A model generated the notes under the pieces. That model worked only from the letters and a program-made list of their open reading frames with translations. It was not told the DNA's origin and did no database searches. From Bacillus sp. FJAT-18017 (GTDB lineage: Bacteria > Bacillota > Bacilli > Bacillales > Cytobacillaceae), in assembly GCF_001278805.1 (NCBI RefSeq), contig NZ_CP012602.1, positions 4,127,501-4,191,500 on the forward strand: 64,000 nt of DNA, read 5' to 3'. The translations under genes were made by a program, and so were the position numbers. This document shows, piece by piece, positions 1-64,000 of the stretch; positions within the stretch are counted from its first letter, which is position 1; each line of letters starts with the position of its first letter.

Positions 1-906
1 ATTCCTAACCGCCTTATACATATATCCTGCTCCATTTGAATCGGCAGTAGGGTTTATAAAAGCAGATAATCTAGTTAACAAATAACTTTGACGTGAGGTC
101 ATGTAGAACATACTAATGAAAATAATACCAGCCAATAGATTTGTTAGGGCCAGATTTACAGCTAATTTCTTATGGATTCGAGCGAAAGCAAACATCCCAA
201 GTATGCAGAAGAAGTAAATAATACTAACCATAAAGTCTGGCACCATCATGTAGAGCGAGATGGGAATCCAAAATAAAACAAAAAGGAAACCTTGTTTTTC
301 CCAACTACGAAACTCATTTATTTTGTTAAAAATACCAGCCCAAGCAAGAAAAAAGAAAAATAAGCTCATCATGGTTCCATCGACCGTCAGGCCTGGGAGG
401 GAAACCCACTTCTTTGCTCCGTTGGCCATAATTCCAAAAAGATGAAGATATATATGGATCAATAGGCCCATCGCATAAAAGTATATCCATCTGTTCTTTA
501 ATTTTTGGTAATCAATGAAAAGGAATCCAATGATTACTAGAATAGCCAGGGTGTACCAAATAGCCTGTCTCCCCATAAAATAGGTACCTGATAGGGAAAA
601 TTCAGGAATCCCATCAACTAACGGGAGAAAACTAATACCAGCAAAAAGAACAAATAAAACAATTAGAACCCAATCCATTTTCGGCTTATGTAGGGGATTT
701 AATCTCTCCCCAATGGTAAATGGATTTCCCATTTCTTGAATCGCCTTTTCATCTGCATCCTCTTGAGACAACCCCCTCTTTTTGTACGATTGGCTCAACT
801 CCTGGAGATGATTAGTAAGCTCTTTTTTTATCATATTGTGGACTTCCTTGGATTTCACTTTGGACGTTACTTTACTTAAAAATTCTTCAAATTTGGGAGA
901 ACTCAT
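1..906 (-). CDS. FtsW/RodA-like membrane protein with N-terminal permease-prefix segment (3' end beyond window)
   Basis: The frame is open from the ATG at 906 to the window edge (302 codons, no stop), so the C-terminus is missing. Residues 1-70 are soluble and charged and resemble the permease-prefix domain found on Bacillus membrane proteins; at least six hydrophobic segments follow. A GAKKW..LPG stretch near residue 165 and a NGAGY segment at the end resemble FtsW/RodA/SpoVE lipid-II polymerase signatures. GAGGAGG precedes the ATG, which overlaps the padR stop as ATGA. Family assignment is by motif; a cell-envelope role under the adjacent ECF sigma factor is inference. Confidence 0.72.
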   Translation of the reverse strand, partial: MSSPKFEEFLSKVTSKVKSKEVHNMIKKELTNHLQELSQSYKKRGLSQEDADEKAIQEMGNPFTIGERLNPLHKPKMDWVLIVLFVLFAGISFLPLVDGIPEFSLSGTYFMGRQAIWYTLAILVIIGFLFIDYQKLKNRWIYFYAMGLLIHIYLHLFGIMANGAKKWVSLPGLTVDGTMMSLFFFFLAWAGIFNKINEFRSWEKQGFLFVLFWIPISLYMMVPDFMVSIIYFFCILGMFAFARIHKKLAVNLALTNLLAGIIFISMFYMTSRQSYLLTRLSAFINPTADSNGAGYMYKAVRN

Positions 907-1337
907 AAGGACGCCTCCTCTAGCAGGTGTTTAAGGGATAACTCTTGTTTTGATTTATCTTGTTTAAAGGCAGCTAAGTATTTTTTCCCTTTGGAATTTA
1001 AGGAGTAATATTTCTTTTTGTTTATCCATGTTGAAGCAAGAATTTCTTTATTTTCCAATAGATGTAGAAGAGTATATAGCTGCCCTTCATTTTTTTGGAA
1101 AGTAAGTTCATTTTTCTGAAAAAGTTGTGTAGAAATATTGTAGCCATCCTTAGTTTCATGCTGAACCGATTCCAATATAGCTATGATGGTTTCTACCTTC
1201 CAAGTATGAAATTGTGATTGAGATTGTCTCATCCGGATGGATTCTTTCACTGCATTTTTTCTTTCATTGGAAAAAGAAAAATCCTTGAATATTGTTTTTT
1301 TCATCGAACTCTTCAGGTTCGTCAATGGATCATTCAT
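903..1337 (-). CDS. PadR-family transcriptional regulator
   Basis: A 144-residue protein. Residues 45-125 read as a PadR winged helix: the TIIAILESV helix, then EGQLYTLLHLLENKEIL followed by a basic wing ending KKYYSLNSKGKKYL. The first 40 residues are an extra basic extension. The start is well placed, with GAGGAGG eight bases upstream. It lies between a sigma factor (3-bp gap) and an FtsW-like gene (4-bp overlap), so the three are probably co-transcribed. PadR proteins usually repress neighbouring membrane or stress genes. The target is not visible, since no clear operator was found. Confidence 0.85.
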   Translation of the reverse strand: MNDPLTNLKSSMKKTIFKDFSFSNERKNAVKESIRMRQSQSQFHTWKVETIIAILESVQHETKDGYNISTQLFQKNELTFQKNEGQLYTLLHLLENKEILASTWINKKKYYSLNSKGKKYLAAFKQDKSKQELSLKHLLEEASL

Positions 1338-1340
1338 CTC

Positions 1341-1892
1341 CTAAACCTCCTCGATCATCTTGTCTTTTAATATTTCTTTCGCACGCTTTAATCTAGTTTT
1401 TATTGTATTTAGATTTACTGTCGTAATCTTGCTTATTTCGGCTAAAGATAGTTCTTCATAATAATGCAGAAATACGACTTCTCTGTACTTTAGAGGTAAA
1501 TTCATAACAGCATTTGTTAAGATGTCTTCTTCACTATTCGCGATAACCTCCTCTTCAACCTGTTTTGATTTCGAAGGGATATACTCCCAAATTTTATCGC
1601 TAAGCGTGATTTTGCGATAATGCCAGCTTCTTAAGTAGTCCTTACAATGATTACTCGCAATTCGATATACCCATGTTTTTATTGATGACTGCTGATTAAA
1701 CTGATTTAACTTTTCATAACACTTCAAAAATATCTCCTGCGTTAAATCTTCTGCTGTCGTCCGATTTTTAACATATGTATATACGAGATGCAGGATATCA
1801 TCGCTATATTCTTGCATTAATTGATCAATTATTTCCTCTCTCTCAAGCAACATACTTTCATCTGTCACCGCCAGTTGTTTTAGTCCATTCAC
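1341..1892 (-). CDS. ECF-type RNA polymerase sigma factor
   Basis: A 183-residue sigma-70 family protein with only regions 2 and 4. Region 2 (about 25-95) contains AEDLTQEIFLKCYEKL and SIKTWVYRIASNHCKDYLR. Region 4 (about 130-178) contains LPLKYREVVFLHYYEELS with a helix-turn-helix and KTRLKRAKEIL. It starts at GTG 1892, preceded by AGGGTGA. No anti-sigma gene follows; PadR and an FtsW-like gene occupy that place, so control may be unusual. An ECF-type promoter directly upstream suggests autoregulation. Confidence 0.9.
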   Translation of the reverse strand: MNGLKQLAVTDESMLLEREEIIDQLMQEYSDDILHLVYTYVKNRTTAEDLTQEIFLKCYEKLNQFNQQSSIKTWVYRIASNHCKDYLRSWHYRKITLSDKIWEYIPSKSKQVEEEVIANSEEDILTNAVMNLPLKYREVVFLHYYEELSLAEISKITTVNLNTIKTRLKRAKEILKDKMIEEV

Positions 1893-1917
1893 CTTATTAT
1901 CACCCTCTCATATGTTT

Positions 1918-1945
1918 TAGACGTAGCTACCCTTCATCCGGTTTG
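1918..1945 (-). promoter_or_regulatory. ECF-type promoter upstream of the sigma gene
   Basis: On the minus strand a CAAACC box (1940-1945) and CGTCTA box (1918-1923) are separated by 16 bases, close to the AAC-N16-CGTC arrangement of Bacillus ECF promoters (SigM/SigW type). It lies about 26 bases ahead of the GTG start. Autoregulation by the encoded sigma factor is inference. Confidence 0.55.
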
Positions 1946-1983
1946 AAAAAATAATGAATTTTTATCAGAGAAAAAATGGAAAA

Positions 1984-2009
1984 GGAACAACCTCTTATCG
2001 GATTGTTCC
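1984..2009 (-). terminator. hairpin, probable terminator
   Basis: Arms GGAACAA and TTGTTCC plus two further pairs, read leftward, are followed by TTTTCC and TTTTTT. It would stop transcripts from the DUF6366-like gene before the sigma operon. Confidence 0.5.
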
Positions 2010-2159
2010 AGAATGTTGTATGTAGGTTAGATGGCTTATAATACTACTTATTCGATTAATAATATCTTACTTCTTAGAAGGAACTGCAAGTACAACAGCT
2101 CCTAAATTCAGAATTACTTATCGGCGTAAATCTGCGTTTTCCTGACGCTACCCCTTTTT

Positions 2160-2215
2160 TAACTATCCTGCCCCGTATGTTCAATAAGGAATCCAAAAAA
2201 GATGGTTAATTTCCC
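2160..2215. repeat. dispersed CTGCCCCGT repeat, copy 1
   Basis: Shares CTGCCCCGT.TGTT.AATAAGGAAT and more than 15 scattered matching bases with 2514-2570. The two copies are in direct orientation and flank the DUF6366-like gene. I see no coding capacity. Confidence 0.5.
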
Positions 2216-2231
2216 CTGGATCAAGCACCCG

Positions 2232-2447
2232 TTACTTAAAGAAGAGTGATGCGAGAATAAATCCGATTATGATTACAAGAATAAGTATCCCCGTGCCTTT
2301 CCAACCCAAACTGCCTACTAAATCCACAAGACTTCCATTGTTTGATCTATTAAAAGCATCGTTCATATTACCCATTGGATTTCTTTTCAGTTCTTCTTGT
2401 CTTAATCTCTCTCTCTTTTGCTCAGGAGTTTCTTTGTTATCTTGCAT
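2232..2447 (-). CDS. DUF6366-like small membrane protein
   Basis: 71 residues from the ATG at 2447, chosen because AGGGGGTG lies seven bases upstream; a longer reading to 2507 has no ribosome site. The N-terminal half is charged (ETPEQKRERLRQEELKRNP), followed by DAFNRSNNGSLVDLVGSLGWKG and one C-terminal transmembrane helix. I associate this layout with the small Bacillus family DUF6366. The function is unknown. Confidence 0.75.
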   Translation of the reverse strand: MQDNKETPEQKRERLRQEELKRNPMGNMNDAFNRSNNGSLVDLVGSLGWKGTGILILVIIIGFILASLFFK

Positions 2448-2513
2448 ATAAACACCCCCTGTAAATTGACCAATCATCCCTAGAAAATTTAACCACAGTA
2501 AATCCATTACTCT

Positions 2514-2570
2514 TGTTAAACTAAACTGCCCCGTTTGTTTAATAAGGAATTCAACAAAAAGGTGCCTAAT
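2514..2570. repeat. dispersed CTGCCCCGT repeat, copy 2
   Basis: Direct-repeat partner of 2160-2215. A weaker relative (CTGCCTATTGTTCAATAA) occurs near 12891. No gene is convincing between here and 2740. Confidence 0.45.
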
Positions 2571-2746
2571 TGTTTTGAAAATTTCTGCTGGAGATTAATG
2601 TGTATCCAAATAACCGCTGGTCTATTGGTTCTCCTACTAAAATTTTTTGTGAGGAATGGATATTTGATGACGAGTTTTCTGTCACCGAATCTGAAATTTA
2701 TGGGGAAAATACTCTATCATAAATTGAAAAGAGAACCTCGAATAAG

Positions 2747-2781
2747 AAAAACATAGGGAGATTTTAGTCTTCCTATGTTTT
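2747..2781. terminator. hairpin terminator after the 49-residue gene
   Basis: AAAACATAGG and CCTATGTTTT arms around an approximately 14-base loop with extra GA/TC pairing. Nine bases beyond the leftward small gene stop; A/T-rich on both sides, so possibly bidirectional. Confidence 0.6.
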
Positions 2782-2789
2782 CATTCATA

Positions 2790-2939
2790 TTATTTATCTG
2801 TTTGTTTTTGTTTCTTTTTCAAATATTCTTCACGCATTTTTTCAATTTGCTGCTTCTTATCAAATTTGGCAGGCGTCTGTTTTTCATGAAACTTTGTCAC
2901 AGCTACCTTACCTTTGCTATCCAATTGATATTTTCCCAC
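2790..2939 (-). CDS. small basic protein, unknown function
   Basis: A 49-residue reading frame from GTG 2939 with AGGTGA five bases upstream and a terminator directly after the stop. The protein begins GKYQLDSKGKVAVTKFHEKQ and ends in a Lys/Glu-rich helix (KKQQIEKMREEYLKKKQ), giving a strongly charged, soluble product. The ribosome site, codon use and terminator support a real gene. I do not recognise the family. Confidence 0.6.
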   Translation of the reverse strand: MGKYQLDSKGKVAVTKFHEKQTPAKFDKKQQIEKMREEYLKKKQKQTDK

Positions 2940-3589
2940 TTTGTTCACCTACTTTTCTTGTCCCCAAAGAGAATCTATTCATCAAATATAATATACCTTA
3001 TTTTACTGAATTAAACCTTATTACTTTATTAGTAAATCGGTTTTGACACTCTGCAAAAGCCTCAATAATTCTATATATGTTTGATCAGTTCTCTTCTAAA
3101 GATCCAATTGTTCGGTAAATAAGGTTTAAAATATTAAAACAATCTAGGTCTATTCAATCTTTTAAATGGTTCTTAATGCAATTCGTTTCTAATTTACCCA
3201 ATATGATTGAAAACCCTGCCATTCACCATAATGAAGCAATCCGATTCACTTTTGCGAATCGGACTGCTAATTTGGTTGCTCATTAAGTTATTGTAATCGA
3301 AAACCTAACCCGTTACTTTTTTTGGAAAGGTACTGTTTTTTCACATTCATCTACATAGGCCAATATTTACAGTGTTGATTATATCGTAGCGGACGGTAAG
3401 TTTTGGAACTGAATTTCCACTGATTTCTGAGTTTTTCTGGACACTCGGTTATTTCCAGAAGGAGAAACGAACCTTGGGCGTTGCTTGCCTATTTGTTGTA
3501 TGCTTTATGGGGCGTCGGCCGCCAGCCGGAAGGGCTGGCTTTTCCCAAAAGAGGATCTTGAAAAGCAGAACTTTTCAACCAACTAAATT
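2940..3589. other. 650-bp gene-free stretch with two hairpins
   Basis: No convincing gene. A 12-bp hairpin with one mismatch (arms GCARTCCGATTC) sits at 3236-3267. A GC-rich stem GCCAGCC/GGCTGGC at 3521-3539 is followed by TTTTCCC and looks like a rightward terminator with no gene before it, possibly a relic. Confidence 0.45.
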
Positions 3590-3618
3590 TTTACATTTAC
3601 TGATTTTTTCGATAAAAT
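3590..3618 (+). promoter_or_regulatory. sigma-A-type promoter for the WXG100 pair
   Basis: TTTACA (3590-3595) and TAAAAT (3613-3618) with 17-base spacing, about 50 bases before the TTG start. Confidence 0.5.
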
Positions 3619-3670
3619 GTTAACTAACTAACTATTTTTTAATGTAACTTTTAAGAAAGCAGGTGCTGAT

Positions 3671-4012
3671 TTGAGTTTGAATGTAAGTGCGGCCAGGCAG
3701 CAGGCGCGGGCTATAGGCAATAATGCTGATACGGTAAAGGCGATTTCCAATCAATTGGAGTCTTTCCAATACAATTTAAATAGCCACTGGCAGGCTGAGG
3801 AAATGACCTATGTTAATCGGGCTTTCAACAGGATCCAGCAGGAATTATCTTCTATAGCCGTTACGCTAAATCAGTTGGAGTCGTCTATTATAGATGCGGC
3901 TGAAACGATTAGAAGAGAAGAAGAATTAGAGGAAAAGAGACAACAAGAAGAAGAAAAGAGGAAACAAGAGGAATTGGAAGCAAAGATGAAGCTAAGTGGT
4001 GGTATGAGATGA
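3671..4012 (+). CDS. WXG100-like helical protein with charged coiled-coil tail
   Basis: 113 residues from a TTG start (AAGCAGGTG eight bases upstream). Two predicted helices surround SHWQAEEM at residues 38-45, a W-x-A/G-like turn typical of ESAT-6/WXG100 or YwqI/YxiC-type type VII secretion partners. Residues 78-108 are an almost pure Glu/Lys/Arg/Gln coiled coil. It overlaps the next WXG100 gene by four bases, so the two are translationally coupled and may form a heterodimer. No LXG toxin follows. The type VII role is inference from fold. Confidence 0.65.
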   Translation: MSLNVSAARQQARAIGNNADTVKAISNQLESFQYNLNSHWQAEEMTYVNRAFNRIQQELSSIAVTLNQLESSIIDAAETIRREEELEEKRQQEEEKRKQEELEAKMKLSGGMR

Positions 4013-4302
4013 ACAAGTTAAAGGTAGACATTGCTCAGTTGGAAAAAACAGCATCCAAACTTACTCAACAAGCAAAGGATTGCGAAGCTATTTATAACCA
4101 ATTGGTTACTCTAACTGGAAGTACGGGCTCCGCCTGGGAAGGTGAAGATAGTCTTGCCTTTGTTGCCCAAATAAAAGGCCCCCTCGATGACCTTCACAAA
4201 ATGCAATCGACAATGAAGGAGTATGCCGAGTTTTTACAGTATAGTTCCAAAACGTATCGCGATGCTCAGCAAGATATCATCGCTGCAGCTAAAAGCTTAT
4301 AA
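4009..4302 (+). CDS. WXG100-family protein
   Basis: 97 residues, the usual size of EsxA-like proteins. The central SAWEGEDSLAF carries the W-x-G turn (W43-x-G45) between two long helices; the C-terminus YSSKTYRDAQQDIIAAAKSL contains a YxxxD-like motif (YRDAQQD) resembling the type VII export signal. It starts four bases inside the previous gene. Such small helical pairs are secreted by, or chaperone substrates of, the Ess/Yuk system. No secretion ATPase is in this window. Confidence 0.75.
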   Translation: MNKLKVDIAQLEKTASKLTQQAKDCEAIYNQLVTLTGSTGSAWEGEDSLAFVAQIKGPLDDLHKMQSTMKEYAEFLQYSSKTYRDAQQDIIAAAKSL

Positions 4303-4375
4303 GAGTTACTGGAAATGCCCATGTCCCTGATTTAAAGGGTTTCGTTTTCGGGCGCTATCTAATTAACCGAAACTA

Positions 4376-4408
4376 GAAAGGACGTATGAATTTGGCATAC
4401 GCCCTTTC
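4376..4408 (+). terminator. terminator after WXG100 pair
   Basis: GAAAGG-CGTATG paired with CATACG-CCTTTC around a seven-base loop, followed by TTGATTT. About 75 bases past the stop. Confidence 0.65.
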
Positions 4409-4539
4409 TTGATTTATCAAGGTTTCTACGAATCTTCATAAACTTCACATCATGATTTTTATAGATAATAAGTAATTTACCATTTTAAGAAAGGATCCGC
4501 ACTTACTGGTTGGGGGATCAGGTTAAGCACCCCATCCGA

Positions 4540-4735
4540 TAATAAACGAAAAATTCCGCTTAATTAGTAATTATGATTAAAAAAGCTTAAATAGACGGAG
4601 AGATTCCGCTTATTTACTCAAAACATATAAAAACGGATGCTTTTACTTAGGCTTAAGCGGAAAAACTCCGCTTATATACACCGATACGAGCTCCATTCTC
4701 CATATAAGCGGAAAAGCTCCGCTTATTTTATTTTT
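4540..4735. repeat. cluster of TCCGCTTA(T) repeats forming hairpins
   Basis: At least four copies of TCCGCTTA, two of them paired with TAAGCGGA: 4654-4674 and 4704-4726. The last is followed by TTTTATTTTT and may serve as a rightward terminator. Similar motifs recur at 21895-22075. No gene lies between 4303 and 4756. Confidence 0.55.
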
Positions 4736-4756
4736 GCTGATTACTTGATCAATACG

Positions 4757-5254
4757 TTAAGTCGTCGATGCTGATGATGCAGCTGCCTGGTCAGCCTTCA
4801 CACAATCAATTGCGACAACGAGGGCAATAATGACGGCTTCCATTTCTTCGTTGACAATTTGGACCTTGTAGCTATCGCCCCAGGTAAACCATTCTTTGCT
4901 TACTTGGCCGACGACCTCGCCATGCTGCAGAATTTGAAAATCCATGTCCCACCAATTCCCCTGAACTTCAATTCCTGCCGCATCAATCGTATAGCGTGCC
5001 TTAAAGAAGGAAAATTCCTTTTTAATGGTTAACACCTCTCGGCCATTCACTTCAACAAGAAACTGAGGCAAAAAGCTGAACATCTTTTTCGTAATGAGTG
5101 CAACTTCATCTCTTGCAGTATTCATGATGGAGAAAGTCTTGGGTATTTTCATAAAACTTCCCTCCACATAGTACACATCCCTCTCCTGCTGATCTTTTAC
5201 AGTAAATTTGCCGCTTAGGCTGAACACCTTCTGCTTTATAAAAAGCTGCTTCAT
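4757..5254 (-). CDS. LURP-one-related (YxjI-like) protein
   Basis: 165 residues of the tubby-like LURP-one fold. It opens KQLFIKQKVFSLSGKFTVKDQ and has alternating beta strands with the family pattern YYVEGSFMKIPKTFSI, then a C-terminal hydrophobic helix (AVIIALVVAIDCV). B. subtilis YxjI is the reference. These proteins are thought to bind membranes, but no reaction is known. It is followed upstream by a membrane protein gene 18 bases away, probably co-transcribed. Confidence 0.8.
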   Translation of the reverse strand: MKQLFIKQKVFSLSGKFTVKDQQERDVYYVEGSFMKIPKTFSIMNTARDEVALITKKMFSFLPQFLVEVNGREVLTIKKEFSFFKARYTIDAAGIEVQGNWWDMDFQILQHGEVVGQVSKEWFTWGDSYKVQIVNEEMEAVIIALVVAIDCVKADQAAASSASTT

Positions 5255-5272
5255 CTCTACCCCTCCTTGGTA

Positions 5273-5971
5273 TTAAGACACATCTGTTTCAGCTTTCTTA
5301 TTTACCTTTTTGGCTTTAAGTGCTTTTCGCTCTGCTCTTGATAATTTCCGCCGGCCTTTTGGTTGCTCCTCCGCTTTAAAATCTGCAGGATAAAAGAAAA
5401 CAGGCAATACAAATGTGATAACGAGACCGACTAAATACATGGAAGTTATGATATAAATCTGTTTAACTTTATCATCCAATAACCGCATAATCAGACCTTC
5501 CGTAGGGCGTGCGTCGGCAGGGATTGCAACGAAGACAATGATTGCGGCAGTAATTATAAACGCTTTTCCAATCCACGATTCAGCCGGATTATGTATTCCT
5601 TCCGCAATGACTTTTGTTTTTGTAATAAGGAAAAATAAAAGCAACAGGTAAGTGCCCAATGAGATATAGAAGAGGATGGTACCAAAAGATAAGAAAAATA
5701 ATGGCATGACTGCATGAAGGCCAAAGTTTAATATCATAAAAAACCCTATCATTCGCTGGTGGGATTGCCTATCCACTCCGCTACGCCAACTACGCCAGCC
5801 AGCGAATAACTCCAGCAAAAGAAGAATGGTAAAAAGAATAAAAAGCAAGAATGAGGAGACTATTAAACTGACCATCGGAGTTATGATTAGATACATAGTG
5901 ATAGGGCCGATAACATTACCATAATTCAGGTAGTTCTTAAATGTCCTCTCTACCTCTTGAATTTCACGCAA
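5273..5971 (-). CDS. polytopic membrane protein, unknown function
   Basis: 232 residues with about six hydrophobic segments (residues 22-42, 45-58, 73-93, 97-115, 133-150, 170-195) and a very basic tail rich in Arg and Lys (GRRKLSRAERKALKAKKVNKK). I do not recognise a family. It is the first gene of a probable two-gene unit with the YxjI-like gene. Confidence 0.6.
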   Translation of the reverse strand: MREIQEVERTFKNYLNYGNVIGPITMYLIITPMVSLIVSSFLLFILFTILLLLELFAGWRSWRSGVDRQSHQRMIGFFMILNFGLHAVMPLFFLSFGTILFYISLGTYLLLLFFLITKTKVIAEGIHNPAESWIGKAFIITAAIIVFVAIPADARPTEGLIMRLLDDKVKQIYIITSMYLVGLVITFVLPVFFYPADFKAEEQPKGRRKLSRAERKALKAKKVNKKAETDVS

Positions 5972-6245
5972 ACATACAGTCCTCCTTCCTATAGGAAAAT
6001 AACTGAATTTCTTCCATTATATCTTAATACGCATTTTGATTAGAGAAGATTCAGTTTTTTACTTCAATGCAGTTGTTTACATAAAAAGTCATATGTTCAA
6101 CCACACCACTATTTGTGATATGATACTCCGATATATCAAAATAAGGGTTTGGATATGTCAGAAATCTAATTAGAATTACATACTGGTACCTCTCATATTA
6201 ATAATTAATTGGTTGATTTTTCATTACGTTATATGGGGGAATTGT

Positions 6246-7036
6246 ATGAAAGTTTTCAATAAAGTCATTGTCGTAACAGGTGCTGGGGGCGGAATTGGGA
6301 GAGGGCTCGTTTGCCAGCTTTTAGATAAAGGAGCTAAGGTCGCAGCCATCCTCCATAAATCCGGGATAGAGGAAATAAAATCGTTATCCAATGCCTATGG
6401 CGACATGATTTCAATACACATGGCTAATTTAGCTAACAGAGATGATGTGGAAAAGCTGCCAAAGGAAATCATCGCCACCCATGGATGCATAGATGGAATT
6501 ATTAATAATGCTGGAATTCTTCAACACTTTCGCACCGTGAATGATCTTGATTATGAACAAATTCAAAGGGTCATGGATGTCAATTTTTACGGTACGCTCT
6601 ATATGTGTAAATCGTTCTTGCCATACCTTTTAGACCGGCCGGAGGCGCACATTGCAAATGTTTCAAGCATGGGTGGATTTCTTCCGGTGCCGCTTCAATC
6701 GATTACTCAGCTTCAAAAGCTGCCGTCAAAATGTTAACTGAAGGCCTTCATGCAGAGCTCAGAGATACCAATGTAGGCGTCACGGTCGTCTTTCCTGGTG
6801 GAGTCGACACGAATATCGTCCAAAATTCTGGAATCCAAATAAATAGAGATGCTGTTGGCAACCATTCCTATAAAATGCTCAGCGCAAATGAAGCAGCTGC
6901 AATCATTATTAGATGGATCGAAAATAATAAATACCGAGTATTAGCCGGTAACGATGCAAAAATAAGGGACTTCCTATATCGCTTAAATCCAAAAAAAGCA
7001 TCCGACATCATTGCTAAGAAGATAAAAACACTTTAA
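6246..7036 (+). pseudogene. short-chain dehydrogenase/reductase, single-base frameshift
   Basis: Two reading frames together give a complete approximately 263-residue SDR. The first (ATG 6246, GGGGGA upstream) contains TGAGGGIG, the NNAG motif and VSS. It runs out of frame near 6704, where the second frame gives DYSASKAAVKMLTEG, the catalytic YxxxK, and continues to 7036. The joint reads as if one T were missing from an ATT-TAC pair at about 6702-6704. As written, the first frame stops at 6737 without the active-site Tyr/Lys, so the product should be inactive. A sequencing error is the alternative. Confidence 0.8.
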
Positions 7037-7340
7037 AAGAAGAAAGTTAGTTTTTCAAATAAGGTGGATACGTTCTTGTAATTAGTTTGAGAACTAACCC
7101 TTCATTGATTTAGATTATGACTGCTGTTCAACCTTACCTCCAATTGTCTAGAGAACCCTAACCTACCTATCCCCACGATTGGTCAATAATTTCTTTTCTT
7201 TAGCTAATCTGTGCATTCAATAGGCATGTCCCTTTTAATTTCAAACATTTTATTTCCCCAGTTATAAAGGGTCTATAGGTTTCAAATCAGGCAAAATATG
7301 TACCCCCCCCTTTACACCTCTTTACCAAAATAGGAAAATA
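7037..7340. other. gene-free stretch
   Basis: About 300 bases with no convincing gene or terminator on either strand. A run of eight C residues lies at 7303-7310. Confidence 0.4.
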
Positions 7341-7370
7341 TTCACAAAATGTCGAATATTGTGTTAAAAT
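7341..7370 (+). promoter_or_regulatory. probable sigma-A promoter of the fabH paralogue
   Basis: TTCACA and TAAAAT with 18-base spacing, 36 bases before the ATG. No FapR-like operator was seen. Confidence 0.45.
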
Positions 7371-7406
7371 GATGGTAAAAGTTAACTTATTTGGGGGTTT
7401 TGGTAA

Positions 7407-8345
7407 ATGTACAGTGCAGGCATACTTGGTATTGGAGTAAACATCCCAGAAATAGTCATAACTAATGAAGTGTTAGCACAGCGGTTCGGTATTACGGAAG
7501 AAGAGATTTTTATGAAGACAGGCATTTTGGAGAGACGCTACGAATCTCCTTTTGCTTCTCTTACGGATATGTGTGAAATCGCGGGTATGCGTGCGATAGA
7601 AGATGCTGGTGTCAACTCTAGTGAAATAGACATGGTTATTATCGGAACAAACACTCATGACACCCATATCACGGCTGCGTTAGTGCAGGATAGAATTGGG
7701 GCAACACAATGTGCAGGTCTAGACCTTCACTCGGGATGTTCTAGCTTTATCACAGCCTTGGCGACAGGGGCGCAGTTCGTCCAGACAGGGTTATACAAAA
7801 ATGTGTTAGTAATTGCCGTCGACAAATGCTCTTCCCTCTTAAACCCAATGGACAAAAAGACAGCCCTTTTGTTTGCTGATGGTGCTGCGGCTGTTGTCCT
7901 AGGACGAGTAGGAAAAGACAGAGGGATCCTCGGGATTAATATGCAGATGGACGGAAGCGGAGGAAAATACCTACACCTTGATGAAAATAAGTACATTAAG
8001 ATGGACGGAAGAGCCGTTTATGAATTTGCTGTCGATAGAATTCCAAAAGCGGTGTATAAAGTGTTGGAAGTATCAGGGCTCAGTCTGTCAGATATAAATT
8101 TTATAGTGCCGCACCAATCCAATCTACGGATCATCGAAAAGGGCATTGAGAAACTAGGGTACCCAATGGAAAACGTACACACCAAAACAATTCAATATTA
8201 TGGAAACTCGTCAGCGCCCACCATAGCAATCGGACTATATGAGGAAGTAAAGGAAGGTAGGATAAAGGACGGGGATTTGGTTGTTCTTGTAGGTTATGGG
8301 GCAGGCTTCGGTTGGGGATCAGTGGTCCTTCGCTGGGGAAAGTAA
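7407..8345 (+). CDS. beta-ketoacyl-ACP synthase III family protein (FabH paralogue)
   Basis: 312 residues with the complete KAS III triad: Cys111 in DLHSGCSSF, His236 in VPHQSN and Asn267 in YGNSSAPT. These enzymes condense acyl-CoA with malonyl-ACP to start fatty acid or polyketide synthesis. The cysteine context DLHSGCSSF differs from the DxxAACSGF of housekeeping FabH. The gene stands alone with its own promoter and terminator, without fabF, so a specialised acyl donor or secondary role is likely. Confidence 0.88.
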   Translation: MYSAGILGIGVNIPEIVITNEVLAQRFGITEEEIFMKTGILERRYESPFASLTDMCEIAGMRAIEDAGVNSSEIDMVIIGTNTHDTHITAALVQDRIGATQCAGLDLHSGCSSFITALATGAQFVQTGLYKNVLVIAVDKCSSLLNPMDKKTALLFADGAAAVVLGRVGKDRGILGINMQMDGSGGKYLHLDENKYIKMDGRAVYEFAVDRIPKAVYKVLEVSGLSLSDINFIVPHQSNLRIIEKGIEKLGYPMENVHTKTIQYYGNSSAPTIAIGLYEEVKEGRIKDGDLVVLVGYGAGFGWGSVVLRWGK

Positions 8346-8436
8346 TCATTCAAAACTACCTTCAAGCAACTAGCCCTTTCGCCATAGATAGATTAGTTGT
8401 GGACTAATTCGCTAGTTTACACATAAAGAAGGTTGT

Positions 8437-8470
8437 ATCTTGGAGGGTCTTCTTCCAAGATTTTTTATTT
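8437..8470 (+). terminator. terminator after fabH paralogue
   Basis: ATCTTGGA and TCCAAGAT arms followed by TTTTTTATTTTTTT, about 95 bases after the stop. Confidence 0.75.
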
Positions 8471-8652
8471 TTTTAAAAAAGATCATTTGCTATTCTATTA
8501 TTTATAAATTTTCTAAGAGTAATATCCCTACATATCGATATTATCAGCTCAATTTTGTCCATATTTTTTCGGAAGAATTCCCCTCCCCTCGAGATCTTCT
8601 GAACTTCATAAACAGTTGTAAAAATACGAAAACAATGTTAACGTATTGTTTA

Positions 8653-8678
8653 TTGGCATCTGGTATACCAGATGCCAA
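8653..8678. promoter_or_regulatory. 26-bp perfect palindrome, probable GntR operator
   Basis: Perfect inverted repeat centred on GGTATACC, with half-sites TTGGCATCTG. The core TGGTATACCA fits the TnGTnnnACnA pattern used by FadR/FCD-type GntR regulators. It sits 47 bases before the GntR start, so autoregulation and control of the downstream cidAB genes are likely. Confidence 0.7.
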
Positions 8679-8724
8679 CAATAAATATTGTAACTTCCAA
8701 CTTTTATAATAAAGGATGAAATTG

Positions 8725-9378
8725 ATGAGTTTCTCAAAGGCAGAACAACCCCAGTCATTTAAAGATCATGCCTATAAAGAAATTAAGAAAGCAATTATAC
8801 AGCACAAGGTCGAGCCTGGATCGATGTTATATGAACGTTCTCTTAGTGAAAATCTTGGAATTAGCCGGACCCCATTAAAATTGGCTTTGCAGCAGCTGGA
8901 ACTGGAAGGCTGGATTCAATCTGTTCCTAGAAAAGGTATTGTCGTCCAATCGATTAATAAACACGATGTCGATGAAGTTTTTCAACTGCGAAAGGCAAGT
9001 GAAGTTTTGGCCATCGAACTACTTATTCCTCTTGTCGATGACGAGACCATCAATAAAATTGAGGATGTAAATAATCACCTATTAGAGATTAAGGATGAGC
9101 CTATACGATTTATGTATGCTGATTCATCCTTTCACTTGTTTCTTGCAGAGCTAAGCCAAAACCGCCGGCTGTATCAATTAACCCAAAACCTCACAGACCA
9201 TGTTAATTGGTATGGACTTGTTGCCTTAAAGGCGGGAATAGACTTAAATGAGGTTTATTTGGATCACAATTTAATTATTGATGGCTTAAAAGCGAAGGAT
9301 ATACGCCAAACAGCAGATGCTGTTTTGAATCATCTTGAAAACTCTCATCGCACAATAATAGCAAATCTTGTGGAGTGA
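8725..9378 (+). CDS. GntR-family regulator (FadR/FCD subfamily)
   Basis: 217 residues from ATG 8725, preferred over 8716 because AAAGGA is eight bases upstream of it. Residues 12-70 form the winged helix (ISRTPLKLALQQLELEGWI then PRKGIVV). Residues 80-205 are an all-helical FCD effector domain with metal-ligand-like positions (D in SSFH, H in DHNLIIDGL). Effectors are usually small organic acids. It sits beside cidA-cidB, which transport or respond to pyruvate/acetate-type metabolites in relatives, so it is the likely local regulator. Confidence 0.85.
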   Translation: MSFSKAEQPQSFKDHAYKEIKKAIIQHKVEPGSMLYERSLSENLGISRTPLKLALQQLELEGWIQSVPRKGIVVQSINKHDVDEVFQLRKASEVLAIELLIPLVDDETINKIEDVNNHLLEIKDEPIRFMYADSSFHLFLAELSQNRRLYQLTQNLTDHVNWYGLVALKAGIDLNEVYLDHNLIIDGLKAKDIRQTADAVLNHLENSHRTIIANLVE

Positions 9379-9463
9379 AATGCTTTAACGGCATGTTCGT
9401 ATTCGAGCCTATTCATTTATAAGAAAGAAGGGAAATTAGTTCCAAATAGAGGGACAACAAAAC

Positions 9464-9868
9464 ATGAAAATTCTTGCGATTGTTTTACAAATTGGTTTAT
9501 TATATCTGTTTTCCTTCATCGGAACTTTTATCCAGAACATGTTCAACCTGGTCATTCCGGGGAGCATTATAGGGCTTTTATTGCTATTTATTTGCCTATG
9601 TTTAAAAATTGTTCCAGTGAAGTGGATTGAAAATGGATCAGTCTTTTTACTCGGTATATTAATGTTATTATTTATTCCTACAACTGTTGGTATCATGAAC
9701 TATCCTTCGTTACTTTCCATTCATGGTGCATTGCTTGTTGTTGCCATATTAGTAAGCACAATTATTTCAATTGCCATTGCAGGAACAGCAATTCAATTTT
9801 TAGAGAAAAAAGCACAAAAAAGAAAGGATGATAAAGAATGCAGCAAACCCCTCTCGCATTCTTCATGA
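9464..9868 (+). CDS. cidA: CidA/LrgA-family holin-like membrane protein
   Basis: 134 residues with four transmembrane segments (about 5-25, 30-50, 62-80, 88-112). It has the family pattern FIGTFIQNMFNLVIPGSIIGLLLLF and a charged tail. It overlaps the cidB gene by 31 bases, as is usual for this pair. CidA/LrgA proteins act as holin-like partners, and related Bacillus pairs (YsbA/YsbB) move pyruvate. The choice between cid and lrg naming is not settled by sequence alone. Confidence 0.85.
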   Translation: MKILAIVLQIGLLYLFSFIGTFIQNMFNLVIPGSIIGLLLLFICLCLKIVPVKWIENGSVFLLGILMLLFIPTTVGIMNYPSLLSIHGALLVVAILVSTIISIAIAGTAIQFLEKKAQKRKDDKECSKPLSHSS

Positions 9869-10530
9869 TTTTACTAACCGTTGTTGTTTATTTTGCAATG
9901 GCCAAATTATATAAGAGGTATTCCTATTTTTATTTCTTGCCGATTGTAACAACGACACTCCTGCTCATCAGCATCCTTTTATTCTTTGATATTCCATATA
10001 AGCAGTATATGAATGGCGGGCAATGGGTTAATTCCCTTTTAGGACCGGCGGTTGTAGCACTTGCTTATCCTTTGTATAAACAACGCGCCTTTTTAAAAAA
10101 TCATTTATTCACCATTTTAAGCGGGGTTCTAATTGCCACGATTTCAGGAATGGTCAGTATTGCCCTCCTCGCTAAGATACTGGGGATAAATCACACATTA
10201 ATTCTGTCGATCATTCCCAAATCCCTTACTACACCTGTTGCCATGGAGGTCGCTATAGGATTGGGAGGCAATGCCTCTATAGCCATTTTTAGTGTTATCA
10301 TGGCAGGGATACTTGGTGCAATAGCAGCCCCTGCTATCTTTAAATTTATGCGAGTGCATAGCCCTATTGGCAGGGGAATCGCTCTTGGCAGTGCCTCACA
10401 TGCAATAGGAACATCTAAAGCTGCCGAATACAGTGAACTCACTTTTTCAATGAGTTCGGTTGCAATGGCATTATGTGCAATCATCGGTACTTTTATAGGA
10501 CCAATTGTTGTGTGGGCTTTTCATTTTTAA
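9838..10530 (+). CDS. cidB: CidB/LrgB-family membrane protein
   Basis: 230 residues and about seven membrane segments. Typical LrgB stretches are PKSLTTPVAMEVAIGLGGNASIA and GIALGSASHAIGTSKAAEYSE. It acts with CidA in the membrane, either in controlled lysis or in export/import of pyruvate-like metabolites. The gene begins within cidA, implying coupled translation, and ends 30 bases before a strong terminator, so GntR, cidA and cidB probably form one regulated locus. Confidence 0.88.
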   Translation: MQQTPLAFFMILLTVVVYFAMAKLYKRYSYFYFLPIVTTTLLLISILLFFDIPYKQYMNGGQWVNSLLGPAVVALAYPLYKQRAFLKNHLFTILSGVLIATISGMVSIALLAKILGINHTLILSIIPKSLTTPVAMEVAIGLGGNASIAIFSVIMAGILGAIAAPAIFKFMRVHSPIGRGIALGSASHAIGTSKAAEYSELTFSMSSVAMALCAIIGTFIGPIVVWAFHF

Positions 10531-10560
10531 GAAATTCTCTCGACATATAAAATATAGATT

Positions 10561-10608
10561 TAAGAAGTCCAATTTCCTTTTTACGCTCTTTGGAAATTGG
10601 ACTTCTTA
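10561..10608 (+). terminator. strong hairpin after cidB
   Basis: Perfect 17-bp stem (TAAGAAGTCCAATTTCC with its complement) around a 14-base loop. The following T-run is short (ATTTGG). Confidence 0.7.
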
Positions 10609-11022
10609 TTTGGCAAAAGTGGACACAGCTAATGCTTATATCTTTGAAAGAATCAGTTTTTCTTTAGGTTGTGAACAAAATTTTAGAAGGAACCATCCTA
10701 TTTGGATATTGTATTATGGCGAATAAATGGTTGAAGCAGGTGGTTCTAATTGGGGCTTCCAAGTAGTTAGATTTTCTATTCAAATTTGAATATTGAACCT
10801 GAACTCTATGAGATTATGCACCAGCAAATGAATTTAACAGCAAAATTTACTAAATAATCATCTAAACATACATCCGGGAAACACATAATTTTTGCCACTT
10901 ATTCTTTTTATAGAAAAGGCCTGTAGGGAACATATCCACTACAAACCTTTTTGCATTGATTAATAAAATGAGAATATGATAGATATGAATGCAAATGAAT
11001 CGCATAAGGAATGGGGGATTGT
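10609..11022. other. intergenic region before tgl
   Basis: No convincing gene. An imperfect hairpin (AAAAGG..CTGTAG with CTACA..CCTTTT, 10914-10951) followed by a short T-run lies before tgl. The tgl gene has GGGGGA five bases before its ATG. A sporulation promoter is expected here but no clear SigE/SigK match was found. Confidence 0.4.
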
Positions 11023-11853
11023 ATGATCCAGCTATCAGGGTTCCCGTTTCAACAGAAGGAAAATTGGCACCTTGGGAGTATTGAAAAAACAATTATTCAA
11101 CAGATGCAGAGTGCTCCCGTCTTGTATTATTATAATTCCGAGTATGAATTATTGTTTGAACTTAAAGTGCGGAAGAACATTATCCAAAGTGCGAAGGAAA
11201 TGAACGAAAGTCAAGCTGAGTTTACCTACTTTGAATATGCCCGCTGCAACCCCAGGTACTGGCAATTAACTAGGGCGGGCGGGTTCTTTTTAAGACCCGA
11301 TGTGCAACCGGCTGATGCAATTCTGGATATTTATCGGAACAGTTCACTGTATGCATTTGAATGTGCAACAGCTATTCCAATCATCTATTACCATGCCGTA
11401 TTGAATAGTATTGGCAGCAATTTATTTAATTCGTTGTTTCGAAATCTATATCTTTACAGCTGGCATACGGATACTGACGTTGGTATCATTACCTTTTATT
11501 CCGATCATTTTATACCCGGAGATGTCTTGTACTTTAATAATCCTGACTTTGATCGAAAAAAACCACAGTTCTTAGGTATTAATGCTGTTGTTCTTAATGA
11601 TGGCAGATTGTTTGGACATGGATTTAATATAAGGTCTTCACAAGAAATGATTCAAATTCTAAATGAAAAAAGAAACCCGGACAGCCAGCAATCAGCTTAT
11701 CTAACAAAATTGGTGACAAGGCCTTCTTTTAAGTATTTATTCAGAGTGGCCAGCTGGTTTAGAAACAGCAGAGCATACAAACTGCAGCGTCCGATTGTGC
11801 ACCATAACAAAAATTCCATTTCATATGCTCACTATCTTTATTATTCACTGTAG
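11023..11853 (+). CDS. tgl: spore coat protein-glutamine gamma-glutamyltransferase
   Basis: 276 residues, somewhat longer than B. subtilis Tgl (245). The catalytic cysteine is C114 in FECATAIPIIYY, with the neighbouring Glu113 kept. Tgl crosslinks Gln and Lys side chains in coat proteins during sporulation. The GEN motif of B. subtilis Tgl, which carries the second catalytic Glu, reads GIN here (Ile186), so only the Cys/Glu113 arrangement remains. ATG 11023 was chosen for its GGGGGA site. A YjcZ-type sporulation gene follows. Confidence 0.85.
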   Translation: MIQLSGFPFQQKENWHLGSIEKTIIQQMQSAPVLYYYNSEYELLFELKVRKNIIQSAKEMNESQAEFTYFEYARCNPRYWQLTRAGGFFLRPDVQPADAILDIYRNSSLYAFECATAIPIIYYHAVLNSIGSNLFNSLFRNLYLYSWHTDTDVGIITFYSDHFIPGDVLYFNNPDFDRKKPQFLGINAVVLNDGRLFGHGFNIRSSQEMIQILNEKRNPDSQQSAYLTKLVTRPSFKYLFRVASWFRNSRAYKLQRPIVHHNKNSISYAHYLYYSL

Positions 11854-11966
11854 TACCTAGTCATTTCACAACCCGTGACATTTACCCATTTTTTAATAGA
11901 CGGGCTCAAAACACACCTCCCAGAGTACTATATAGAGAAATTCCTTACATGAAGGGAAGTGTGATA

Positions 11967-12236
11967 ATGTATCCAAACCTTAACGCACCACCGACTCTTG
12001 GTGCTAATGTTCCTCCAAATATTGGTCCGAATGTTGCTCCAAATGTCGCCCCAAATATTGCCCCTATTGCTGCGCCAATGCCTACCTATACAGCTCCTGT
12101 TTATGATTATGGATGTGCAGCCCCAGCTTATAGTTATGGCTGTCCTACTTATCGTAATGATTTTGTTCTAATTGTAGTATTGTTTATTTTACTAATCATT
12201 ATAGGTGCAAGTTGTTACAGCTATAGCAAATGCTAA
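11967..12236 (+). CDS. YjcZ-family sporulation protein with Pro/Ala/Asn-rich N-terminus
   Basis: 89 residues from ATG 11967 (GAAGGGAAG upstream). Residues 1-45 are low-complexity with PN[IV][AG]P repeats (NVPPNIGPNVAPNVAPNIAP). A Tyr/Cys-rich middle follows, and the C-terminus is one transmembrane helix, [15 protein letters not shown], the hallmark of YjcZ-type spore proteins. Two very short relatives are at 47319 and 47458. Expression during sporulation is expected from the family and from the adjacent tgl gene. Confidence 0.75.
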   Translation: MYPNLNAPPTLGANVPPNIGPNVAPNVAPNIAPIAAPMPTYTAPVYDYGCAAPAYSYGCPTYRNDFVLIVVLFILLIIIGASCYSYSKC

Positions 12237-12288
12237 CTGCAATGCTTAGAAGTGAAAAAGATTTATTTTTTATATTAAACAATCTAAG

Positions 12289-12312
12289 GGCTTGAGGAAC
12301 TTTCCTCAAGCC
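12289..12312 (+). terminator. terminator after YjcZ-type gene
   Basis: Perfect 11-bp stem GGCTTGAGGAA/TTCCTCAAGCC with a two-base loop, followed by ACAATTTTTTT. Confidence 0.8.
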
Positions 12313-12417
12313 ACAATTTTTTTAACAAAACTTATGGTATTGGTGCTTAAAATGGAGAATTCCTCCTTATAGAGCCAATCTGCCACGTTCAACAAACTCT
12401 AATGTTATTTTACTACT

Positions 12418-12858
12418 TTATTTTGGATATACTTTTTTAAACCGTTCACATACAACTAACATATTTGGTGAGAATTCTAAATCGTATTCTTCTAATAATG
12501 AGGTAAAGAACTTTTCGTGTGCGTCCCACCAAAACTGATAATCCCCTTCACCTTCTGCTAAAGCAAATTCCTCTGTTACCTCATTCATCGGAACAACTCC
12601 AACCGATTGGATTTGAATGATTGCAACTGGCTCTTCCTGACCACCTAAAATAATATAGTATTCACCAATTTGAGGTATAGCTTCTTTTTCTAATTCATAA
12701 AACACAAAACCTGAAGTTGTCGCTGTCTTCTTTCCTTCAACAACTAAATCGGCTAACAATTCAGCCGAAGCTCCAAATTGAAAAGCATCTTTATATTCGA
12801 TTCCTTCCTTATGATTTTCTACACAAAAATCTTTCCAAAAATGTTGTAGCCTATCCAT
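12418..12858 (-). CDS. ASCH-domain protein
   Basis: 146 residues with the ASCH fold: EGKKTATTS near residue 42, the strand IGEYYIILGG, and the C-terminal GDYQFWWDAHEKFFTSLL typical of YqfB/DUF984-type proteins. ASCH domains are thought to bind RNA or modified nucleosides. No enzymatic residue set is certain here. The gene stands alone. Confidence 0.8.
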   Translation of the reverse strand: MDRLQHFWKDFCVENHKEGIEYKDAFQFGASAELLADLVVEGKKTATTSGFVFYELEKEAIPQIGEYYIILGGQEEPVAIIQIQSVGVVPMNEVTEEFALAEGEGDYQFWWDAHEKFFTSLLEEYDLEFSPNMLVVCERFKKVYPK

Positions 12859-12985
12859 AACCCATTCATCCTTTACTAATTGCCGCTAACCTGCCTATTG
12901 TTCAATAAAAGGTTGCAGTAGTTTTTTCATATATGACTTGTCCAGGGGTAGCACCTCTGCTGGTTGAGGTCAATTATGCTAAATA

Positions 12986-13285
12986 TTATATTGGTTGTTT
13001 AAATGAATTTAATTTTTTTAGTAGTATTTTTTGGAATTTTTTTTGATATTTATCATAATAGGTTTTCTTTTTCATCTTTTTACTATTAAGTGTTCCAATC
13101 ACAAAACGAACATCTTCATCTTCCATAATTAAGTTTTTGAATTTATCATCATCAAGATATTTTTGAAACCATTGATATTCTTTTAAAAAGTAAATATTCC
13201 TCTCTATTTCTTCTTCCGTCACCTCTTTTGTAAAGGGAAATATAAGTGCACCTAAAGAACCTAAAAGGTCAAACAGAGTTCCCAC
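12986..13285 (-). CDS. hypothetical protein
   Basis: 99 residues from GTG 13285 with GGCGGTGG upstream. There is a short hydrophobic N-terminus (TLFDLLGSLGALIFPF), then a charged helical body ending in a Lys-rich segment (KKMKKKTYYDKYQKKFQKILLKKL). No family recognised. The Lys-rich, AT-rich composition differs from the GC-richer GH3 gene next to it. Confidence 0.5.
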   Translation of the reverse strand: MGTLFDLLGSLGALIFPFTKEVTEEEIERNIYFLKEYQWFQKYLDDDKFKNLIMEDEDVRFVIGTLNSKKMKKKTYYDKYQKKFQKILLKKLNSFKQPI

Positions 13286-13400
13286 TATTCCACCGCCCTA
13301 ATCCAATATTCATTTATATCTTCTACGAGAAATTTTCAGAAAAGTTTCCTTATAACCTGCAACAAAGGTTAAATACCCTTTAATTTTAGAGAAAACAAAT

Positions 13401-13426
13401 AAAGGTGGGAAACAGCTCCCACCTTT
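13401..13426. terminator. bidirectional hairpin between hypothetical gene and GH3 gene
   Basis: Perfect stem AAAGGTGGGA/TCCCACCTTT with a six-base loop; T-rich on the minus strand (TTTATTTGTTTT). Likely terminates the GH3 transcript 80 bases after its stop. Confidence 0.65.
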
Positions 13427-13504
13427 ACTATATAATTTTCATTATTTATATCAGGACAGCCTTCATTTTCCGTTTTTTAATCCAATACATTACATCTTCT
13501 TCCT

Positions 13505-15694
13505 TCAGTCAACAACTACTGTTGCTTCGAACGGTGTGTCTTCACTGGAGTTGCCAAGGTATACCTTATATTCGCCAGGCTTTACCACAAAGTCGTGTTC
13601 GTAGTAGTCCCATACACTCATTGGATGATTCGTGGATGCCGGATCGATGGTAATGGTAACCTCTTTTGACTCTCCTTGTTCAAGGAATACTTTCTGGAAT
13701 CCAACCAAGCGTTTAGGCGGCTGACCTGTAACAGGAATGCCAAGATAGACTTGGACAACCTCTGCTCCTGCAACCTTCCCTGTGTTGGTCACGGTCACTT
13801 GTACTGTGATTGGAGCCTTGCCGTTAGACTGGGATGGTGTTACCGAGAAGCCGGAAAGCTCAAACGTTGTATAGGACAGGCCGAAACCGAACGGGAATAG
13901 CGGCTTTATTCCCTGCGACTGGTACCAGCGGTAACCCATGTTAAGGCCCTCGGAATAACGGATAACCGGGAAGCCTTCACCTTCGTCGATTCCAGGATAG
14001 CGCTCAGGATTGCCAGCGTACAAAAGATCTTCCTCTGATGCTGTGTAGGTTGTAGGCACTTTGCCGGAAGGATTGACAACACCGAAGAGCAAATCTGCAA
14101 CAACATGGCCATCCTCAGTACCCTGGTTCCACGCTTCCAGAACAGCCGGCGCCTTTGAGATCCAAGGCATCAGTACCGGGCTGCTGTTCTTCAAAACTAC
14201 AACAGTATGCGTATTGACATCCAGGAGTTCGTCAACCATGCGGTCCTGTTCATCCAGCATGTTTGGAGTTGGTAAATCCGCACCCTCGGATGCGACCAAA
14301 CCAGCCATCAAGATGACAAGATCTGCTTCGGCAGCTGCAGACTTGGCCTCTTCCAGGTTCGACAAGTCTTTGGCTACGGTAACCTTGCTTACCTTTGCGT
14401 CAGATCCAAGTCCTTGCAGGACATCCTGCATTCCCTCTACCGGCGGTACAGTATAAAGCGGGTCGACCTTGGAAGAGCCACCGCCGCCATTGCACGCATC
14501 ATCGACGTATTCAGACTGGCCGATAATCACGATGGATTTATAAGCATTCGGGTCAAGCGGCAGGATACCGCCATCATTTTTCAGAAGAACGGCTGTCTGG
14601 GCGCCGATTTTTCGAGAAGTATCTCCATGGGCCTTCGCATCAATGACACCTGGGTTGTAAGGACGCTCGAATTGTTCGAAACGGAACATCTGAGTGAAAC
14701 GGCGGACAAGAGCGCGATCTACAGTTTGGATTTCAAGACTCGTATCCTCGAGTGCATTCTTGACGTTCGTTTCGTTTAACCATTTGGCGTCCGGCATTTC
14801 ATGATCTAAGCCTGCATTCAGCGACGGAGCAGCAGAGCGCGTTGACCAGAAATCGGATTGCACGTAACCTTCGAAACCCCACTCTTTGCGGAGAACGTCA
14901 TTAAGAAGATAGCGGTTCTCAGTTGCATAAACGCCGCGAACTCGGTTGTATGCGCTCATGATTGCAGCAATCTTAGCATCTTTGACCAGCATTTCAAACG
15001 GCAGCAGGTACAATTCCCGAAGAACGTGCTCATCGACTTCGACACTGGTGCGGAAGCGCTCATATTCCTGATCGTTAACCACAAAATGCTTACCCATCGC
15101 AATCACGTTATGTGCCTGAATCGCCTTCGTTACTTCGACACCCATCACCCCGGAGAGGTACGGATCTTCAGAGAAGTACTCGAAGTTACGGCCGGCAATC
15201 GGAGTCCTGTGCAAGCAAACTCCCGGGCCTTCAAGAACGTGCTGGCCAAGTGTCGCTGTTTCCGAACCAATAATGTCGCCGTAATCATGCGCAAGCTCCG
15301 GATCAAATCCGGCAGCGAGGGCAATGGTCATTGGCAATGCGGTAGCAGGTGGACTCGGATGTCCATCGCCCATGCCGACACCAACAGGGCCGTTGGTGAT
15401 TCGGAAACGCGGGATACCCAGCTCTTCAATCCCCTTCACATGGCGCTGTACTTGAAGCTGTGCCATTAGTTTTTCTTGCTCCTCCGCATCCATTCCATTC
15501 ATTTCATCAGCAGTCGGCAAGGCATAGATATTGATTGTCTCCATTGCGCCGTGAAGCTGGGCAATCTTCTGTTCCAGAGTCATCGCTGCTACGAGCTTTT
15601 CAGCACGTTCACGCGGAGACAATGATTGATCCATCCATGGGAACGAATTTGTATCCGACTCTTTCAGTTCTGAGTCAAGCTGTTCTTTAGTCAT
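13505..15694 (-). CDS. glycoside hydrolase family 3 beta-glucosidase
   Basis: 729 residues with no signal peptide, so cytoplasmic. The GH3 N-terminal barrel contains GPGVCLHRTPIAGRNFEYFSEDP, KHFVVNDQE (K202/H203) and the nucleophile Asp281 in YVQSDFW. The alpha/beta sandwich follows (AVLLKNDGGILPL), and a C-terminal fibronectin-III-like domain ends the protein (VTVTNTGKVAGAEVVQVY). The substrate is probably a beta-glucoside or beta-xyloside and is not decidable here. GC is about 50 per cent, above its AT-rich neighbours. A palindrome and a cre-like site lie upstream. Confidence 0.9.
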   Translation of the reverse strand: MTKEQLDSELKESDTNSFPWMDQSLSPRERAEKLVAAMTLEQKIAQLHGAMETINIYALPTADEMNGMDAEEQEKLMAQLQVQRHVKGIEELGIPRFRITNGPVGVGMGDGHPSPPATALPMTIALAAGFDPELAHDYGDIIGSETATLGQHVLEGPGVCLHRTPIAGRNFEYFSEDPYLSGVMGVEVTKAIQAHNVIAMGKHFVVNDQEYERFRTSVEVDEHVLRELYLLPFEMLVKDAKIAAIMSAYNRVRGVYATENRYLLNDVLRKEWGFEGYVQSDFWSTRSAAPSLNAGLDHEMPDAKWLNETNVKNALEDTSLEIQTVDRALVRRFTQMFRFEQFERPYNPGVIDAKAHGDTSRKIGAQTAVLLKNDGGILPLDPNAYKSIVIIGQSEYVDDACNGGGGSSKVDPLYTVPPVEGMQDVLQGLGSDAKVSKVTVAKDLSNLEEAKSAAAEADLVILMAGLVASEGADLPTPNMLDEQDRMVDELLDVNTHTVVVLKNSSPVLMPWISKAPAVLEAWNQGTEDGHVVADLLFGVVNPSGKVPTTYTASEEDLLYAGNPERYPGIDEGEGFPVIRYSEGLNMGYRWYQSQGIKPLFPFGFGLSYTTFELSGFSVTPSQSNGKAPITVQVTVTNTGKVAGAEVVQVYLGIPVTGQPPKRLVGFQKVFLEQGESKEVTITIDPASTNHPMSVWDYYEHDFVVKPGEYKVYLGNSSEDTPFEATVVVD

Positions 15695-15727
15695 AGTCGA
15701 AATCGCCTCTTAACTTTTTAATTTTAG

Positions 15728-15765
15728 GTATACTAGTATACTAACATACAATGTAAACGTTTTTC
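15728..15765 (-). promoter_or_regulatory. palindromic operator and cre-like site upstream of GH3 gene
   Basis: GTATACTAGTATAC at 15728-15741 is a perfect 14-bp palindrome. ATGTAAACGTTTTTC at 15751-15765 matches the CcpA cre consensus at 13 of 15 positions. Together they suggest repression by a local-type regulator not encoded nearby plus catabolite control. Confidence 0.55.
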
Positions 15766-15948
15766 TATTAAAGTGAAATCGTTGTCATTCCAATCACCTT
15801 TAAAAAATGGATTAACAATGAAATTTAGTCTGGCTTCGGCTTTTTGAATGAAAAGTGACTTTGATTAGAAAAATTAATCGATAAACACTTGATTCGGTCA
15901 TCGGGTTGAGAGAATCCCCTCCTGTAACACGCGGGTAGCTAAACCAAT

Positions 15949-16074
15949 CAGGACAACTTTTTCGATATACAGGACACCTTTTTAGATTTTCATGACATTT
16001 CCCGGATTATTCAGGACATTTCCCAAAAGATTCAGGACAGTTTTTCGGATATTCAGGACAAACCAGTCCACCGA
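15949..16074. repeat. six 21-bp iterons (CAGGACA core)
   Basis: The core CAGGACA (CATGACA once) starts at 15949, 15970, 15991, 16012, 16033 and 16054, exactly 21 bases apart, separated by T-rich segments such as TTTTTCGGATATT. The spacing is two helical turns, so all cores face the same side. The block lies between the GH3 promoter and the lipoprotein gene. Confidence 0.8.
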
Positions 16075-16190
16075 CACTGTTCATTCAAGTAAGCTATGTT
16101 ATTCTGAAACTATAAAGCTATGGGTTCTTAAATTAGTATTTCCACTTTGTATACCTTTTATGATAAAAGGATTTTGGGGAGGTAGTTTGA

Positions 16191-16496
16191 TTGAAAAAGT
16201 TCTATCTTTTTCTATTAATTTTAAGTTTTTCTATTATTACCATTGCTTGTTCAGGTAAAACACAAAGCGATATTGAGGCAGAAAAGGAAGGAATACTATC
16301 TCGGGATGAAGCGGAAGTAATGATTTGGGATACCCTTAGCAAAGAGGAAAAAGAAAAATATACGGTCGATTACGAGAAAGAATCTGGCACCAAATATTAT
16401 CTTAGAATTTATGGGGTTGATGGAGAAATTAAAGTAAGATCTAGGTATACTATTGATTTTAATACTAAAGAAATTAATAAATTAAGCACTAACTGA
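16191..16496 (+). CDS. small lipoprotein, unknown function
   Basis: 101 residues from a TTG start with GGGGAGG eight bases upstream. Lys-Lys, a hydrophobic core and ITIAC form a lipoprotein signal with Cys20 as the lipidated residue. The mature part is charged (SRDEAEVMIWDTLSKEEKEKYTVDYE), with a beta-rich end. I do not recognise a family. A terminator follows. Confidence 0.65.
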   Translation: MKKFYLFLLILSFSIITIACSGKTQSDIEAEKEGILSRDEAEVMIWDTLSKEEKEKYTVDYEKESGTKYYLRIYGVDGEIKVRSRYTIDFNTKEINKLSTN

Positions 16497-16557
16497 TTTC
16501 GTAGAATTAGATTGGACATCTAATAAATAAGCTTGCCTTGCCTGGATTATAAAAAAG

Positions 16558-16596
16558 AACCCGCTCTTCTCTCTCAGCGAGATTGGAGCGGGTTTT
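16558..16596 (+). terminator. terminator after lipoprotein gene
   Basis: AACCCGCTC and GAGCGGGTT arms, then TTAATTTG. Could also end the leftward amidohydrolase transcript. Confidence 0.65.
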
Positions 16597-16703
16597 AATT
16601 TGTTTATTGCTTTTCTCAATTGAGTACTATTTCGTTCTCATACTCCTGTTATCCGAAATTCCACCAAGATTTGGTCTATTAAGCCAGCTTTTTTGAAGAG
16701 ATT

Positions 16704-17846
16704 TCAGTACCTATAATTTTTAATGATCTCAATAAATAAATGAATAGCTTCCGGAAAAACCCCTTCGTCAATATCGAATTTAGGATGATGATGAGGATAC
16801 ATACTCTTCTCTCCATTCATGCCTACATATATAAAAGCCCCAGGTTTTTCTTGTAAATAATAGGAAAAATCCTCTGAACCCATTACTGGTTCGACTAGCT
16901 CAAATACGTCATTACCAAATGTTCTCCTAATAAGGGATTCTACAAATTCAGATTCTTTTGGATCATTAACTAGCGGCGGCGTTCCAATAATAAAATCGAC
17001 TTTAGCTGTGGCGCCGAATGCCTTGCAAATACCTTCCGTCAATTGAACCATTTGACTTTGAATGGTCCGAACTGCTTCCGGTGATAACGTCCTAATCGTA
17101 CCAATGATCTTAGCAGAATCAGGAATAATATTGTAAGTTGTTCCTGATTCTATTTTTCCAACTGAAATAACACTTGGGTCCATTGGATTCACTTTACGGC
17201 TTATGATGCTTTGTAATGATTGAATAACATGTGTTGCGATATAAATCGGGTCAACTGTTTCATGTGGCATGGATCCATGGCCCCCATACCCTTGTACTAT
17301 TATTTCAAAGTCATCAACCGAGGCCATCATCGGACCTGGTTTTAAACCGATTTTCCCCTTATCCATTCCTTGCCATAGGTGAATACCAAAAATGGCATCG
17401 ACATTTTTTAAAACCCCTTGCTTGACAAGTTTATCTGCCCCACTCGGTGAAATTTCTTCAGCTGATTGAAAGATAAGTACAATATTCGGTTCTATGTCGT
17501 TTGTGTTTTTTGCTATCCATTCTGATACAGCTAAAAGAATAGCCGTATGACCATCATGTCCACACATATGAGCCACACCGGGAATTTTCGAACTAAACGG
17601 CTTATCGCCTTCTTCCATAATTGGAAGAGCATCAATATCGGCCCGTAAGGCAATTGTCTTGTCTCCTTTTGTTCCTTTGACAAAACCAACTACACTTGGC
17701 GGCTGGAAATCCAAGATTTCAATATTTAACGCTTCTAGCCGGTTGCGAATAAATTTACACGTTTCATATTCTTCCCCGGATAACTCTGGATGCTGGTGAA
17801 GATAACGGCGGTCTTCTATTGCTTGTTTTACTAATTGTTCATTCAC
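16704..17846 (-). CDS. M20D-family amidohydrolase
   Basis: 380 residues, typical length for N-acyl-amino-acid or hippurate-type hydrolases. Metal ligands and catalysis are visible: MCGHDGH at 94-100, SAEE at 128-131, HGSMPH in the lid domain and YPHHHPKFD near residue 355. The start is GTG 17846 with AGAAGGGG eight bases upstream. It overlaps the end of a remnant membrane gene by four bases, so the original operon probably paired the enzyme with a transporter now mostly lost. The exact substrate is unknown. Confidence 0.87.
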   Translation of the reverse strand: MNEQLVKQAIEDRRYLHQHPELSGEEYETCKFIRNRLEALNIEILDFQPPSVVGFVKGTKGDKTIALRADIDALPIMEEGDKPFSSKIPGVAHMCGHDGHTAILLAVSEWIAKNTNDIEPNIVLIFQSAEEISPSGADKLVKQGVLKNVDAIFGIHLWQGMDKGKIGLKPGPMMASVDDFEIIVQGYGGHGSMPHETVDPIYIATHVIQSLQSIISRKVNPMDPSVISVGKIESGTTYNIIPDSAKIIGTIRTLSPEAVRTIQSQMVQLTEGICKAFGATAKVDFIIGTPPLVNDPKESEFVESLIRRTFGNDVFELVEPVMGSEDFSYYLQEKPGAFIYVGMNGEKSMYPHHHPKFDIDEGVFPEAIHLFIEIIKNYRY

Positions 17847-17965
17847 GAGTTAAATCCCCTTCTTTTTAAAACGGTCCATTGCGCAAAAACAAGTGCAATG
17901 ATGGCAATAACAAATTGTACATTGTACATACCTGCAACCGCAAGCTCTGCAATAATAGTATCAGG
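17843..17965 (-). pseudogene. C-terminal stub of a membrane transporter
   Basis: The last approximately 40 codons before the amidohydrolase read PDTIIAELAVAGMYNVQF then a membrane helix VIAIIALVFAQW and KRRG, like the end of a polytopic transporter. The stop overlaps the amidohydrolase start by four bases. Upstream the frame runs into a long hairpin and then non-membrane sequence, so the rest of the gene has been deleted. The family cannot be named from so little. Confidence 0.5.
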
Positions 17966-17998
17966 TTGGAGAGGGTATTTGAATACCCTCCCTAACCT
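17963..17998. other. long hairpin at the truncation point
   Basis: GAGGGTATT/AATACCCTC stem with a two-base loop, extended by AGGTT/AACCT after a short internal loop. No T-run follows in either direction. It marks the boundary where the transporter stub begins. Confidence 0.5.
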
Positions 17999-18169
17999 AA
18001 TAAAATTTGGTTTTTTATTATTAAGAAGACCTGAGTCCTTGAACAGAAAATCCCATTTTGTAAAAACAAGGCATAGGTGGAAATTATTCAGCTTGTTCCA
18101 ACATATTAAAAGTATTAAAATAAGCACCATGTCCATAGTGGAAACTCAATCTAATTAAAGGGGAAAACA

Positions 18170-18682
18170 ATGAGAATAAAACTTTCATGCCTTCTTTTCA
18201 TCCTCGTTCTAATTCTTTCAGCATGCGGCCAAGAAAAAATCGAAGGCTCTATGACTTTGCTTAATCAAAATAAAGAAGAAATATCCTTCCCCCAGGATAA
18301 ACCCACGTTGTTCTTTTTCCTTACCACGTACACCTGAACTCATTGCCAAACGCAACTGGTTCAGTTGCATGAATATATTCAAGAACTAGATGACTTGGAT
18401 GTCAATATGTATATCGTAAGCGGGGATACTCCAGAAGAACAACTCCTGTTATACAATGCCTTAAAAGAAAGGTTCGGCTACAGCTTACCTTTCGTTTCCG
18501 ATCCCAATCTAGAATTAATTGATCTTTTTGGCATGAAAAATGGTGATGCTGCTTACAGAGGTTACGGACTTTTAGATACCGATGGAACAGTTGTATTCTA
18601 TACGGTAAATGACTTGTGGGGAGAACAATTCGACAAGACGGTAAAAGAAATTAAAGCGGAATACAAAGCTATAGAACAATAA
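18170..18682 (+). CDS. thioredoxin-fold lipoprotein with in-frame TGA at the CxxC position (selenoprotein candidate or nonsense mutant)
   Basis: Read through the TGA at 18335-18337 (codon 56), the gene is a continuous 170-residue protein. It has AAAGGGG six bases before ATG 18170, a lipoprotein signal with LSAC (Cys19), PTLFFFLTTYT-x-THC, and a redoxin-like remainder (VSGDTPEEQLLLYNAL, PFVSDPN, YGLLDTDGTVVFY). The TGA takes the place of the first Cys of the WCPHC-type motif, giving x-T-H-C. Nothing else is broken. The next possible start (ATG 18365) has no ribosome site. Either TGA is read as selenocysteine or a TGC/TGT codon has just mutated. A strong terminator follows. Confidence 0.7.
18338..18372 (+). 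promoter_or_regulatory. SECIS-like stem-loop after the in-frame TGA
   Basis: Perfect 7-bp stem GCAACTG (18352-18358) and CAGTTGC (18362-18368) with loop GTT. The loop begins 21 bases after the TGA, with G as its first base. TCAT (18340-18343) can pair with ATGA (18369-18372) below an asymmetric bulge. This fits the general description of bacterial SECIS elements. Function is inference. Confidence 0.45.
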
Positions 18683-18729
18683 TTAAGATTCTTATGGCCG
18701 TTTCGGCAGGCTAGAAATAGGAATCCCTT

Positions 18730-18780
18730 AGACTGCTGGCAAACTCGAAAGAAAAATGAGCTTGCCAGCAGTCTTTTTTT
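18730..18780 (+). terminator. terminator after redoxin gene
   Basis: AGACTGCTGGCAA and TTGCCAGCAGTCT arms with extra CTC/GAG pairing, then TTTTTTT. Confidence 0.85.
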
Positions 18781-18835
18781 AACTCTTTAATCCTCACTAG
18801 CCAAGTCAGTCCTTCGCATTTTGCACAAATCTACT

Positions 18836-19222
18836 TTAAATATTGCAAAAAGAGTGACCATTATTCTCTAATACAATTCTTGCCTTTTTAATTGAATGAC
18901 TTTTAACGAGCAGGTAATCTGTATTAAAAGTTGAAATAGCAAAGATACTGATTTTATTTTCGGCTAATGTAGTAGCTAACGAAGATAATATTCCAGTTAA
19001 GCTAAAGTCTAAAATGCCCTCTACTTTTATACACTTCCAATCATGTTCAACTTCGATAATTTGCTCATTAGTGGGTAAACATTCGGAAGGACATACGACT
19101 GACAATTCCTCATGGGTGCGAGTAATGGAAAATACCTCGCAGTTCAATGCCCATAATGGTATTGTTTCTGCTGGAGGAAATTTTATAACGGAAAATGTTG
19201 AATCAATAATTTTTAATTTCAT
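18836..19222 (-). CDS. ACT-domain protein
   Basis: 128 residues with two ACT-like halves. The second half, FSLTGILSSLATTLAENKISIFAISTFNTDYLLVKSHSIKKARIVL, is the typical ligand-binding ACT pattern. Stand-alone ACT proteins of this type (CASTOR-like) sense amino acids. No enzyme domain is attached and no operon partner is visible. Confidence 0.8.
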   Translation of the reverse strand: MKLKIIDSTFSVIKFPPAETIPLWALNCEVFSITRTHEELSVVCPSECLPTNEQIIEVEHDWKCIKVEGILDFSLTGILSSLATTLAENKISIFAISTFNTDYLLVKSHSIKKARIVLENNGHSFCNI

Positions 19223-19355
19223 ATATTCAGCACTCCCTTTCGAAGTTATTTTACCATCTTTCTTTTTAACTCCTAGTTTACTAAACTCCCCTGTTTAAAA
19301 CGAAAAATAAACGAAGCAGGGACATCCCCTGCTTCCACCTAACCTCTATTTACTT

Positions 19356-20966
19356 TCACGCTCTTTCCTTCTCCCTGATAGCATCGACTTTCTCAGGCGT
19401 AAGGATGATGTCACCAACCGATGCTACCCTGCCCCATTCATCTTTAAAGACGAGGTGCTTCCGCTCAAATTTAACAGGGGAATCAATGCCCGCCGCGGCT
19501 GCAAGATTGAACAGGCCCTCGCGCAGCGAAATGACATAGTTGGCCACCCGGTACATTTTTTCCTCGATCACCAGGCCGTCCTGAAGCTTCGGATCAGTCG
19601 TTGCGACTCCCGCGGGGCAGGCGTTTGTATGGCATTTGCCCGCCATAATGCAGCCAACACTAATCATAAAACCGCGTGCGATGTTGACAAGATCGGCACC
19701 CATCGCGAGTGCAATTGCGATTTTGTCCGGTGTAATCAGCTTGCCGGATGCAATAAGCTTCACTCTGCCCCGTACGCCATACTTTTTCAGCATTTCATCA
19801 ACGACCGGAAGCGCCGATTGAATTGGAAGCCCGACTGCATCGGCAAGTTCCTGGTAGGTGGCGCCGGTTCCGCCTTCCCCCCCGTCAACGCTGATAAAAT
19901 CAGGCCCCATTCCGGTATCCTTCATAATCGAAGCCATCTCTTCAAGCGAATCAAGATCCCCGACAACAATTTTGATTCCAACTGGCTTTCCGCCAAGGTC
20001 CCTCATTTTCTCCACAAACTCAAACAATTCATGGTAGTCATTGAATTCATAGAAACGGTTCGGGCTGTTGATTGTTTTCCCTGGTTCGACGAGGCGGATT
20101 CGCGCGATTTCCTCGGTTACCTTATCACCTTCAAGATGGCCGCCGCGGATTTTCGCTCCTTGGGCAAGTTTAAGTTCAAATGCTTTTACCTGTTCAATTT
20201 CACTTTTCCGCTTGAACTCTTCCCAGGAAAATTCCCCGCCCGGTGTCCGTACTCCAAACAATCCCGGTCCAATCTGCATGATAATATCGGGATTCCCTGC
20301 CAGATGATAATCGGACAGCCCTCCTTCCCCGGTATTCATCCATGTCCCGCCTGCCAGGGCAAGCCCATTGGATAGTGCGGTAATCGCATTTTTTCCGAGC
20401 GCGCCGTAGCTCATCGCCGACTGCCCGACAAGACCCTTTACCTTGAACGGTTTCCTGCACGAATCAGTGCCAATCACAACAGCATCCTCATCTGTCAGGA
20501 AAAAAGGATCTACCTGTCTTTCTTCACGGTGCTCCTTCCGGGTAACCAGTCCTTCTTCATCGACTTTATAAACCATCGTATTGATTTTCTGGCTGTTATC
20601 GATTCGCAGTTCTTCCCGCTGTTTCGGGAACATGCTGTTCCTGATATAATAGCCGCTTTTTGAAAAATCGCGTTCCGACCCGAAGCCAATCAAACGCTCC
20701 TTGTATTTACCCGCCTTGACGATATCCTCGAATTCTTTTCTTGGGAAAGGCGTGCCTTCAAGATTACTCTGGAACAAATATTGCCGGAGCTCGGGACCAA
20801 TTTGCTCGGTCATATAGCGGATTCTGCCAAGAAGCGGGAAATTCCTAAGAATTGAATGCTGCTTTTGTGTGTCGTCCTTCCGATAGAGATACGTCGCTGC
20901 CGCTGCTGCTCCCAAGACGGCCGTTCCTTTTAAAAATGCCGGAAGAAACTTTTTCTTCTCTGCCAT
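19356..20966 (-). CDS. yerD: FMN-binding glutamate synthase family protein (YerD-like)
   Basis: 536 residues. An N-terminal hydrophobic helix (residues 8-24) is followed by the FMN/glutamate-synthase barrel: GQSAMSYGALG, NTGEGG, KIRGGHLEGDKV, ISVDGGEGGTGA. A 3Fe-4S cluster site with three cysteines is at CIMAGKCHTNACPAG. It lacks the GltB amidotransferase domain, so it resembles the ferredoxin-dependent-type core alone, as in B. subtilis YerD. The natural electron donor and substrate are uncertain. It probably shares a transcript with the next gene, 30 bases upstream. Confidence 0.88.
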   Translation of the reverse strand: MAEKKKFLPAFLKGTAVLGAAAAATYLYRKDDTQKQHSILRNFPLLGRIRYMTEQIGPELRQYLFQSNLEGTPFPRKEFEDIVKAGKYKERLIGFGSERDFSKSGYYIRNSMFPKQREELRIDNSQKINTMVYKVDEEGLVTRKEHREERQVDPFFLTDEDAVVIGTDSCRKPFKVKGLVGQSAMSYGALGKNAITALSNGLALAGGTWMNTGEGGLSDYHLAGNPDIIMQIGPGLFGVRTPGGEFSWEEFKRKSEIEQVKAFELKLAQGAKIRGGHLEGDKVTEEIARIRLVEPGKTINSPNRFYEFNDYHELFEFVEKMRDLGGKPVGIKIVVGDLDSLEEMASIMKDTGMGPDFISVDGGEGGTGATYQELADAVGLPIQSALPVVDEMLKKYGVRGRVKLIASGKLITPDKIAIALAMGADLVNIARGFMISVGCIMAGKCHTNACPAGVATTDPKLQDGLVIEEKMYRVANYVISLREGLFNLAAAAGIDSPVKFERKHLVFKDEWGRVASVGDIILTPEKVDAIREKERA

Positions 20967-20996
20967 CGTATCACCCTTCGTTTATTTTCTAGGATT

Positions 20997-21626
20997 CTAT
21001 AATTCTGTCAGCGCCTGGCCGATTGGTGTTTCACCCGCTGTCACGGTGATTGTTTTACCAATCGTTTTTTCCTCTTCCAGCGCTTCGACTAGTACCGATG
21101 CGAGATCTTCCTTTGGAATTTCCCCTTCTTCAGAGGTGAGTGTTTCCGAAACAGTCACTTTCCCTTTCCCCGGCTTGTCCGCAGGCGTGGTAGGCCTTAT
21201 GATGGTATAGGCAAGGTCTTCCTGCCTCAATAGTTCTTCCGGCATTTGTTTCGCTCCGATTGTACCGGTTCCGCTAATGTCACTTTCCTCGCCCTTTAAT
21301 GCACTAAGCAAGACAAAGCGCTCCACCCCGTGCTTCACAGCCGACTGAATCGAACTAACAACAAGTTGATGGTCAATCAATATCGGCTTGCTCTCCCCGG
21401 TCCTCGGGCTTGCCCCTCCTAAATAGATGACGGCATCACAGCTTGAGAAAGCGCCAGAAATCTCATTCTCATCTGTTAGGACAACCTCCGTCGCACCAAG
21501 CCTCTTCAATTCTTCGGCCCGGTTTTCAGAGCTTGCCATCACGACCGTCTGATGCTGCTTTTCAGCCAGCAGCTTAACAACGTGTTCCCCTGCCAAATCA
21601 TACGTTCCTATCACAAGCACCTTCAT
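20997..21626 (-). CDS. atypical SDR NAD(P)-binding protein (YhfK-like)
   Basis: 209 residues with a Rossmann start KVLVIGTYDLAGEHVVKLLAE, in which the usual GxTGxxG is altered to GTYDLAG. Later come VIYLGGASPRTGES, VERFVLLSALKGE and YTIIRP, as in NmrA/YhfK-type atypical SDRs, which often bind NAD(P) without strong catalysis. A redox-sensing or ubiquinone-like reductase role is possible. It is the first gene of a two-gene unit with yerD. Confidence 0.78.
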   Translation of the reverse strand: MKVLVIGTYDLAGEHVVKLLAEKQHQTVVMASSENRAEELKRLGATEVVLTDENEISGAFSSCDAVIYLGGASPRTGESKPILIDHQLVVSSIQSAVKHGVERFVLLSALKGEESDISGTGTIGAKQMPEELLRQEDLAYTIIRPTTPADKPGKGKVTVSETLTSEEGEIPKEDLASVLVEALEEEKTIGKTITVTAGETPIGQALTEL

Positions 21627-21894
21627 CGTATTCCTCCTAACTATGTTTGTTGCTTACGCCTTATTCCTTAACCAAGACACCTTTGATTCCGCTTCCTCTT
21701 TAAAAAATACTAAAAATTCAAAATTTCTATCCCTCAATGCAATATTCCACCTTTACCCGCTTATAAACGAAAAAGCTTGGTTTTACTTCAATGGCTCTGT
21801 TTCAACCCTTAAAAAAGGTGCTAGTGTTATAAAAAAATAGTTTCGTTCTTCCTTTTTAAAGAAGGCTCTGTTATAGCTGAATGTTGATAAAAAA

Positions 21895-22075
21895 ATAAGG
21901 GGAGAAATTCCGATTAAGTCGGGAAATGCCCATATTTCCCTTAAAATAAGGGAAGTTTTTCCGCTTATCATCCCGGAATCTATGAATTTTGACTTATTTT
22001 GAGAAGTTAAGGGGAATTTATCCGCTTATTTCTGCTTCTTCAGCTGCCCATGCGTACAATAGACGGAAATTCTCC
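21895..22075. repeat. TCCGCTTAT / AATAAG repeat cluster in a 556-bp gene-free stretch
   Basis: Several imperfect copies of AAATAAGG..(A)ATTCCG and TTCCGCTTAT (near 21957 and 22020), similar to the cluster at 4540-4735. I see no gene between 21627 and 22183. Confidence 0.5.
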
Positions 22076-22149
22076 CCCTAATAATTCTCATCTGAGGGTA
22101 GTTGGGGCTAAACATAAAATTGATTGCACAGCTAAAGGGGCCCTTAAAT

Positions 22150-22187
22150 AAAAAGGTGTAAAGGAGCATTCCTTCACACCTTTTTAT
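22150..22187. terminator. terminator overlapping the isochorismatase stop
   Basis: AAAAAGGTGT-AAGGA paired with TCCTT-ACACCTTTTT; A/T-rich on both sides so it can act in both directions. The stop codon of the leftward gene lies in one arm. Confidence 0.7.
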
Positions 22188-22759
22188 TGCGTTTTTGATA
22201 GGGATTCAAGCACTTCGTTCGTTGTCACGATTGTAGCAAATTCCTTATGCAGTGCAGCCAGTTCCAGCTCATGCACTACATCTGGGCTGTGCCGTTTATT
22301 CTTGTGGTCAGTGATTTCAAAGGCAGCCGTCGCATCAGACACGAGGAAATTTGAATAACCAAGATTGCCTGCCATTCGTACTGTCGTGGAGACACAGTGC
22401 TGTGTTGATAAGCCAGTGATGACCAGCGACTTTACCTGCTTTTCTTTTAAAAAGCTTTCAAGCGGGGTGCCTATGAATGCTGAATTTACATTCTTGGTGA
22501 ATACTTCCTCTCCTTCTTTTGGACTAACAATATCCTTAATTCGGACCTTTTTGGCATCTTTATAATTTAATGGAGATTGCGGCAGCAGTGATAAATGCTG
22601 TGAGTAGATGATAATTCCTCGACGATTTCTCCATTCTGTCAGCAGCCGGGAAATGTTTTCCTCTGCCTGAGAGTTATTCCGCTCCCCCCAATAAGGGTCA
22701 TCAAACCCGTTTTGGACGTCTAAAATCAGTAGAGCTGGCAGGTCAATCAGTTGTTTCAA
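22184..22759 (-). CDS. isochorismatase-family cysteine hydrolase
   Basis: 191 residues from TTG 22759, chosen for GGAGGG seven bases upstream; a GTG at 22798 would add 13 residues without a ribosome site. The triad is present: Asp14 in LILDVQNGF, Lys89 in FTKNVNSAF and Cys122 in TGLSTQHCVSTT. Such enzymes hydrolyse isochorismate, nicotinamide or other amides. The substrate here is unknown. Confidence 0.83.
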   Translation of the reverse strand: MKQLIDLPALLILDVQNGFDDPYWGERNNSQAEENISRLLTEWRNRRGIIIYSQHLSLLPQSPLNYKDAKKVRIKDIVSPKEGEEVFTKNVNSAFIGTPLESFLKEKQVKSLVITGLSTQHCVSTTVRMAGNLGYSNFLVSDATAAFEITDHKNKRHSPDVVHELELAALHKEFATIVTTNEVLESLSKTQ

Positions 22760-22937
22760 GCTTATCCCTCCATCCAGACTGTTCCTTATTTTTCCCACAG
22801 TTCACTCGTTTATCCGTATGAAATGAACCTACGATCAAGTGGGAGTTTAGTTTTCTAATTGAGCATTAGCCCAATTGATTTTTAAGATTGAAACGTCAGG
22901 AAAATCTTATTTCACTAGACGGTTACAGTCCCTTAAG

Positions 22938-22979
22938 AGTAAAAAAAGCATGCCGGATTTGGCATGCTTTTTTTACTCA
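22938..22979. terminator. bidirectional terminator
   Basis: GAGTAAAAAAAGCATGCC with its exact complement around a six-base loop; T-runs both ways. It includes the end of the YqcI-type gene. Confidence 0.8.
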
Positions 22980-23716
22980 TTCTTATTTGTTTTTTTCAGA
23001 TAGTGGTGGAAAGGACATTTGGAGATCGTTGTATCATCATCCCTTAGGAAATATTGCTTCCATTCGTAATTGTCTTCATTTCCATACATATTTAAATCTG
23101 GGTGAATCGGGGCCTTGTCATAATTGGCAAGGCGTTCCCGAATGGATGATTTGATCTTTGCCGCCCTGTCCGGTGATTTATTAAACTCCACCAGCACCGA
23201 CCTCGGAGTTATTGCCAGCATAAGATATGGAAAATATCTGCTCTGCCGGTTTTTATGTGCCGGAGTACCGCAATAGACGAAATACTGTTCTCCGTGAAAA
23301 CAGAATTCCCATAACGTATTTTCTGGATCAGCGGGAATAGGCTCGGGCCAATCCAGCTTATCAAGAAGACTGCTTTGGCTTAGCTGCTCCCAAAAAATCT
23401 GCTCATACTCCTCAACGGAAAGAGAATACTGGCCGGTTTTTTTATAAAAAAGGACAAGGGATGTATACCTCCCCAGTTCCCTATAGTGAGTTGAATACTC
23501 TTCCAATGCACGGGCAAGTTCAGACGCTGCCGAAACGTCGAAAGGATCAGGAAGGAAGCCATATTGGAAGTGGTCAAGTTGATGGCCCATGGTCGCCGGG
23601 ATGCAGGGGAAAGGTTTTGTCCGATCCTGCATTTTCGCAGAGAATAGGGCAACAGCATCTTTTTTCCATGTATCAACTCCAGATTGAAGCACGGATTCCT
23701 TTGTAAAAAGGGTCAT
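22973..23716 (-). CDS. YqcI/YcgG-family protein
   Basis: 247 residues from ATG 23716, preceded by GAGGAGG. Typical YqcI/YcgG stretches are FPCIPATMGHQLDHFQYGFL, LWEFCFHGEQYFVYCGTPAH and the C-terminal SKCPFHHYLK. The C/H residues suggest heme or metal binding seen in this family, but the biochemical role is not established. The gene is free-standing with a terminator inside its end. Confidence 0.8.
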   Translation of the reverse strand: MTLFTKESVLQSGVDTWKKDAVALFSAKMQDRTKPFPCIPATMGHQLDHFQYGFLPDPFDVSAASELARALEEYSTHYRELGRYTSLVLFYKKTGQYSLSVEEYEQIFWEQLSQSSLLDKLDWPEPIPADPENTLWEFCFHGEQYFVYCGTPAHKNRQSRYFPYLMLAITPRSVLVEFNKSPDRAAKIKSSIRERLANYDKAPIHPDLNMYGNEDNYEWKQYFLRDDDTTISKCPFHHYLKKTNKNE

Positions 23717-23808
23717 ACATGGGTCCTCCTCTCTCCATTTAACGTATTCCGGGGAGAACCCAAGTGACACTATTCAAAACCTGCTAGATTCATAGCAAGA
23801 AGATTTGG

Positions 23809-24570
23809 TTAGAAATTCATTCTGGATTGTCCGCCATCTACATTTATACTGGCACCAACAATCCAGGATGCTTTTTCGGAGGCGAGAAATACGGCAACAT
23901 TTGCGATTTCTTCAGGAGTGCCGAAGCGTCCGGCTGGTATCTCCTTCTTTACAAATTCTTTTATACCTTCAGGGTCAGCCTCTAGACGCTTTTTCCAATT
24001 ACCTGTTTCGTGAAGTATACTTCCGGGTGCGATGCTATTGACTCGAATTCCACTTGAAATGACCTCGTCCGCCAGTGACTTGGTGAAACTGATCAAGGCG
24101 GATTTTGCATTGTTATAGGTAACCTTTCCTCCGCTTTCTCTGCCGAAAATGGAGGTGATATTAATAATCGAACCCGACTGTTGCTTTTTCATATGCTCAA
24201 CTGCCAATTTACTTAAGTGGACGGCCGAAAAGTAATTCAACTCCATCGCCTTGTAGTATAAATCCATGTCAGTTTCTGTTGCGTTCCCGCCATTGCTTCC
24301 GCCTGCATTATTAATGAGCACATCAATGGTTCCGTATTTTTCAACAAAGGACATGATCAGTTTCTCTCGTTCTTCCGGGTTGGTGATATCTGCTTGAAAA
24401 ATGGTGGCTTTGCCCTCTATTTCTTCATTTGTTTTCTCCAGTGCATCCATCCCCCTGGCAGAAATGGAAACATTCGCCCCTTCGGCCACAAACGCCGCAG
24501 CAATCGCCTTTCCAATTCCCTTTGAACCGCCAGTGATGAGTATATTTTTCCCTTGTAAAAGCAAATCCAT
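23809..24570 (-). CDS. short-chain dehydrogenase/reductase
   Basis: 253 residues, a complete classical SDR: TGGSKGIG at 13-20, NNAGGSNGG, catalytic Ser in NITS, YNNAK (YxxxK) and the C-terminal substrate loop with INVDGGQS. Similar to 3-oxoacyl-ACP-reductase-like SDRs of Bacillus. The substrate is unknown. In contrast to the SDR at 6246 it is intact. Confidence 0.88.
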   Translation of the reverse strand: MDLLLQGKNILITGGSKGIGKAIAAAFVAEGANVSISARGMDALEKTNEEIEGKATIFQADITNPEEREKLIMSFVEKYGTIDVLINNAGGSNGGNATETDMDLYYKAMELNYFSAVHLSKLAVEHMKKQQSGSIINITSIFGRESGGKVTYNNAKSALISFTKSLADEVISSGIRVNSIAPGSILHETGNWKKRLEADPEGIKEFVKKEIPAGRFGTPEEIANVAVFLASEKASWIVGASINVDGGQSRMNF

Positions 24571-24670
24571 TGTACTTACTTCCTTTCAACTATAACTTGG
24601 TTCTTGATACCGTCTTCGAGTACACCAACGGGTATCGGAGTCCTCTGCAACAAACCACGGACAGCAGTGC

Positions 24671-25615
24671 CTAAAAGTATTTCTTCCCGGATTTTATCAT
24701 AATATCAGTCTCAATCCTGCTCATGAATTCCTCTGCTGCACTGTATCCCTGCTGCTTTAAAAACCAGTTATTTGCTGCTGCCTCTATTAACCCTGCAACA
24801 TCCCGTCCAGGCTGAAGTTGAATCTCAATGGAAGGTACTTTTACCCCCATATAATCCGTAGAGTGAAATTCCTGTTCTAAATCATTATACAAAGCATCCT
24901 TTTCCCATTTCGTTAAATGGATATCCAGGGTAATTCTTGTTTCTTCTTGAAAAGCCTTGCGGCCGTATAAGCGGACCACATTCAACAAGCCAATGCTCCG
25001 CAGAGCCAAAAACTCTTTATTTTTTCCTTCATGGGTTCCGAGAATGGTTTGGTGACTAAGTTTCTTTAGAACAACAATATCATCCGAAACAAGCCGGTGA
25101 CCCCTGCGAATTAAAGTGTGCGCCGTTTCGCTTTTCCCTACTCCGGAAGCTCCGCGAAGCAAAATTCCAATGCCCGATACATTCATACAAACTCCGTGCA
25201 GCGTCATTTCTGGTGCTAACTCCTTCACTAAATATGTATCCAATTTGGTGATAAACTCTGACGTTTCCTCAGGAATATTCGTCACTAACAGAGGAATACC
25301 CTGCTCGGTACAATGGTGAATCAAGTAGGTAAGTCCTTCCTCACCAGCTGTTACAATAAAGCATGGAGGATGATAGTGGACAATATTTCCGATCCGGATT
25401 TTACGTTCTTCTTCACTTAATTTATGTAAATAGGTAATTTCTTTTTTTCCTAATATTTGAACTCGTTCTGTTGGAAAAAAATCAAAGTATCCCACAAATT
25501 CCAGGCCTGGACGATGCACCCGCGGTTGTGTAATCGTTTTTTGCAGCTGGCCTTCACCAGCCATCACTTTAAGTGAGAATTTTTTAGCCAAATCTTCAAC
25601 CGTAATTTTTTTCAA
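24671..25615 (-). CDS. HPr kinase/phosphorylase-like protein, divergent paralogue
   Basis: 314 residues aligning over the whole length with B. subtilis HprK, including GYFxFFPTERVQILGK, His140 (TLHGV), the P-loop GASGVGKSE at 155-163 and SDD at 177-179. The HprK signature LEIRGxGIINV reads LALRSIGLLNV (203-213), with the conserved Glu changed to Ala and Gly to Ser. The lgt neighbour usual for hprK is missing. A second, functionally altered HprK-like enzyme acting on HPr, Crh or another target is likely. Confidence 0.75.
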   Translation of the reverse strand: MKKITVEDLAKKFSLKVMAGEGQLQKTITQPRVHRPGLEFVGYFDFFPTERVQILGKKEITYLHKLSEEERKIRIGNIVHYHPPCFIVTAGEEGLTYLIHHCTEQGIPLLVTNIPEETSEFITKLDTYLVKELAPEMTLHGVCMNVSGIGILLRGASGVGKSETAHTLIRRGHRLVSDDIVVLKKLSHQTILGTHEGKNKEFLALRSIGLLNVVRLYGRKAFQEETRITLDIHLTKWEKDALYNDLEQEFHSTDYMGVKVPSIEIQLQPGRDVAGLIEAAANNWFLKQQGYSAAEEFMSRIETDIMIKSGKKYF

Positions 25616-25743
25616 CTACCATTCACGTCCTATTGCCATTTTTACAATAAATTATACTAATAATTAGTGAAATATCCCAGCGATTCCCCAATGTTGTTTT
25701 ATCCATACCGATTTCAAGAATAGAGATGTATTGATAGCATTAC

Positions 25744-25769
25744 AAAAAAGCACGAAGCCTGCTTCGTGC
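25744..25769 (-). terminator. terminator after DUF1801 gene
   Basis: GCACGAAGC/GCTTCGTGC stem with a two-base loop followed leftward by TTTTTT. Confidence 0.8.
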
Positions 25770-25774
25770 CTTAA

Positions 25775-26152
25775 CTAGCTACTCAATTCCTCATTTAATC
25801 TAACTGCCTCTTCAATGAGTGAAGCTATCGCTTCTGGTTGAACTTCTTCCATCTTTTTCACTCTAATGTATCTCAATGCTTTACCCGAACCCTGTAATAA
25901 CTTATTAGTATCTTTTTCCTGGAGTACATTACCTCTATGAAAGCCAAGATTAACATGGCTTTTAGCAGTTTGGATATAACAGACTAGCCCTTTATACGAA
26001 TAATTAGGCATAGACCATTTAAACTCTTCTTGAAGTTCCTGCGAAGAATTGAGGATTATTTTTCTTAAAGCAGATGCAATGTTTTGAATGTCTTCAGGTA
26101 ATTTCAAAATAAATTGATTAACCTCTTCATTCTCTCTTCTCTTATCAGCCAT
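25775..26152 (-). CDS. DUF1801 protein (YdhG-like)
   Basis: 125 residues with the DUF1801 pattern: FILKLPEDIQNIASALRKIIL, FKWSMPNYSYKGLVCYI, KSHVNLGFHRG and LRYIRVKKME. The fold resembles frataxin-like/YdhG proteins. The function is unknown, possibly iron or stress related. Confidence 0.8.
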   Translation of the reverse strand: MADKRRENEEVNQFILKLPEDIQNIASALRKIILNSSQELQEEFKWSMPNYSYKGLVCYIQTAKSHVNLGFHRGNVLQEKDTNKLLQGSGKALRYIRVKKMEEVQPEAIASLIEEAVRLNEELSS

Positions 26153-26429
26153 AATTTATCTCCATTTCCTTAAAGATATCTTTACACTAGTAAAAAAATC
26201 ATTTGTTTTCAACATACTATTTATCATGAATACACATTTTTCACCGGAAGGGTAGGTTGTCCAACCTTATTTTACATGTCATAAAATAAAAATTGAACAT
26301 ATCCTTTTTTGGGTGGTTGGGGGTTTGGAGAATTAGAATTTTATAACTAGCAAAAAGTAGGGGTAAGTAAACGGGTCGAGGGTTATGTTAAAAACCGAGC
26401 TTGTATTTCCACACTCTTGTAAAGAGCTT
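26153..26429. other. gene-free stretch between DUF1801 gene and the sugar operon end
   Basis: No gene, promoter or repeat stands out on either strand. Confidence 0.35.
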
Positions 26430-26475
26430 GTCACTCCCCGCCTATGTCCGAATTCGACAAAATGCGGGGAGTGAC
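26430..26475 (-). terminator. hairpin ending the sugar operon
   Basis: Perfect 12-bp stem GTCACTCCCCGC/GCGGGGAGTGAC with a 22-base loop, eight bases past the GH65 stop. No strong T-run (leftward AAGCTCTTTAC), so it may stabilise the 3' end rather than terminate. Confidence 0.55.
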
Positions 26476-26482
26476 AATGCAC

Positions 26483-28756
26483 TTATTCAGCCCTAACTTC
26501 TTTCCCTTTCACAAGTGTTAAACGATCCCCATTATGGGTTATTGTCAAATCTTCCCCTTCTAAAATCAGATAAGTGACAGCATCCTTTTCGATGTGTACA
26601 CGAAGGACTCTGTTCTGGTACTGAAGTTGGAATTGGAGCGAAGTCCATTCTTCCGGAAGAGAGGGAGAAAGTGACAAACCTCCTTCCTTCACTCTCAAAC
26701 CGGCAAATCCGAATACAATCGCCATCCATGTCCCGCCCATATTAGCAAGGTGAAGACCATCTTTTGTATTTCCATGAGTATTATCTAAATCCAGGTGGGA
26801 CGTTTCATTAAAATAACGATAGGCTTTCTCTTTATAGCCTAACTTCGATGCCATTATACTGAAGACACAATAAGATAGCGAAGAATCATGAGTCGTTACT
26901 TTTTCGTAATAATCATACGAATTTTTAATAGTGTCAAAGTCCTGCTCATCCTCTAGCAGAAAATGAGCCAGTACGGTATCGGCCTGCTTGCAAACCTGAT
27001 AACGATACAAAGTTAATGGATGATAGTTTAGCAATAGCGGGAATTTGTCTTTAGGCGTATTTTCGAGATCCCAGCGCGCCTTCGATAAAAAGCTGTCATC
27101 CTGTGCGGAAATCTTATATTCTTCATCATATGGAAGATACATGTTTTCCCCAGCTTCTTGCCATTCATTTACTTCCTCTTCGGTGACATCTAATCTTTCG
27201 GCCAGCCCTGCTAATACATCATTCTCAGTTTCTTTTAGTAAATGATATACTTTTGCAGCCCAAAGCAAATTGTGCTTGGCCATTGCATTCGTGTAATAGT
27301 TATTGTTTACTATGCAAGTATATTCGTCTGGACCTGTTACGTTATCAATTCTAAATTGACCGTTTAACATATGGCCAGTATCTGCCCAGAGGCGGGCGGT
27401 TTCAAATAGCACTTCGGCCATGTAATCCTTTAGGAATTCTTCGTCCTTTGTTACTAAATAATATTGAATGTAACTATAGGCAATATCGGCACTAATATGA
27501 TATTGAGCTGTGCCCGCTGGGAAGAATGCGGAGGATTCCTGACCTGTTATCGTTCGCCAAGGGAATAAAGCTCCCTTTTTATGTCCCATTTCTCGCGCGC
27601 GAGCCCGGGCACTATCTAAAATGGAGTATCGATGCAACAGTAGATTTTTAGCAATTTCCGGGTGAGTCATTAAGAATACTGGGAGCATATAAATTTCTGT
27701 ATCCCAGAAGTAATGGCCCTCATATCCTTCTCCTGATAACCCTTTCGCAGCTATGTTACTAACGCGATCTTTACCTGCGGATTGCAAAAGCTGGTAAAGG
27801 CTGAAGCGAATCGATTGCTGAAGCTCCTCATCCCCGCCGATTTTCACATCAGATTTATTCCAGTACTGATCAAGGTAACTTTTCTGTTCAACTAAAAGAT
27901 CCGCAAAGGACTTTTCCTTCGTGTCCTGATATACTTCCGCTGCTTTTACAGTTACATCGTCCCCATGCCGGAGCGTGTCAGTGTAAATGTTGAACTTGGT
28001 AAATTGAATCGGTTGATTCCCTTCGAACAAATACACTTCAACTGTACTGCTATCCAAAGCTTTCCTGTCACATTGATAATCCGCCGCTTCCACCTTCGAG
28101 AAACTTAAACAGGCAACCTCTAAATTTGTAGCAAACGTTTTATCCTTAACAATACTAAATGCCTCATCTTGACGAACTTCGGTCACGCTAAGCCTTTTTG
28201 CATGGCCGGAAGCAACACGAGGGTCATTTTTATCAACAAAATTAGATACATCCCCATTTACAGTTGAAACGATTTTTACATTCTGGACAGAGCTAATCAG
28301 CTCAATCTTTATATCAATCGCGAATAACTCTTTCGTTTGAAAGGATACAATTCTTTTAAAATAAAGTTTGACATCTTTTCCTTTCGGTGATTTCCAATGA
28401 ACAATCCGCTCAGAATATCCCGCATCCATATGCAGATTACGTGTGAACTCAATGATTTCACCCTCATATAATGAGAATCGATCATCATCAATATAAATTT
28501 CCACTGTTTGTCCATCAATCACATTTACGAGCTTTTGCTGCTTCTCAGGAAATGCGAAAAGCTTTTCTCCGTAACTGATTTCCACCTCATCGTGAAATGC
28601 ATTAATGTATGTACCCCGAATCGATTTAAAATCTTCCTTGTACCCTTCTTCAAAATTCCCACGGACTCCAAGATAGCCGTTGCCTAGTGATAGAAGGCTT
28701 TCATTTATTAAGAGATTCTCATAGTCAATCTCGGACTTTGTTAATTTCCAAGTCAC
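26483..28756 (-). CDS. GH65 disaccharide phosphorylase (last gene of the operon)
   Basis: 757 residues with the GH65 layout: N-terminal beta-sandwich, helical linker, (alpha/alpha)6 barrel from about residue 310 and a C-terminal sheet. The acid catalyst is Glu478 in TGPDEYT; FWDTE (350-354) and HDSSLS are also present. The sequence after the catalyst is CIVNNNYYTN, not the GPNEY form I associate with maltose phosphorylase, so trehalose, nigerose or another alpha-glucobiose is more likely. The product beta-glucose-1-phosphate is handled by the adjacent beta-phosphoglucomutase. Confidence 0.87.
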   Translation of the reverse strand: MTWKLTKSEIDYENLLINESLLSLGNGYLGVRGNFEEGYKEDFKSIRGTYINAFHDEVEISYGEKLFAFPEKQQKLVNVIDGQTVEIYIDDDRFSLYEGEIIEFTRNLHMDAGYSERIVHWKSPKGKDVKLYFKRIVSFQTKELFAIDIKIELISSVQNVKIVSTVNGDVSNFVDKNDPRVASGHAKRLSVTEVRQDEAFSIVKDKTFATNLEVACLSFSKVEAADYQCDRKALDSSTVEVYLFEGNQPIQFTKFNIYTDTLRHGDDVTVKAAEVYQDTKEKSFADLLVEQKSYLDQYWNKSDVKIGGDEELQQSIRFSLYQLLQSAGKDRVSNIAAKGLSGEGYEGHYFWDTEIYMLPVFLMTHPEIAKNLLLHRYSILDSARARAREMGHKKGALFPWRTITGQESSAFFPAGTAQYHISADIAYSYIQYYLVTKDEEFLKDYMAEVLFETARLWADTGHMLNGQFRIDNVTGPDEYTCIVNNNYYTNAMAKHNLLWAAKVYHLLKETENDVLAGLAERLDVTEEEVNEWQEAGENMYLPYDEEYKISAQDDSFLSKARWDLENTPKDKFPLLLNYHPLTLYRYQVCKQADTVLAHFLLEDEQDFDTIKNSYDYYEKVTTHDSSLSYCVFSIMASKLGYKEKAYRYFNETSHLDLDNTHGNTKDGLHLANMGGTWMAIVFGFAGLRVKEGGLSLSPSLPEEWTSLQFQLQYQNRVLRVHIEKDAVTYLILEGEDLTITHNGDRLTLVKGKEVRAE

Positions 28757-28784
28757 AGTCTACGCCTCCGTTCACTTTAGTAAA

Positions 28785-29456
28785 TTATTTCAAGTAATAT
28801 TGTTTTAAAATTTCTTCAAGGTCTAATTGAGTAGTATCGCCCACTAAATAATCAGCAGCCGACAAATGTTCCTTGTCTCCAATCCCAACCGAAAACATAC
28901 CTGCCTGATTAATAGCTTGAATTCCGGCAGCTGCGTCTTCCAGTCCAACACATTCATCATAAGGAATGTTTAGATAATCGGCAGCGGTTGTAAATGTTTC
29001 CGGGTCAGGTTTCCCTTTCTTTACCTTCGCAGCATCCACAATATAATCAATGTAATGCGTGAGACCAAGCTGTTCCACTACCACTGGGGCATTCTTGCTG
29101 GCAGACCCGATGGCAATTTTAATATGATTCTCTTTCAGCTTTTTAAAAAGTTCTTCAATGCCCGGTAAAACGTCCTCTGGTTTAATCAGCTTAATCAAAT
29201 TCTTATAATGCTCATTCTTTTGATAGGCAAGTTTCTCTTTTTCTTCCTGAGGCATATCTTTTAAAGCTGGATTTAATGCCAGGATCCGCTCTAAGGAATC
29301 CATCCGGCTAATCCCTTTAAGCTGCTCATTAAAGTCTCTATCGATCGTTATGCCAAGTTGTTCGGCAAGCTTTTTCCATGCCAAATAATGAAATTCAGCA
29401 GTATCTGTGATTACTCCATCTAAATCAAATATGAAAGCTTTCGGATTTGGTTTCAT
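28785..29456 (-). CDS. pgmB: beta-phosphoglucomutase
   Basis: 223 residues from ATG 29456 with AAAGGAA nine bases upstream. A HAD-superfamily enzyme with the nucleophile pair Asp11/Asp13 in FDLDGVITDTA, then the beta-PGM-specific EFHYLAWKKLA, GSASKN and KKGKPDPE. It interconverts beta-glucose-1-phosphate and glucose-6-phosphate, the step that follows an inverting GH65 phosphorylase. It lies 28 bases upstream of the GH65 gene in the same operon. Confidence 0.93.
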   Translation of the reverse strand: MKPNPKAFIFDLDGVITDTAEFHYLAWKKLAEQLGITIDRDFNEQLKGISRMDSLERILALNPALKDMPQEEKEKLAYQKNEHYKNLIKLIKPEDVLPGIEELFKKLKENHIKIAIGSASKNAPVVVEQLGLTHYIDYIVDAAKVKKGKPDPETFTTAADYLNIPYDECVGLEDAAAGIQAINQAGMFSVGIGDKEHLSAADYLVGDTTQLDLEEILKQYYLK

Positions 29457-29512
29457 TGTCGTTTCCTTTCTTTTCAAAGAGATTTCTTAATAAAAGGCTA
29501 TTAAAAAAGTTT

Positions 29513-29640
29513 GTTGATTTCCGCTTCAGGCGCTTCGCTTTCCACGGGCGGCCTGGGAGCCTCCTCGGCGCGAGCGCCTGTGGGGTCTCCCACTGACCTT
29601 TTCTCCCGTAGGAGTCTTCGCGCCTTTCGCTCCAATCAAC
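29513..29640. repeat. Bacillaceae intergenic structured repeat, copy 1
   Basis: A 128-bp GC-rich element bounded by GTTGATT and its complement AATCAAC. Inner stems are GGGAG/CTCCC enclosing GGCGC/GCGCC, and CTCC/GGAG. It is a clear relative of the element at 33477-33606, with matching changes on both sides of four stems. It lies between the LacI and pgmB genes. Confidence 0.8.
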
Positions 29641-29717
29641 ACTGTTCATAATCAATATTCTCCTCTAACAGAGCCTTCTTTTAAGTAATTTTTTATAAAA
29701 AGTATCTTCAAATTCTC

Positions 29718-30761
29718 CTATTCATTCCTATTAAGTTGACCTTCTCGCTTCGCTTCTCCAACTGTCTCGCGTTTTACTATTTGATATGGAACAAATACAT
29801 GTTGACTATCGAGTTTATTCTCCATCAGATTCTGTACTAGTAGAGCTGATTGTCTTCCGATTTCCACAAAATCCTGATGAACGGTAGTAAGTTTCGGTTC
29901 CGTATAACTGCTGAAAACTAGATTATCAAATCCAGTAACTGAAACATCCTCAGGGATTCTTAATCCTGCTTCTTTTACTGCACGCATTACGCCATACGCC
30001 ATTAGGTCACTAAAGCATAGAAACGCCGTCGGACATTTTTCCGCCAGATAATGTTTAGCTAAAGCATATGCTTTATCCTCAGAGAAATCTCCATGGAGAA
30101 TATCTTCTTCTTGAATCGTCAAACTATATTGATAAAAAGCTTCCTTAACACCTTTCATCCGGTCCATGTTTACGTATGTCTCTTCCGTTCCCGCCATTAT
30201 TACAATGTTACGATGATTTTGTTCCAATAAATAACAAGCAATGTCTTTACTTGCCTTTGCATTATTAATCGATACACTGCCAATTAATTTATTATAATCG
30301 TCTTTTAAAATGTCTACATAGACGACAGGAATGTTCGTATTCATTAATTCTTGAAAATAAGGATCGTCGGTTCGAATTCCTTGTAGTATAGCTCCGCCAA
30401 TGTTTCGTTCACTGCAAAACTGAGCATAGCTCTTTTGCCTTTGTTTCTGTGAATCAATTAAATACACCGAAAACTCATATTCATTTTCTTCTACTGCCTT
30501 ATAAACACCCTTGAATACATCGTATGCATTGGTGTCCTTTTCATTTTGATTAAAAACACCTGACGAGATTAATCCAATCGTTCTCTGTTTCTTTGATGAT
30601 AAATTTTTAGCAACCACATTAGGCGAGTAATCCAGTTCCTTCGCTATCTCAAAAATTCGCTGCCGGGTTTTTTCACTAATATCCGGGTAATTATTGAATG
30701 CTTTTGAAACGACAGCAATCGAAACACCTGCTTTTTTGGCAACATCTTTTATTGTAGCCAT
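29718..30761 (-). CDS. LacI-family transcriptional regulator
   Basis: 347 residues. The N-terminal helix-turn-helix is IKDVAKKAGVSIAVVSKAFN (4-23) with the hinge NVVAKNLSSKK. The periplasmic-binding-like effector domain follows, ending in DVSVTGFDNL and a repressor-type C-terminus. It is encoded inside the sugar operon and is the likely reader of the three AAAACGTTTT operators upstream of the first GH65 gene. The effector is presumably the imported disaccharide or its product. Confidence 0.9.
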   Translation of the reverse strand: MATIKDVAKKAGVSIAVVSKAFNNYPDISEKTRQRIFEIAKELDYSPNVVAKNLSSKKQRTIGLISSGVFNQNEKDTNAYDVFKGVYKAVEENEYEFSVYLIDSQKQRQKSYAQFCSERNIGGAILQGIRTDDPYFQELMNTNIPVVYVDILKDDYNKLIGSVSINNAKASKDIACYLLEQNHRNIVIMAGTEETYVNMDRMKGVKEAFYQYSLTIQEEDILHGDFSEDKAYALAKHYLAEKCPTAFLCFSDLMAYGVMRAVKEAGLRIPEDVSVTGFDNLVFSSYTEPKLTTVHQDFVEIGRQSALLVQNLMENKLDSQHVFVPYQIVKRETVGEAKREGQLNRNE

Positions 30762-30845
30762 TGAATAATGACCTCCTATTGACCTTCATAAATTCAGTTA
30801 TAAATGCCTATTAATCTTTACAAATTCCTTATCACCTAAAAACCA

Positions 30846-31544
30846 TTAACTATTTTGCACTGCTGTTTTCTTTTCTACTTTTAATGTACTTTTATAGAAC
30901 GTATAGAAAGATAAATACGCACTGATTGAGCCAGAGAAAAACGGCAGCAAGAACCAAACCTTTGTACTTATATAGACGATGAAGATATTCAAAATCAGGA
31001 TGATAAAGAACAATGACGGCATTCCGAATGTTAGAAAAAACGAATACTTAAACAAATCTCTTAAGCTCATACGATAATGAGCAGTTAACGAGAAAAAGTT
31101 CATATTCATAACGAACAGAATGAGTCCAATGATCATGAAGATTAAGGTTAAAAGGTCATTTTCTTTACTGAAAAAATACAGGTCCACTATCCAAATAAGC
31201 CAGATGATTGCCCAGCCCGCACCTGATAGCAGCGCTCTCTTGTAGCTCTCTTTAAAATAGGAAAAATAAGTCCTGATAAGGGACTTTTGATCTTTTTCCA
31301 ATAACCAATCGCGGGTTACTTGAAACATAGCTACAGTACTAGGAAAAAGAAGCAACGGAAATAAAAGCAAAGCAGGCAACATTTGCACAATCATTACGCC
31401 TTGGGAATCATTAAAAATAGAACTTAGAACGATAACTGCTATAGGGAGATTTATGATAAACCATACGATATTCACTATGGTAAAACGCATAAACCATTCT
31501 GCTATCCGATGGAATCCTCCCATTAATCCTGAAAAATCTCGCAT
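30846..31544 (-). CDS. YesL-like DUF624 membrane protein
   Basis: 232 residues with about five transmembrane segments. The DUF624 opening is GGFHRIAEWFMRFTIVNIVWFIINLP, with YFKESYKRALL in a cytoplasmic loop. YesL-type proteins are regularly encoded with carbohydrate ABC transporters of this class. Their role is unknown, perhaps in transporter assembly or regulation. It lies between permease and regulator genes in the operon. Confidence 0.85.
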   Translation of the reverse strand: MRDFSGLMGGFHRIAEWFMRFTIVNIVWFIINLPIAVIVLSSIFNDSQGVMIVQMLPALLLFPLLLFPSTVAMFQVTRDWLLEKDQKSLIRTYFSYFKESYKRALLSGAGWAIIWLIWIVDLYFFSKENDLLTLIFMIIGLILFVMNMNFFSLTAHYRMSLRDLFKYSFFLTFGMPSLFFIILILNIFIVYISTKVWFLLPFFSGSISAYLSFYTFYKSTLKVEKKTAVQNS

Positions 31545-31643
31545 TTTGCTTCCTCCCCCTCGTAAAGACTACCCATTCACCTTTAAAAATCAATCTCAAA
31601 AAGCGGGATTTTCGGAGGCAAGCAGCAGATAATCGTTGGAGTC

Positions 31644-32483
31644 CTATTTGACTGCACCGTCCCCAATCCCTTTGATAATGTGCTTTTGAGCAAGCATATA
31701 GAAAATAACTATCGGAATCATTGTTAGCAGCAAACCAGCCATTGCCAGATTCCACTGAATTGTAAATTCACCAAAGAAATAGAAGGTTGATAAAGGAATT
31801 GTTCTTAAGCCCTTATCCGTCAATGTTAATGAAGGTAATAGATAGTCATTCCAAATGCTAATTGTGTTAATGATTAAGACCGTAACCGTTATTGGTTTTA
31901 AAATTGGGAAAATAATTCTCCAAAAGACACCGAACTTGGAAGCCCCATCAATCGTTGCTGCTTCTTCTAGCGAAACAGGGACAGATTTAATAAAACCATG
32001 ATATAAGAAAACAGAAATAGCTGAGTTGAAGCCAATGTTCATAAAGATTAACCCTTCACGGGTATTTAACATCGGGATGCCAAGATTATTCATGATGTCT
32101 CCCATAAACTGCATCAAAGGCATCATGATGGTTTGGAATGGGATTAACATCGTTGCAATAAAGGTCATAAAAATAACATTACTTAACTTATTGTTCGTTC
32201 GAGCTAACATCCAGGCTGTCATCGAAGATAAAACAACTAAAAGGATGATTGAAATAATCGTTATATACAATGAGTTTCCGAGTGAACTTAGGAAGTTCAT
32301 TTTTTCCATTGCATCCAAGTAATATTGAAATCCAAAATCCTTTGGCCAGGCAAGGACATTTTCATATAGTTCCTGGCGATTTTTGAATGAGTTTACGAAA
32401 ATAATGTAGATAGGCGATAAGAAGAAAAGAGCAACTAATAAAAGTAATACTTCTTTCAAAATTTTATTAGCTTTTTTCATCAC
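31644..32483 (-). CDS. sugar ABC transporter permease (MalG type)
   Basis: 279 residues, six membrane helices. The ATPase-coupling EAA loop is EEAATIDGASKFGVFWRIIFPILKP. This CUT1-family inner-membrane subunit works with the preceding permease and the lipoprotein binding protein. It overlaps that gene by four bases. No ATPase gene is in the operon, so a shared MsmX-type ATPase elsewhere is expected. Confidence 0.92.
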   Translation of the reverse strand: MMKKANKILKEVLLLLVALFFLSPIYIIFVNSFKNRQELYENVLAWPKDFGFQYYLDAMEKMNFLSSLGNSLYITIISIILLVVLSSMTAWMLARTNNKLSNVIFMTFIATMLIPFQTIMMPLMQFMGDIMNNLGIPMLNTREGLIFMNIGFNSAISVFLYHGFIKSVPVSLEEAATIDGASKFGVFWRIIFPILKPITVTVLIINTISIWNDYLLPSLTLTDKGLRTIPLSTFYFFGEFTIQWNLAMAGLLLTMIPIVIFYMLAQKHIIKGIGDGAVK

Positions 32484-33364
32484 ATTTCCACCTCTCTCTT
32501 CTTCGTTAAGTACACTTGTGTCAACGAAATGGCTGCAACAATTAAGAAGAAGATAATCGCTTTAGCCTGGCCGAAACCATAATTCGCATAACCAAAAATC
32601 TCATTATAGATATTCATCGCAAACATTTCAGTGGAATTAGCGGGGCCTCCACCAGTTAATGATAGGTTGGTATCGTAAATTTTAAATGCAGAAGAAAGGG
32701 TTAAAAATAGACTGATTGTAAAGGATGGCATTAAGAGAGGGAAGGTAATTTTTCTTAATCTTTGCCATTTATTAGCTCCATCAATCTTGGATGCTTCAAT
32801 CAATTCACCAGGAATCGCCTGAAGACCTGCGATATAAATAATCATAATGTAACCAGCCATTTGCCAAGTAAATACTACAACTAAAGCATATAAGGAATAG
32901 TCGGGATCTAAAAGCCAATTTAAAAAGATGCTGTCCCATCCTGTTTTTTCACCAATGAGGGTAAATACATCAGAGAAAATAAATTTCCAGATATAACCTA
33001 ACAATAGACCGCCAATTAAATAAGGCATAAATACCATCGTACGGGCTATATTAGCTGTTCTAAGGCTGGATGTAACTAAGAGTGCAAATCCCAGACCTAC
33101 AATATTAACGGAAATAACCGCCAAGACTGTAAATTTAATCGTCATCCATGCAGAATTCAGAAAGCGTTCATCATCAAATAATTGGGCATAATTCTCGAAT
33201 CCAACAAAAACCATTGGGTTCGCCGTAATCCCATCCCAATCAAAAAAGGAATAATAGACTCCAATTAGGAAAGGAATGATTACGACAACTGAAAAGATTA
33301 GTACAAGCGGAGCTGTAAATAATGCATACCAGGCTCGATTTTTTCTTTTTGTCACTTTAACCAC
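32480..33364 (-). CDS. sugar ABC transporter permease (MalF type)
   Basis: 294 residues with six membrane helices and the EAA loop EASKIDGANKWQRLRKITFPLLMP. First of two CUT1 permeases. A GC-rich hairpin and a structured repeat separate it from the binding-protein gene, a common arrangement that leaves the binding protein in excess. Confidence 0.92.
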   Translation of the reverse strand: MVKVTKRKNRAWYALFTAPLVLIFSVVVIIPFLIGVYYSFFDWDGITANPMVFVGFENYAQLFDDERFLNSAWMTIKFTVLAVISVNIVGLGFALLVTSSLRTANIARTMVFMPYLIGGLLLGYIWKFIFSDVFTLIGEKTGWDSIFLNWLLDPDYSLYALVVVFTWQMAGYIMIIYIAGLQAIPGELIEASKIDGANKWQRLRKITFPLLMPSFTISLFLTLSSAFKIYDTNLSLTGGGPANSTEMFAMNIYNEIFGYANYGFGQAKAIIFFLIVAAISLTQVYLTKKREVEM

Positions 33365-33397
33365 TTCTTTCTAGTAATTATCGTGGATAGTAGTATT

Positions 33398-33423
33398 GGA
33401 CACGCCTAAATTTGGGCGTGTCC
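33398..33423 (-). promoter_or_regulatory. intercistronic hairpin between binding protein and permease genes
   Basis: GGACACGCC/GGCGTGTCC 9-bp stem with an eight-base loop. No T-run leftward, so it is more likely an mRNA-stability or processing element than a terminator. Confidence 0.55.
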
Positions 33424-33476
33424 ATATTTTTCTATTTGGGCTGTTTTCGTAAACTTTATTTCAATTTAGAGAGGTG

Positions 33477-33606
33477 GTTAATTTCCACTCCAGGATGCTC
33501 GCTTTCCGCGGGGCGGGCGGTGAGCCTCCTCGACGCTTTCGCGTCTGCGGGGTCTCACCTGTCCCGCTGTTCCCGCAGGAGTCTCGCACCTTCCGCTCCA
33601 ATTAAC
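33477..33606. repeat. Bacillaceae intergenic structured repeat, copy 2
   Basis: A 130-bp relative of 29513-29640. Ends are GTTAATT/AATTAAC; inner stems are GTGAG/CTCAC enclosing GACGC/GCGTC. Differences from copy 1 occur as paired changes, which keeps the fold. It sits between the binding protein and permease genes of the same operon. Confidence 0.8.
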
Positions 33607-33704
33607 CATTTTCTGTAACAAAAAATTTTAATAAAACAACAATCTTTTAGAAAACTGCCTTTATTGGTTTTTTCCCTATTAAGAAGGAGCTTCCGCTTTT
33701 CTCA

Positions 33705-34952
33705 TTACTTCACTGCATTTTGCCAAGCAGCATCAAGTTTTTCGATGAATTCTTTACCGGTCATTTCTTTATTTAGGAAGAATTCTTGAGTAACCGGCGC
33801 TAAATCATTTGGAATTACGTTTGCAGGGTAATAGTTTTGAGCCCAAGGAATTGTATTACCGCTGTTTGATGCTTCGAATACAGCTTGTGAAAGTGGATCA
33901 AGTTCGCCTGGGTCAATATTTGTCATCGCAGGAACGAATCCAAATTCTTCAACAATGTATTTTTTGCCGGTATCACTGTTTAACATCCAATTTAAAAAGT
34001 CGTTCGCTGCCTTAACTTCTGCTTTATCTTTCGTTCCGTTGATTGCCCAGTTATTACCTACGCCAACTGATAATTTATCATTTCCGTTAAGCGGGAATGG
34101 GAGCATGCCAACTTCAAAACCTAAATCATAATCTTTCAGCATTCCATAAGCCCAGTTACCTTGGTGAATCATAGCTGTTTTTCCGGATGCAAAGTCACCC
34201 ATTTCTTCATCGTAGGTAACATCTAGCGGATTTTTTGCATTTGCTTTAATAGTTTCAAAGAATTTTCCGAACTCCTGGAATTCTTTTGTTTCAGCCATTG
34301 TTACTTTGCCTTCGCTTAATTGGTCAATGAAATTAAAATGATCTTCTTGCAAAGAGAAAGGATAGTTGCTGATATGTCCAATTAAGAAATAAGCTTCTTG
34401 AGAAAGGCCAAATGGATTTACGCCATCTGCTTTTAATTTTTCTACTGTGCTTTTAAAAGATTGATAATCCTTTACGTCTTCCGGTTTAACTAGATCCTTG
34501 TTGTATACCAAACCAAAACCTTCAACGCCATATGGAACACCAACAATTTTGTCATCGTATTTCAATTCCATATTCGGAGCAATATTTTTTACATATTCTT
34601 CATTGCTCATGTCATACGCATAAGACTTTAATTTTTCTGCTTCTTTAACGTGTTGAAGACTGAAGATTGATGGGCCTTGATTACTGTTCAATTTAATTTG
34701 TAACTGTTGGAAATAGTCATCTCCGGTAGTTCCCCATACTTCTACTTCAACGCCGGTTTCTTTTGTATATTCTTCAGCAAGTTTTTCTAGCTGATCTGAA
34801 ATCTCAACTTTACTTTGGAAAATGGTGATTTTTTTGCCTGACTCGCCTTCTTTACCTGATCCTTTTTCGCTTCCGCCGCCTCCACATGCTGTTAAAACAA
34901 GCAATAAAACAACCATTAACATGCTGGCAAGTGCTCTTGTCTTGAATTTCAT
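33705..34952 (-). CDS. sugar ABC transporter solute-binding lipoprotein
   Basis: 415 residues from ATG 34952 with GGAGGGG upstream. A lipoprotein signal ends LVLTAC (Cys23), followed by a Gly/Ser/Glu linker and the CUT1 binding-protein fold (ITIFQSKVEISDQL, GVPYGVEGFGLVYNKDL, FASGKTAMIHQGNW, NDFLNWMLN). It is anchored outside the membrane and delivers an alpha-glucoside to the two permeases. The exact sugar is not decidable from sequence. Confidence 0.92.
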   Translation of the reverse strand: MKFKTRALASMLMVVLLLVLTACGGGGSEKGSGKEGESGKKITIFQSKVEISDQLEKLAEEYTKETGVEVEVWGTTGDDYFQQLQIKLNSNQGPSIFSLQHVKEAEKLKSYAYDMSNEEYVKNIAPNMELKYDDKIVGVPYGVEGFGLVYNKDLVKPEDVKDYQSFKSTVEKLKADGVNPFGLSQEAYFLIGHISNYPFSLQEDHFNFIDQLSEGKVTMAETKEFQEFGKFFETIKANAKNPLDVTYDEEMGDFASGKTAMIHQGNWAYGMLKDYDLGFEVGMLPFPLNGNDKLSVGVGNNWAINGTKDKAEVKAANDFLNWMLNSDTGKKYIVEEFGFVPAMTNIDPGELDPLSQAVFEASNSGNTIPWAQNYYPANVIPNDLAPVTQEFFLNKEMTGKEFIEKLDAAWQNAVK

Positions 34953-35030
34953 TTTATGCCCCTCCAATTTATATATATATATAGAAATAAAATGATAGAT
35001 TCACTTTATAACTACCAGATTTAGTGTTGG

Positions 35031-37397
35031 TCAATTTGCTTGACCAATAGGAATTTCTATAGAATCATTGCAGCGGTAGAACTGCTCCTTCACTGTGAAT
35101 TCGATTCTTTCTTTGTTTTCGGCTCTGACAGAAAGCAGGTTATCTGTAATGGATAAAGTTATAGGCTGACCTTTCCACTTAATAGTAAATTTCATACTAT
35201 GCCATTGTTTCGGAAGCCTTGGGTTGATTGTAAGTTTTCCATCAACAAGCCTTATTCCAGCAAAGCCAAAAACAATTGTTTTCCAAATACCTCCGATTGA
35301 TGCCGCATGAACGCCATCATCAGATGTATTCATCATTGGGCCTAAATCAATCTCATTTAATTTTTGGAACAATGAATAGGCCAGGTCGGATTCTCCAATA
35401 TCATTAGCCAAAATGGCATGTGTAGCCAAACTTAAGCTGGAATCATGCAAGGTTCTAGGTTCGTAGTAGTGAAAATTGGCTCGTTTCACTTCTTTTGAGA
35501 AGCGTGTATGCTCAAATGTTTGTTCCAGTAAGTAAAGCAAGATTAAAACGTCTGCCTGTTTTGAAACTTGTATTTCGTTTATTTGGTCCGCATTATAATC
35601 TCGATAAATACTTCTAATTTTTGTCTGATTTTTGTATTTCCCCAGATCAATTTCCTTCAGCTGAAGGTAAGTATTGTCTTGCGGTATTACCAAATCTTCT
35701 TCTCGCGGAGCTGGGAGATAAAGTTTTTCAGCTCTTGACTGCCAGAGTTGATAGGATTCATGGATGCCTAATTTTTTATCCAGCTCTTCTAAAAGCTTTG
35801 GATCTTCTACCCATAATTTTTCGTAGTATTTAATCGCCAGCTTCATATTGAAGAAAGCCATATAATTGGTAAATGCATTATCATCCACATGTTCCTTATA
35901 TTCATCAGGACCGATGACATTATTTATGTGATAGTGCCCAGTCCCTTCGTTCCACTCAACCCGTGTTGCCCAGAATCTGGCTGTATCCAGGATCATTTCA
36001 TACCCATATTGCCTCATAAATTCCTGGTCACCAGTTACGTTGTAGTACTGATAAACCGCAAAAGCTATATCAGATGTAATGTGCTGCTCAATAAATCCGG
36101 ACAATATTTTCATTTGTTCTCCGGTAACAACGTCAACGTCACCCCAGATTGGCGTAACCTCGCCATCTGTCGGCCAAGCAGCTTCCCAAGGATACATAGC
36201 ACCTTCATAACCATTGTCTTTTGCTTTTTGGCGCGCGCCTGCTAATCCATGATATCGGTAAGTTAATAGTGATTTTGCCACTTCAGGATTCGAATAAATG
36301 AAGAATGGAAGAATGAAAATTTCTGTATCCCAGAATGAGTGTCCTTTATAGCCTTCTCCACTTAACGCTTTTGCACCGATTCCCATCTGGTCGTTGTGTG
36401 CAGGTGTCATAATGGTTAAGTGATATAACGAGAAGCGTAATGAGAGCAAATCAAATGGATTGTCACTATGAATGTCAAAATTATATGTGTTCCAAATTTT
36501 GTTCTCCCAGGATTCCCTATGAGTTTTAAAAAGGTGATCATATCCTTGTTTAAAACTATTCTGTAAATCTAGTAACGAAATGTTCCGGAGGCGCTGAAGG
36601 CTATAATCCTCGTTACTCCATCCTTTATCCCTGCTAGTATGAACCGTCGTTATTTTTTCCATTGATAACGTATCGTTTGGCTGAAGGTCAATTTGATAGG
36701 TCAGCCATACTTTGCGGCGTCCCATGTTCATTTCGGGAGTTGTTGCAAATTCATCACCGTTAATCGTAAGCCTGTGACTTGTGTTCATAACAATGTCAAT
36801 GTCCGATTCATTTGTTGTTTGCACTAGTTGAATATATTTCTTTTCAAAAATCCTTCTTTCACCTTCAAGAAAATGCTGTGAACCGGAGTTTGACATTTGC
36901 CCATTTATTCCTGAATCGAAGGATATCTCAACTGGATGTGTCAAACTTTCAATCTCCATTTTCATTCCGACTAAATGCAAGTTATCCAATGAAACAAATC
37001 GTCTAAAATGGAAATTCAATTCTTTTCCATGAGGAGATGTCCAATTAAAAGATCTTGTTAATTCGGCCGTTTTTAAATTTAATTGTTTGACGTAGTCCTT
37101 AATTTTACCGAGTTCTAAACTGAATCTGTCTCCATCAATCCGGATATCAATTCTTGTAAAGTCCGCCAGGTTCGGCAATTCTGTTACTTCATTTTTTTTA
37201 GCTTTATTGAAAGTCCCGGCCACAAACAAATTTCTTGTTTCTTTTATGTATGGTTCTTCCTCAGCTGACCGTAAGCCCATGTAACCATTTCCCAGGCACA
37301 TGATTGCTTCGCTTTTACCTAGAAAATTTGGAGAAAAGTCCACATCTGCGATTATCCAATTCTTGTATTCTCCAGTTCCTAGTGAATAGTCCATCAT
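35031..37397 (-). CDS. GH65 disaccharide phosphorylase (first gene of the operon), kojibiose/glucosylglycerol type
   Basis: 788 residues, GH65 architecture. The acid catalyst is Glu499 in VIGPDEYKEHVDDNAFTNYMA, which resembles kojibiose and 2-alpha-glucosylglycerol phosphorylases; FWDTE is at 355-359. It is only distantly similar to the GH65 at 26483, so the operon seems to handle two alpha-glucosides or linkages. AGAGGAA precedes the first ATG. The promoter region upstream carries three identical operators. Substrate is inference from motif memory. Confidence 0.85.
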   Translation of the reverse strand: MMDYSLGTGEYKNWIIADVDFSPNFLGKSEAIMCLGNGYMGLRSAEEEPYIKETRNLFVAGTFNKAKKNEVTELPNLADFTRIDIRIDGDRFSLELGKIKDYVKQLNLKTAELTRSFNWTSPHGKELNFHFRRFVSLDNLHLVGMKMEIESLTHPVEISFDSGINGQMSNSGSQHFLEGERRIFEKKYIQLVQTTNESDIDIVMNTSHRLTINGDEFATTPEMNMGRRKVWLTYQIDLQPNDTLSMEKITTVHTSRDKGWSNEDYSLQRLRNISLLDLQNSFKQGYDHLFKTHRESWENKIWNTYNFDIHSDNPFDLLSLRFSLYHLTIMTPAHNDQMGIGAKALSGEGYKGHSFWDTEIFILPFFIYSNPEVAKSLLTYRYHGLAGARQKAKDNGYEGAMYPWEAAWPTDGEVTPIWGDVDVVTGEQMKILSGFIEQHITSDIAFAVYQYYNVTGDQEFMRQYGYEMILDTARFWATRVEWNEGTGHYHINNVIGPDEYKEHVDDNAFTNYMAFFNMKLAIKYYEKLWVEDPKLLEELDKKLGIHESYQLWQSRAEKLYLPAPREEDLVIPQDNTYLQLKEIDLGKYKNQTKIRSIYRDYNADQINEIQVSKQADVLILLYLLEQTFEHTRFSKEVKRANFHYYEPRTLHDSSLSLATHAILANDIGESDLAYSLFQKLNEIDLGPMMNTSDDGVHAASIGGIWKTIVFGFAGIRLVDGKLTINPRLPKQWHSMKFTIKWKGQPITLSITDNLLSVRAENKERIEFTVKEQFYRCNDSIEIPIGQAN

Positions 37398-37413
37398 CTA
37401 AAATTCCTCTTTC

Positions 37414-37428
37414 CGAAAACGTTTTAGT
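37414..37428 (-). promoter_or_regulatory. LacI-type operator O1
   Basis: CGAAAACGTTTTAGT, centred on the palindrome AAAACGTTTT, 17 bases before the first GH65 start. Identical to O2 and O3. Confidence 0.7.
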
Positions 37429-37478
37429 AATGTGTTAAAAAAATATGATTTGTTGCGCGCAGAATTATTTGAGATGCT

Positions 37479-37493
37479 CGAAAACGTTTTAGT
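37479..37493 (-). promoter_or_regulatory. LacI-type operator O2
   Basis: Exact copy of O1, 65 bases further upstream and preceded by CT. Confidence 0.7.
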
Positions 37494-37534
37494 TTTGCAG
37501 CAAAAAAATTTAAAAGTTATTTCTCTATAATTCT

Positions 37535-37549
37535 CGAAAACGTTTTAGT
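37535..37549 (-). promoter_or_regulatory. LacI-type operator O3
   Basis: Third exact copy, 56 bases beyond O2, again preceded by CT. A separate cre-like sequence follows. Confidence 0.7.
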
Positions 37550-37552
37550 TCT

Positions 37553-37567
37553 ATAAAGCGTTTACAT
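37553..37567 (-). promoter_or_regulatory. cre-like site
   Basis: On the minus strand ATGTAAACGCTTTAT matches the CcpA cre consensus except at the last two bases. Suggests carbon catabolite control in addition to the local LacI regulator. Confidence 0.45.
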
Positions 37568-37647
37568 ATTTAACTTAATACTTACAGAATAAAAAGTCAA
37601 CTTTCTTGTTCCTTATATCTCTTTCCAAAGTTAATATAAACCAATAT

Positions 37648-37679
37648 AAAAAGGATACCTTTACGAAGGCATCCTTTTT
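37648..37679 (-). terminator. terminator after OFA transporter gene
   Basis: AAAAAGGAT.CCTT and AAGG.ATCCTTTTT arms with a four-base loop; leftward T-run TTTTTATATT. Confidence 0.75.
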
Positions 37680-37698
37680 ACTTTTGTTAAATAACTAT

Positions 37699-38967
37699 TT
37701 ATCCTATTACCACTTCTTCTTTCCTACTGAATTCTTCACTTTCCAAATTCACTTTTTCAGGTTTAACAACGAATATACTTATTAAAGTCGCAAACGTGAA
37801 CAATGCCATAATGACATATAACACCATGTCATAGGATTGTGTCTTTTCCAGGACAAATGCACTTAGCTGATTCCCTGTCAGCCCTGCCCATGCCCATGCA
37901 GATAAGGCTAATCCATGCACTGTTGAAATACTATTTAAACCAAAGCGGTCAGATAATAGTGGCGGTAGGGAGGAAAATCCGCCGCCGTAACCTGCATTAA
38001 CGATACAAAGCATAGCGATAATCAAGATGGCGATAGAATTATTAATACCATCAAACACAACGGTGAGTAGAATGGCTGTAATTGATGAAAAGAAAATCAT
38101 CTTGTAGATGGAGTTACGGTCTTTTAAACGGTCACCCCATGAAGAGAAAGCGATCCGTCCACCTGCATTGAATACAGCTGTTAATGAACTGACTAAACCA
38201 ATTGCCCCAAATCCAATGAATGCTAAAATGCCTTTTTCTTGTGAAATTAAAGCCAATCCACATGTAATATTAATATAGAACATGAACCAAATACCGATAA
38301 ACGTTTTATTTGTTAACACTTTTCTATAACTAAAGCTCATGTTTTGTACACTTTCTTCCTCATAACCAGCTGGTTTTTTCAAAAATAAATGCCCCACAAC
38401 CATCATTACTAAATATATACCTGCTAATATATAAAACATTGTATATATATTTGAGGCATTTACTAAATTTCCTTCACTGGTTCTTTCTCCGAGCAGCTCC
38501 TCCATTAAAGGACTCGCAATTACCTTCGCTAAGCCAAAGCCTGCAACAGCGAGGCCTGTCGCTAAGCCCTTTTGCTCCTTAAACCAAAGCATTAATGTTT
38601 TCACTGGTGTTAAATAACCGATCCCCAGCCCAATGCCCATAACAATTCCATAAGAAAAATAAATACCGATCAATGACTTTTGATAAATAAAGAAACCTGT
38701 TCCTGCCATCCCGGCTACAAAAAATATCGCCGCAAGCAGGGACGACTTATGTATATCCTTTTCGACAAATTTACCACCGAATGCTGCAGACATACCAAGA
38801 ACAAAAATGGCTATACTAAATGCCCATTCCACTTCCCCTACTGGTTTCCCAATGTAAGAGGCAATATCACCCTTAAACAATGACCAGCAGTAAACTGTCC
38901 CAATACTGCAGTGAATCAATAAAGCTGGCAGTACAGCACGAATCCACTTATTTTCAAACTTGTCCAT
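37699..38967 (-). CDS. OFA-type major facilitator transporter
   Basis: 422 residues and 12 membrane helices. Opening LIHCSIGTVYCWSLFKG, then GxGIGYLTPVKTLMLWF and NAGYGGGFSSLPPLLSDRFG are typical of the oxalate/formate antiporter (OFA) family in Bacillus. It exchanges or imports small carboxylates. The actual substrate is unknown. Its own terminator and long upstream region show a single-gene unit. Confidence 0.87.
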   Translation of the reverse strand: MDKFENKWIRAVLPALLIHCSIGTVYCWSLFKGDIASYIGKPVGEVEWAFSIAIFVLGMSAAFGGKFVEKDIHKSSLLAAIFFVAGMAGTGFFIYQKSLIGIYFSYGIVMGIGLGIGYLTPVKTLMLWFKEQKGLATGLAVAGFGLAKVIASPLMEELLGERTSEGNLVNASNIYTMFYILAGIYLVMMVVGHLFLKKPAGYEEESVQNMSFSYRKVLTNKTFIGIWFMFYINITCGLALISQEKGILAFIGFGAIGLVSSLTAVFNAGGRIAFSSWGDRLKDRNSIYKMIFFSSITAILLTVVFDGINNSIAILIIAMLCIVNAGYGGGFSSLPPLLSDRFGLNSISTVHGLALSAWAWAGLTGNQLSAFVLEKTQSYDMVLYVIMALFTFATLISIFVVKPEKVNLESEEFSRKEEVVIG

Positions 38968-39396
38968 CTACTTACTCCCTCCAGTATTATTAACCCAAAA
39001 CACGAACATTTAATCGATAATTGAAAAATAGGTTCGAATATAATTCAATAAAATTATAGTTTTTATTAAATTACAGGTTAAATTTTTGTTATTTACGAAC
39101 GATTATATCTTATCTCCGCACATAAATAAACAGTTATTGTTATATTTAAATAATTAAAATCTCGCCGCTCCCTTTAAAACTTAATATATTAACATCAATT
39201 TTCTTTTCTACAGCAATAAAAAAACAGCCTAATCATACTAATTAGACTGTTTCCATCAACATGATAAATAGATCTTTGGCTTACCACCAATCTTACCTCC
39301 GCTTTTGTTATACTTTAATAATGTTAGAAAAAAGAAGACAAAGACTGTGATTTCTATTAAAAGTTTATACATATGCAAATAATGGGGGAAAGCTCT
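38968..39396. other. intergenic region with a leftward hairpin
   Basis: A stem AAACAGCCTAAT/ATTAGACTGTTT (39222-39252) with leftward T-run TTTTTTTATT looks like a minus-strand terminator, yet no leftward gene precedes it. Possibly a relic. No gene seen. Confidence 0.45.
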
Positions 39397-40569
39397 GTGC
39401 GCCAGCTAATTTTTTTGTTCATAATTTACACCTCGTTTATAAGTTTAGGACTGCCTGATTCTCTTTTAGGAGTGGCATGGCCGAAGATGGTGGGAGAATT
39501 TCATGTTGCACACAGTGCGGCTGGGATTATTTCAATGACCATTGCTATTTGTACAGTTATTGCTAGCTTGCAGACTGTACGATTTACAAAAAAATTGGGG
39601 ACAGGCATACTCGTTTTAGGCAGTGTATTGCTTACTGCAAGTGGCTTGATCGGGTTTGCATTTACACAAAATTTCTTTTTATTGATTGTTGCGGCGCTTC
39701 CTTTAGGTTTAGGAGCTGGTGCCATTGATACCTCTTTAAATGACTACGTGTCTGTCAACCTCAAGGCACACCATATGAATTGGCTGCATGCTTTTTGGGG
39801 AGTCGGAGCAACGCTTGGACCCATTATAATGGGGATTGTTTTAAATAATGATGTTTCGTGGAGAAACGGTTATTTGATAATTGGCGGCATTCAATTGATA
39901 CTAGCTATGATTCTGTTTCTTTCTCTCCCCCTTTGGAGGCAAAGCGAACAAAAAGTATCCACTGAAACTGAAGAAGCCGCAGCCTCTTTTGTGGAAGTAT
40001 TGAAACAACGAGGAGTGGTCTTTTCACTTTTATCCTTTGTGTTTTATGTTGGATTAGAAGGAATCATTTTTTTGTGGGGGAGTAGCTACTTAATTGAAGT
40101 AAAATCCTTATCCGTAGCAACCGCAAGTTTTATCATATCGATGTTTTTTGCAAGTTTAACGATTGGAAGGATTGTATCTGGATTTATTACATTTTGGCTT
40201 TCGAATCAAAAGCTGCTGCTGTATAGCGAAATTACCCTTCTTTTGGGGATTCTTACAGTTGCTTTTGGAAAAGGCAGCGTTATGTATGTCGGATTTACAC
40301 TTGTGGGCCTCGGATGCGCTGCAATTTTTCCAACGATGATTCACGAAACCCCAAGAAGGTTTGGAGAGCGGAATTCGAGAGCAATAATTGGGCTTCAAGT
40401 GGCTTTCGGTTATGTTGGAATAACCGTCTTACCTCCGTTAGCAGGAGTACTGTTTCAAGGTTTCAGCATGAATCTATTTCCACCATTTTTAGTCATTTTC
40501 GCCCTCATCCTGCTTGGAGCAACCATTGTAATTGAAAAGCTGAAAATGCAAAGAGTTATGAGTAGCTAA
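39397..40569 (+). CDS. major facilitator superfamily transporter
   Basis: 390 residues from GTG 39397, preferred because GGGGGAAAG is six bases upstream; ATG 39373 would add eight residues. Twelve hydrophobic segments, opening FIIYTSFISLGLPDSLLGVAWP, and a helix-5 motif WLHAFWGVGATLGPI that resembles fucose/sugar-type MFS (FucP-related) carriers. The substrate is not known. Followed by a terminator. Confidence 0.82.
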   Translation: MRQLIFLFIIYTSFISLGLPDSLLGVAWPKMVGEFHVAHSAAGIISMTIAICTVIASLQTVRFTKKLGTGILVLGSVLLTASGLIGFAFTQNFFLLIVAALPLGLGAGAIDTSLNDYVSVNLKAHHMNWLHAFWGVGATLGPIIMGIVLNNDVSWRNGYLIIGGIQLILAMILFLSLPLWRQSEQKVSTETEEAAASFVEVLKQRGVVFSLLSFVFYVGLEGIIFLWGSSYLIEVKSLSVATASFIISMFFASLTIGRIVSGFITFWLSNQKLLLYSEITLLLGILTVAFGKGSVMYVGFTLVGLGCAAIFPTMIHETPRRFGERNSRAIIGLQVAFGYVGITVLPPLAGVLFQGFSMNLFPPFLVIFALILLGATIVIEKLKMQRVMSS

Positions 40570-40595
40570 AACAGGCCATTATGTACAGTACTATG

Positions 40596-40627
40596 AAAAG
40601 CTCAGACTAAGGTTTGAGCTTTTTTAT
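40596..40627 (+). terminator. terminator after MFS gene
   Basis: AAAAGCTCA/TTGAGCTTTT arms followed by TTATG. Confidence 0.75.
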
Positions 40628-40832
40628 GTGCCTGTTTTAGCTGCTGCTAATTGGATGATTCCGCTGCTATTACCTTTGCGAAAAACACTTCTTATGGGTA
40701 TTTTTCACTTCAAACCTGAGCCCAATTAATTTAAATCTGTGAGGACTAATACCACAATTACCAGCATCATATTTTTCTTATAAATATAAACTTCCCCTTT
40801 TCAATTCGTTCCTTATCTATATATTTATTGTT

Positions 40833-41000
40833 TTATTTATTTTTTTCATTAGAAATTGCGTCCAATTTAGCCTCTATCCGATTTAATTGCTCTCTGTTTC
40901 TTTTTACAGAGCGGAATACGGAAAATATCAACAATATAAAGATAATTGCAAACATAAAGGTTATCAGTTGAAATAACATATCGCCAACATTTACGTTCAT
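40833..41000 (-). CDS. small membrane protein (DUF4083-like)
   Basis: 55 residues from ATG 41000, with AAAGGGG eight bases upstream. One transmembrane helix (FQLITFMFAIIFILLIFSVF) is followed by a basic amphipathic helix RSVKRNREQLNRIEAKLDAI. This is the layout of DUF4083-type Bacillus proteins. Unknown role, presumably at the inner membrane. A similar layout is seen at 52322-52495. Confidence 0.65.
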   Translation of the reverse strand: MNVNVGDMLFQLITFMFAIIFILLIFSVFRSVKRNREQLNRIEAKLDAISNEKNK

Positions 41001-41301
41001 TTTCATTACCCCTTTTAATTATATAGTTCCATATATTGTCATTATACTGTATTGGGTGTCAAAACGAATATAGACTTCTTAACTTTAATCCTACTTTTCA
41101 CATAATAACCAACTGGGCCGTTTTGCTTAATAGGATTACACAAATAGATACCTATTCCGTGCTTTGCATTAAGAGCTTTCTTCGCAGACTTTTGCGTTTT
41201 TCTTTCAAAAAAAGAAGAAGAAACTGTGATCACAAATTTAGATATATACCATATTGGGGATTGTTGATAAAATATTTACAGAGAGGGGGATCACCTAAGT
41301 A

Positions 41302-41778
41302 ATGAAGAATAAAAGGAAGAGTTATTACATTGGGACGTCCGCTGCCATTGTTATTACAGCCTTATTTTTACTATGGTATTTTAAGCTCCCTTTATCTGCT
41401 GAAAGTGTATTAAATGGAATGGACAGTGTGGAAAAAATTAATTACGGTGAGTATATAGATGAGAAGTGGGATAACATCTACAATTATGATATTGAAGATA
41501 CAACAGAAATAAACAAACTATTGGATGCACTCTCCAAAAGTGAATATACCAGGGTCTCACATAAAAATATAAGAAATGAAGGCAGATATTTATCATTTCG
41601 AATCATTTATGATGGGTTGCAACACTATAGAGTGGGTGTCAATGAACCGGGCTATTTAGTTATTGAAGATGCTGCAACCTATAAATTCACCAATAATCAA
41701 ACCGAAATTTTCAACGAGCTTTATACTTTACTGGTCCTTGGGAAGGAACCGCTATATGAAAACGATAAAACTCGATAA
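41302..41778 (+). CDS. membrane-anchored hypothetical protein
   Basis: 158 residues. Residues 1-27 are a positively charged start plus one hydrophobic helix (signal anchor), and the rest is an exported-type globular domain with DDALSKSEYTRVSHKN-like charge and GRYLSFRIIYDG. The GAGAGGGGG site lies 12 bases before the ATG, a little far. No family recognised. A terminator follows. Confidence 0.55.
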   Translation: MKNKRKSYYIGTSAAIVITALFLLWYFKLPLSAESVLNGMDSVEKINYGEYIDEKWDNIYNYDIEDTTEINKLLDALSKSEYTRVSHKNIRNEGRYLSFRIIYDGLQHYRVGVNEPGYLVIEDAATYKFTNNQTEIFNELYTLLVLGKEPLYENDKTR

Positions 41779-41794
41779 AAAATTAGGCTAAAAA

Positions 41795-41825
41795 AGCGTG
41801 TTGGAACTATTAACTCCAGCACGCT
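41795..41825 (+). terminator. terminator after hypothetical gene
   Basis: AGCGTG-TGGA and TCCA-CACGCT arms followed by ATTATTTAT. Confidence 0.65.
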
Positions 41826-41945
41826 ATTATTTATCTATTTTCACCAACATGTATTGGCTGTCCTTTTCTTTAATTAGTATTCCTACAATAATATTCCCAA
41901 TTTTAACATATTTTTGTATACTTATATAAAGGAGGGTGTAATAAC

Positions 41946-42044
41946 ATGGCAATAATGCGATTTGGTATCCTTACCGTTATGACAAATGCCTTTCGGCTGG
42001 GAATCGGTTTCCTTTTATCAGGAAAGTACGCATTTCTCCACTAA
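41946..42044 (+). CDS. 32-residue hydrophobic peptide, uncertain
   Basis: AAAGGAGGG stands nine bases before ATG 41946, an almost ideal ribosome site. The product, with FGILTVMTNAFRLGIGFLLSG, could be a single membrane helix. It may be a small membrane peptide or the truncated start of a lost transporter. Nothing follows until 42309. Confidence 0.4.
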   Translation: MAIMRFGILTVMTNAFRLGIGFLLSGKYAFLH

Positions 42045-42308
42045 AAGTAGTCGGTTGTTAATTACAACGCTACAGAGAAACATGCTCCTTAACCACCCTG
42101 TATGATTGCTAAATAAGGAGTATACTCACCTTTCTGGTCAACTCATCCATTAAACACCCCACATATGCAGAATCATAAACGGAGTTTCACCTCAGAACCT
42201 TTCTACACTGTAAATTCACACACGTGCATAAAAAGCTACTCTCCTTTTCAATTAGGCTCTTTTACGGAAAATTTAGTTTCACTATTAGAATTATGGAGGT
42301 GTACGTAT

Positions 42309-42497
42309 ATGATGTGGCTATTACTTTTATCACCGCTTATTATTTTAATTCCTGTCGTTATATATTTGGACAAAAAGAAAGGTGCAGGCGACCCTAAATT
42401 AGATACAGATAACTATCGTATTGAGCAAGACTTAGCAAAAACTGAAACATATTTTACGACTCCCGGCGGAGATGGTCCTGGAAGCGGACAATCATAA
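42309..42497 (+). CDS. small membrane protein, unknown function
   Basis: 62 residues from ATG 42309 (GGAGGTG eight bases upstream). One N-terminal transmembrane helix (WLLLLSPLIILIPVVIYL), then a polar tail ending TTPGGDGPGSGQS. The ribosome site and the terminator right after the stop support a real gene. No known family. Confidence 0.6.
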   Translation: MMWLLLLSPLIILIPVVIYLDKKKGAGDPKLDTDNYRIEQDLAKTETYFTTPGGDGPGSGQS

Positions 42498-42512
42498 TTG
42501 AATATAATAAGG

Positions 42513-42538
42513 ACGCTTGGTTTCCCAAGCGTTTTTTG
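42513..42538 (+). terminator. terminator
   Basis: ACGCTTGG/CCAAGCGT with a four-base loop, then TTTTTTG, 16 bases after the stop. Confidence 0.8.
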
Positions 42539-42725
42539 CTTTTCTTTTTCCCCTCAAACATTGATTTAAGAATAAAAAATTAGTCCAATTCTTCACTGGA
42601 TCTTCAGGTTTTGCAGCTATCTTCCCAAATTTGTATTGGAAAAACATTTGCTTATTGGTCCTTCGTCCAAGCCACCTTGTCCCACGAACGTATACTATCG
42701 TACATTGGTGTAAGGAGTGAATGGA

Positions 42726-43121
42726 TTGAAAAAAGAAAGAACGACTCAATATGGTGGCAGTTACCCACAAATGGGCAGCCACTCTCAGAAGGGCGCGTAT
42801 CCGCAAATGGGGGGCTACTCTCAACCAGGCGGCTATCCACAAATGGGTAGCTACTCTCAACCGGGCGGCTATCCTCATATGGGGGGCTACTCTCAGCCAG
42901 GCGGGTATCCTCATATGGGGGGCTACTCTCAGCCAGGCGGCTATCCTCATATGGGGGGCTACTCTCAGCCGGGCGGGTATCCTCATATGGGTGGCTACTC
43001 TCAGCCGGGCGGATATCAGCATATGGGGGGCTACTCTCAGCCGGGCGGATATCAGCATATGGGGGGCTACTCTCAGCCGGGCAGCTATCCTTATTCTGGA
43101 GGACGCAATAACAAAAAGTAA
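42726..43121 (+). CDS. Gly/Tyr/Pro/His repeat protein, probable spore coat or surface protein
   Basis: 131 residues from TTG 42726 (AAGGAG eight bases upstream; GTG 42717 is too close). Residues 25-125 are about eight copies of a 12-residue unit [12 protein letters not shown], encoded by near-identical 36-bp repeats, with PQM and QHM variants. The C-terminus is basic. Composition suggests a self-assembling coat or exosporium protein. Function is inference. A long antisense frame is only a shadow of the repeats. Confidence 0.65.
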
Positions 43122-43134
43122 TGTTAACATTTCA

Positions 43135-43172
43135 AATCACTACTTCTCGTACAGAGAGGTAGTGATTTTTTA
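43135..43172 (+). terminator. terminator after repeat-protein gene
   Basis: AATCACTAC.TCTC with GAGA.GTAGTGATT around a five-base loop, then TTTTAAC. Confidence 0.8.
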
Positions 43173-43343
43173 ACATAAATAATCAAGAACCTATTTGTCT
43201 GTTAGGGCTTACGAGGACTTTTTATTAAAAGAGTTAGTTCTATGGGCTAGGATATAACGGCCTATTATGAAGTCACTGAAAAAGCTCGGGGATTTTTTGA
43301 ACTGCACCCCGTCAAGTAGACAGTGGAAATAATAAAAACTTTT

Positions 43344-44150
43344 TTAAGCGGCTTTAGCCCTGTATTCCATAGGGCTAAGGCCGTTTAATCGTTTTTGGTA
43401 ACGGTCATGATTATAGAAATGAATATAATCATTTATAGCTTTAGAAAGTTCTTCAAACGTCGCGTATTTATGTAAATAATACTTCTCACATTTCAATGTG
43501 CCCCAGAAAGATTCCATAGGTCCATTATCGATACATCGTCCTGCCCGTGACATACTTTGGGTCATTTTAGCGTTATCGATTCTTCGTTTAAAACCATGTG
43601 ATGTGTACTGATAGCCACGATCACTATGAATGAGTGGGTGTTCATCGTCTAGGAGTTTTGTAGCCTGGTCAAGCGTATTAAACACCAGTTTATTGTTATT
43701 GGAATGTCCAAGAATATAACTAACAATCGAGCCGTCATATAGATCACGAATAGCACTTAAATAAGCCTTTTTGGTTGAGCCATATTTAAATTCCGTGACA
43801 TCCGTAACCCATTTTTCGTTAGGTTTAGTAGCCGTGAAATCCCTATTCAAAACATTTTCCGCAACATGTTGGGGGATAGAACGTTTATATTGTTTCCTCT
43901 TGATCCGAATGACAGAGCGTAAATGAGCCACTTTCATTAGTCGATATATCCTCTTATGATTAAGCGGCACATTGAACTTTCGGTTCATGTGGAGAGTCAT
44001 TTGACGATAACCAAAGGTACTATCAACTTTTATATGCAGGTCCTTCATATCTTCTATAATTTGTTCATTCAATTGATCCTGGGCAGTCGGTCTTCGTTTG
44101 AGCCACTTATAGTAGGCAGCTCGTGATATACCAGCTATTTCACAAAGCAA
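43344..44150 (-). CDS. IS3-family transposase, OrfB (DDE catalytic part)
   Basis: Integrase-core protein with the DDE residues in TDVTEF, HSDRGYQYTS and PMESFWGTLKCE. The preceding segment CEIAGISRAAYYKW is the usual OrfB start region. The frame is open from about 44220, in the minus-one frame relative to OrfA, so the active transposase is probably an OrfAB fusion made by programmed frameshift at CGAAAG near 44225. No strong start codon of its own (TTG at 44150). It appears intact. Confidence 0.88.
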   Translation of the reverse strand: MLCEIAGISRAAYYKWLKRRPTAQDQLNEQIIEDMKDLHIKVDSTFGYRQMTLHMNRKFNVPLNHKRIYRLMKVAHLRSVIRIKRKQYKRSIPQHVAENVLNRDFTATKPNEKWVTDVTEFKYGSTKKAYLSAIRDLYDGSIVSYILGHSNNNKLVFNTLDQATKLLDDEHPLIHSDRGYQYTSHGFKRRIDNAKMTQSMSRAGRCIDNGPMESFWGTLKCEKYYLHKYATFEELSKAINDYIHFYNHDRYQKRLNGLSPMEYRAKAA

Positions 44151-44221
44151 GAGAACGCTGAGTTCTTCTTTCTCATGAAGTTCTTGGATTGCGACATACC
44201 TATCTTCATATCGGATTCGAC

Positions 44222-44902
44222 TTACTTTCGCATCCTTTCGATTTCCTCTAACTTTTTTAAGAATAAATTCTCCGCACGCAACCTTTCATTTTCTCTTTCT
44301 AAATTTTTCAAGTGGAGTTGGATTTTTTCTTCTGGAGTTAATTCTGCTTCTTCTTTGTTCCGTCCACGCTTATCTTTGAGTGCTTCATCTCCGCCATCTT
44401 CATACTTCTTAACCCACTGATATACTTGTTGATAAGAAACTTCATGAGTCTCAGCTGTACTTTGATAATCTTTTCCGTTGCCCAAGCATTCAAGCACAAT
44501 TTGTACTCGTTCATTCCAAGTAGTTTTTCTCCCTTTAGTCATAGAGTCCGTTCTTCCCTTCAACGTATCCTTTAATTCTCTATGACTATTATACTTCTTA
44601 ATCCACCGGCGAAGGACAGAAGTACTGGAGAGTTCATACTTCCTGGCAATATCCCGCATGGAGGATTTCCCGCTAAGATAGTCCTTTACGGCAGCAAGCT
44701 TCAGCTCCTTGGAATAATTCTTCCAGGTTGAGGACTCTTTTAATCCTTCCACCCCGTACTTTTCATATTTATAGATCCAATCATAAATAGAAACGTTATC
44801 TACCTTATACATAAGTTCTAGTTCGGAAAGGGTATGACTCCCGTCTTCCAAAGCTTTTATTATTTTTATTTTATCCTCTAAGGAATGTGCTCTTTTTGAC
44901 AT
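44222..44902 (-). CDS. IS3-family transposase, OrfA (double helix-turn-helix)
   Basis: 226 residues with repeated helix-turn-helix units (HTLSELELMYKVDNVSIYDWIYKYE, KSSMRDIARKYELSSTSVLRRWIKKY, KDYQSTAETHEVSYQQVYQWVKKYE) and a leucine-zipper tail (LKNLERENERLRAENLFLKK). Long OrfA proteins of this kind characterise the IS150 group. AAAGGGGAG is eight bases before the ATG and is partly inside a hairpin that would block translation of read-in transcripts. Confidence 0.88.
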   Translation of the reverse strand: MSKRAHSLEDKIKIIKALEDGSHTLSELELMYKVDNVSIYDWIYKYEKYGVEGLKESSTWKNYSKELKLAAVKDYLSGKSSMRDIARKYELSSTSVLRRWIKKYNSHRELKDTLKGRTDSMTKGRKTTWNERVQIVLECLGNGKDYQSTAETHEVSYQQVYQWVKKYEDGGDEALKDKRGRNKEEAELTPEEKIQLHLKNLERENERLRAENLFLKKLEEIERMRK

Positions 44903-44914
44903 AAAAAATACTCC

Positions 44915-44960
44915 CCTTTAGGTAAACAGATTTTTTATATTTAATCTGTCTACCTAAAGG
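44915..44960 (-). promoter_or_regulatory. hairpin covering the orfA ribosome binding site
   Basis: CCTTTAGGT-ACAGATT pairs with AATCTGT-ACCTAAAGG (16 pairs, one 2-base mismatch). The last bases of the 3' arm (AAAGG) belong to the ribosome site. Transcripts entering from outside the IS would form it; internal ones starting inside it would not. Confidence 0.55.
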
Positions 44961-44971
44961 GGAGCATATCA

Positions 44972-45035
44972 TTTTATTCTCCGAGCTTTTGGTATAACTT
45001 AGTTTAATATAATGATCCGTTAGTTGATTAACATT
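44972..45035. repeat. right part of a hairpin repeat interrupted by the IS
   Basis: TCTCCGAGCTTTT (44978-44990) complements AAAAGCTCGGGGA left of the IS (43281-43293), and CCGTTAGTTGATTAACA follows. The whole has an uninterrupted relative at 47685-47763. The remaining stretch to 45295 shows no convincing gene. Confidence 0.6.
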
Positions 45036-45295
45036 GTTCTACATATGACCGCCATGACCTATACCAATTCCAAAGTATTTTTCATCAAAAATCACAAAGA
45101 GATAGTGTATGTGTCCTGGCTATTATTTTTGTACCGTTGTAAAAAAATAGATACAATCTAATTTTTATAGTGTTGCTCAACAAAGAAGATGAATGGACTT
45201 TTATGTATCTGGTGTAGACTGTTGTCATTACTGTGGTGCCTATAAGTAGTTCCAATTAGTACCCATCATGGAACGATGCCAATTATGTACACTCC

Positions 45296-46075
45296 TTACT
45301 CATTCTCCATAAAATTCTGCTTCTCCAGGTAATTCAGCACTGTCTGAGAGAATTCCATATGGGATTCTTTCGTATACTTGGCGATTGTATAGATTTGCGC
45401 CAGGTTTTTTAATCCCAATCGCTCGGTCATTTCCTTTAGCCTCGGGTTGGCCATATAGCGGTCCCACCCCTTTTCGTTTCGGTCTCTATAGATTTCGAGG
45501 ATATCTTCATCTGAGTAATCACGGTACTGGTCGTAGTGAACCAGTCCATGACTTGGCAGCCGATCACGTGGTGACGGGTTTTCGGCTGGATATCCTAATG
45601 AATATCCCACAACTGGCACGACGTTGGGCGGCAGATTCAGCAGGTCGCCGATTTGATCACAGTTTGCTAGCGTTGAGCCCATGTAACAGATGCCAAGCCC
45701 TGCATTTTCCGCTGCCAAAGCACAGTTTTGCGCTGCCAGCGTTGCATCAATCGCACCTATCATAAAGCTCATGAAGTTATCAAAATGGACAGGAGCATCA
45801 TTGAGCTCAAGCCATTTTCGCATCCGATTGAAATCGGCACAAAATGTTACAAGCACAGGTGCATCGACAACCATCGACTGTTCCATATGTGCGGTGTATA
45901 ATTTTTTCCTAAGTTCTGTGTCTCTTGTGACAATGATTGAATATGTCTGCATATTGCCGCTTGATGAGGCGCGAATGCCCGCATCCAGTATTTGATCCAG
46001 CAGCTCCTGGCTAACTTCCCTGTCCTCATATTCACGGATTGATCTATGTCCGTGAATAATATCATTGAATTCCAA
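45296..46075 (-). CDS. nitroreductase-family FMN oxidoreductase
   Basis: About 259 residues. TTG 46075 lies eight bases after AAGGAG; ATG 46081 is only two bases after it. Typical features are HRSIREYEDREVS at the start (FMN phosphate), RASSSGNMQTYSIIVT, GAIDATLAAQNCALAAENAGLGICYMGS and VPVVGYSLGYP. It is NfrA-like: an NADPH-dependent FMN reductase or nitroreductase acting in the cytoplasm. GC is higher than in the flanking intergenic DNA. The physiological substrate is unknown. Confidence 0.85.
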   Translation of the reverse strand: MEFNDIIHGHRSIREYEDREVSQELLDQILDAGIRASSSGNMQTYSIIVTRDTELRKKLYTAHMEQSMVVDAPVLVTFCADFNRMRKWLELNDAPVHFDNFMSFMIGAIDATLAAQNCALAAENAGLGICYMGSTLANCDQIGDLLNLPPNVVPVVGYSLGYPAENPSPRDRLPSHGLVHYDQYRDYSDEDILEIYRDRNEKGWDRYMANPRLKEMTERLGLKNLAQIYTIAKYTKESHMEFSQTVLNYLEKQNFMENE

Positions 46076-46277
46076 CTCCATCACTCCTTATAAAAAAACT
46101 ATATCATTTGATGAGAATATTCTGAAATAATTTTATACAACTTAGGAAAGGTTTTTAATCGTGATAAAGGAAAACTAGAAGATATTCTACATTTCGTTGA
46201 CATGAAACCATTTGGTTTTGTATACTGAAAAAGCGAAACTAAAAGGTGTTATTTTTAAATGAAAGCAGGGATTTTAT

Positions 46278-46697
46278 ATGGAAAACAGATTGCAGGATAT
46301 TAAACAAACCGTTGTCTTTAATGCACCGATTCAAAAAGTCTGGAATCATGTGTCAACTGCAGAGGGCATCTCGGAATGGTTTATGCCCAATGATTTTAAG
46401 CCAGAAGTGGGATATGAATTTACCATACAGTCACCGTTTGGGCCGTCACCATGTAAGGTTACCGAATATGAACCACCCCATCGCCTTTCGTTTGATTGGG
46501 ATACCGACGGATGGTTTTTAACCTTTGAATTAAAGGAACTCGGCGATCAGACCGAATTCACCTTAATCCACGGTGGTTGGAAGCAGGCAGATGAAATCAT
46601 TGGTAAGGCTGGCGAAAAATCCTCCGTTATTCGCGACAGAATGTCTCACGGTTGGACTGGCATTGTAGAAAATCTACGCGGTATTGTGGAGAAGTAA
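46278..46697 (+). CDS. SRPBCC (AHSA1-like) protein
   Basis: 139 residues in the START/AHSA1 fold: [28 protein letters not shown] at the start and a C-terminal helix [15 protein letters not shown]. Such proteins bind small hydrophobic ligands. It is directly followed, after one base, by an ArsR-type regulator, a pairing common in Bacillus, so the regulator probably controls this operon. Confidence 0.85.
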
Positions 46698-46698
46698 G

Positions 46699-47067
46699 GT
46701 GTCATCCTCTGCTCAAAAGCATGATGTTTTTCAGGCCATAGCCGATCCAACACGTAGAGAGGTTCTACGATTGCTGGCGGAAAAGGAACGTCCCATTTCC
46801 GAAATCACCTCCCACTTTCCAATAAGCAGAACTGCGATTGCTAAACACCTGCAGGTTCTTTCAGAGGCAGAGTTAGTCAGCGGACGGAAAGTCGGCCGGG
46901 AGAAGATTTACCAGCTTCGCCCGGAGCCTTTGACGGAACTGAAGCAATGGCTGTCCTTTTACGAGAAGTTTTGGGGAAATAGGCTTTCTGTTCTTAAGCA
47001 TATTGTGGAAAATGGTGAACAAGGGATAAAGGCGGTTGATAAAGCAGATTCGACCGGCAATGACTAG
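46699..47067 (+). CDS. ArsR-family regulator
   Basis: 122 residues from GTG 46699, one base after the SRPBCC stop, with GGAGAAG in the preceding gene. Winged helix: FQAIADPTRREVLRLLAEKERPISEITSHFPISRTAIAKHLQVLSEAELVSGRKVGREKIYQL. The metal-binding cysteines of classical ArsR are missing, so it probably senses another signal or simply autoregulates the pair. Confidence 0.87.
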   Translation: MSSSAQKHDVFQAIADPTRREVLRLLAEKERPISEITSHFPISRTAIAKHLQVLSEAELVSGRKVGREKIYQLRPEPLTELKQWLSFYEKFWGNRLSVLKHIVENGEQGIKAVDKADSTGND

Positions 47068-47081
47068 TTGTCGGTTTTTTC
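47050..47081 (+). terminator. terminator overlapping the arsR end
   Basis: ACCG.CAA/TTG.CGGT arms, then TTTTTTC; the stop codon is inside the loop. Confidence 0.65.
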
Positions 47082-47173
47082 TATTTTAAGCTTACAGGTG
47101 CCCGCTACTAGCTAGAGTAAGCGGATTTTATTTAACAACTTTAGTCTGAAGCCATATGTATTGCCAAAGAATG

Positions 47174-47200
47174 CCCCTGCCCAGGGGTTTTTTATTTTTT
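47174..47200 (+). terminator. second terminator
   Basis: CCCCTG/CAGGGG stem with a two-base loop and TTTTTTATTTTTT. No gene of its own directly before it. Confidence 0.7.
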
Positions 47201-47318
47201 CAGTAAAAGCATTATCTGGACTTTAATACATCTTTACCTAGTCCTCATTTACTTGCGCCCTTCCCAATTTTTCAGTTTCACATACTCTGTTATTAAGTGC
47301 ATTGAAGGAGGGATAGAT

Positions 47319-47423
47319 ATGTCTGGTGATGGAGTAGGTTATGGTGGAGGCTTTGCTTTAGTCGTTGTCCTGTTTATCTTATTGATCATTATAGGATCTT
47401 CATATGTTGGCGGCAGGTATTAA
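47319..47423 (+). CDS. YjcZ-family sporulation peptide (34 residues)
   Basis: Starts [11 protein letters not shown] and continues into one membrane helix [17 protein letters not shown] with a short polar end. GAAGGAGGG lies eight bases before ATG 47319. The Gly-rich start plus this helix is the YjcZ signature. YjcZ-type genes are made during sporulation. Confidence 0.8.
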
Positions 47424-47457
47424 GAGTAAATAATTTTCTTTGAATGGAGGTTTTTCT

Positions 47458-47577
47458 ATGGGCTTTTCCGGCGGATATGGCGGCTACGGCGGTGGTTATG
47501 GCGGCGGTTTCGCTTTAATCGTTGTCTTGTTCATTCTTTTAATCATTATCGGCGCAGTTTGCTTTAATGGTTATTAA
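47458..47577 (+). CDS. YjcZ-family sporulation peptide (39 residues)
   Basis: Gly/Tyr-rich start (GFSGGYGGYGGGYGGG) and membrane helix [23 protein letters not shown] lies seven bases before ATG 47458. It follows the sister gene by 34 bases and is probably a tandem duplicate with it. Confidence 0.82.
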   Translation: MGFSGGYGGYGGGYGGGFALIVVLFILLIIIGAVCFNGY

Positions 47578-47684
47578 TCGGAAATATTAAAATGAACATT
47601 ATAATAACGGGTTCTATTTTGGACAGTTCGAGGCTAAAAACGTGATAATATTTCAATTTTAATCTATACAAATAGGCAGTACCG

Positions 47685-47763
47685 GAAACAGCTCGGAGAT
47701 TTTTAAACTCCGAGCTTTCAGTTTAAAGGGATATTATACATAAGAAGCCGTTAGTTGATTAAC
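47685..47763. repeat. uninterrupted relative of the IS target hairpin
   Basis: GCTCGGAG and CTCCGAGC arms around ATTTTTAAA, then TTTCAG and, 35 bases on, CCGTTAGTTGATTAACA. The same order of elements flanks the IS at 43281-43297 and 44972-45035. May also terminate the YjcZ-type transcripts. Confidence 0.65.
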
Positions 47764-47940
47764 AGAAGTCTCGTGAACCTCACCCACCAAATGCCCCGCA
47801 TTGCATTAATAAAAAGACTTAATAGAATCAATGAATGAATTTTTATTTTATTCACCATTTCCCATATCCCCTTCTCTACTATTCTGCCATATTAAATTTA
47901 ATTCTTTAGCAACTATCTTTAAGAAAAGTAAATAAGAAAA

Positions 47941-47966
47941 GACAGCCCTCTTTTATAGGAGCTGTC
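47941..47966 (-). terminator. terminator after C39-like gene
   Basis: GACAGC.CTC / GAG.GCTGTC arms with leftward TTTTCTT, just past the stop at 47975. Confidence 0.7.
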
Positions 47967-47974
47967 GCTAACTA

Positions 47975-49291
47975 TTATTTAACCGCCAGTGCGCGTTTTC
48001 CCATTGCATTGTAAATCTTGATAAACTTAGATTTTTCCATTTTTATATTCTTTTTTACAGCTTCACTGTCGTTAAAGTATACATACTTTCCATCTACACC
48101 TGTAACAACGATGCAGTGGAGCGGAGTTGGGGCTGATATTGTTTTTCCGGCAGGAGTCTTCCAGGTGCGCTTATTCGGCATTTCATGGTTAATTGTAAAC
48201 CAGACAAGTACCGGTGCCCCGTTTTTGACGTGGGCTTCAACCTGAGAAAAATCCTTGCCGTGAAGGTTCACTCCTCCCGGACGGTACTGATCGAGGAGTT
48301 TCTTCAGTGGACCTGGGTTAATCGTATGCCCGTTGCCATATGGAGTGCCGACATATCCTACATCCGGATCCCCCCATGTCTTGATCGAGCCGTTTGAGTT
48401 CCTTGTAAGAGGCGTCTTATCATACGGCATTTTATCTGCCAAGGTTGTTTTGCTTACGTTTACACCATGATAATTGAGCGCCATCGCCAGGGCTGTTACC
48501 TCACAGCCAGCCGGCAGCACAGGGCGCTGGGCGATCAGTGGAACATTGAGAATAGTGGCTGTTCCGGCTGCAACGTACTGGCCGGCAACATAGGCGGTCC
48601 TTCCGTTATATGTAATTCGGTACCAGCCGTTGCTCTCCTTCTTGACCACGTTCACTGTCGCTCCATTCTTTAGCAGGCCGATTCTCGCGTATTTTGTGCT
48701 CGGACCGGTCCTTACGTTTAAAGCTGTAGCTATGACCCTATATGTACTTTTTACTCCGTTAACTGAAACATACTGTCCTGAAACATAGGCAGTTTTGCCA
48801 TTGTAGTTAATTTTGTACCATCCATTACTTTCCTTCTTGACTACATTCACTGCCGCGCCATTCTTTAGAAGGCCGATTCTCGCATATTTTGTGCTCGGCC
48901 CAGTCCTAACGTTTAAAGCTGTAGCTGTGACCCGATATGTACTTTTCACTGAGGTGCCGTTGACTGCTACATACTGCCCTGCAACATAGCCAGTTTTGCC
49001 ATTGTAATTAATTTTGTACCAGCCGTTGCTTACTTTCTCAATGACGTTAATGCTGCTGCCCCTCGGCAATCCGCCAATCCTGGCATATTGGGTACCAGGG
49101 CCTGACCTGACGTTTAAGCTTGACGCATTAACTGTATAGGCTGGAGCCGCTGCTTCTGCAACAGGTGGACTGCTAAATGGAACACCTGTTGAAGCGAAAG
49201 AACTGGCAAAGATAGCCGACGCAATAACCCCTTTAGATACAATCCCCAAAACCGGTCTCTTTTTCATCTCATTCCTTCTCTTATTAGCCAT
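47975..49291 (-). CDS. secreted triple-SH3b, C39-like cysteine peptidase
   Basis: 438 residues from ATG 49291 (GAGAGG upstream). A signal peptide ends near VAEA-AAP (residue 48). Three bacterial SH3 domains follow at about 52-108, 118-177 and 184-241; domains 2 and 3 are almost identical even at DNA level. The C39-like domain holds Cys263 (PAGCEVTALAMALNYHG), His392 (TPLHCIVVTG) and Asp408 (YFNDS). It is expected to bind the cell wall and cleave peptides there. GC is near 48 per cent. Confidence 0.86.
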   Translation of the reverse strand: MANKRRNEMKKRPVLGIVSKGVIASAIFASSFASTGVPFSSPPVAEAAAPAYTVNASSLNVRSGPGTQYARIGGLPRGSSINVIEKVSNGWYKINYNGKTGYVAGQYVAVNGTSVKSTYRVTATALNVRTGPSTKYARIGLLKNGAAVNVVKKESNGWYKINYNGKTAYVSGQYVSVNGVKSTYRVIATALNVRTGPSTKYARIGLLKNGATVNVVKKESNGWYRITYNGRTAYVAGQYVAAGTATILNVPLIAQRPVLPAGCEVTALAMALNYHGVNVSKTTLADKMPYDKTPLTRNSNGSIKTWGDPDVGYVGTPYGNGHTINPGPLKKLLDQYRPGGVNLHGKDFSQVEAHVKNGAPVLVWFTINHEMPNKRTWKTPAGKTISAPTPLHCIVVTGVDGKYVYFNDSEAVKKNIKMEKSKFIKIYNAMGKRALAVK

Positions 49292-49563
49292 ATTCCTCTC
49301 CCTCCCGGCAAGATTTTTGTAAGTATTTATCGAATCTTGCAACTACTATCAAAATAGGAAACTAGCTCGCTAAAGTCTAACCAAATCCATTGAAATAGTG
49401 AGAAATGAATAATAAGACATGGATTTCCCATAAGAATCGGGACTTTCGTGTTGGACTCACACTAGCTGTTTCGGAGTGCAAAATGGTGCAATTTGGAAAT
49501 ATAAAAACCTCCATTTGATCGCAAAAAAAGCCCGCCTGTTGAACAGCAATAAAAATGAGTGGT

Positions 49564-50093
49564 TACCATCTTCATTCGGTTTATGAAGGCGGGAACAACC
49601 TGTAAAGAGTGCGCGTACCGTCCTTCATTTGGCTAATGAAGGTGGGAACAGTCGCTAAAAAGAGTACTTACCGTCCTTCATCCGGTCAATGAAGACGGGA
49701 ACAACCTGTAAAAAGTACGCGTACCGTCCTTCATTTGGCTTATGAAGGTGGGAACAGTCGCTAAAAAGAGTACTTACCGTCCTTCATCCGGTCAATGAAG
49801 ACGGGAACAACCTGTAAAAAGTACGCGTACCGTCCTTCATTTGGCTTATGAAGGTGGGAACAGTCGCTAAAAAGAGTACTTACCGTCCTTCATCCGGTCA
49901 ATGAAGACGGGAACAACCTGTAAAAAGTACGCGTACCGTCCTTCATTTGGCTTATGAAGGTGGGAACAGTCGCTAAAAAGAGTACTTACCGTCCTTCATC
50001 CGGTCAATGAAGACGGGAACAACCTGTAAAAAGTACGCGTACCGTCCTTCATTTGGCTTATGAAGGTGGTCGAATCAGGAAAAGAGGTGAATC
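49564..50093. repeat. tandem array of ten 53-bp hairpin units
   Basis: Units start at 49564 (degenerate), 49617, 49670, 49723, 49776, 49829, 49882, 49935, 49988 and 50041. Two alternating forms, CCTTCATTTGGC..ATGAAGG and CCTTCATCCGG..ATGAAG, give a 106-bp higher-order period. Each unit contains an inverted repeat. Copies of the same form are almost identical. No coding frame runs through it. Confidence 0.9.
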
Positions 50094-50240
50094 CATATTT
50101 CCGGTTATGAGGTACAACAAAGCCACAGCTCGGCCCCCTGTATCCTGCATCCCCCTCAAGAAGTGGGCCGCCCCGTTCAGAAGAATTGTATTTCCTGGAG
50201 AATAGAAAAATCTATTTACATGTCGACTTAAAGTCAAAAA
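50094..50240. other. GC-rich gene-free patch
   Basis: A short GC-rich stretch (GGCCCCC, GGGCCGCCCCG). A 32-codon frame from ATG 50107 has no ribosome site, so I do not call a gene. Confidence 0.35.
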
Positions 50241-50268
50241 GGCTGCCTGAAGTAAACTTCAGGCAGCC
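50241..50268 (-). terminator. terminator after tetR
   Basis: Perfect 11-bp stem GGCTGCCTGAA/TTCAGGCAGCC with a six-base loop and leftward TTTTTGA. Confidence 0.85.
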
Positions 50269-50338
50269 GGAATAGAATAATTGTGTGTAAAATCTGTTCG
50301 GAACTCACAGATTTCAAACGGGAACTACCCATAGTTGG

Positions 50339-50917
50339 CTAGTTAACGTTTATTTCCTCGATTCCTTTTAAAAATGACTTGATGATGAAGGTTAGGCTTA
50401 GGTCTGTTTCCAGGGCCAATCCGAATCCGCCCTTTTGTTCGAGTGAAGAAAAACCGTGAAGGATGCTTCGGAGTCCCCTGACAGCATGGATTGCACTTTC
50501 TCCCTCCAAGCCATATGCTTTAAGAACTCGTTTAGTAAGGTCAACTATCTTATTCCCAACCTCATGAAATTCTTCGTTAATTACGGTTCGCGTAGAAATC
50601 GTGGCCTCATATAAACCTGGATGCCTGCGGACAAAATCAACATACGCTTTTGCCAATTTCATTACGGCTTCTTCCCCGGCAAGGCCGACAGCTTCCTTTA
50701 CAAGGGAGTTATATAGCTGTTGGATTCCGTACACTGCTAAATTTTCATGCAGCCCTGATAACCCTTCAAAATGATTGTATAAAGATGGCGGGCGGATATT
50801 CAGTTCTTTGGAAAGGTTAGCAAGGGTAACCTCATTCAGCCCCGATTTATCTGCTATTTTTGCGGCTGTTTCTAAAATGGTTTTTAGCTCCAGCGCTTGT
50901 TTCGGTCTGGGTGACAT
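50339..50917 (-). CDS. TetR-family regulator
   Basis: 192 residues. The N-terminal helix-turn-helix is ILETAAKIADKSGLNEVTLANLSKELNIRPPSLYNHFEG. The C-terminal domain (FVRRHPGLYEATISTRTV, AIHAVRGLRSILHGFSSLEQKGGFG) is of the WHG/TetR_C_33 type. It follows the MBL hydrolase gene by about ten bases in one operon; paired palindromes upstream of that gene are its likely operators. Confidence 0.9.
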   Translation of the reverse strand: MSPRPKQALELKTILETAAKIADKSGLNEVTLANLSKELNIRPPSLYNHFEGLSGLHENLAVYGIQQLYNSLVKEAVGLAGEEAVMKLAKAYVDFVRRHPGLYEATISTRTVINEEFHEVGNKIVDLTKRVLKAYGLEGESAIHAVRGLRSILHGFSSLEQKGGFGLALETDLSLTFIIKSFLKGIEEINVN

Positions 50918-50927
50918 ACACTCTCTC

Positions 50928-51632
50928 CTACATACTATTTTCGAATCTCCGAATAACTTCTTCCATTGGCTCCACAGGATTTTTTATCATTTCGCCATGG
51001 CCAGTAGCTAGTAGTGACGGTTTTAGTATGGCTAATTTTCTTGCGCTTTTTAAAGCCGTTGCCTTGCTCCAGGTTCCGATTGCCGGAAAAGGAAAGAGCA
51101 ATCTTTTGTCGCCAGCTACCGCCAGTCCGGCCCTTGTTTGGAATGCATCGCCAGCAATTAGTGCATTGCTGCGGGTGTCTAAAAAAGACATTGAGCCCGG
51201 TGTGTGTCCCGGTGACTCTACGGCGAGCAGCGAGCCCACCCTGTCCCCTTCTTTCAATTGTACATCAGCTCTCGTTCTAAGCTTTTTGGGAATACCGCCT
51301 TTGATTGGGGTTTGCTCTTCATGCACTTCAAGTGACCGGTCCCCTTCCATAATCCTTGAGTCTCGCTCGGATACATAAACCAATGCATCGGGAAACGCAG
51401 CTTTAATACTATCCAGTGCTCCTACATGATCCTCATGAGCATGAGTAAGAACGATACTCGTAATCGGCTTACCAATTGAATTTACAGCTTGTATAATTCC
51501 CTTTGCGGAAAATGGCATTGCGGCATCAATCAGTGTCAGCCCTGTCTTTTCTTCTACAAGATAGCAATTGACCGGAAAAACTCTTGGCATTGTCGTTAAT
51601 TGATACAAATTGCCCTCATGAATTATTCTCAC
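50928..51632 (-). CDS. metallo-beta-lactamase-fold hydrolase
   Basis: 234 residues from GTG 51632 (GGGGGTGCGGAA upstream). Metal site THAHEDH (63-69), SPGHTPGSM, AGDAF and TGHGEMI are all present. Small MBL hydrolases of this type cleave thioesters, lactones or other esters. It is co-transcribed with tetR and regulated by the palindromes at its promoter, so it probably handles the compound the regulator senses. Confidence 0.87.
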   Translation of the reverse strand: MRIIHEGNLYQLTTMPRVFPVNCYLVEEKTGLTLIDAAMPFSAKGIIQAVNSIGKPITSIVLTHAHEDHVGALDSIKAAFPDALVYVSERDSRIMEGDRSLEVHEEQTPIKGGIPKKLRTRADVQLKEGDRVGSLLAVESPGHTPGSMSFLDTRSNALIAGDAFQTRAGLAVAGDKRLLFPFPAIGTWSKATALKSARKLAILKPSLLATGHGEMIKNPVEPMEEVIRRFENSM

Positions 51633-51646
51633 TTCCGCACCCCCAT

Positions 51647-51688
51647 AAACTAATATGATTAGTTTTATTTTAACTAATGTTATTAGTT
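51647..51688 (-). promoter_or_regulatory. twin TetR-type operators
   Basis: AAACTAAT-ATG-ATTAGTTT (51647-51665) and AACTAAT-GTT-ATTAGTT (51672-51688), both perfect inverted repeats with 3-base spacers, centres 24 bases apart. They lie directly upstream of the MBL-tetR operon. Confidence 0.75.
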
Positions 51689-51867
51689 TTATCAACCAGA
51701 AATAATAAAAATTCAGCCCATTTAACATGGTAACCGAGTGGCACTAAGCGTATTTTAGTTTCATCATCACTTCATGGAACTTAATAATCTTTTAGTCAGC
51801 TCTATTGGATTATTCCGCCTTTCCCAGACTCTTAATGTATTAGCCTTAGGGTAGCGGCGGGCGAAGG

Positions 51868-52085
51868 AAAATGTCTAAATGCTCATAACAGCGTTGAAAT
51901 GGCTCATATAAGGCACATATAAGGCTCATATGCACAGTAAATCAGCTTATTAATTTTAAGTTGGATCGTCTCCACTTCAGAACATTTCCAAAAAATGTCT
52001 AAATGCTCATAACAGTGTTGAAATGGCTCATATAAGGCTCATATCCACAGTAAATTGGCTCATAAAGTTTAAGTTGGAAGGTTTC
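51868..52085. repeat. approximately 124-bp direct repeat with GCTCATAT cores
   Basis: AAAATGTCTAAATGCTCATAACAG begins both copies, at 51868 and 51992. Each contains two or three GGCTCATAT(A/C) units and ends with TTTAAGTTGGA. No gene lies between 51689 and 52206. Confidence 0.6.
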
Positions 52086-52134
52086 TGTTTCGGAATCCTT
52101 TCAGTGGATGGTGATGTGTACTTGGAGCGTTAAT

Positions 52135-52155
52135 GCCGGCGAAGGCCGGCTTTTT
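52135..52155 (+). terminator. GC-rich hairpin with T-run
   Basis: GCCGGC-GAAG-GCCGGC followed by TTTTTCC. No rightward gene precedes it; similar to the orphan hairpin at 3521-3539. Confidence 0.55.
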
Positions 52156-52206
52156 CCAGAAAGAATTGTTAGGTGTAAATCCCCAATTTTGTTAGTTTTC
52201 ATTTTT

Positions 52207-52329
52207 ATGATTAAGATTGAATTCCACATTAATTATGAACAACAACTTTTTTACATAAAGTCAGACATTGAGGACATAATTAACATTATCAATTTTATGA
52301 CTAAAGGGTTGTTGAGCTGCTGTGGATAA
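52207..52329 (+). CDS. small 40-residue ORF, uncertain
   Basis: From ATG 52207: IKIEFHINYEQQLFYIKSDIEDIINIINFMTKG and a short Cys-Cys end. No good ribosome site. Its end overlaps the start of the next small gene by eight bases, suggesting coupled translation. Low certainty. Confidence 0.3.
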   Translation: MIKIEFHINYEQQLFYIKSDIEDIINIINFMTKGLLSCCG

Positions 52330-52495
52330 TATTAATGAGGTTTTGGGTCATTTACGGAATAACTACCTTCTAATTAGTATTGCAGCCGGTTTATTTTTTC
52401 TGGCCAAAGCAATAACGGGCTACATCACGTATCTGCATTTTGAAAGAAGATTTAAAAGGATTGAAAAGAAACTTGATAAGATACTTCAAAAATAA
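52322..52495 (+). CDS. small membrane protein
   Basis: 57 residues from GTG 52322. One membrane helix (YLLISIAAGLFFLAKAITGYITYL) is followed by a basic helix HFERRFKRIEKKLDKILQK. Same design as the DUF4083-like protein at 40833. It overlaps the preceding small frame by eight bases and may depend on it for translation. Confidence 0.55.
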   Translation: MDNINEVLGHLRNNYLLISIAAGLFFLAKAITGYITYLHFERRFKRIEKKLDKILQK

Positions 52496-52977
52496 GGGAT
52501 GGAGTTTCGTGCACCTACTATCCATCCGTAGCCAGAAGAAAGTCCCTTTTATTAAACAATCTCCTCATCCTTTGTTTTTGAGACCGCCTGGATCCGGTCT
52601 TTTACATCCAGTTTATGATCTTTTATATTCTTCATTGGCTTCCTCCTACCGGAAGAGTGCAAAGTACCACGACCCCTTCCTTATTATAATTCTGGATTAC
52701 CAGCGAAGAGGCTTATCCGTTTCTGGAGGGAGTCGAACCGAAACCCTACAAATCAATTAAGGAGGTCATTTAACTTCCCCTTTAAGATGGGGAAGTTTTT
52801 TTATAATGCTGCCATTAGATGGAAATCTCTGTTTTTACTCGTACACTAAAAAAATTCAATGGAGGCGGATATAGTAATCACTTCAAAAACATCTTTTAGT
52901 TTTAATTTTCTTTTTACATTAACATTATACAAACTGGTTGAATATCCTAGGATTGAATGAGAGGAGGAATATATTAC
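52496..52977. other. gene-free stretch with a terminator
   Basis: AACTTCCCC/GGGGAAGTT (52772-52797) followed by TTTTTTA is a good terminator. An AAGGAGGTCA site at about 52759 has no gene after it. A GGAGGGAGTCGAACC string near 52726 resembles a tRNA end but no tRNA fold is possible. Confidence 0.45.
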
Positions 52978-53352
52978 ATGCAAATGAATCCTTACCAAGC
53001 CCAAGGTGGATACCAGCAAGACCAAATGATGCAGTTATGCAGAAATTATATGAACTATCATGTTGTGGGACAGATGGCTGACGGTTCACAAGTTGAGGGT
53101 ATCCTCGATGACATGGATCAGGAAGGCGTGACCATGCTAGTTCCCGAAGATGTTGATGCAGGACAACAAGCTAGACAATTTGGAGGGTTTTACAACAATT
53201 ACGGTGATGACTATGACGGCGGCCGCAGGAGAAGATATCGCCGATACCGGAGACGCCGTTTCCCATACCCATATATTACAGTATTGTACCCTTACCCATA
53301 TTTCTACCCTCCATACCAACCTTATCCTTATGGGTATGGCTACGGATATTAG
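52978..53352 (+). CDS. spore-coat-like protein with Arg- and Tyr/Pro-rich tail
   Basis: 124 residues from ATG 52978 (GAGGAGG nine bases upstream). A Gln-rich start is followed by a small beta domain NYHVVGQMADGSQVEGILDDMDQEGVTMLVPEDV that could be an Sm-like barrel. Residues 80-95 are a very basic Arg cluster (GRRRRYRRYRRRR) and the tail is Tyr/Pro-rich (YPYPYFYPPYQPYPYGYGYGY). Composition suits a spore coat protein. The family is not named with certainty. Confidence 0.6.
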   Translation: MQMNPYQAQGGYQQDQMMQLCRNYMNYHVVGQMADGSQVEGILDDMDQEGVTMLVPEDVDAGQQARQFGGFYNNYGDDYDGGRRRRYRRYRRRRFPYPYITVLYPYPYFYPPYQPYPYGYGYGY

Positions 53353-53404
53353 AGAGTTTGGCTCCTTGCCATGAAAACATTAAACAGTATTTCTGATTAA
53401 AAAA

Positions 53405-53445
53405 AACAATGCTGTCTACTTCAAGGCAGCATTGTTTTTTTTTTA
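53405..53445 (+). terminator. terminator after coat-like gene
   Basis: AACAATGCTG/CAGCATTGTT stem, then TTTTTTT. Confidence 0.8.
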
Positions 53446-53499
53446 CATACATTCGACCAATAATGATACTCGTCTCGTATGAAACGCGAATGTAAAAAC

Positions 53500-53521
53500 A
53501 TCGAAGGGTTTCCCCTTCGAT
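53500..53521 (-). terminator. terminator of TRAP operon
   Basis: ATCGAAGGG/CCCTTCGAT arms, leftward GTTTTTAC; three bases after the permease stop. Confidence 0.75.
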
Positions 53522-53524
53522 TTT

Positions 53525-55504
53525 TTACAATTGCTGCTGTTGCTTGCCAAGTTTTAAGTTTTTATCGGTGCTGCTTTGGAAAAACTTTTGATACACATAA
53601 ATAGCGACCATCAGCACAAATCCGATAATGGATGTTGTTAACTCCGGTATAACGAGCATGATACCCGCCGCGACAAGGACCATCCGCAGGAGAATGTTTA
53701 ATGGTTTGACCCAATAGCCGATCATTCCCGCTCCGACTCCTATCATCCCAATCGTTGAGCTTATCATAATTCCAATTGCTCCCGTCCACTCGGTGTCGAT
53801 GAGCAGCATTTGCGGCTGGAATACGAAGATATACGGGATGATAAAGGCGGCAATAGCCAGACGGGTTGATTCGAATCCAGTCTTTAGCGGGTCACTCTTG
53901 CCAATTCCCGAGGCGGCAAAAGCAGCCAATGCGACTGGCGGTGTAATGTCAGCCAATATGCCGAAATAAAATACAAACATGTGCGCAGCCAATAGCGGGA
54001 ATCCAAGCTCGACCAGCACAGGTGCGGCTATCATTGACGTAATAACATAGTTCGCCGTCGTCGGGACGCCCATTCCAAGAATCAGGCTCGCCACCATCGT
54101 CATTACCAATGTGATGAACAAGTTTCCTCCAGCAAGGTCAATCAGTCCGTTGGCAAACTTCAAGCCGATTCCAGTTAAAACAATTACTCCGACAATCATT
54201 CCCGCAGCCGCACAGGCAATCGCTACGCCAAGCGCGGCCCGAGCACCCGTTTCAAGAGCTTCGAACAAGCCTTTAATCGTCAGCCTTTTTTCACCCGGCT
54301 GGATGAACCCGGTGACAACAGCAATGAACAGGGCATACAGCGCCGCACGCATTGGGCTCATTCCAGTACTCAAGAAATAGATAATGGCGACGATTGGTAC
54401 AAGTAAATATAATCTTGAAAGAACATATTTGCCCGAAGGCAGTTCTTCCTTTGTCAAACCTCTCAGGCCAAGCCTTTTTGCTTCATAGTGAGTCATAATC
54501 CAAATACCGACAAAGTAAAGGATTGCGGGTATCGCAGCTGCCTTTACGATTGTCCAATAAGGTATTCCCGTAAATTCCGCCATTAGGAAGGCGGCCGCTC
54601 CCATTACCGGGGGCATGATTTGTCCTCCGGTAGATGAAGCCGCTTCAACGCCTCCCGCAAACTCCTTACGGTAGCCAAGCTTCTTCATCAGCGGGATTGT
54701 AAAGGCACCCGATGTAACGACATTCGCAACCGAACTTCCACTTATTGTTCCTTGAAGCGCACTGGAAAAAATCGTTACTTTTGCCGGTCCTCCGCTCGCC
54801 CTTCCGGCAACGACAAGTGCAAGATCATTAAAATAATCCCCTACACCTGTTTTATCAAGAATCGCCCCAAAGAGTACGAACAAGAAGATGAACGTAGCCG
54901 ATACTGCCAGCGGTGTTCCTAAGATTCCCTCAGTTGTGAAGTACATATGGGAAAACATCCGTTCAAAGGAAAGTCCGCCATGCCTTAAAAACGATGGGAA
55001 GTATTGCCCGAACAATGCGTACACAAGGAATACTGATACAATGATCGTAATCGGCAAGCCGACAACTCTCCGGCATCCTTCAAGAACCAGGACAATGGCC
55101 AGTGCTCCTACGGTAAGATCAAGTGGGCTATGCATTCCAATCCTACTAACGATATCATCAAAGAACAGGAGCCAATACAGGCCGACAAATGCCCCTATTG
55201 CCGCCAAGACTATATCATAAATCGGAATTTTCGCTTCACCGATTTTCTTTTTCGTATAAGGAAATAAAAGAAATATTAAACACAGAACAAACGCAAGATG
55301 GATCGACCGCTGGAGCTGTGAGCCAAGCCCGCCAATATATGCAGTGTAAATATGGAAAATGGAAAACGAAATTGCCAGCAGCACGACAAGTTTGTGCGCT
55401 AGTCCTTTTAACCTTCTCGTCCCTGCTTCCGGATCGTATTCCGCCAGCAGGTCCTGGAGGTCTTTTTCTGTGAGAGTATTTTGATCCTGTAACCCTTTAT
55501 TCAA
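53525..55504 (-). CDS. TRAP transporter fused permease (TAXI type)
   Basis: 659 residues from TTG 55504, with AGGAGG upstream; longer readings lack a ribosome site. About 17 membrane segments: a DctQ-like first third fused to a DctM-like rest (TISGSSVANVVTSGAFTIPLMKKLGYRKEFAGGVEAASSTGGQIMPPVMGAAAF and later LGMGVPTTANYVI). It imports a carboxylate using a sodium or proton gradient. The binding partner and a DUF1850 protein are encoded just upstream. Confidence 0.9.
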   Translation of the reverse strand: MNKGLQDQNTLTEKDLQDLLAEYDPEAGTRRLKGLAHKLVVLLAISFSIFHIYTAYIGGLGSQLQRSIHLAFVLCLIFLLFPYTKKKIGEAKIPIYDIVLAAIGAFVGLYWLLFFDDIVSRIGMHSPLDLTVGALAIVLVLEGCRRVVGLPITIIVSVFLVYALFGQYFPSFLRHGGLSFERMFSHMYFTTEGILGTPLAVSATFIFLFVLFGAILDKTGVGDYFNDLALVVAGRASGGPAKVTIFSSALQGTISGSSVANVVTSGAFTIPLMKKLGYRKEFAGGVEAASSTGGQIMPPVMGAAAFLMAEFTGIPYWTIVKAAAIPAILYFVGIWIMTHYEAKRLGLRGLTKEELPSGKYVLSRLYLLVPIVAIIYFLSTGMSPMRAALYALFIAVVTGFIQPGEKRLTIKGLFEALETGARAALGVAIACAAAGMIVGVIVLTGIGLKFANGLIDLAGGNLFITLVMTMVASLILGMGVPTTANYVITSMIAAPVLVELGFPLLAAHMFVFYFGILADITPPVALAAFAASGIGKSDPLKTGFESTRLAIAAFIIPYIFVFQPQMLLIDTEWTGAIGIMISSTIGMIGVGAGMIGYWVKPLNILLRMVLVAAGIMLVIPELTTSIIGFVLMVAIYVYQKFFQSSTDKNLKLGKQQQQL

Positions 55505-56003
55505 ATTGCAACAACCTCCTAAAAAATGACTGTACTCGGCTTTCGTCTGTAACAGAGAAGCGCACTGATGTACCAGGTTCACTCAGAGATTTCAAGGGAA
55601 TTTCTTCTTCCTCGATAATCAACGTATGATTCGCAATGACCTGTCCGATAAACAAATCCATGAACGGAATTTCGCGATTGATATTCTCAATGGTGACCTT
55701 TCCGTCTTCCGTCTTCATTTTCTGTCCTTCTTCAATATCAAAGGGCAAACCGGCCCCAAAAGATTCATAGATTGTAGAATCAATCACCAGATTACCATCG
55801 CCAATCCGGAGGACTTCGTCAACTTCGGTTCTTTCCACTGAGTGGGTAAACCTGATCGTAAACAAATCGCCCTGCTCGACAGGCTTGCTCCACAAAATTT
55901 CATTTGTTTTATTTGATGTGATGGTCAACTCCGGGGTTTGGTTCGCTTGCAGCGACCAAAATAAGAGCGTTAAACCTGCGAGGATTGCAGCGTACTTCTT
56001 CAT
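55497..56003 (-). CDS. DUF1850 protein
   Basis: 168 residues from ATG 56003, with an N-terminal membrane or signal segment. DUF1850 pattern LFTIRFTHSVERTEVDEVLRI and GLPFD. Found in TAXI-type TRAP operons, role unknown, probably outside the membrane. Overlaps the permease start by eight bases. Lies just after an intercistronic hairpin; no clear ribosome site. Confidence 0.82.
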   Translation of the reverse strand: MKKYAAILAGLTLLFWSLQANQTPELTITSNKTNEILWSKPVEQGDLFTIRFTHSVERTEVDEVLRIGDGNLVIDSTIYESFGAGLPFDIEEGQKMKTEDGKVTIENINREIPFMDLFIGQVIANHTLIIEEEEIPLKSLSEPGTSVRFSVTDESRVQSFFRRLLQFE

Positions 56004-56010
56004 AAAATGA

Positions 56011-56039
56011 TGCAAGGGAGCCTGAATAGCTCCCTTGCA
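56011..56039 (-). promoter_or_regulatory. intercistronic hairpin after the TAXI binding-protein gene
   Basis: TGCAAGGGAGC/GCTCCCTTGCA perfect stem with a seven-base loop, then leftward ATCATTTT. Probably a partial terminator favouring binding protein over permease. Confidence 0.65.
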
Positions 56040-56048
56040 TGTGCCCCC

Positions 56049-57014
56049 TTACTGCTTGATGCCCTTCTCGTCAAAGTACTTCTTTGCACCCGGGTGCAGA
56101 GGAATGGTCAGTCCTTCAAGAGCTGCTTCAGCCTTGACTTCCTTTCCTTTTGCATGCTTTGCACTTAATTTATCAAGATTTTCATAGATTGCTTTTGTAA
56201 GGTCATAAACAAAGTCTTCGCTTAAATCGCTGCTGACTGTCAAAGCGGCGAGTACAGCAACGGTTTTTGCATCTTGGTCCTGGCCTTCGTATGATCCCGC
56301 CGGTACAACTTCATCGATGAAGAATGGATAGTCCGATTTCAGCTTGGAGATGATGTCATCGCCAAGGCTTACAACACGGACTTTCTTTGACACGGCAATA
56401 TCGGACACCGAAGAGTTTGGAACTCCGGAAGTTACAAACATTGCATCAATCAAGCCATCTTTAAAGCTGTCGGCTGAATCAGCATATGATTTCAGTTCTT
56501 CATCAATATCGTCATAGTCGAGGCCAGCAGCTGCAAGAATCTGCTTGCTGTTTGCTTCGTTTCCGCTTCCTGGTGCCCCAACGGATACTTTCTTCCCTTT
56601 CAGGTCTTCAATTGTTTGAATATCGCTGTCCGCAGCAACAACGAGCTGGATGATTTCCGGGTAAAGAGTCGAGATTGCGCTGATTCCTTTCAGCTTGTCT
56701 TTAAAAACCTCTTTGCCATTCACCGCATAATCGGCAATATCATTTTGAGTGAATGATACCTGCACATCTCCTTTGGAAAGCAGCTGCATGTTTTCAACAG
56801 ACGCTCCAGTTACCTGTGCGGTTGCAGTAATGTCCATTTCACCTTCCAAAATCTCAGCTATTCCGCCACCCAGCGGATAATAAACCCCGCCTGTTCCCCC
56901 TGTTGCAATTGTGATAGCTTTTGGATCGGAATCCCCTCCGGAAGAACCTGAAGAAGAGCATCCGGCAACAATTAGAAAAAATACTGACATTAACGCAACT
57001 AATCCTTTTTTCAT
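56049..57014 (-). CDS. TAXI-family TRAP solute-binding lipoprotein
   Basis: 321 residues. Signal VFFLIVAGCSS gives lipidated Cys19. TAXI-type features are IATGGTGGVYYPLGGGIAEIL, TGASVENMQLL, DLKGKKVSVGAPGSGNE and a long C-terminal helix. Carries the substrate (probably glutamate- or other carboxylate-like) to the fused permease. First gene of the operon TAXI-DUF1850-permease. Confidence 0.9.
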   Translation of the reverse strand: MKKGLVALMSVFFLIVAGCSSSGSSGGDSDPKAITIATGGTGGVYYPLGGGIAEILEGEMDITATAQVTGASVENMQLLSKGDVQVSFTQNDIADYAVNGKEVFKDKLKGISAISTLYPEIIQLVVAADSDIQTIEDLKGKKVSVGAPGSGNEANSKQILAAAGLDYDDIDEELKSYADSADSFKDGLIDAMFVTSGVPNSSVSDIAVSKKVRVVSLGDDIISKLKSDYPFFIDEVVPAGSYEGQDQDAKTVAVLAALTVSSDLSEDFVYDLTKAIYENLDKLSAKHAKGKEVKAEAALEGLTIPLHPGAKKYFDEKGIKQ

Positions 57015-57146
57015 CTTTTATCCCCCTTGTGATTTTTCTAAATATTCCATCATTAATAGTTTAACCACGGTAGTAGTTGGGTGTCAAACCAGATGTTAGG
57101 AGAAGGTAAGAAAAATATATTTTAACCAGTATTGGACCAATAAAAA

Positions 57147-57171
57147 GAGACCGAGAATTTTTCCCGGTCTC
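57147..57171 (-). terminator. terminator after the small-export-protein operon
   Basis: GAGACCG/CGGTCTC arms, leftward TTTTTATT. Confidence 0.75.
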
Positions 57172-57229
57172 CTGAGATAGATACTATTTTCATCCTTTAA
57201 AATCTATTGGCAAATATGATGCTAATTCG

Positions 57230-57706
57230 TTAAATCACATTTAAAAAACTAAATCCATAGACAGAGCCCACTACAAAAACAATCGTCCAAACAGCTAAAC
57301 TAAGAGTCATCCAGCCCACCACCCGAGTTTTAGAAGAACCCAATGTAAGAGCCAAGACGGCAGCTATATCAGTTCCAACAAGAATTGGGGCAAGCAAAGC
57401 TAAACCCGGAATGCCATACTTTTCCCAAATTTTCCTTGAACGAGTTTCTTTCTTTGTTGGTCCGGTAATACCCTTTTTCTCTCTCCTCTTTGCTCTCCAG
57501 CGGCTAAACTGCTTAAAAAACAAGCCAAGCAAAAATATTAAGATGAAATTGCCTACAAAGGCTGTTATACCCACCCCAATTGGCGACATTCCCCAAAGTA
57601 TCCCTAGAGGAACGATTAGCGAAACATCCATCCAGGGAGCTAGAGCAAGTAAAAATAATACAAGATACTGCCAAATAACATTAACTTCTGCAACCCACTC
57701 CAACAT
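57230..57706 (-). CDS. small multidrug export family membrane protein
   Basis: 158 residues with four membrane segments. The PF06695-type pattern is LVLFLLALAPWMDVSLIVPLGI, and the second half opens KYGIPGLALLAPILVGTDIAAVLAL. The cytoplasmic loop is very basic. Function as an exporter is a family label only. It lies 25 bases after an operon of a regulator and a membrane protein and may be co-transcribed. Confidence 0.75.
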   Translation of the reverse strand: MLEWVAEVNVIWQYLVLFLLALAPWMDVSLIVPLGILWGMSPIGVGITAFVGNFILIFLLGLFFKQFSRWRAKRREKKGITGPTKKETRSRKIWEKYGIPGLALLAPILVGTDIAAVLALTLGSSKTRVVGWMTLSLAVWTIVFVVGSVYGFSFLNVI

Positions 57707-57731
57707 ATAATCATCCCCTATAAAACTAGTA

Positions 57732-58169
57732 TTAATAATTATTAAGCTTACGAATTGTTAACCAATAAACTATGTATTGACCCAAACCTAAAATTCCAAT
57801 GCTCAATAAAGGAACTACTATATAGCCTGAAAGGATAAAATTAATGACTGCAATCACTGGTAAAGCAAATGAATAATAAATATAAACATTTTTACAAGCC
57901 TTGTAAGTGATCCACTGATGTCCTTCATCCATTTCAAGAAACTCTGGGGGTATAATTCCTAATGCCTTTACGGGGGCATTCGGATTTCTTCGATTATGCA
58001 GCTGAATTAAGGCAGTCCATAGAAGGGTGAATGCGACTAATAATAAAAAGATGAACCGTACGATTGCATTTCCACTCTCAGAACTCACTACAGATAAAAT
58101 TAGAAAAGCAATCAGGATAACAAATATAAACATTGGTACAAATGGTGACCGTACAATTCTTTGAATCAT
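57732..58169 (-). CDS. membrane protein paired with an XRE regulator
   Basis: 145 residues with about four membrane segments. ATG 58169 has GGGGGA ten bases upstream; GTG 58178 overlaps the regulator's stop but is too near the site. Not a recognised family. Small membrane protein plus XRE regulator pairs are common in Bacillus and often autoregulated. Confidence 0.65.
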   Translation of the reverse strand: MIQRIVRSPFVPMFIFVILIAFLILSVVSSESGNAIVRFIFLLLVAFTLLWTALIQLHNRRNPNAPVKALGIIPPEFLEMDEGHQWITYKACKNVYIYYSFALPVIAVINFILSGYIVVPLLSIGILGLGQYIVYWLTIRKLNNY

Positions 58170-58174
58170 CAATT

Positions 58175-58375
58175 TCACTCCCCCTTTAGATAAAAAATCT
58201 CTTCAATTGGTAAGTTAAATGCTTTAGAAATCTTTAATGCTAATGTAACCGAAGGGGCGTAGTCCCCCTTTTCAATAAGGCCAATGGTTTGGCGGGTTGC
58301 ACCAATAGCATCTGCTAAGTCCTGTTGAGTCCACTTAAAACGCGCCCTAAGTTCACGCACTCTGTTTTCAAGCAT
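58175..58375 (-). CDS. XRE-family helix-turn-helix regulator
   Basis: 66 residues, a single helix-turn-helix domain: VRELRARFKWTQQDLADAIGATRQTIGLIEKGDYAPSVTLALKISKAFNLPIEEIF. Just a DNA-binding unit, so regulation is by dimer or partner. Its end overlaps the start region of the membrane protein gene. Confidence 0.88.
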   Translation of the reverse strand: MLENRVRELRARFKWTQQDLADAIGATRQTIGLIEKGDYAPSVTLALKISKAFNLPIEEIFYLKGE

Positions 58376-58720
58376 CCTAATGTTCCTTTCGTCTATATTT
58401 TAAATAAATTGTAAATCATGACTAACAAAATGTAAAACATAGTTTGCCTTTTGTTATAAAAAATTGCGAAAAACCACATAAAAAACTAGATATTCTTTTA
58501 GAATATCCATTGCAAAACATTCTTCTTTAATTAGCTGATCGGTTTGTCCGATAGCAATCAGCTTTTAGTTTTTTTGATAAAATAACTTTGTTGCCCTACT
58601 GCCATAAATTATTGATATAAAGCGAAGAGTATTTATGGGGTATAATTCGAAAAACAAAACGATTCCTTGTATAATAAAAACTTGTGAGTCTATATTCAAC
58701 TTAAGAAGGAGGTTTGATTT
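58376..58720. other. intergenic region with two inverted repeats
   Basis: GATATTCT-TTT-AGAATATC near 58489-58507 is a perfect inverted repeat, a candidate operator for the nearby regulator. AGCTGAT/ATCAGCT (58533-58563) plus TTTAGTTTTTTT is a rightward terminator without a rightward gene. Confidence 0.5.
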
Positions 58721-59101
58721 ATGGAATGGACATTAGCCGGATTATTTGTGGTATCCGTTTTACTACTCATTGTTTCTATTCTACGATCAACTCGCGCAGC
58801 AAAAGATGAAATCAACCGAATCGACCAGGTTCACATTTCTACTATGGAAGAAATCCATGCTCTTCAAAATTCAATTCGAAATATTGAGCTTGACCAGGAA
58901 GTATTTATTAAGGCAGCTGGAATCCGGCAGTCTTCAGAGGAATTGCTTCTGATGCGTGAAGTTCTAGACTTATATTATCGTAATTATTCAATTGAAAGTA
59001 TTGCAGAAATGAAAAAGGTTACTCCTGGTACAATTCAAAACATTATCGCTCCTTATCAGAAAGTGCAGGATGAAGGGAGAAAAGTTGCCAATGAGAATTA
59101 A
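58721..59101 (+). CDS. membrane-anchored helical protein with C-terminal HTH (YqzD-like)
   Basis: 126 residues, AAGGAGG before the ATG. An N-terminal membrane helix (WTLAGLFVVSVLLLIVSIL) is followed by a coiled-coil middle, and the C-terminus looks helix-turn-helix-like (LYYRNYSIESIAEMKKVTPGTIQNIIA). Its end overlaps the next gene by eleven bases. In B. subtilis yqzD-yqzC is a comparable pair; assignment by memory. Role unknown. Confidence 0.65.
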   Translation: MEWTLAGLFVVSVLLLIVSILRSTRAAKDEINRIDQVHISTMEEIHALQNSIRNIELDQEVFIKAAGIRQSSEELLLMREVLDLYYRNYSIESIAEMKKVTPGTIQNIIAPYQKVQDEGRKVANEN

Positions 59102-59573
59102 CTTATTGAGCAGTTTTGCTGCCGGAATGTTTTTAACAACAGCTATTTGTGCAGTTGTTTACTTCACTGTTGACACACCTAAGGCTTCATCCAAGACTGA
59201 AAACGTTGAAAAAGTTGAATTGTCCGAAGGCGAGATGAAAGGTGAGCTCGAAACGAAAGGCTATGTTGTGCAAACCCAAGAGGAATACGACAAGACTATA
59301 AACGATGCCAAGGCTGCGGCCCAAAAACAAACAAAGCCTGCAGAAGCCCCGTCTAACGCCAAACCTGTAACCAAAGTAGTTATTAATGTTTCGGATGGCA
59401 TGACCAGTATTAATGTAGGAAGAGCATTAGAACAAGCCGGTATAGTCAAGGATGCCTTTGCTTTTTCAAAGGACATTGAGAAAAAGGGTCTGATGAAAAA
59501 GCTGCGCCCTGGTGTATATATGGTAGACAGTTCTATGACATATGATCAGGTCATTTCTACTATTTTCCGATAG
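59091..59573 (+). CDS. YqzC-like protein with MltG-type C-terminal domain
   Basis: 160 residues from ATG 59091. An N-terminal membrane helix is followed by a Lys/Ala/Glu/Pro-rich linker (KAAAQKQTKPAEAPSNAKP). The domain VVINVSDGMTSINVGRALEQAGIVKDAFAFSKDIEKKGLMKKLRPGVYMVDSSMTYDQVISTI is like the LysM-type region of YceG/MltG (the aminodeoxychorismate-lyase label). No catalytic Glu-containing lytic domain, so probably not an enzyme. Confidence 0.72.
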   Translation: MRINLLSSFAAGMFLTTAICAVVYFTVDTPKASSKTENVEKVELSEGEMKGELETKGYVVQTQEEYDKTINDAKAAAQKQTKPAEAPSNAKPVTKVVINVSDGMTSINVGRALEQAGIVKDAFAFSKDIEKKGLMKKLRPGVYMVDSSMTYDQVISTIFR

Positions 59574-59591
59574 GTCAGTTGAAACATACAT

Positions 59592-59622
59592 AATGCTGCG
59601 GCAATTCGCTGCAGTATTTTTT
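59592..59622 (+). terminator. terminator
   Basis: AATGCTGC.GC/GC.GCAGTATT arms, then TTTTTATT. Confidence 0.7.
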
Positions 59623-59831
59623 TATTTCCTCATAATTAATTTCTTCATAAACAGAACTCAAGTTGCTGGATTAACCCCTAGAATGTATCTTCGAGTCAAA
59701 TAAGTTAACCCATGCTGTTTATCTTGTTCGAATAATCTTTTTCGATTAAACAACACTATAAGAAGAGGGTAAATCTTACATCTCCTTCTCCTATACGATT
59801 TCTTGATCAAACTTTTAAGGGATGGGTGACA

Positions 59832-60467
59832 GTGACTAAAGGAAAAAAGAACTTCATTCACATTTTTCTACTCTTGTTTGTTATCGCAGTTTTTATTTGG
59901 TCGATGATTAAGCCAATTGGAGGATACGGCTTAATGGCTGTAGAGGCAGGTCCTGCTGTAATCGGGGTGTTGATTGTCGTACTTACATACAAACGGTTTC
60001 GACTGACAACCCTGTCTTATATTATCATTGCAGCCCTGGCAATCTTGATGTTCATTGGCGGCCATTATACTTATTCGAGGGTTCCTCTATTTAATTGGAT
60101 AAAGGATGTCTTTGATTTACACCGAAATCACTATGATCGCTTTGGTCATTTGTTAAAGGGATTGGGTGTAATAGTTATAAGGGAAATTTTATTAAGAAAA
60201 ACTCCGTTAAGTAGAGGACCTTGGTTGATTGCCATCATAATAAGTATTTCCCTGGCAATTGGTGCCCTTTATGAAATTATTGAATGGTTATTTTTCCTTA
60301 TAACGCATGGTGGAAAAGAATCAAAAAATTTTTTAGGTACACAAGGAAGTATGTGGGATGCACAATGGGATATGTCGTTAACCCTAATTGGTTCAGTTCT
60401 CGCACTACTTTTTTTGTCAAAACTTCATAACAGGGAACTACCCAGCAACAATAACGAGGAAAATTAA
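59832..60467 (+). CDS. DUF2238/YjdF-like membrane protein
   Basis: 211 residues from GTG 59832 (AAGGGA nine bases upstream). Six membrane segments. DUF2238 stretches are FDLHRNHYDRFGHLLKGLGVIVIREILLRK, LYEIIEWLFFLI and GTQGSMWDAQWDMSLTLIG. The conserved acidic and His residues lie in or near membrane helices, suggesting a metal-dependent or transport role. Function unknown. Confidence 0.82.
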   Translation: MTKGKKNFIHIFLLLFVIAVFIWSMIKPIGGYGLMAVEAGPAVIGVLIVVLTYKRFRLTTLSYIIIAALAILMFIGGHYTYSRVPLFNWIKDVFDLHRNHYDRFGHLLKGLGVIVIREILLRKTPLSRGPWLIAIIISISLAIGALYEIIEWLFFLITHGGKESKNFLGTQGSMWDAQWDMSLTLIGSVLALLFLSKLHNRELPSNNNEEN

Positions 60468-60483
60468 TAATTAAATCTATACT

Positions 60484-61119
60484 TCATTTCTCAACATGTT
60501 TTCTCGATACTGAACCATCTGTAGATACCGACTTAATTACTTTTTCCGGCAGAGCACAAAGCAACCGTTTCAAAACAAACGAACAGGCTTCGGCTGCCAT
60601 CCATGCATATAGAAAACTGAATATCGCGACGAGCAATAAAGGACCAAATTGAAAAGACGTGCCTACACCTGGCCCGAGTACGGGAAAGTGAAAGATAAAA
60701 AGAAGCGTGAATATTCCCATAAATAAGGTAGCACCTGCCAAGGAAACAACTAAAAATCTTATTTTTAACTTACGGAAGCAAAAGCCGATTGCCCATCCCA
60801 GTAAACCAGTTGTGAACGTAAAAATAAGCAGTTCACTAGGCTGGATAACTAATAGTAGCAGGATTGTTACCAAATAGGAAAGGAATCCCTGTCGGACAGA
60901 AACAACCGTTGCTAAAAATAAAGGTAAAGTTGCCATTGCGCTCACAAAAAAGCCGATGCCTGGCATATATCCCCCTGCAGATTGGAATATCGCTGCAATC
61001 AAGCTTAGCACTGCAGTAAGGATTAGTTTCATGGCAGGTGATAATTCCCATAAGCCCAATTTAGTTTCATACAAAGAATTGCGCCAATACCGTATGGCTT
61101 TACTTCTCCCCTTCTTCAC
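60484..61119 (-). CDS. polytopic membrane protein, possible ECF-transporter S-component-like
   Basis: 211 residues, about five membrane segments (30-50, 55-75, 80-95, 98-115, 125-145, with 160-180 partly hydrophobic). LILTAVLSLIAAIFQSAGGYMPGIGFFVSAMATLPLFLATVVSVRQGFLSYLV resembles S components or DUF2232-type proteins. Assignment uncertain. Convergent with the DUF2238 gene, 16 bases apart. Confidence 0.6.
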   Translation of the reverse strand: MKKGRSKAIRYWRNSLYETKLGLWELSPAMKLILTAVLSLIAAIFQSAGGYMPGIGFFVSAMATLPLFLATVVSVRQGFLSYLVTILLLLVIQPSELLIFTFTTGLLGWAIGFCFRKLKIRFLVVSLAGATLFMGIFTLLFIFHFPVLGPGVGTSFQFGPLLLVAIFSFLYAWMAAEACSFVLKRLLCALPEKVIKSVSTDGSVSRKHVEK

Positions 61120-61311
61120 ACTCTCATCTCCAACTTTTACATTCTGGTTTATAACACTTTATGTTTATTCGTCTTTACAATCGGTTTATGACAGAGGCTA
61201 TTGCTTTAACGCTGATTCGAAACTCATGTCTTTAATCCTGATTTGGCATGAATACTATAGCTCTATTCATATTCTTATAAAAAGAAGACAAATATGAAGG
61301 GGTTGGGAAAC

Positions 61312-62712
61312 GTGAAGGTTCGTTTACGTCCGATTGTAAGTGGGATCAATTTGCCCACAGTAATAAAAACAGCAGTACTTCCGGGTGAGTCAGTCGAACG
61401 ATTATTTATTGCGACCCAGGTTGGAGAAATTTTTTACATAGCAAACGGAAGCTTAAGACCTTTTTTGGATATTCGCACGCGAATTATTAAACTTGGTTTA
61501 TCTGGTGGCTATGATGAACGGGGATTGCTTGGGTTAGCCTTCCACCCCTACTTTAATACCAACGGTCTTTTTTATCTTCATTATTCAGTAGCCGGTACAC
61601 AAGGCCCTGGTGCTCTAGAATCTTATACGCCTAACCCGTGTGATCCAAGGACTTTAAACCTTAGGTGGGAAAATCGAGATACAAACTTTGATCATATTGA
61701 TACAGTTGAAGAATGGGCATTACAACCGAGTGGCCAGCCTCAAAAGCGGCGGACATTATTATCCTTAAGAAGACCATTTTTTAATCATAATGGGGTAAAC
61801 AGCTTAAACTTTTCACCTGAAACTGGAAGGCTTGTTTTTACAAATGGAGATGGCGGTTCTGGCTATGATCCCTTTAATTTAGCCCAGGATGATATCGAAA
61901 TTGCAGGGAAAATAATTGAAATTGATGTTAGTAAAAATACATTTATCCCTAATCCTCCAGTTGTCACACGGTTTAATGAACTTCCCGCCGGGATTCAAGA
62001 GATACTCTCGGTCATTGCCAAAGGGGTTCGTAATATACCAGGCATATCTTTTCAAAGGTATTACAATCAAACCATTAAATATGTAGGAAATGTTGGACAG
62101 GATTTCGCGGAGTCGATTTTTTCTTTCGTCCAGTATAAACCAATACCGGTTACCCAGTTGGTTCAAGCTTTTATATCGAATACCACTCTAAATCAAGAAG
62201 GAGTTGTTAACTTAGGCTGGCGAGGATGGGAGGGTGCTTTCCCTACGCCGATTATAAGGAGCTGCCCTGCAAATCCGACAATTGATGAAAAAACAGTCGC
62301 TTTTTATAATGATGCAGTGAATACCTCAACGAAGCGTCTGCCGCCATTAACGACTTATTTTCATAAAGATTCCCGGCCTGGTAAATTTGCAGGAACCGCT
62401 CTTACAGGAGTCCAAGGCTATATGGGGAGAACAATCCCGGAATTAACCGGAAGTGTTATATTTACCGATTTTGTTAGAAAGCAAGAATCTCAAGCAGCTG
62501 CTAGAGGGGTTTTAGCTTATACGAGGATACGAACTGACGGTAAATTGAATGATTATAGTGTTATAGAAACCGATTATAATTTCGGGTCCCAATCAGCTTA
62601 TTATGTTAGCTTGGGAACGAATCTCAATCAAACCACACTCTATTTAGGGATTTATGGCTCATCGAGAGTAACTGATTTTAACCAAGGTACTGTTTTTGAA
62701 ATTATTCCGTGA
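61312..62712 (+). CDS. PQQ-dependent sugar-dehydrogenase-like protein, no signal peptide
   Basis: 466 residues from GTG 61312 (AAGGGG upstream). Six-bladed-propeller (GSDH/HHIP) features: YDERGLLGLAFHPYFNTNGLFYLHYS, NHNGVNSLNFSPETGRLVFTNGDGG, NLAQDDIEIAGKIIEID and a C-terminal GTVFEI. No signal peptide. Since Bacillus usually makes no PQQ and the enzyme should face outward, the role is unclear. Possibly structural or spore associated. Not part of an operon. Confidence 0.75.
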   Translation: MKVRLRPIVSGINLPTVIKTAVLPGESVERLFIATQVGEIFYIANGSLRPFLDIRTRIIKLGLSGGYDERGLLGLAFHPYFNTNGLFYLHYSVAGTQGPGALESYTPNPCDPRTLNLRWENRDTNFDHIDTVEEWALQPSGQPQKRRTLLSLRRPFFNHNGVNSLNFSPETGRLVFTNGDGGSGYDPFNLAQDDIEIAGKIIEIDVSKNTFIPNPPVVTRFNELPAGIQEILSVIAKGVRNIPGISFQRYYNQTIKYVGNVGQDFAESIFSFVQYKPIPVTQLVQAFISNTTLNQEGVVNLGWRGWEGAFPTPIIRSCPANPTIDEKTVAFYNDAVNTSTKRLPPLTTYFHKDSRPGKFAGTALTGVQGYMGRTIPELTGSVIFTDFVRKQESQAAARGVLAYTRIRTDGKLNDYSVIETDYNFGSQSAYYVSLGTNLNQTTLYLGIYGSSRVTDFNQGTVFEIIP

Positions 62713-62744
62713 TAAAGCAGTAACAATAACCCCTTCCACTCAAC

Positions 62745-62774
62745 GAGGATTAATCTCCTATTGGATTAATCCTC
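62745..62774. terminator. hairpin between convergent genes
   Basis: Perfect 11-bp stem GAGGATTAATC/GATTAATCCTC with an eight-base loop; no strong T-run. Confidence 0.6.
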
Positions 62775-62805
62775 CTGCATCACCTTGCGAATGGCTGACA
62801 ATAAA

Positions 62806-63564
62806 TCAAATCCCTATATCCAACATTTTCGCTGTCACCGCTTCGACTCTGGAATCAATATCCGTGCCGTTAAATTTAGGAAGCTTCAACTCTTTTACAA
62901 TTTTCCCGTCCTGCATAAACAGAATACGATCCGTCCGGGCTGCAACCTTCGCATCGTGAGTTACAAGCATAATCGCAGTACCATCCGCATTGATTTCGGA
63001 AAAAATGTCCATTATTTCATGAGCTGATTTTGAGTTGAGGGCACCGGTTGGCTCGTCGCCGAAGATAATTTTGGGACTGCTCATCAATGCTCTGCATATC
63101 CCTGCACGCTGAAGCTGCCCTCCAGAAACCTGGGTAATATCTCGGGTTTCAAGCTCTGCAATGCCTACCCTTTTTAGAAGCACTCTTGCCTTCTCCGAAA
63201 CTTTTGCGGTGTTTTTTCTGTTTCCCCGCATTGAAGGAAGAATGATGTTGTCGATTATATTAAGATTTTTCAGCATAGTCGGCTGTTGAAAAATAAATCC
63301 CATTTTTGTTCTTCGTAAATCTGAAAGCTCATCCTCCCCGACTGCCGATAAATCCTTGTCGTCAAAAACTACCTTTCCACCATCAATAATGTCAATTCCA
63401 CTTAAAGCAAACATTAACGTCGATTTCCCAGACCCCGAAGGCCCCATAACTGCAACAAACTCACCACTGTTTATTTCAACAGATACTCCCTCTAGAACAT
63501 TTTGACGTTCATCACCCACTCCAAAAGCTTTTACTATTTGATCACCGATAATAATTTTCTCCAT
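62806..63564 (-). CDS. ABC exporter ATPase (MacB/LolD type)
   Basis: 252 residues. Walker A GPSGSGKST at 41-49, Q-loop FIFQQPTM, signature VSGGQLQRAGI, Walker B IIFGDEPTGAL and H-loop LVTHD are all intact. This class works with FtsX-like permeases, often in peptide or antibiotic resistance. The permease gene precedes it by 14 bases. Confidence 0.92.
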   Translation of the reverse strand: MEKIIIGDQIVKAFGVGDERQNVLEGVSVEINSGEFVAVMGPSGSGKSTLMFALSGIDIIDGGKVVFDDKDLSAVGEDELSDLRRTKMGFIFQQPTMLKNLNIIDNIILPSMRGNRKNTAKVSEKARVLLKRVGIAELETRDITQVSGGQLQRAGICRALMSSPKIIFGDEPTGALNSKSAHEIMDIFSEINADGTAIMLVTHDAKVAARTDRILFMQDGKIVKELKLPKFNGTDIDSRVEAVTAKMLDIGI

Positions 63565-63577
63565 CTGGCTGCTCCTC

Positions 63578-64000
63578 CTACTCTTTTATATTTTCGGAAA
63601 TTTTTATGTGTCCCGCGCTCGATGTGCCAATCATAGTTGCAATTAACACTGTTACTATCATCATCAACGGACTTAGCAGATATGACGTAAGAGGATTAAC
63701 CGTGAAATTAAACGTCGACGCTCCAAAAGAAGAGATAAGCGCGCTCGCAAGGACTTCTCCGAGAGTGTTTGCGAGTAGTGTACCTAGAATGATTCCAATA
63801 ATCAGGACGAAAATTGAACGAGAAACATACTGCGTCCTAATATCAGAGTTTGTAAAACCAAGCGCCTTCATTACGGCAATGGAATATCTGTCCTTAGCCA
63901 CAAGCATTTTCATGAACAACAGTGTAACTAGTATCGTAATAATAAGCGCAACAGCAACTGCAGCGTATGAAGCTATTTCGACGGAACTAATTGTCGAGCC
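63578..64000 (-). CDS. FtsX-like ABC permease (5' end beyond window)
   Basis: Frame open to the window edge (140 codons visible). Hydrophobic segment SYAAVAVALIITILVTLLF, then KDRYSIAVMKALGFTNSDIRTQYVSRSIFVLIIGIILGTLLA, the MacB/FtsX C-terminal pattern, and two more membrane helices. Partner of the ATPase downstream. The N-terminal part and any sensor domain are not seen. Confidence 0.88.
   Translation of the reverse strand, partial: GSTISSVEIASYAAVAVALIITILVTLLFMKMLVAKDRYSIAVMKALGFTNSDIRTQYVSRSIFVLIIGIILGTLLANTLGEVLASALISSFGASTFNFTVNPLTSYLLSPLMMIVTVLIATMIGTSSAGHIKISENIKE

Follow-up and report, generated by a model that had tools for sequence, protein, structure and literature searches.

The gene at 18170–18682 in a 64,000-nucleotide stretch of the Bacillus sp. 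FJAT-18017 genome (hereafter the window) was predicted, from comparison with its relatives, to encode almost certainly a selenoprotein whose single in-frame TGA is read as selenocysteine (Sec). Taken as a whole, the findings are very probably best explained by a Sec-decoded, exported lipoprotein of the peroxiredoxin (Prx) fold with a UxxC motif. The conserved TGA, the Sec machinery, an RNA element downstream of the TGA, the lipobox and the fold were each supported by computation, and the product is likely, as a prediction, to be a surface-anchored redox enzyme of the Prx fold.

The source assembly consists of one contig (C1) of 5.27 Mb. The first-pass annotation had described an otherwise intact lipoprotein redoxin gene interrupted by one TGA at the head of an x-T-H-C redox motif, with a ribosome-binding site, an LSAC lipobox and a terminator. 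Translation confirmed that codon 56 is the sole internal stop of the frame, that its residue context is TTYT*THC (UxxC with Sec at the stop) and that the frame closes with TAA at 18680–18682; the three signals were likewise borne out by sequence, translation and folding. The features of the gene, and of a second gene of the same kind elsewhere on the contig, are as follows:

18170–18682, strand +, predicted selenoprotein gene for a Prx-fold lipoprotein of 170 residues with Sec at 56 (frame, TGA-bearing homologues, PF00578 and fold)
18157–18163, strand +, ribosome-binding site AAAGGGG, 6 nt 5' of the ATG (sequence reading)
18215–18226, strand +, lipobox LSAC, codons 16–19 (frame and family alignment)
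18335–18337, strand +, candidate Sec codon UGA (U56), first position of UxxC (TGA in homologues)
18344–18346, strand +, Cys59, final position of UxxC, aligned with the peroxidatic Cys of Prx (alignments)
18352–18368, strand +, SECIS-type hairpin with arms GCAACT and AGTTGC around the loop GGTTC, invariant loop G at 18359 (covariation, synonymous change and folding)
18557–18559, strand +, Arg130 of YRGY, at the place of the conserved Prx Arg (alignment)
18730–18774, strand +, intrinsic terminator hairpin followed by a U run (folding)
C1:5100035–5100445 (locus L100, 5968–6465), strand -, second TGA-bearing redoxin lipoprotein, FTGNTUDYC (genome search)

The terminator hairpin folded with −27.7 kcal/mol (z −5.41) and was absent from a pattern scan because the loop limit of that scan was 8. 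A promoter scan returned one site against a shuffle mean of 2.3, and since this is below the shuffle mean no promoter is claimed. A PHROGs search gave no match, and Rfam gave none for the window at the gathering threshold nor around the TGA at E values up to 1. The lipobox-like Cys is present in 141 of the 147 family rows (138 by pattern and three by eye). In the subgroup formed by L088, L092, L094, L095, L096 and L097 (YKUTLC) the lipobox Cys is gone (LSAFG), and the UGA and the hairpin are kept.

The window protein matched PF00578 (AhpC-TSA) with 53.6 bits against a cut-off of 26, and this model and solved peroxiredoxins were its best matches, as expected of the Prx fold. In alignments to peroxiredoxins, U56 stands where the T/SxxC site has its Thr/Ser. 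Of the PxxxT/SxxC motif, Cys59 is kept, the Thr/Ser is replaced by U56 and the Pro by Thr52; because of these two replacements the protein was not filed as a canonical peroxiredoxin, and it combines PF00578 with UxxC in the manner of Prx-like UxxC proteins. Arg130, aligned with the conserved active-site Arg of peroxiredoxins, is invariant in 25 aligned rows, as are Cys59, Gln62, Leu63 and Val64, and RGY or RGF occurs in 140 of the 147 family rows. A cis-Pro of the thioredoxin/TlpA kind was looked for in the alignment, and near RGY there was no conserved Pro, the Arg standing there instead. By sequence, the scaffold thus appears to be that of a peroxiredoxin rather than a thioredoxin. The type of reaction is divided more finely: there is about an even chance that the protein, decoded with Sec as above, is a thiol-disulfide reductase with Sec56 as the attacking residue and not a peroxidase. 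Thiol:disulfide oxidoreductases have UxxC as their motif, U replaces the Thr/Ser of the Prx site, and a lipoprotein location would suit work like that of ResA or StoA. Set against this are the retained Prx Arg in place of a thioredoxin/TlpA-type cis-Pro and the best matches, which lie with AhpC-TSA and solved peroxiredoxins.

The TGA is old. Within the taxonomic family of the host, exactly one TGA stands in each of the 74 close matches (E up to 7.9e-40), which come from 72 of the 193 genomes, and it lies at the same position in all the loci fetched for them; a codon kept in all 74 is therefore not there by chance. The frame continues on both sides of the TGA in all of them except a frameshifted copy in genome G062, and the residues 3' of the TGA remain conserved in the family alignment. 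An alignment of homologues at codon 56, as the first-pass annotation had proposed, showed TGA and no Cys codon in close relatives. In 30 more genomes of the taxonomic family only more distant TGA rows were found, with one TGA each and 26–37% identity, the match list reaching to about E 1e-5. The TGA is also present in all four of Bacillus sp. FJAT-27225, Neobacillus sp. Marseille-Q6967, Bacillus sp. FJAT-27251 and Mesobacillus campisalis, which are not independent because their sequences are the same as those of some sampled genomes. Among 397 genomes sampled from the order (Bacillales; current NCBI name Caryophanales), 78 had a match at E 1e-8 or better: 75 had a TGA-bearing row, with the frame open on both sides of the TGA except in G062 among the rows fetched, two had an ordinary Prx-type protein by eye (L178 and L179) and one had a decayed copy (L177). 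A search of 398 genomes of the class gave matches in 11 and added the TGA-bearing members of G712 and G731 (family f73) and a distant TGA row in G592, and a search of 398 genomes of the phylum matched only the own genome and one genome of the own taxonomic family.

The presence of the known Sec genes was searched for in the source genome, as the first-pass annotation had also proposed, and selA, selB, selD and tRNA-Sec (selC; anticodon UCA) were all found over their curated cut-offs. Neither of the refuting outcomes it had named, a genome without selB or selC and close relatives with Cys codons, thus occurred. The selD gene (C1:2484086–2485012, L023) has one in-frame TGA itself, and so has a formate dehydrogenase gene (C1:2385239–2387260, L116; 794.9 bits, over the cut-off); one TGA also lies in C1:327676–328428, a match of the formate dehydrogenase search below the cut-off. 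All three are likely further selenoproteins of this genome. In the taxonomic family selA was over the cut-off in 172 of the 193 genomes, and among the matches listed a TGA row occurred in at least 102 of these 172 and in none of the 21 selA-negative genomes, where the best match of any kind had an E value of 5.1e-6. Across the order, lists compared by eye showed a TGA-bearing relative in 75 of 181 genomes with selA against 0 of 216 without it; Fisher tests of presence against selA ignore the relatedness of the genomes. The presence of the TGA gene thus tracks selA without exception in the samples of the taxonomic family and the order.

The sequence GCAACTGGTTCAGTTGC at 18352–18368, starting 14 nt after the TGA, had been described as a seven-pair stem closed by the three-base loop GTT, which has G first and begins 21 nt after the TGA in the window sequence. 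Its position, spacings and loop G stood, but the innermost (seventh) pair did not, being paired in 42 of 138 family sequences, no better than in shuffles. With the seventh pair set aside, what the family conserves is a stem of 6 bp around a loop of 5 nt, and the second base of this loop is G in all 138 distinct sequences. The proposed folding of 18335–18375 gave a divided answer: folded alone, this segment preferred another structure, and among the 138 family 45-mers the hairpin belonged to the minimum fold in 120, with that of the window gene not among them, but when the 9 nt right after the TGA were omitted, being taken as covered by the ribosome, the count rose to 134 of 138, the window gene included. 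The sequence L185 (UQLC), a true member, was left out of the RNA counts because of an upstream TGA in its frame.

The pairing was counted at codon 62 base 3 and codon 66 base 1, both of which can change synonymously. This pair is G-C in 67, A-T in 62 and G-T in 9 of the 138 sequences and unpaired in none, whereas the maximum in 2000 shuffles was 116 paired. The outer pair was formed in 131 of 138 (G-C 116, T-A 11, C-G 3 and A-T 1), shuffles reaching at most 114, and sliding the six-pair stem along the sequence lowered the pairing from 0.99 to 0.11–0.37. The raw pairing pattern across the 138 sequences is strong. A 72-sequence tree has 15 and 11 changes at the two synonymous stem sites, and seven supported independent pairs gave a mean of 4.7 concordant and 0 opposite changes; with relatedness allowed for in this way (sign test p 0.06–0.13), the covariation is suggestive only. 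Of the six stem pairs, four are nearly invariant and therefore give no test of pairing, and QLVEL, which occurs also in the distant CxxC redoxin P0164, is partly a protein motif, so that the protein sequence determines some of the stem. Synonymous change was 0.59 of expectation in codons 57–68, against 0.89 in codons 20–52 and 0.86 in codons 69–165; the frameshifted L099 was excluded from the tree and the codon counts. Covariation together with reduced synonymous change supports a SECIS-like hairpin under structural constraint. It was also noticed that the Thr codon at codon 55 (18332–18334) is ACC in 63 of 65 Thr-bearing sequences; this strong synonymous bias right before the UGA may help decoding or weaken termination.

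The record of the family in databases was found to be distorted at the TGA. The list for the family profile held 120 database proteins. Pieces of 90–113 aa that begin after the TGA make up 100 of them, called, where a name is given, redoxin domain-containing protein, AhpC, peroxiredoxin or hypothetical, and the remaining 20 (P0001–P0004 and P0028–P0043) all have W at the Sec place. Full-length entries of the paralogue type have W in 15 of 18, the other three being without U or C. Among the entries examined, every record of the family thus either lacks the N-terminal part or has W in place of Sec. A reading of the TGA by another route, be it Trp or near-cognate suppression or a code with TGA=W, would fit the full-length versions, since a gene caller with TGA=W writes W at this codon. 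The W-bearing entries, however, are all from short contigs, 2.4 kb at most. The gene moreover tracks selA, its RNA element covaries, its TGA lies in UxxC and its closest Cys form sits where selA was not found, all of which make this reading highly improbable. It is equally hard to credit that two products are made, with a stop at the TGA and a restart at TTG 18365, and that the database protein of about 105 aa is real. The many fragments starting after the TGA would fit such a restart, but its product would have neither signal sequence nor UxxC and would miss the first three strands, the invariant Cys59, Gln62, Leu63 and Val64 lie before the TTG, and by eye no ribosome site precedes 18365. That a Cys gene has suffered a nonsense mutation or was misread in sequencing, leaving a dead protein or a false TGA, has next to no probability: a lone TGA in one genome would give the same picture and two relatives are truly broken (L099 of G062 by frameshift and L177 of G331 by decay), but TGA-bearing relatives, a frame open on both sides and conserved residues after the TGA refute it, and a recent TGC/TGT-to-TGA change, which the first-pass annotation had left as its alternative, is ruled out by the one TGA in each of the 74 close matches. 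Sec insertion is supported instead by the conserved TGA, the Sec genes, the hairpin covariation and the reduced synonymous change.

The hairpin of the paralogue FTGNTUDYC is GCAGCTGGTCGAGCTGC, a 17-mer from which only one of the 16 sequences of this type departs, and other families of the order have more divergent TGA-bearing types. The closest Cys counterpart found is L155 from the class sample, with TCSAC, whose host G654 gave no selA match; in four other genomes tested alongside G654 selA was present. The L155 stem has A opposite C at the pair kept in all counted TGA members, and its loop is without the G. L155 may have changed from Sec to Cys, or perhaps it has carried Cys from the start. 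The CPSC redoxin L156 (G799) is without the RGY motif and more distant than L155. The broken copies in G062 (frameshift; L099/L146) and G331 (decay) both lie in genomes in which selA is retained. P0138, P0143 and P0144, database relatives of the paralogue, have lost both U and C and are possibly redox-dead. When a conserved operon was sought in 48 relatives and the window, up to 4 kb on each side, none was found; apart from the gene's own 3' part, the largest neighbour group counted at most 13 loci, and the two commonest neighbours by eye resembled an oxalate/formate-type MFS carrier and an FdhF/YdeP-type oxidoreductase. The neighbourhood thus gave no hint of a substrate or function.

Proteins of related kinds are known. 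StoA and ResA of Bacillus are extracytoplasmic CxxC proteins without Sec; like the window protein they are redoxins, but they matched it weakly, far below the cut-off. In NCBIfam release 20 no model reached its cut-off for the window protein or two relatives, matches having been listed for 12 paralogue rows and 25 rows, with cut-offs for the first row of each. SelL-related NF040769 (34.3 bits, cut-off 120) and the TUGYCR redoxin NF053656 (12.6 bits, cut-off 100), both named as Sec/Cys redoxins, showed weak profile similarity. The peroxiredoxin selenoprotein of the TxxU kind and PrxU (NF040737; 14.5 bits, cut-off 270) share the Prx fold and the conserved Arg, but the TxxU kind has Sec at the peroxidatic place, whereas the window protein has Cys there and Sec three residues earlier. 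The formate dehydrogenase L116 of the same genome has a post-UGA hairpin whose loop, by eye, contains GGTC, a feature shared with many family members, but its stem and gene are unlike those of the redoxin family. The Prx-like thiol:disulfide oxidoreductase and "Redoxin family protein" selenoproteins have an AhpC-TSA/Redoxin domain and UxxC with Sec from UGA (PMC13188914, PMC9312934). The accessible text on the Prx-like group names anaerobic Deltaproteobacteria as hosts (PMC1794560), whereas the present family consists of Bacillales lipoproteins and differs further in having very few close Cys counterparts. Prx-like UxxC and redoxin UxxC selenoproteins are among the 119 families of an inventory from 2026, whose main text gave no hit for "bacill" (PMC13188914). 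A literature search over titles and abstract beginnings of open-licence PMC papers found no paper on the family. It may be a new family of a known kind, possibly related to the UxxC Prx-like group.

For Sec incorporation as chemistry, SelB binding, export and the redox reaction with its substrate and electron donor, we infer the following course. SelB with Sec-tRNA(UCA) would bind the hairpin 14 nt downstream of the UGA, and UGA 56 would be decoded as Sec to give a 170-residue lipoprotein, which would be exported to the outer face of the membrane and anchored there. A Prx T/SxxC site would have been turned into UxxC with the Prx Arg retained; Sec56 and Cys59 would most likely cycle between selenol/thiol and selenenylsulfide, and peroxides or disulfides would be reduced outside the cytoplasm. 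Many of these spore-forming Bacillales are aerobic soil dwellers. A wider reading, whose parts we hold jointly and only tentatively, a little short of an even chance, is that the family and its kin form an undescribed, nearly Sec-only clan of membrane-anchored Prx-like selenoproteins in spore-forming Bacillales; that this clan is usually lost with the Sec trait and not converted to Cys; that it acts as an extracytoplasmic Sec-assisted peroxidase with Sec at the Prx Thr place and Cys at the peroxidatic place; and that, with its paralogues, it helps to retain the Sec machinery in these bacteria.

Close Cys homologues are nearly absent here, and the deep-Sep method, according to its authors, may miss selenoproteins without them (PMC12013277). 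If the Sec reading is true, a natural "U for Thr" change in a peroxiredoxin active site would be open to assay, and a SECIS with known sequence freedom would be usable for annotation. The Bacillales would gain a surface Sec enzyme besides FdhA and SelD, from a selenoprotein family that occurs in 72 of the 193 genomes sampled in one taxonomic family, 30 others having more distant TGA rows.
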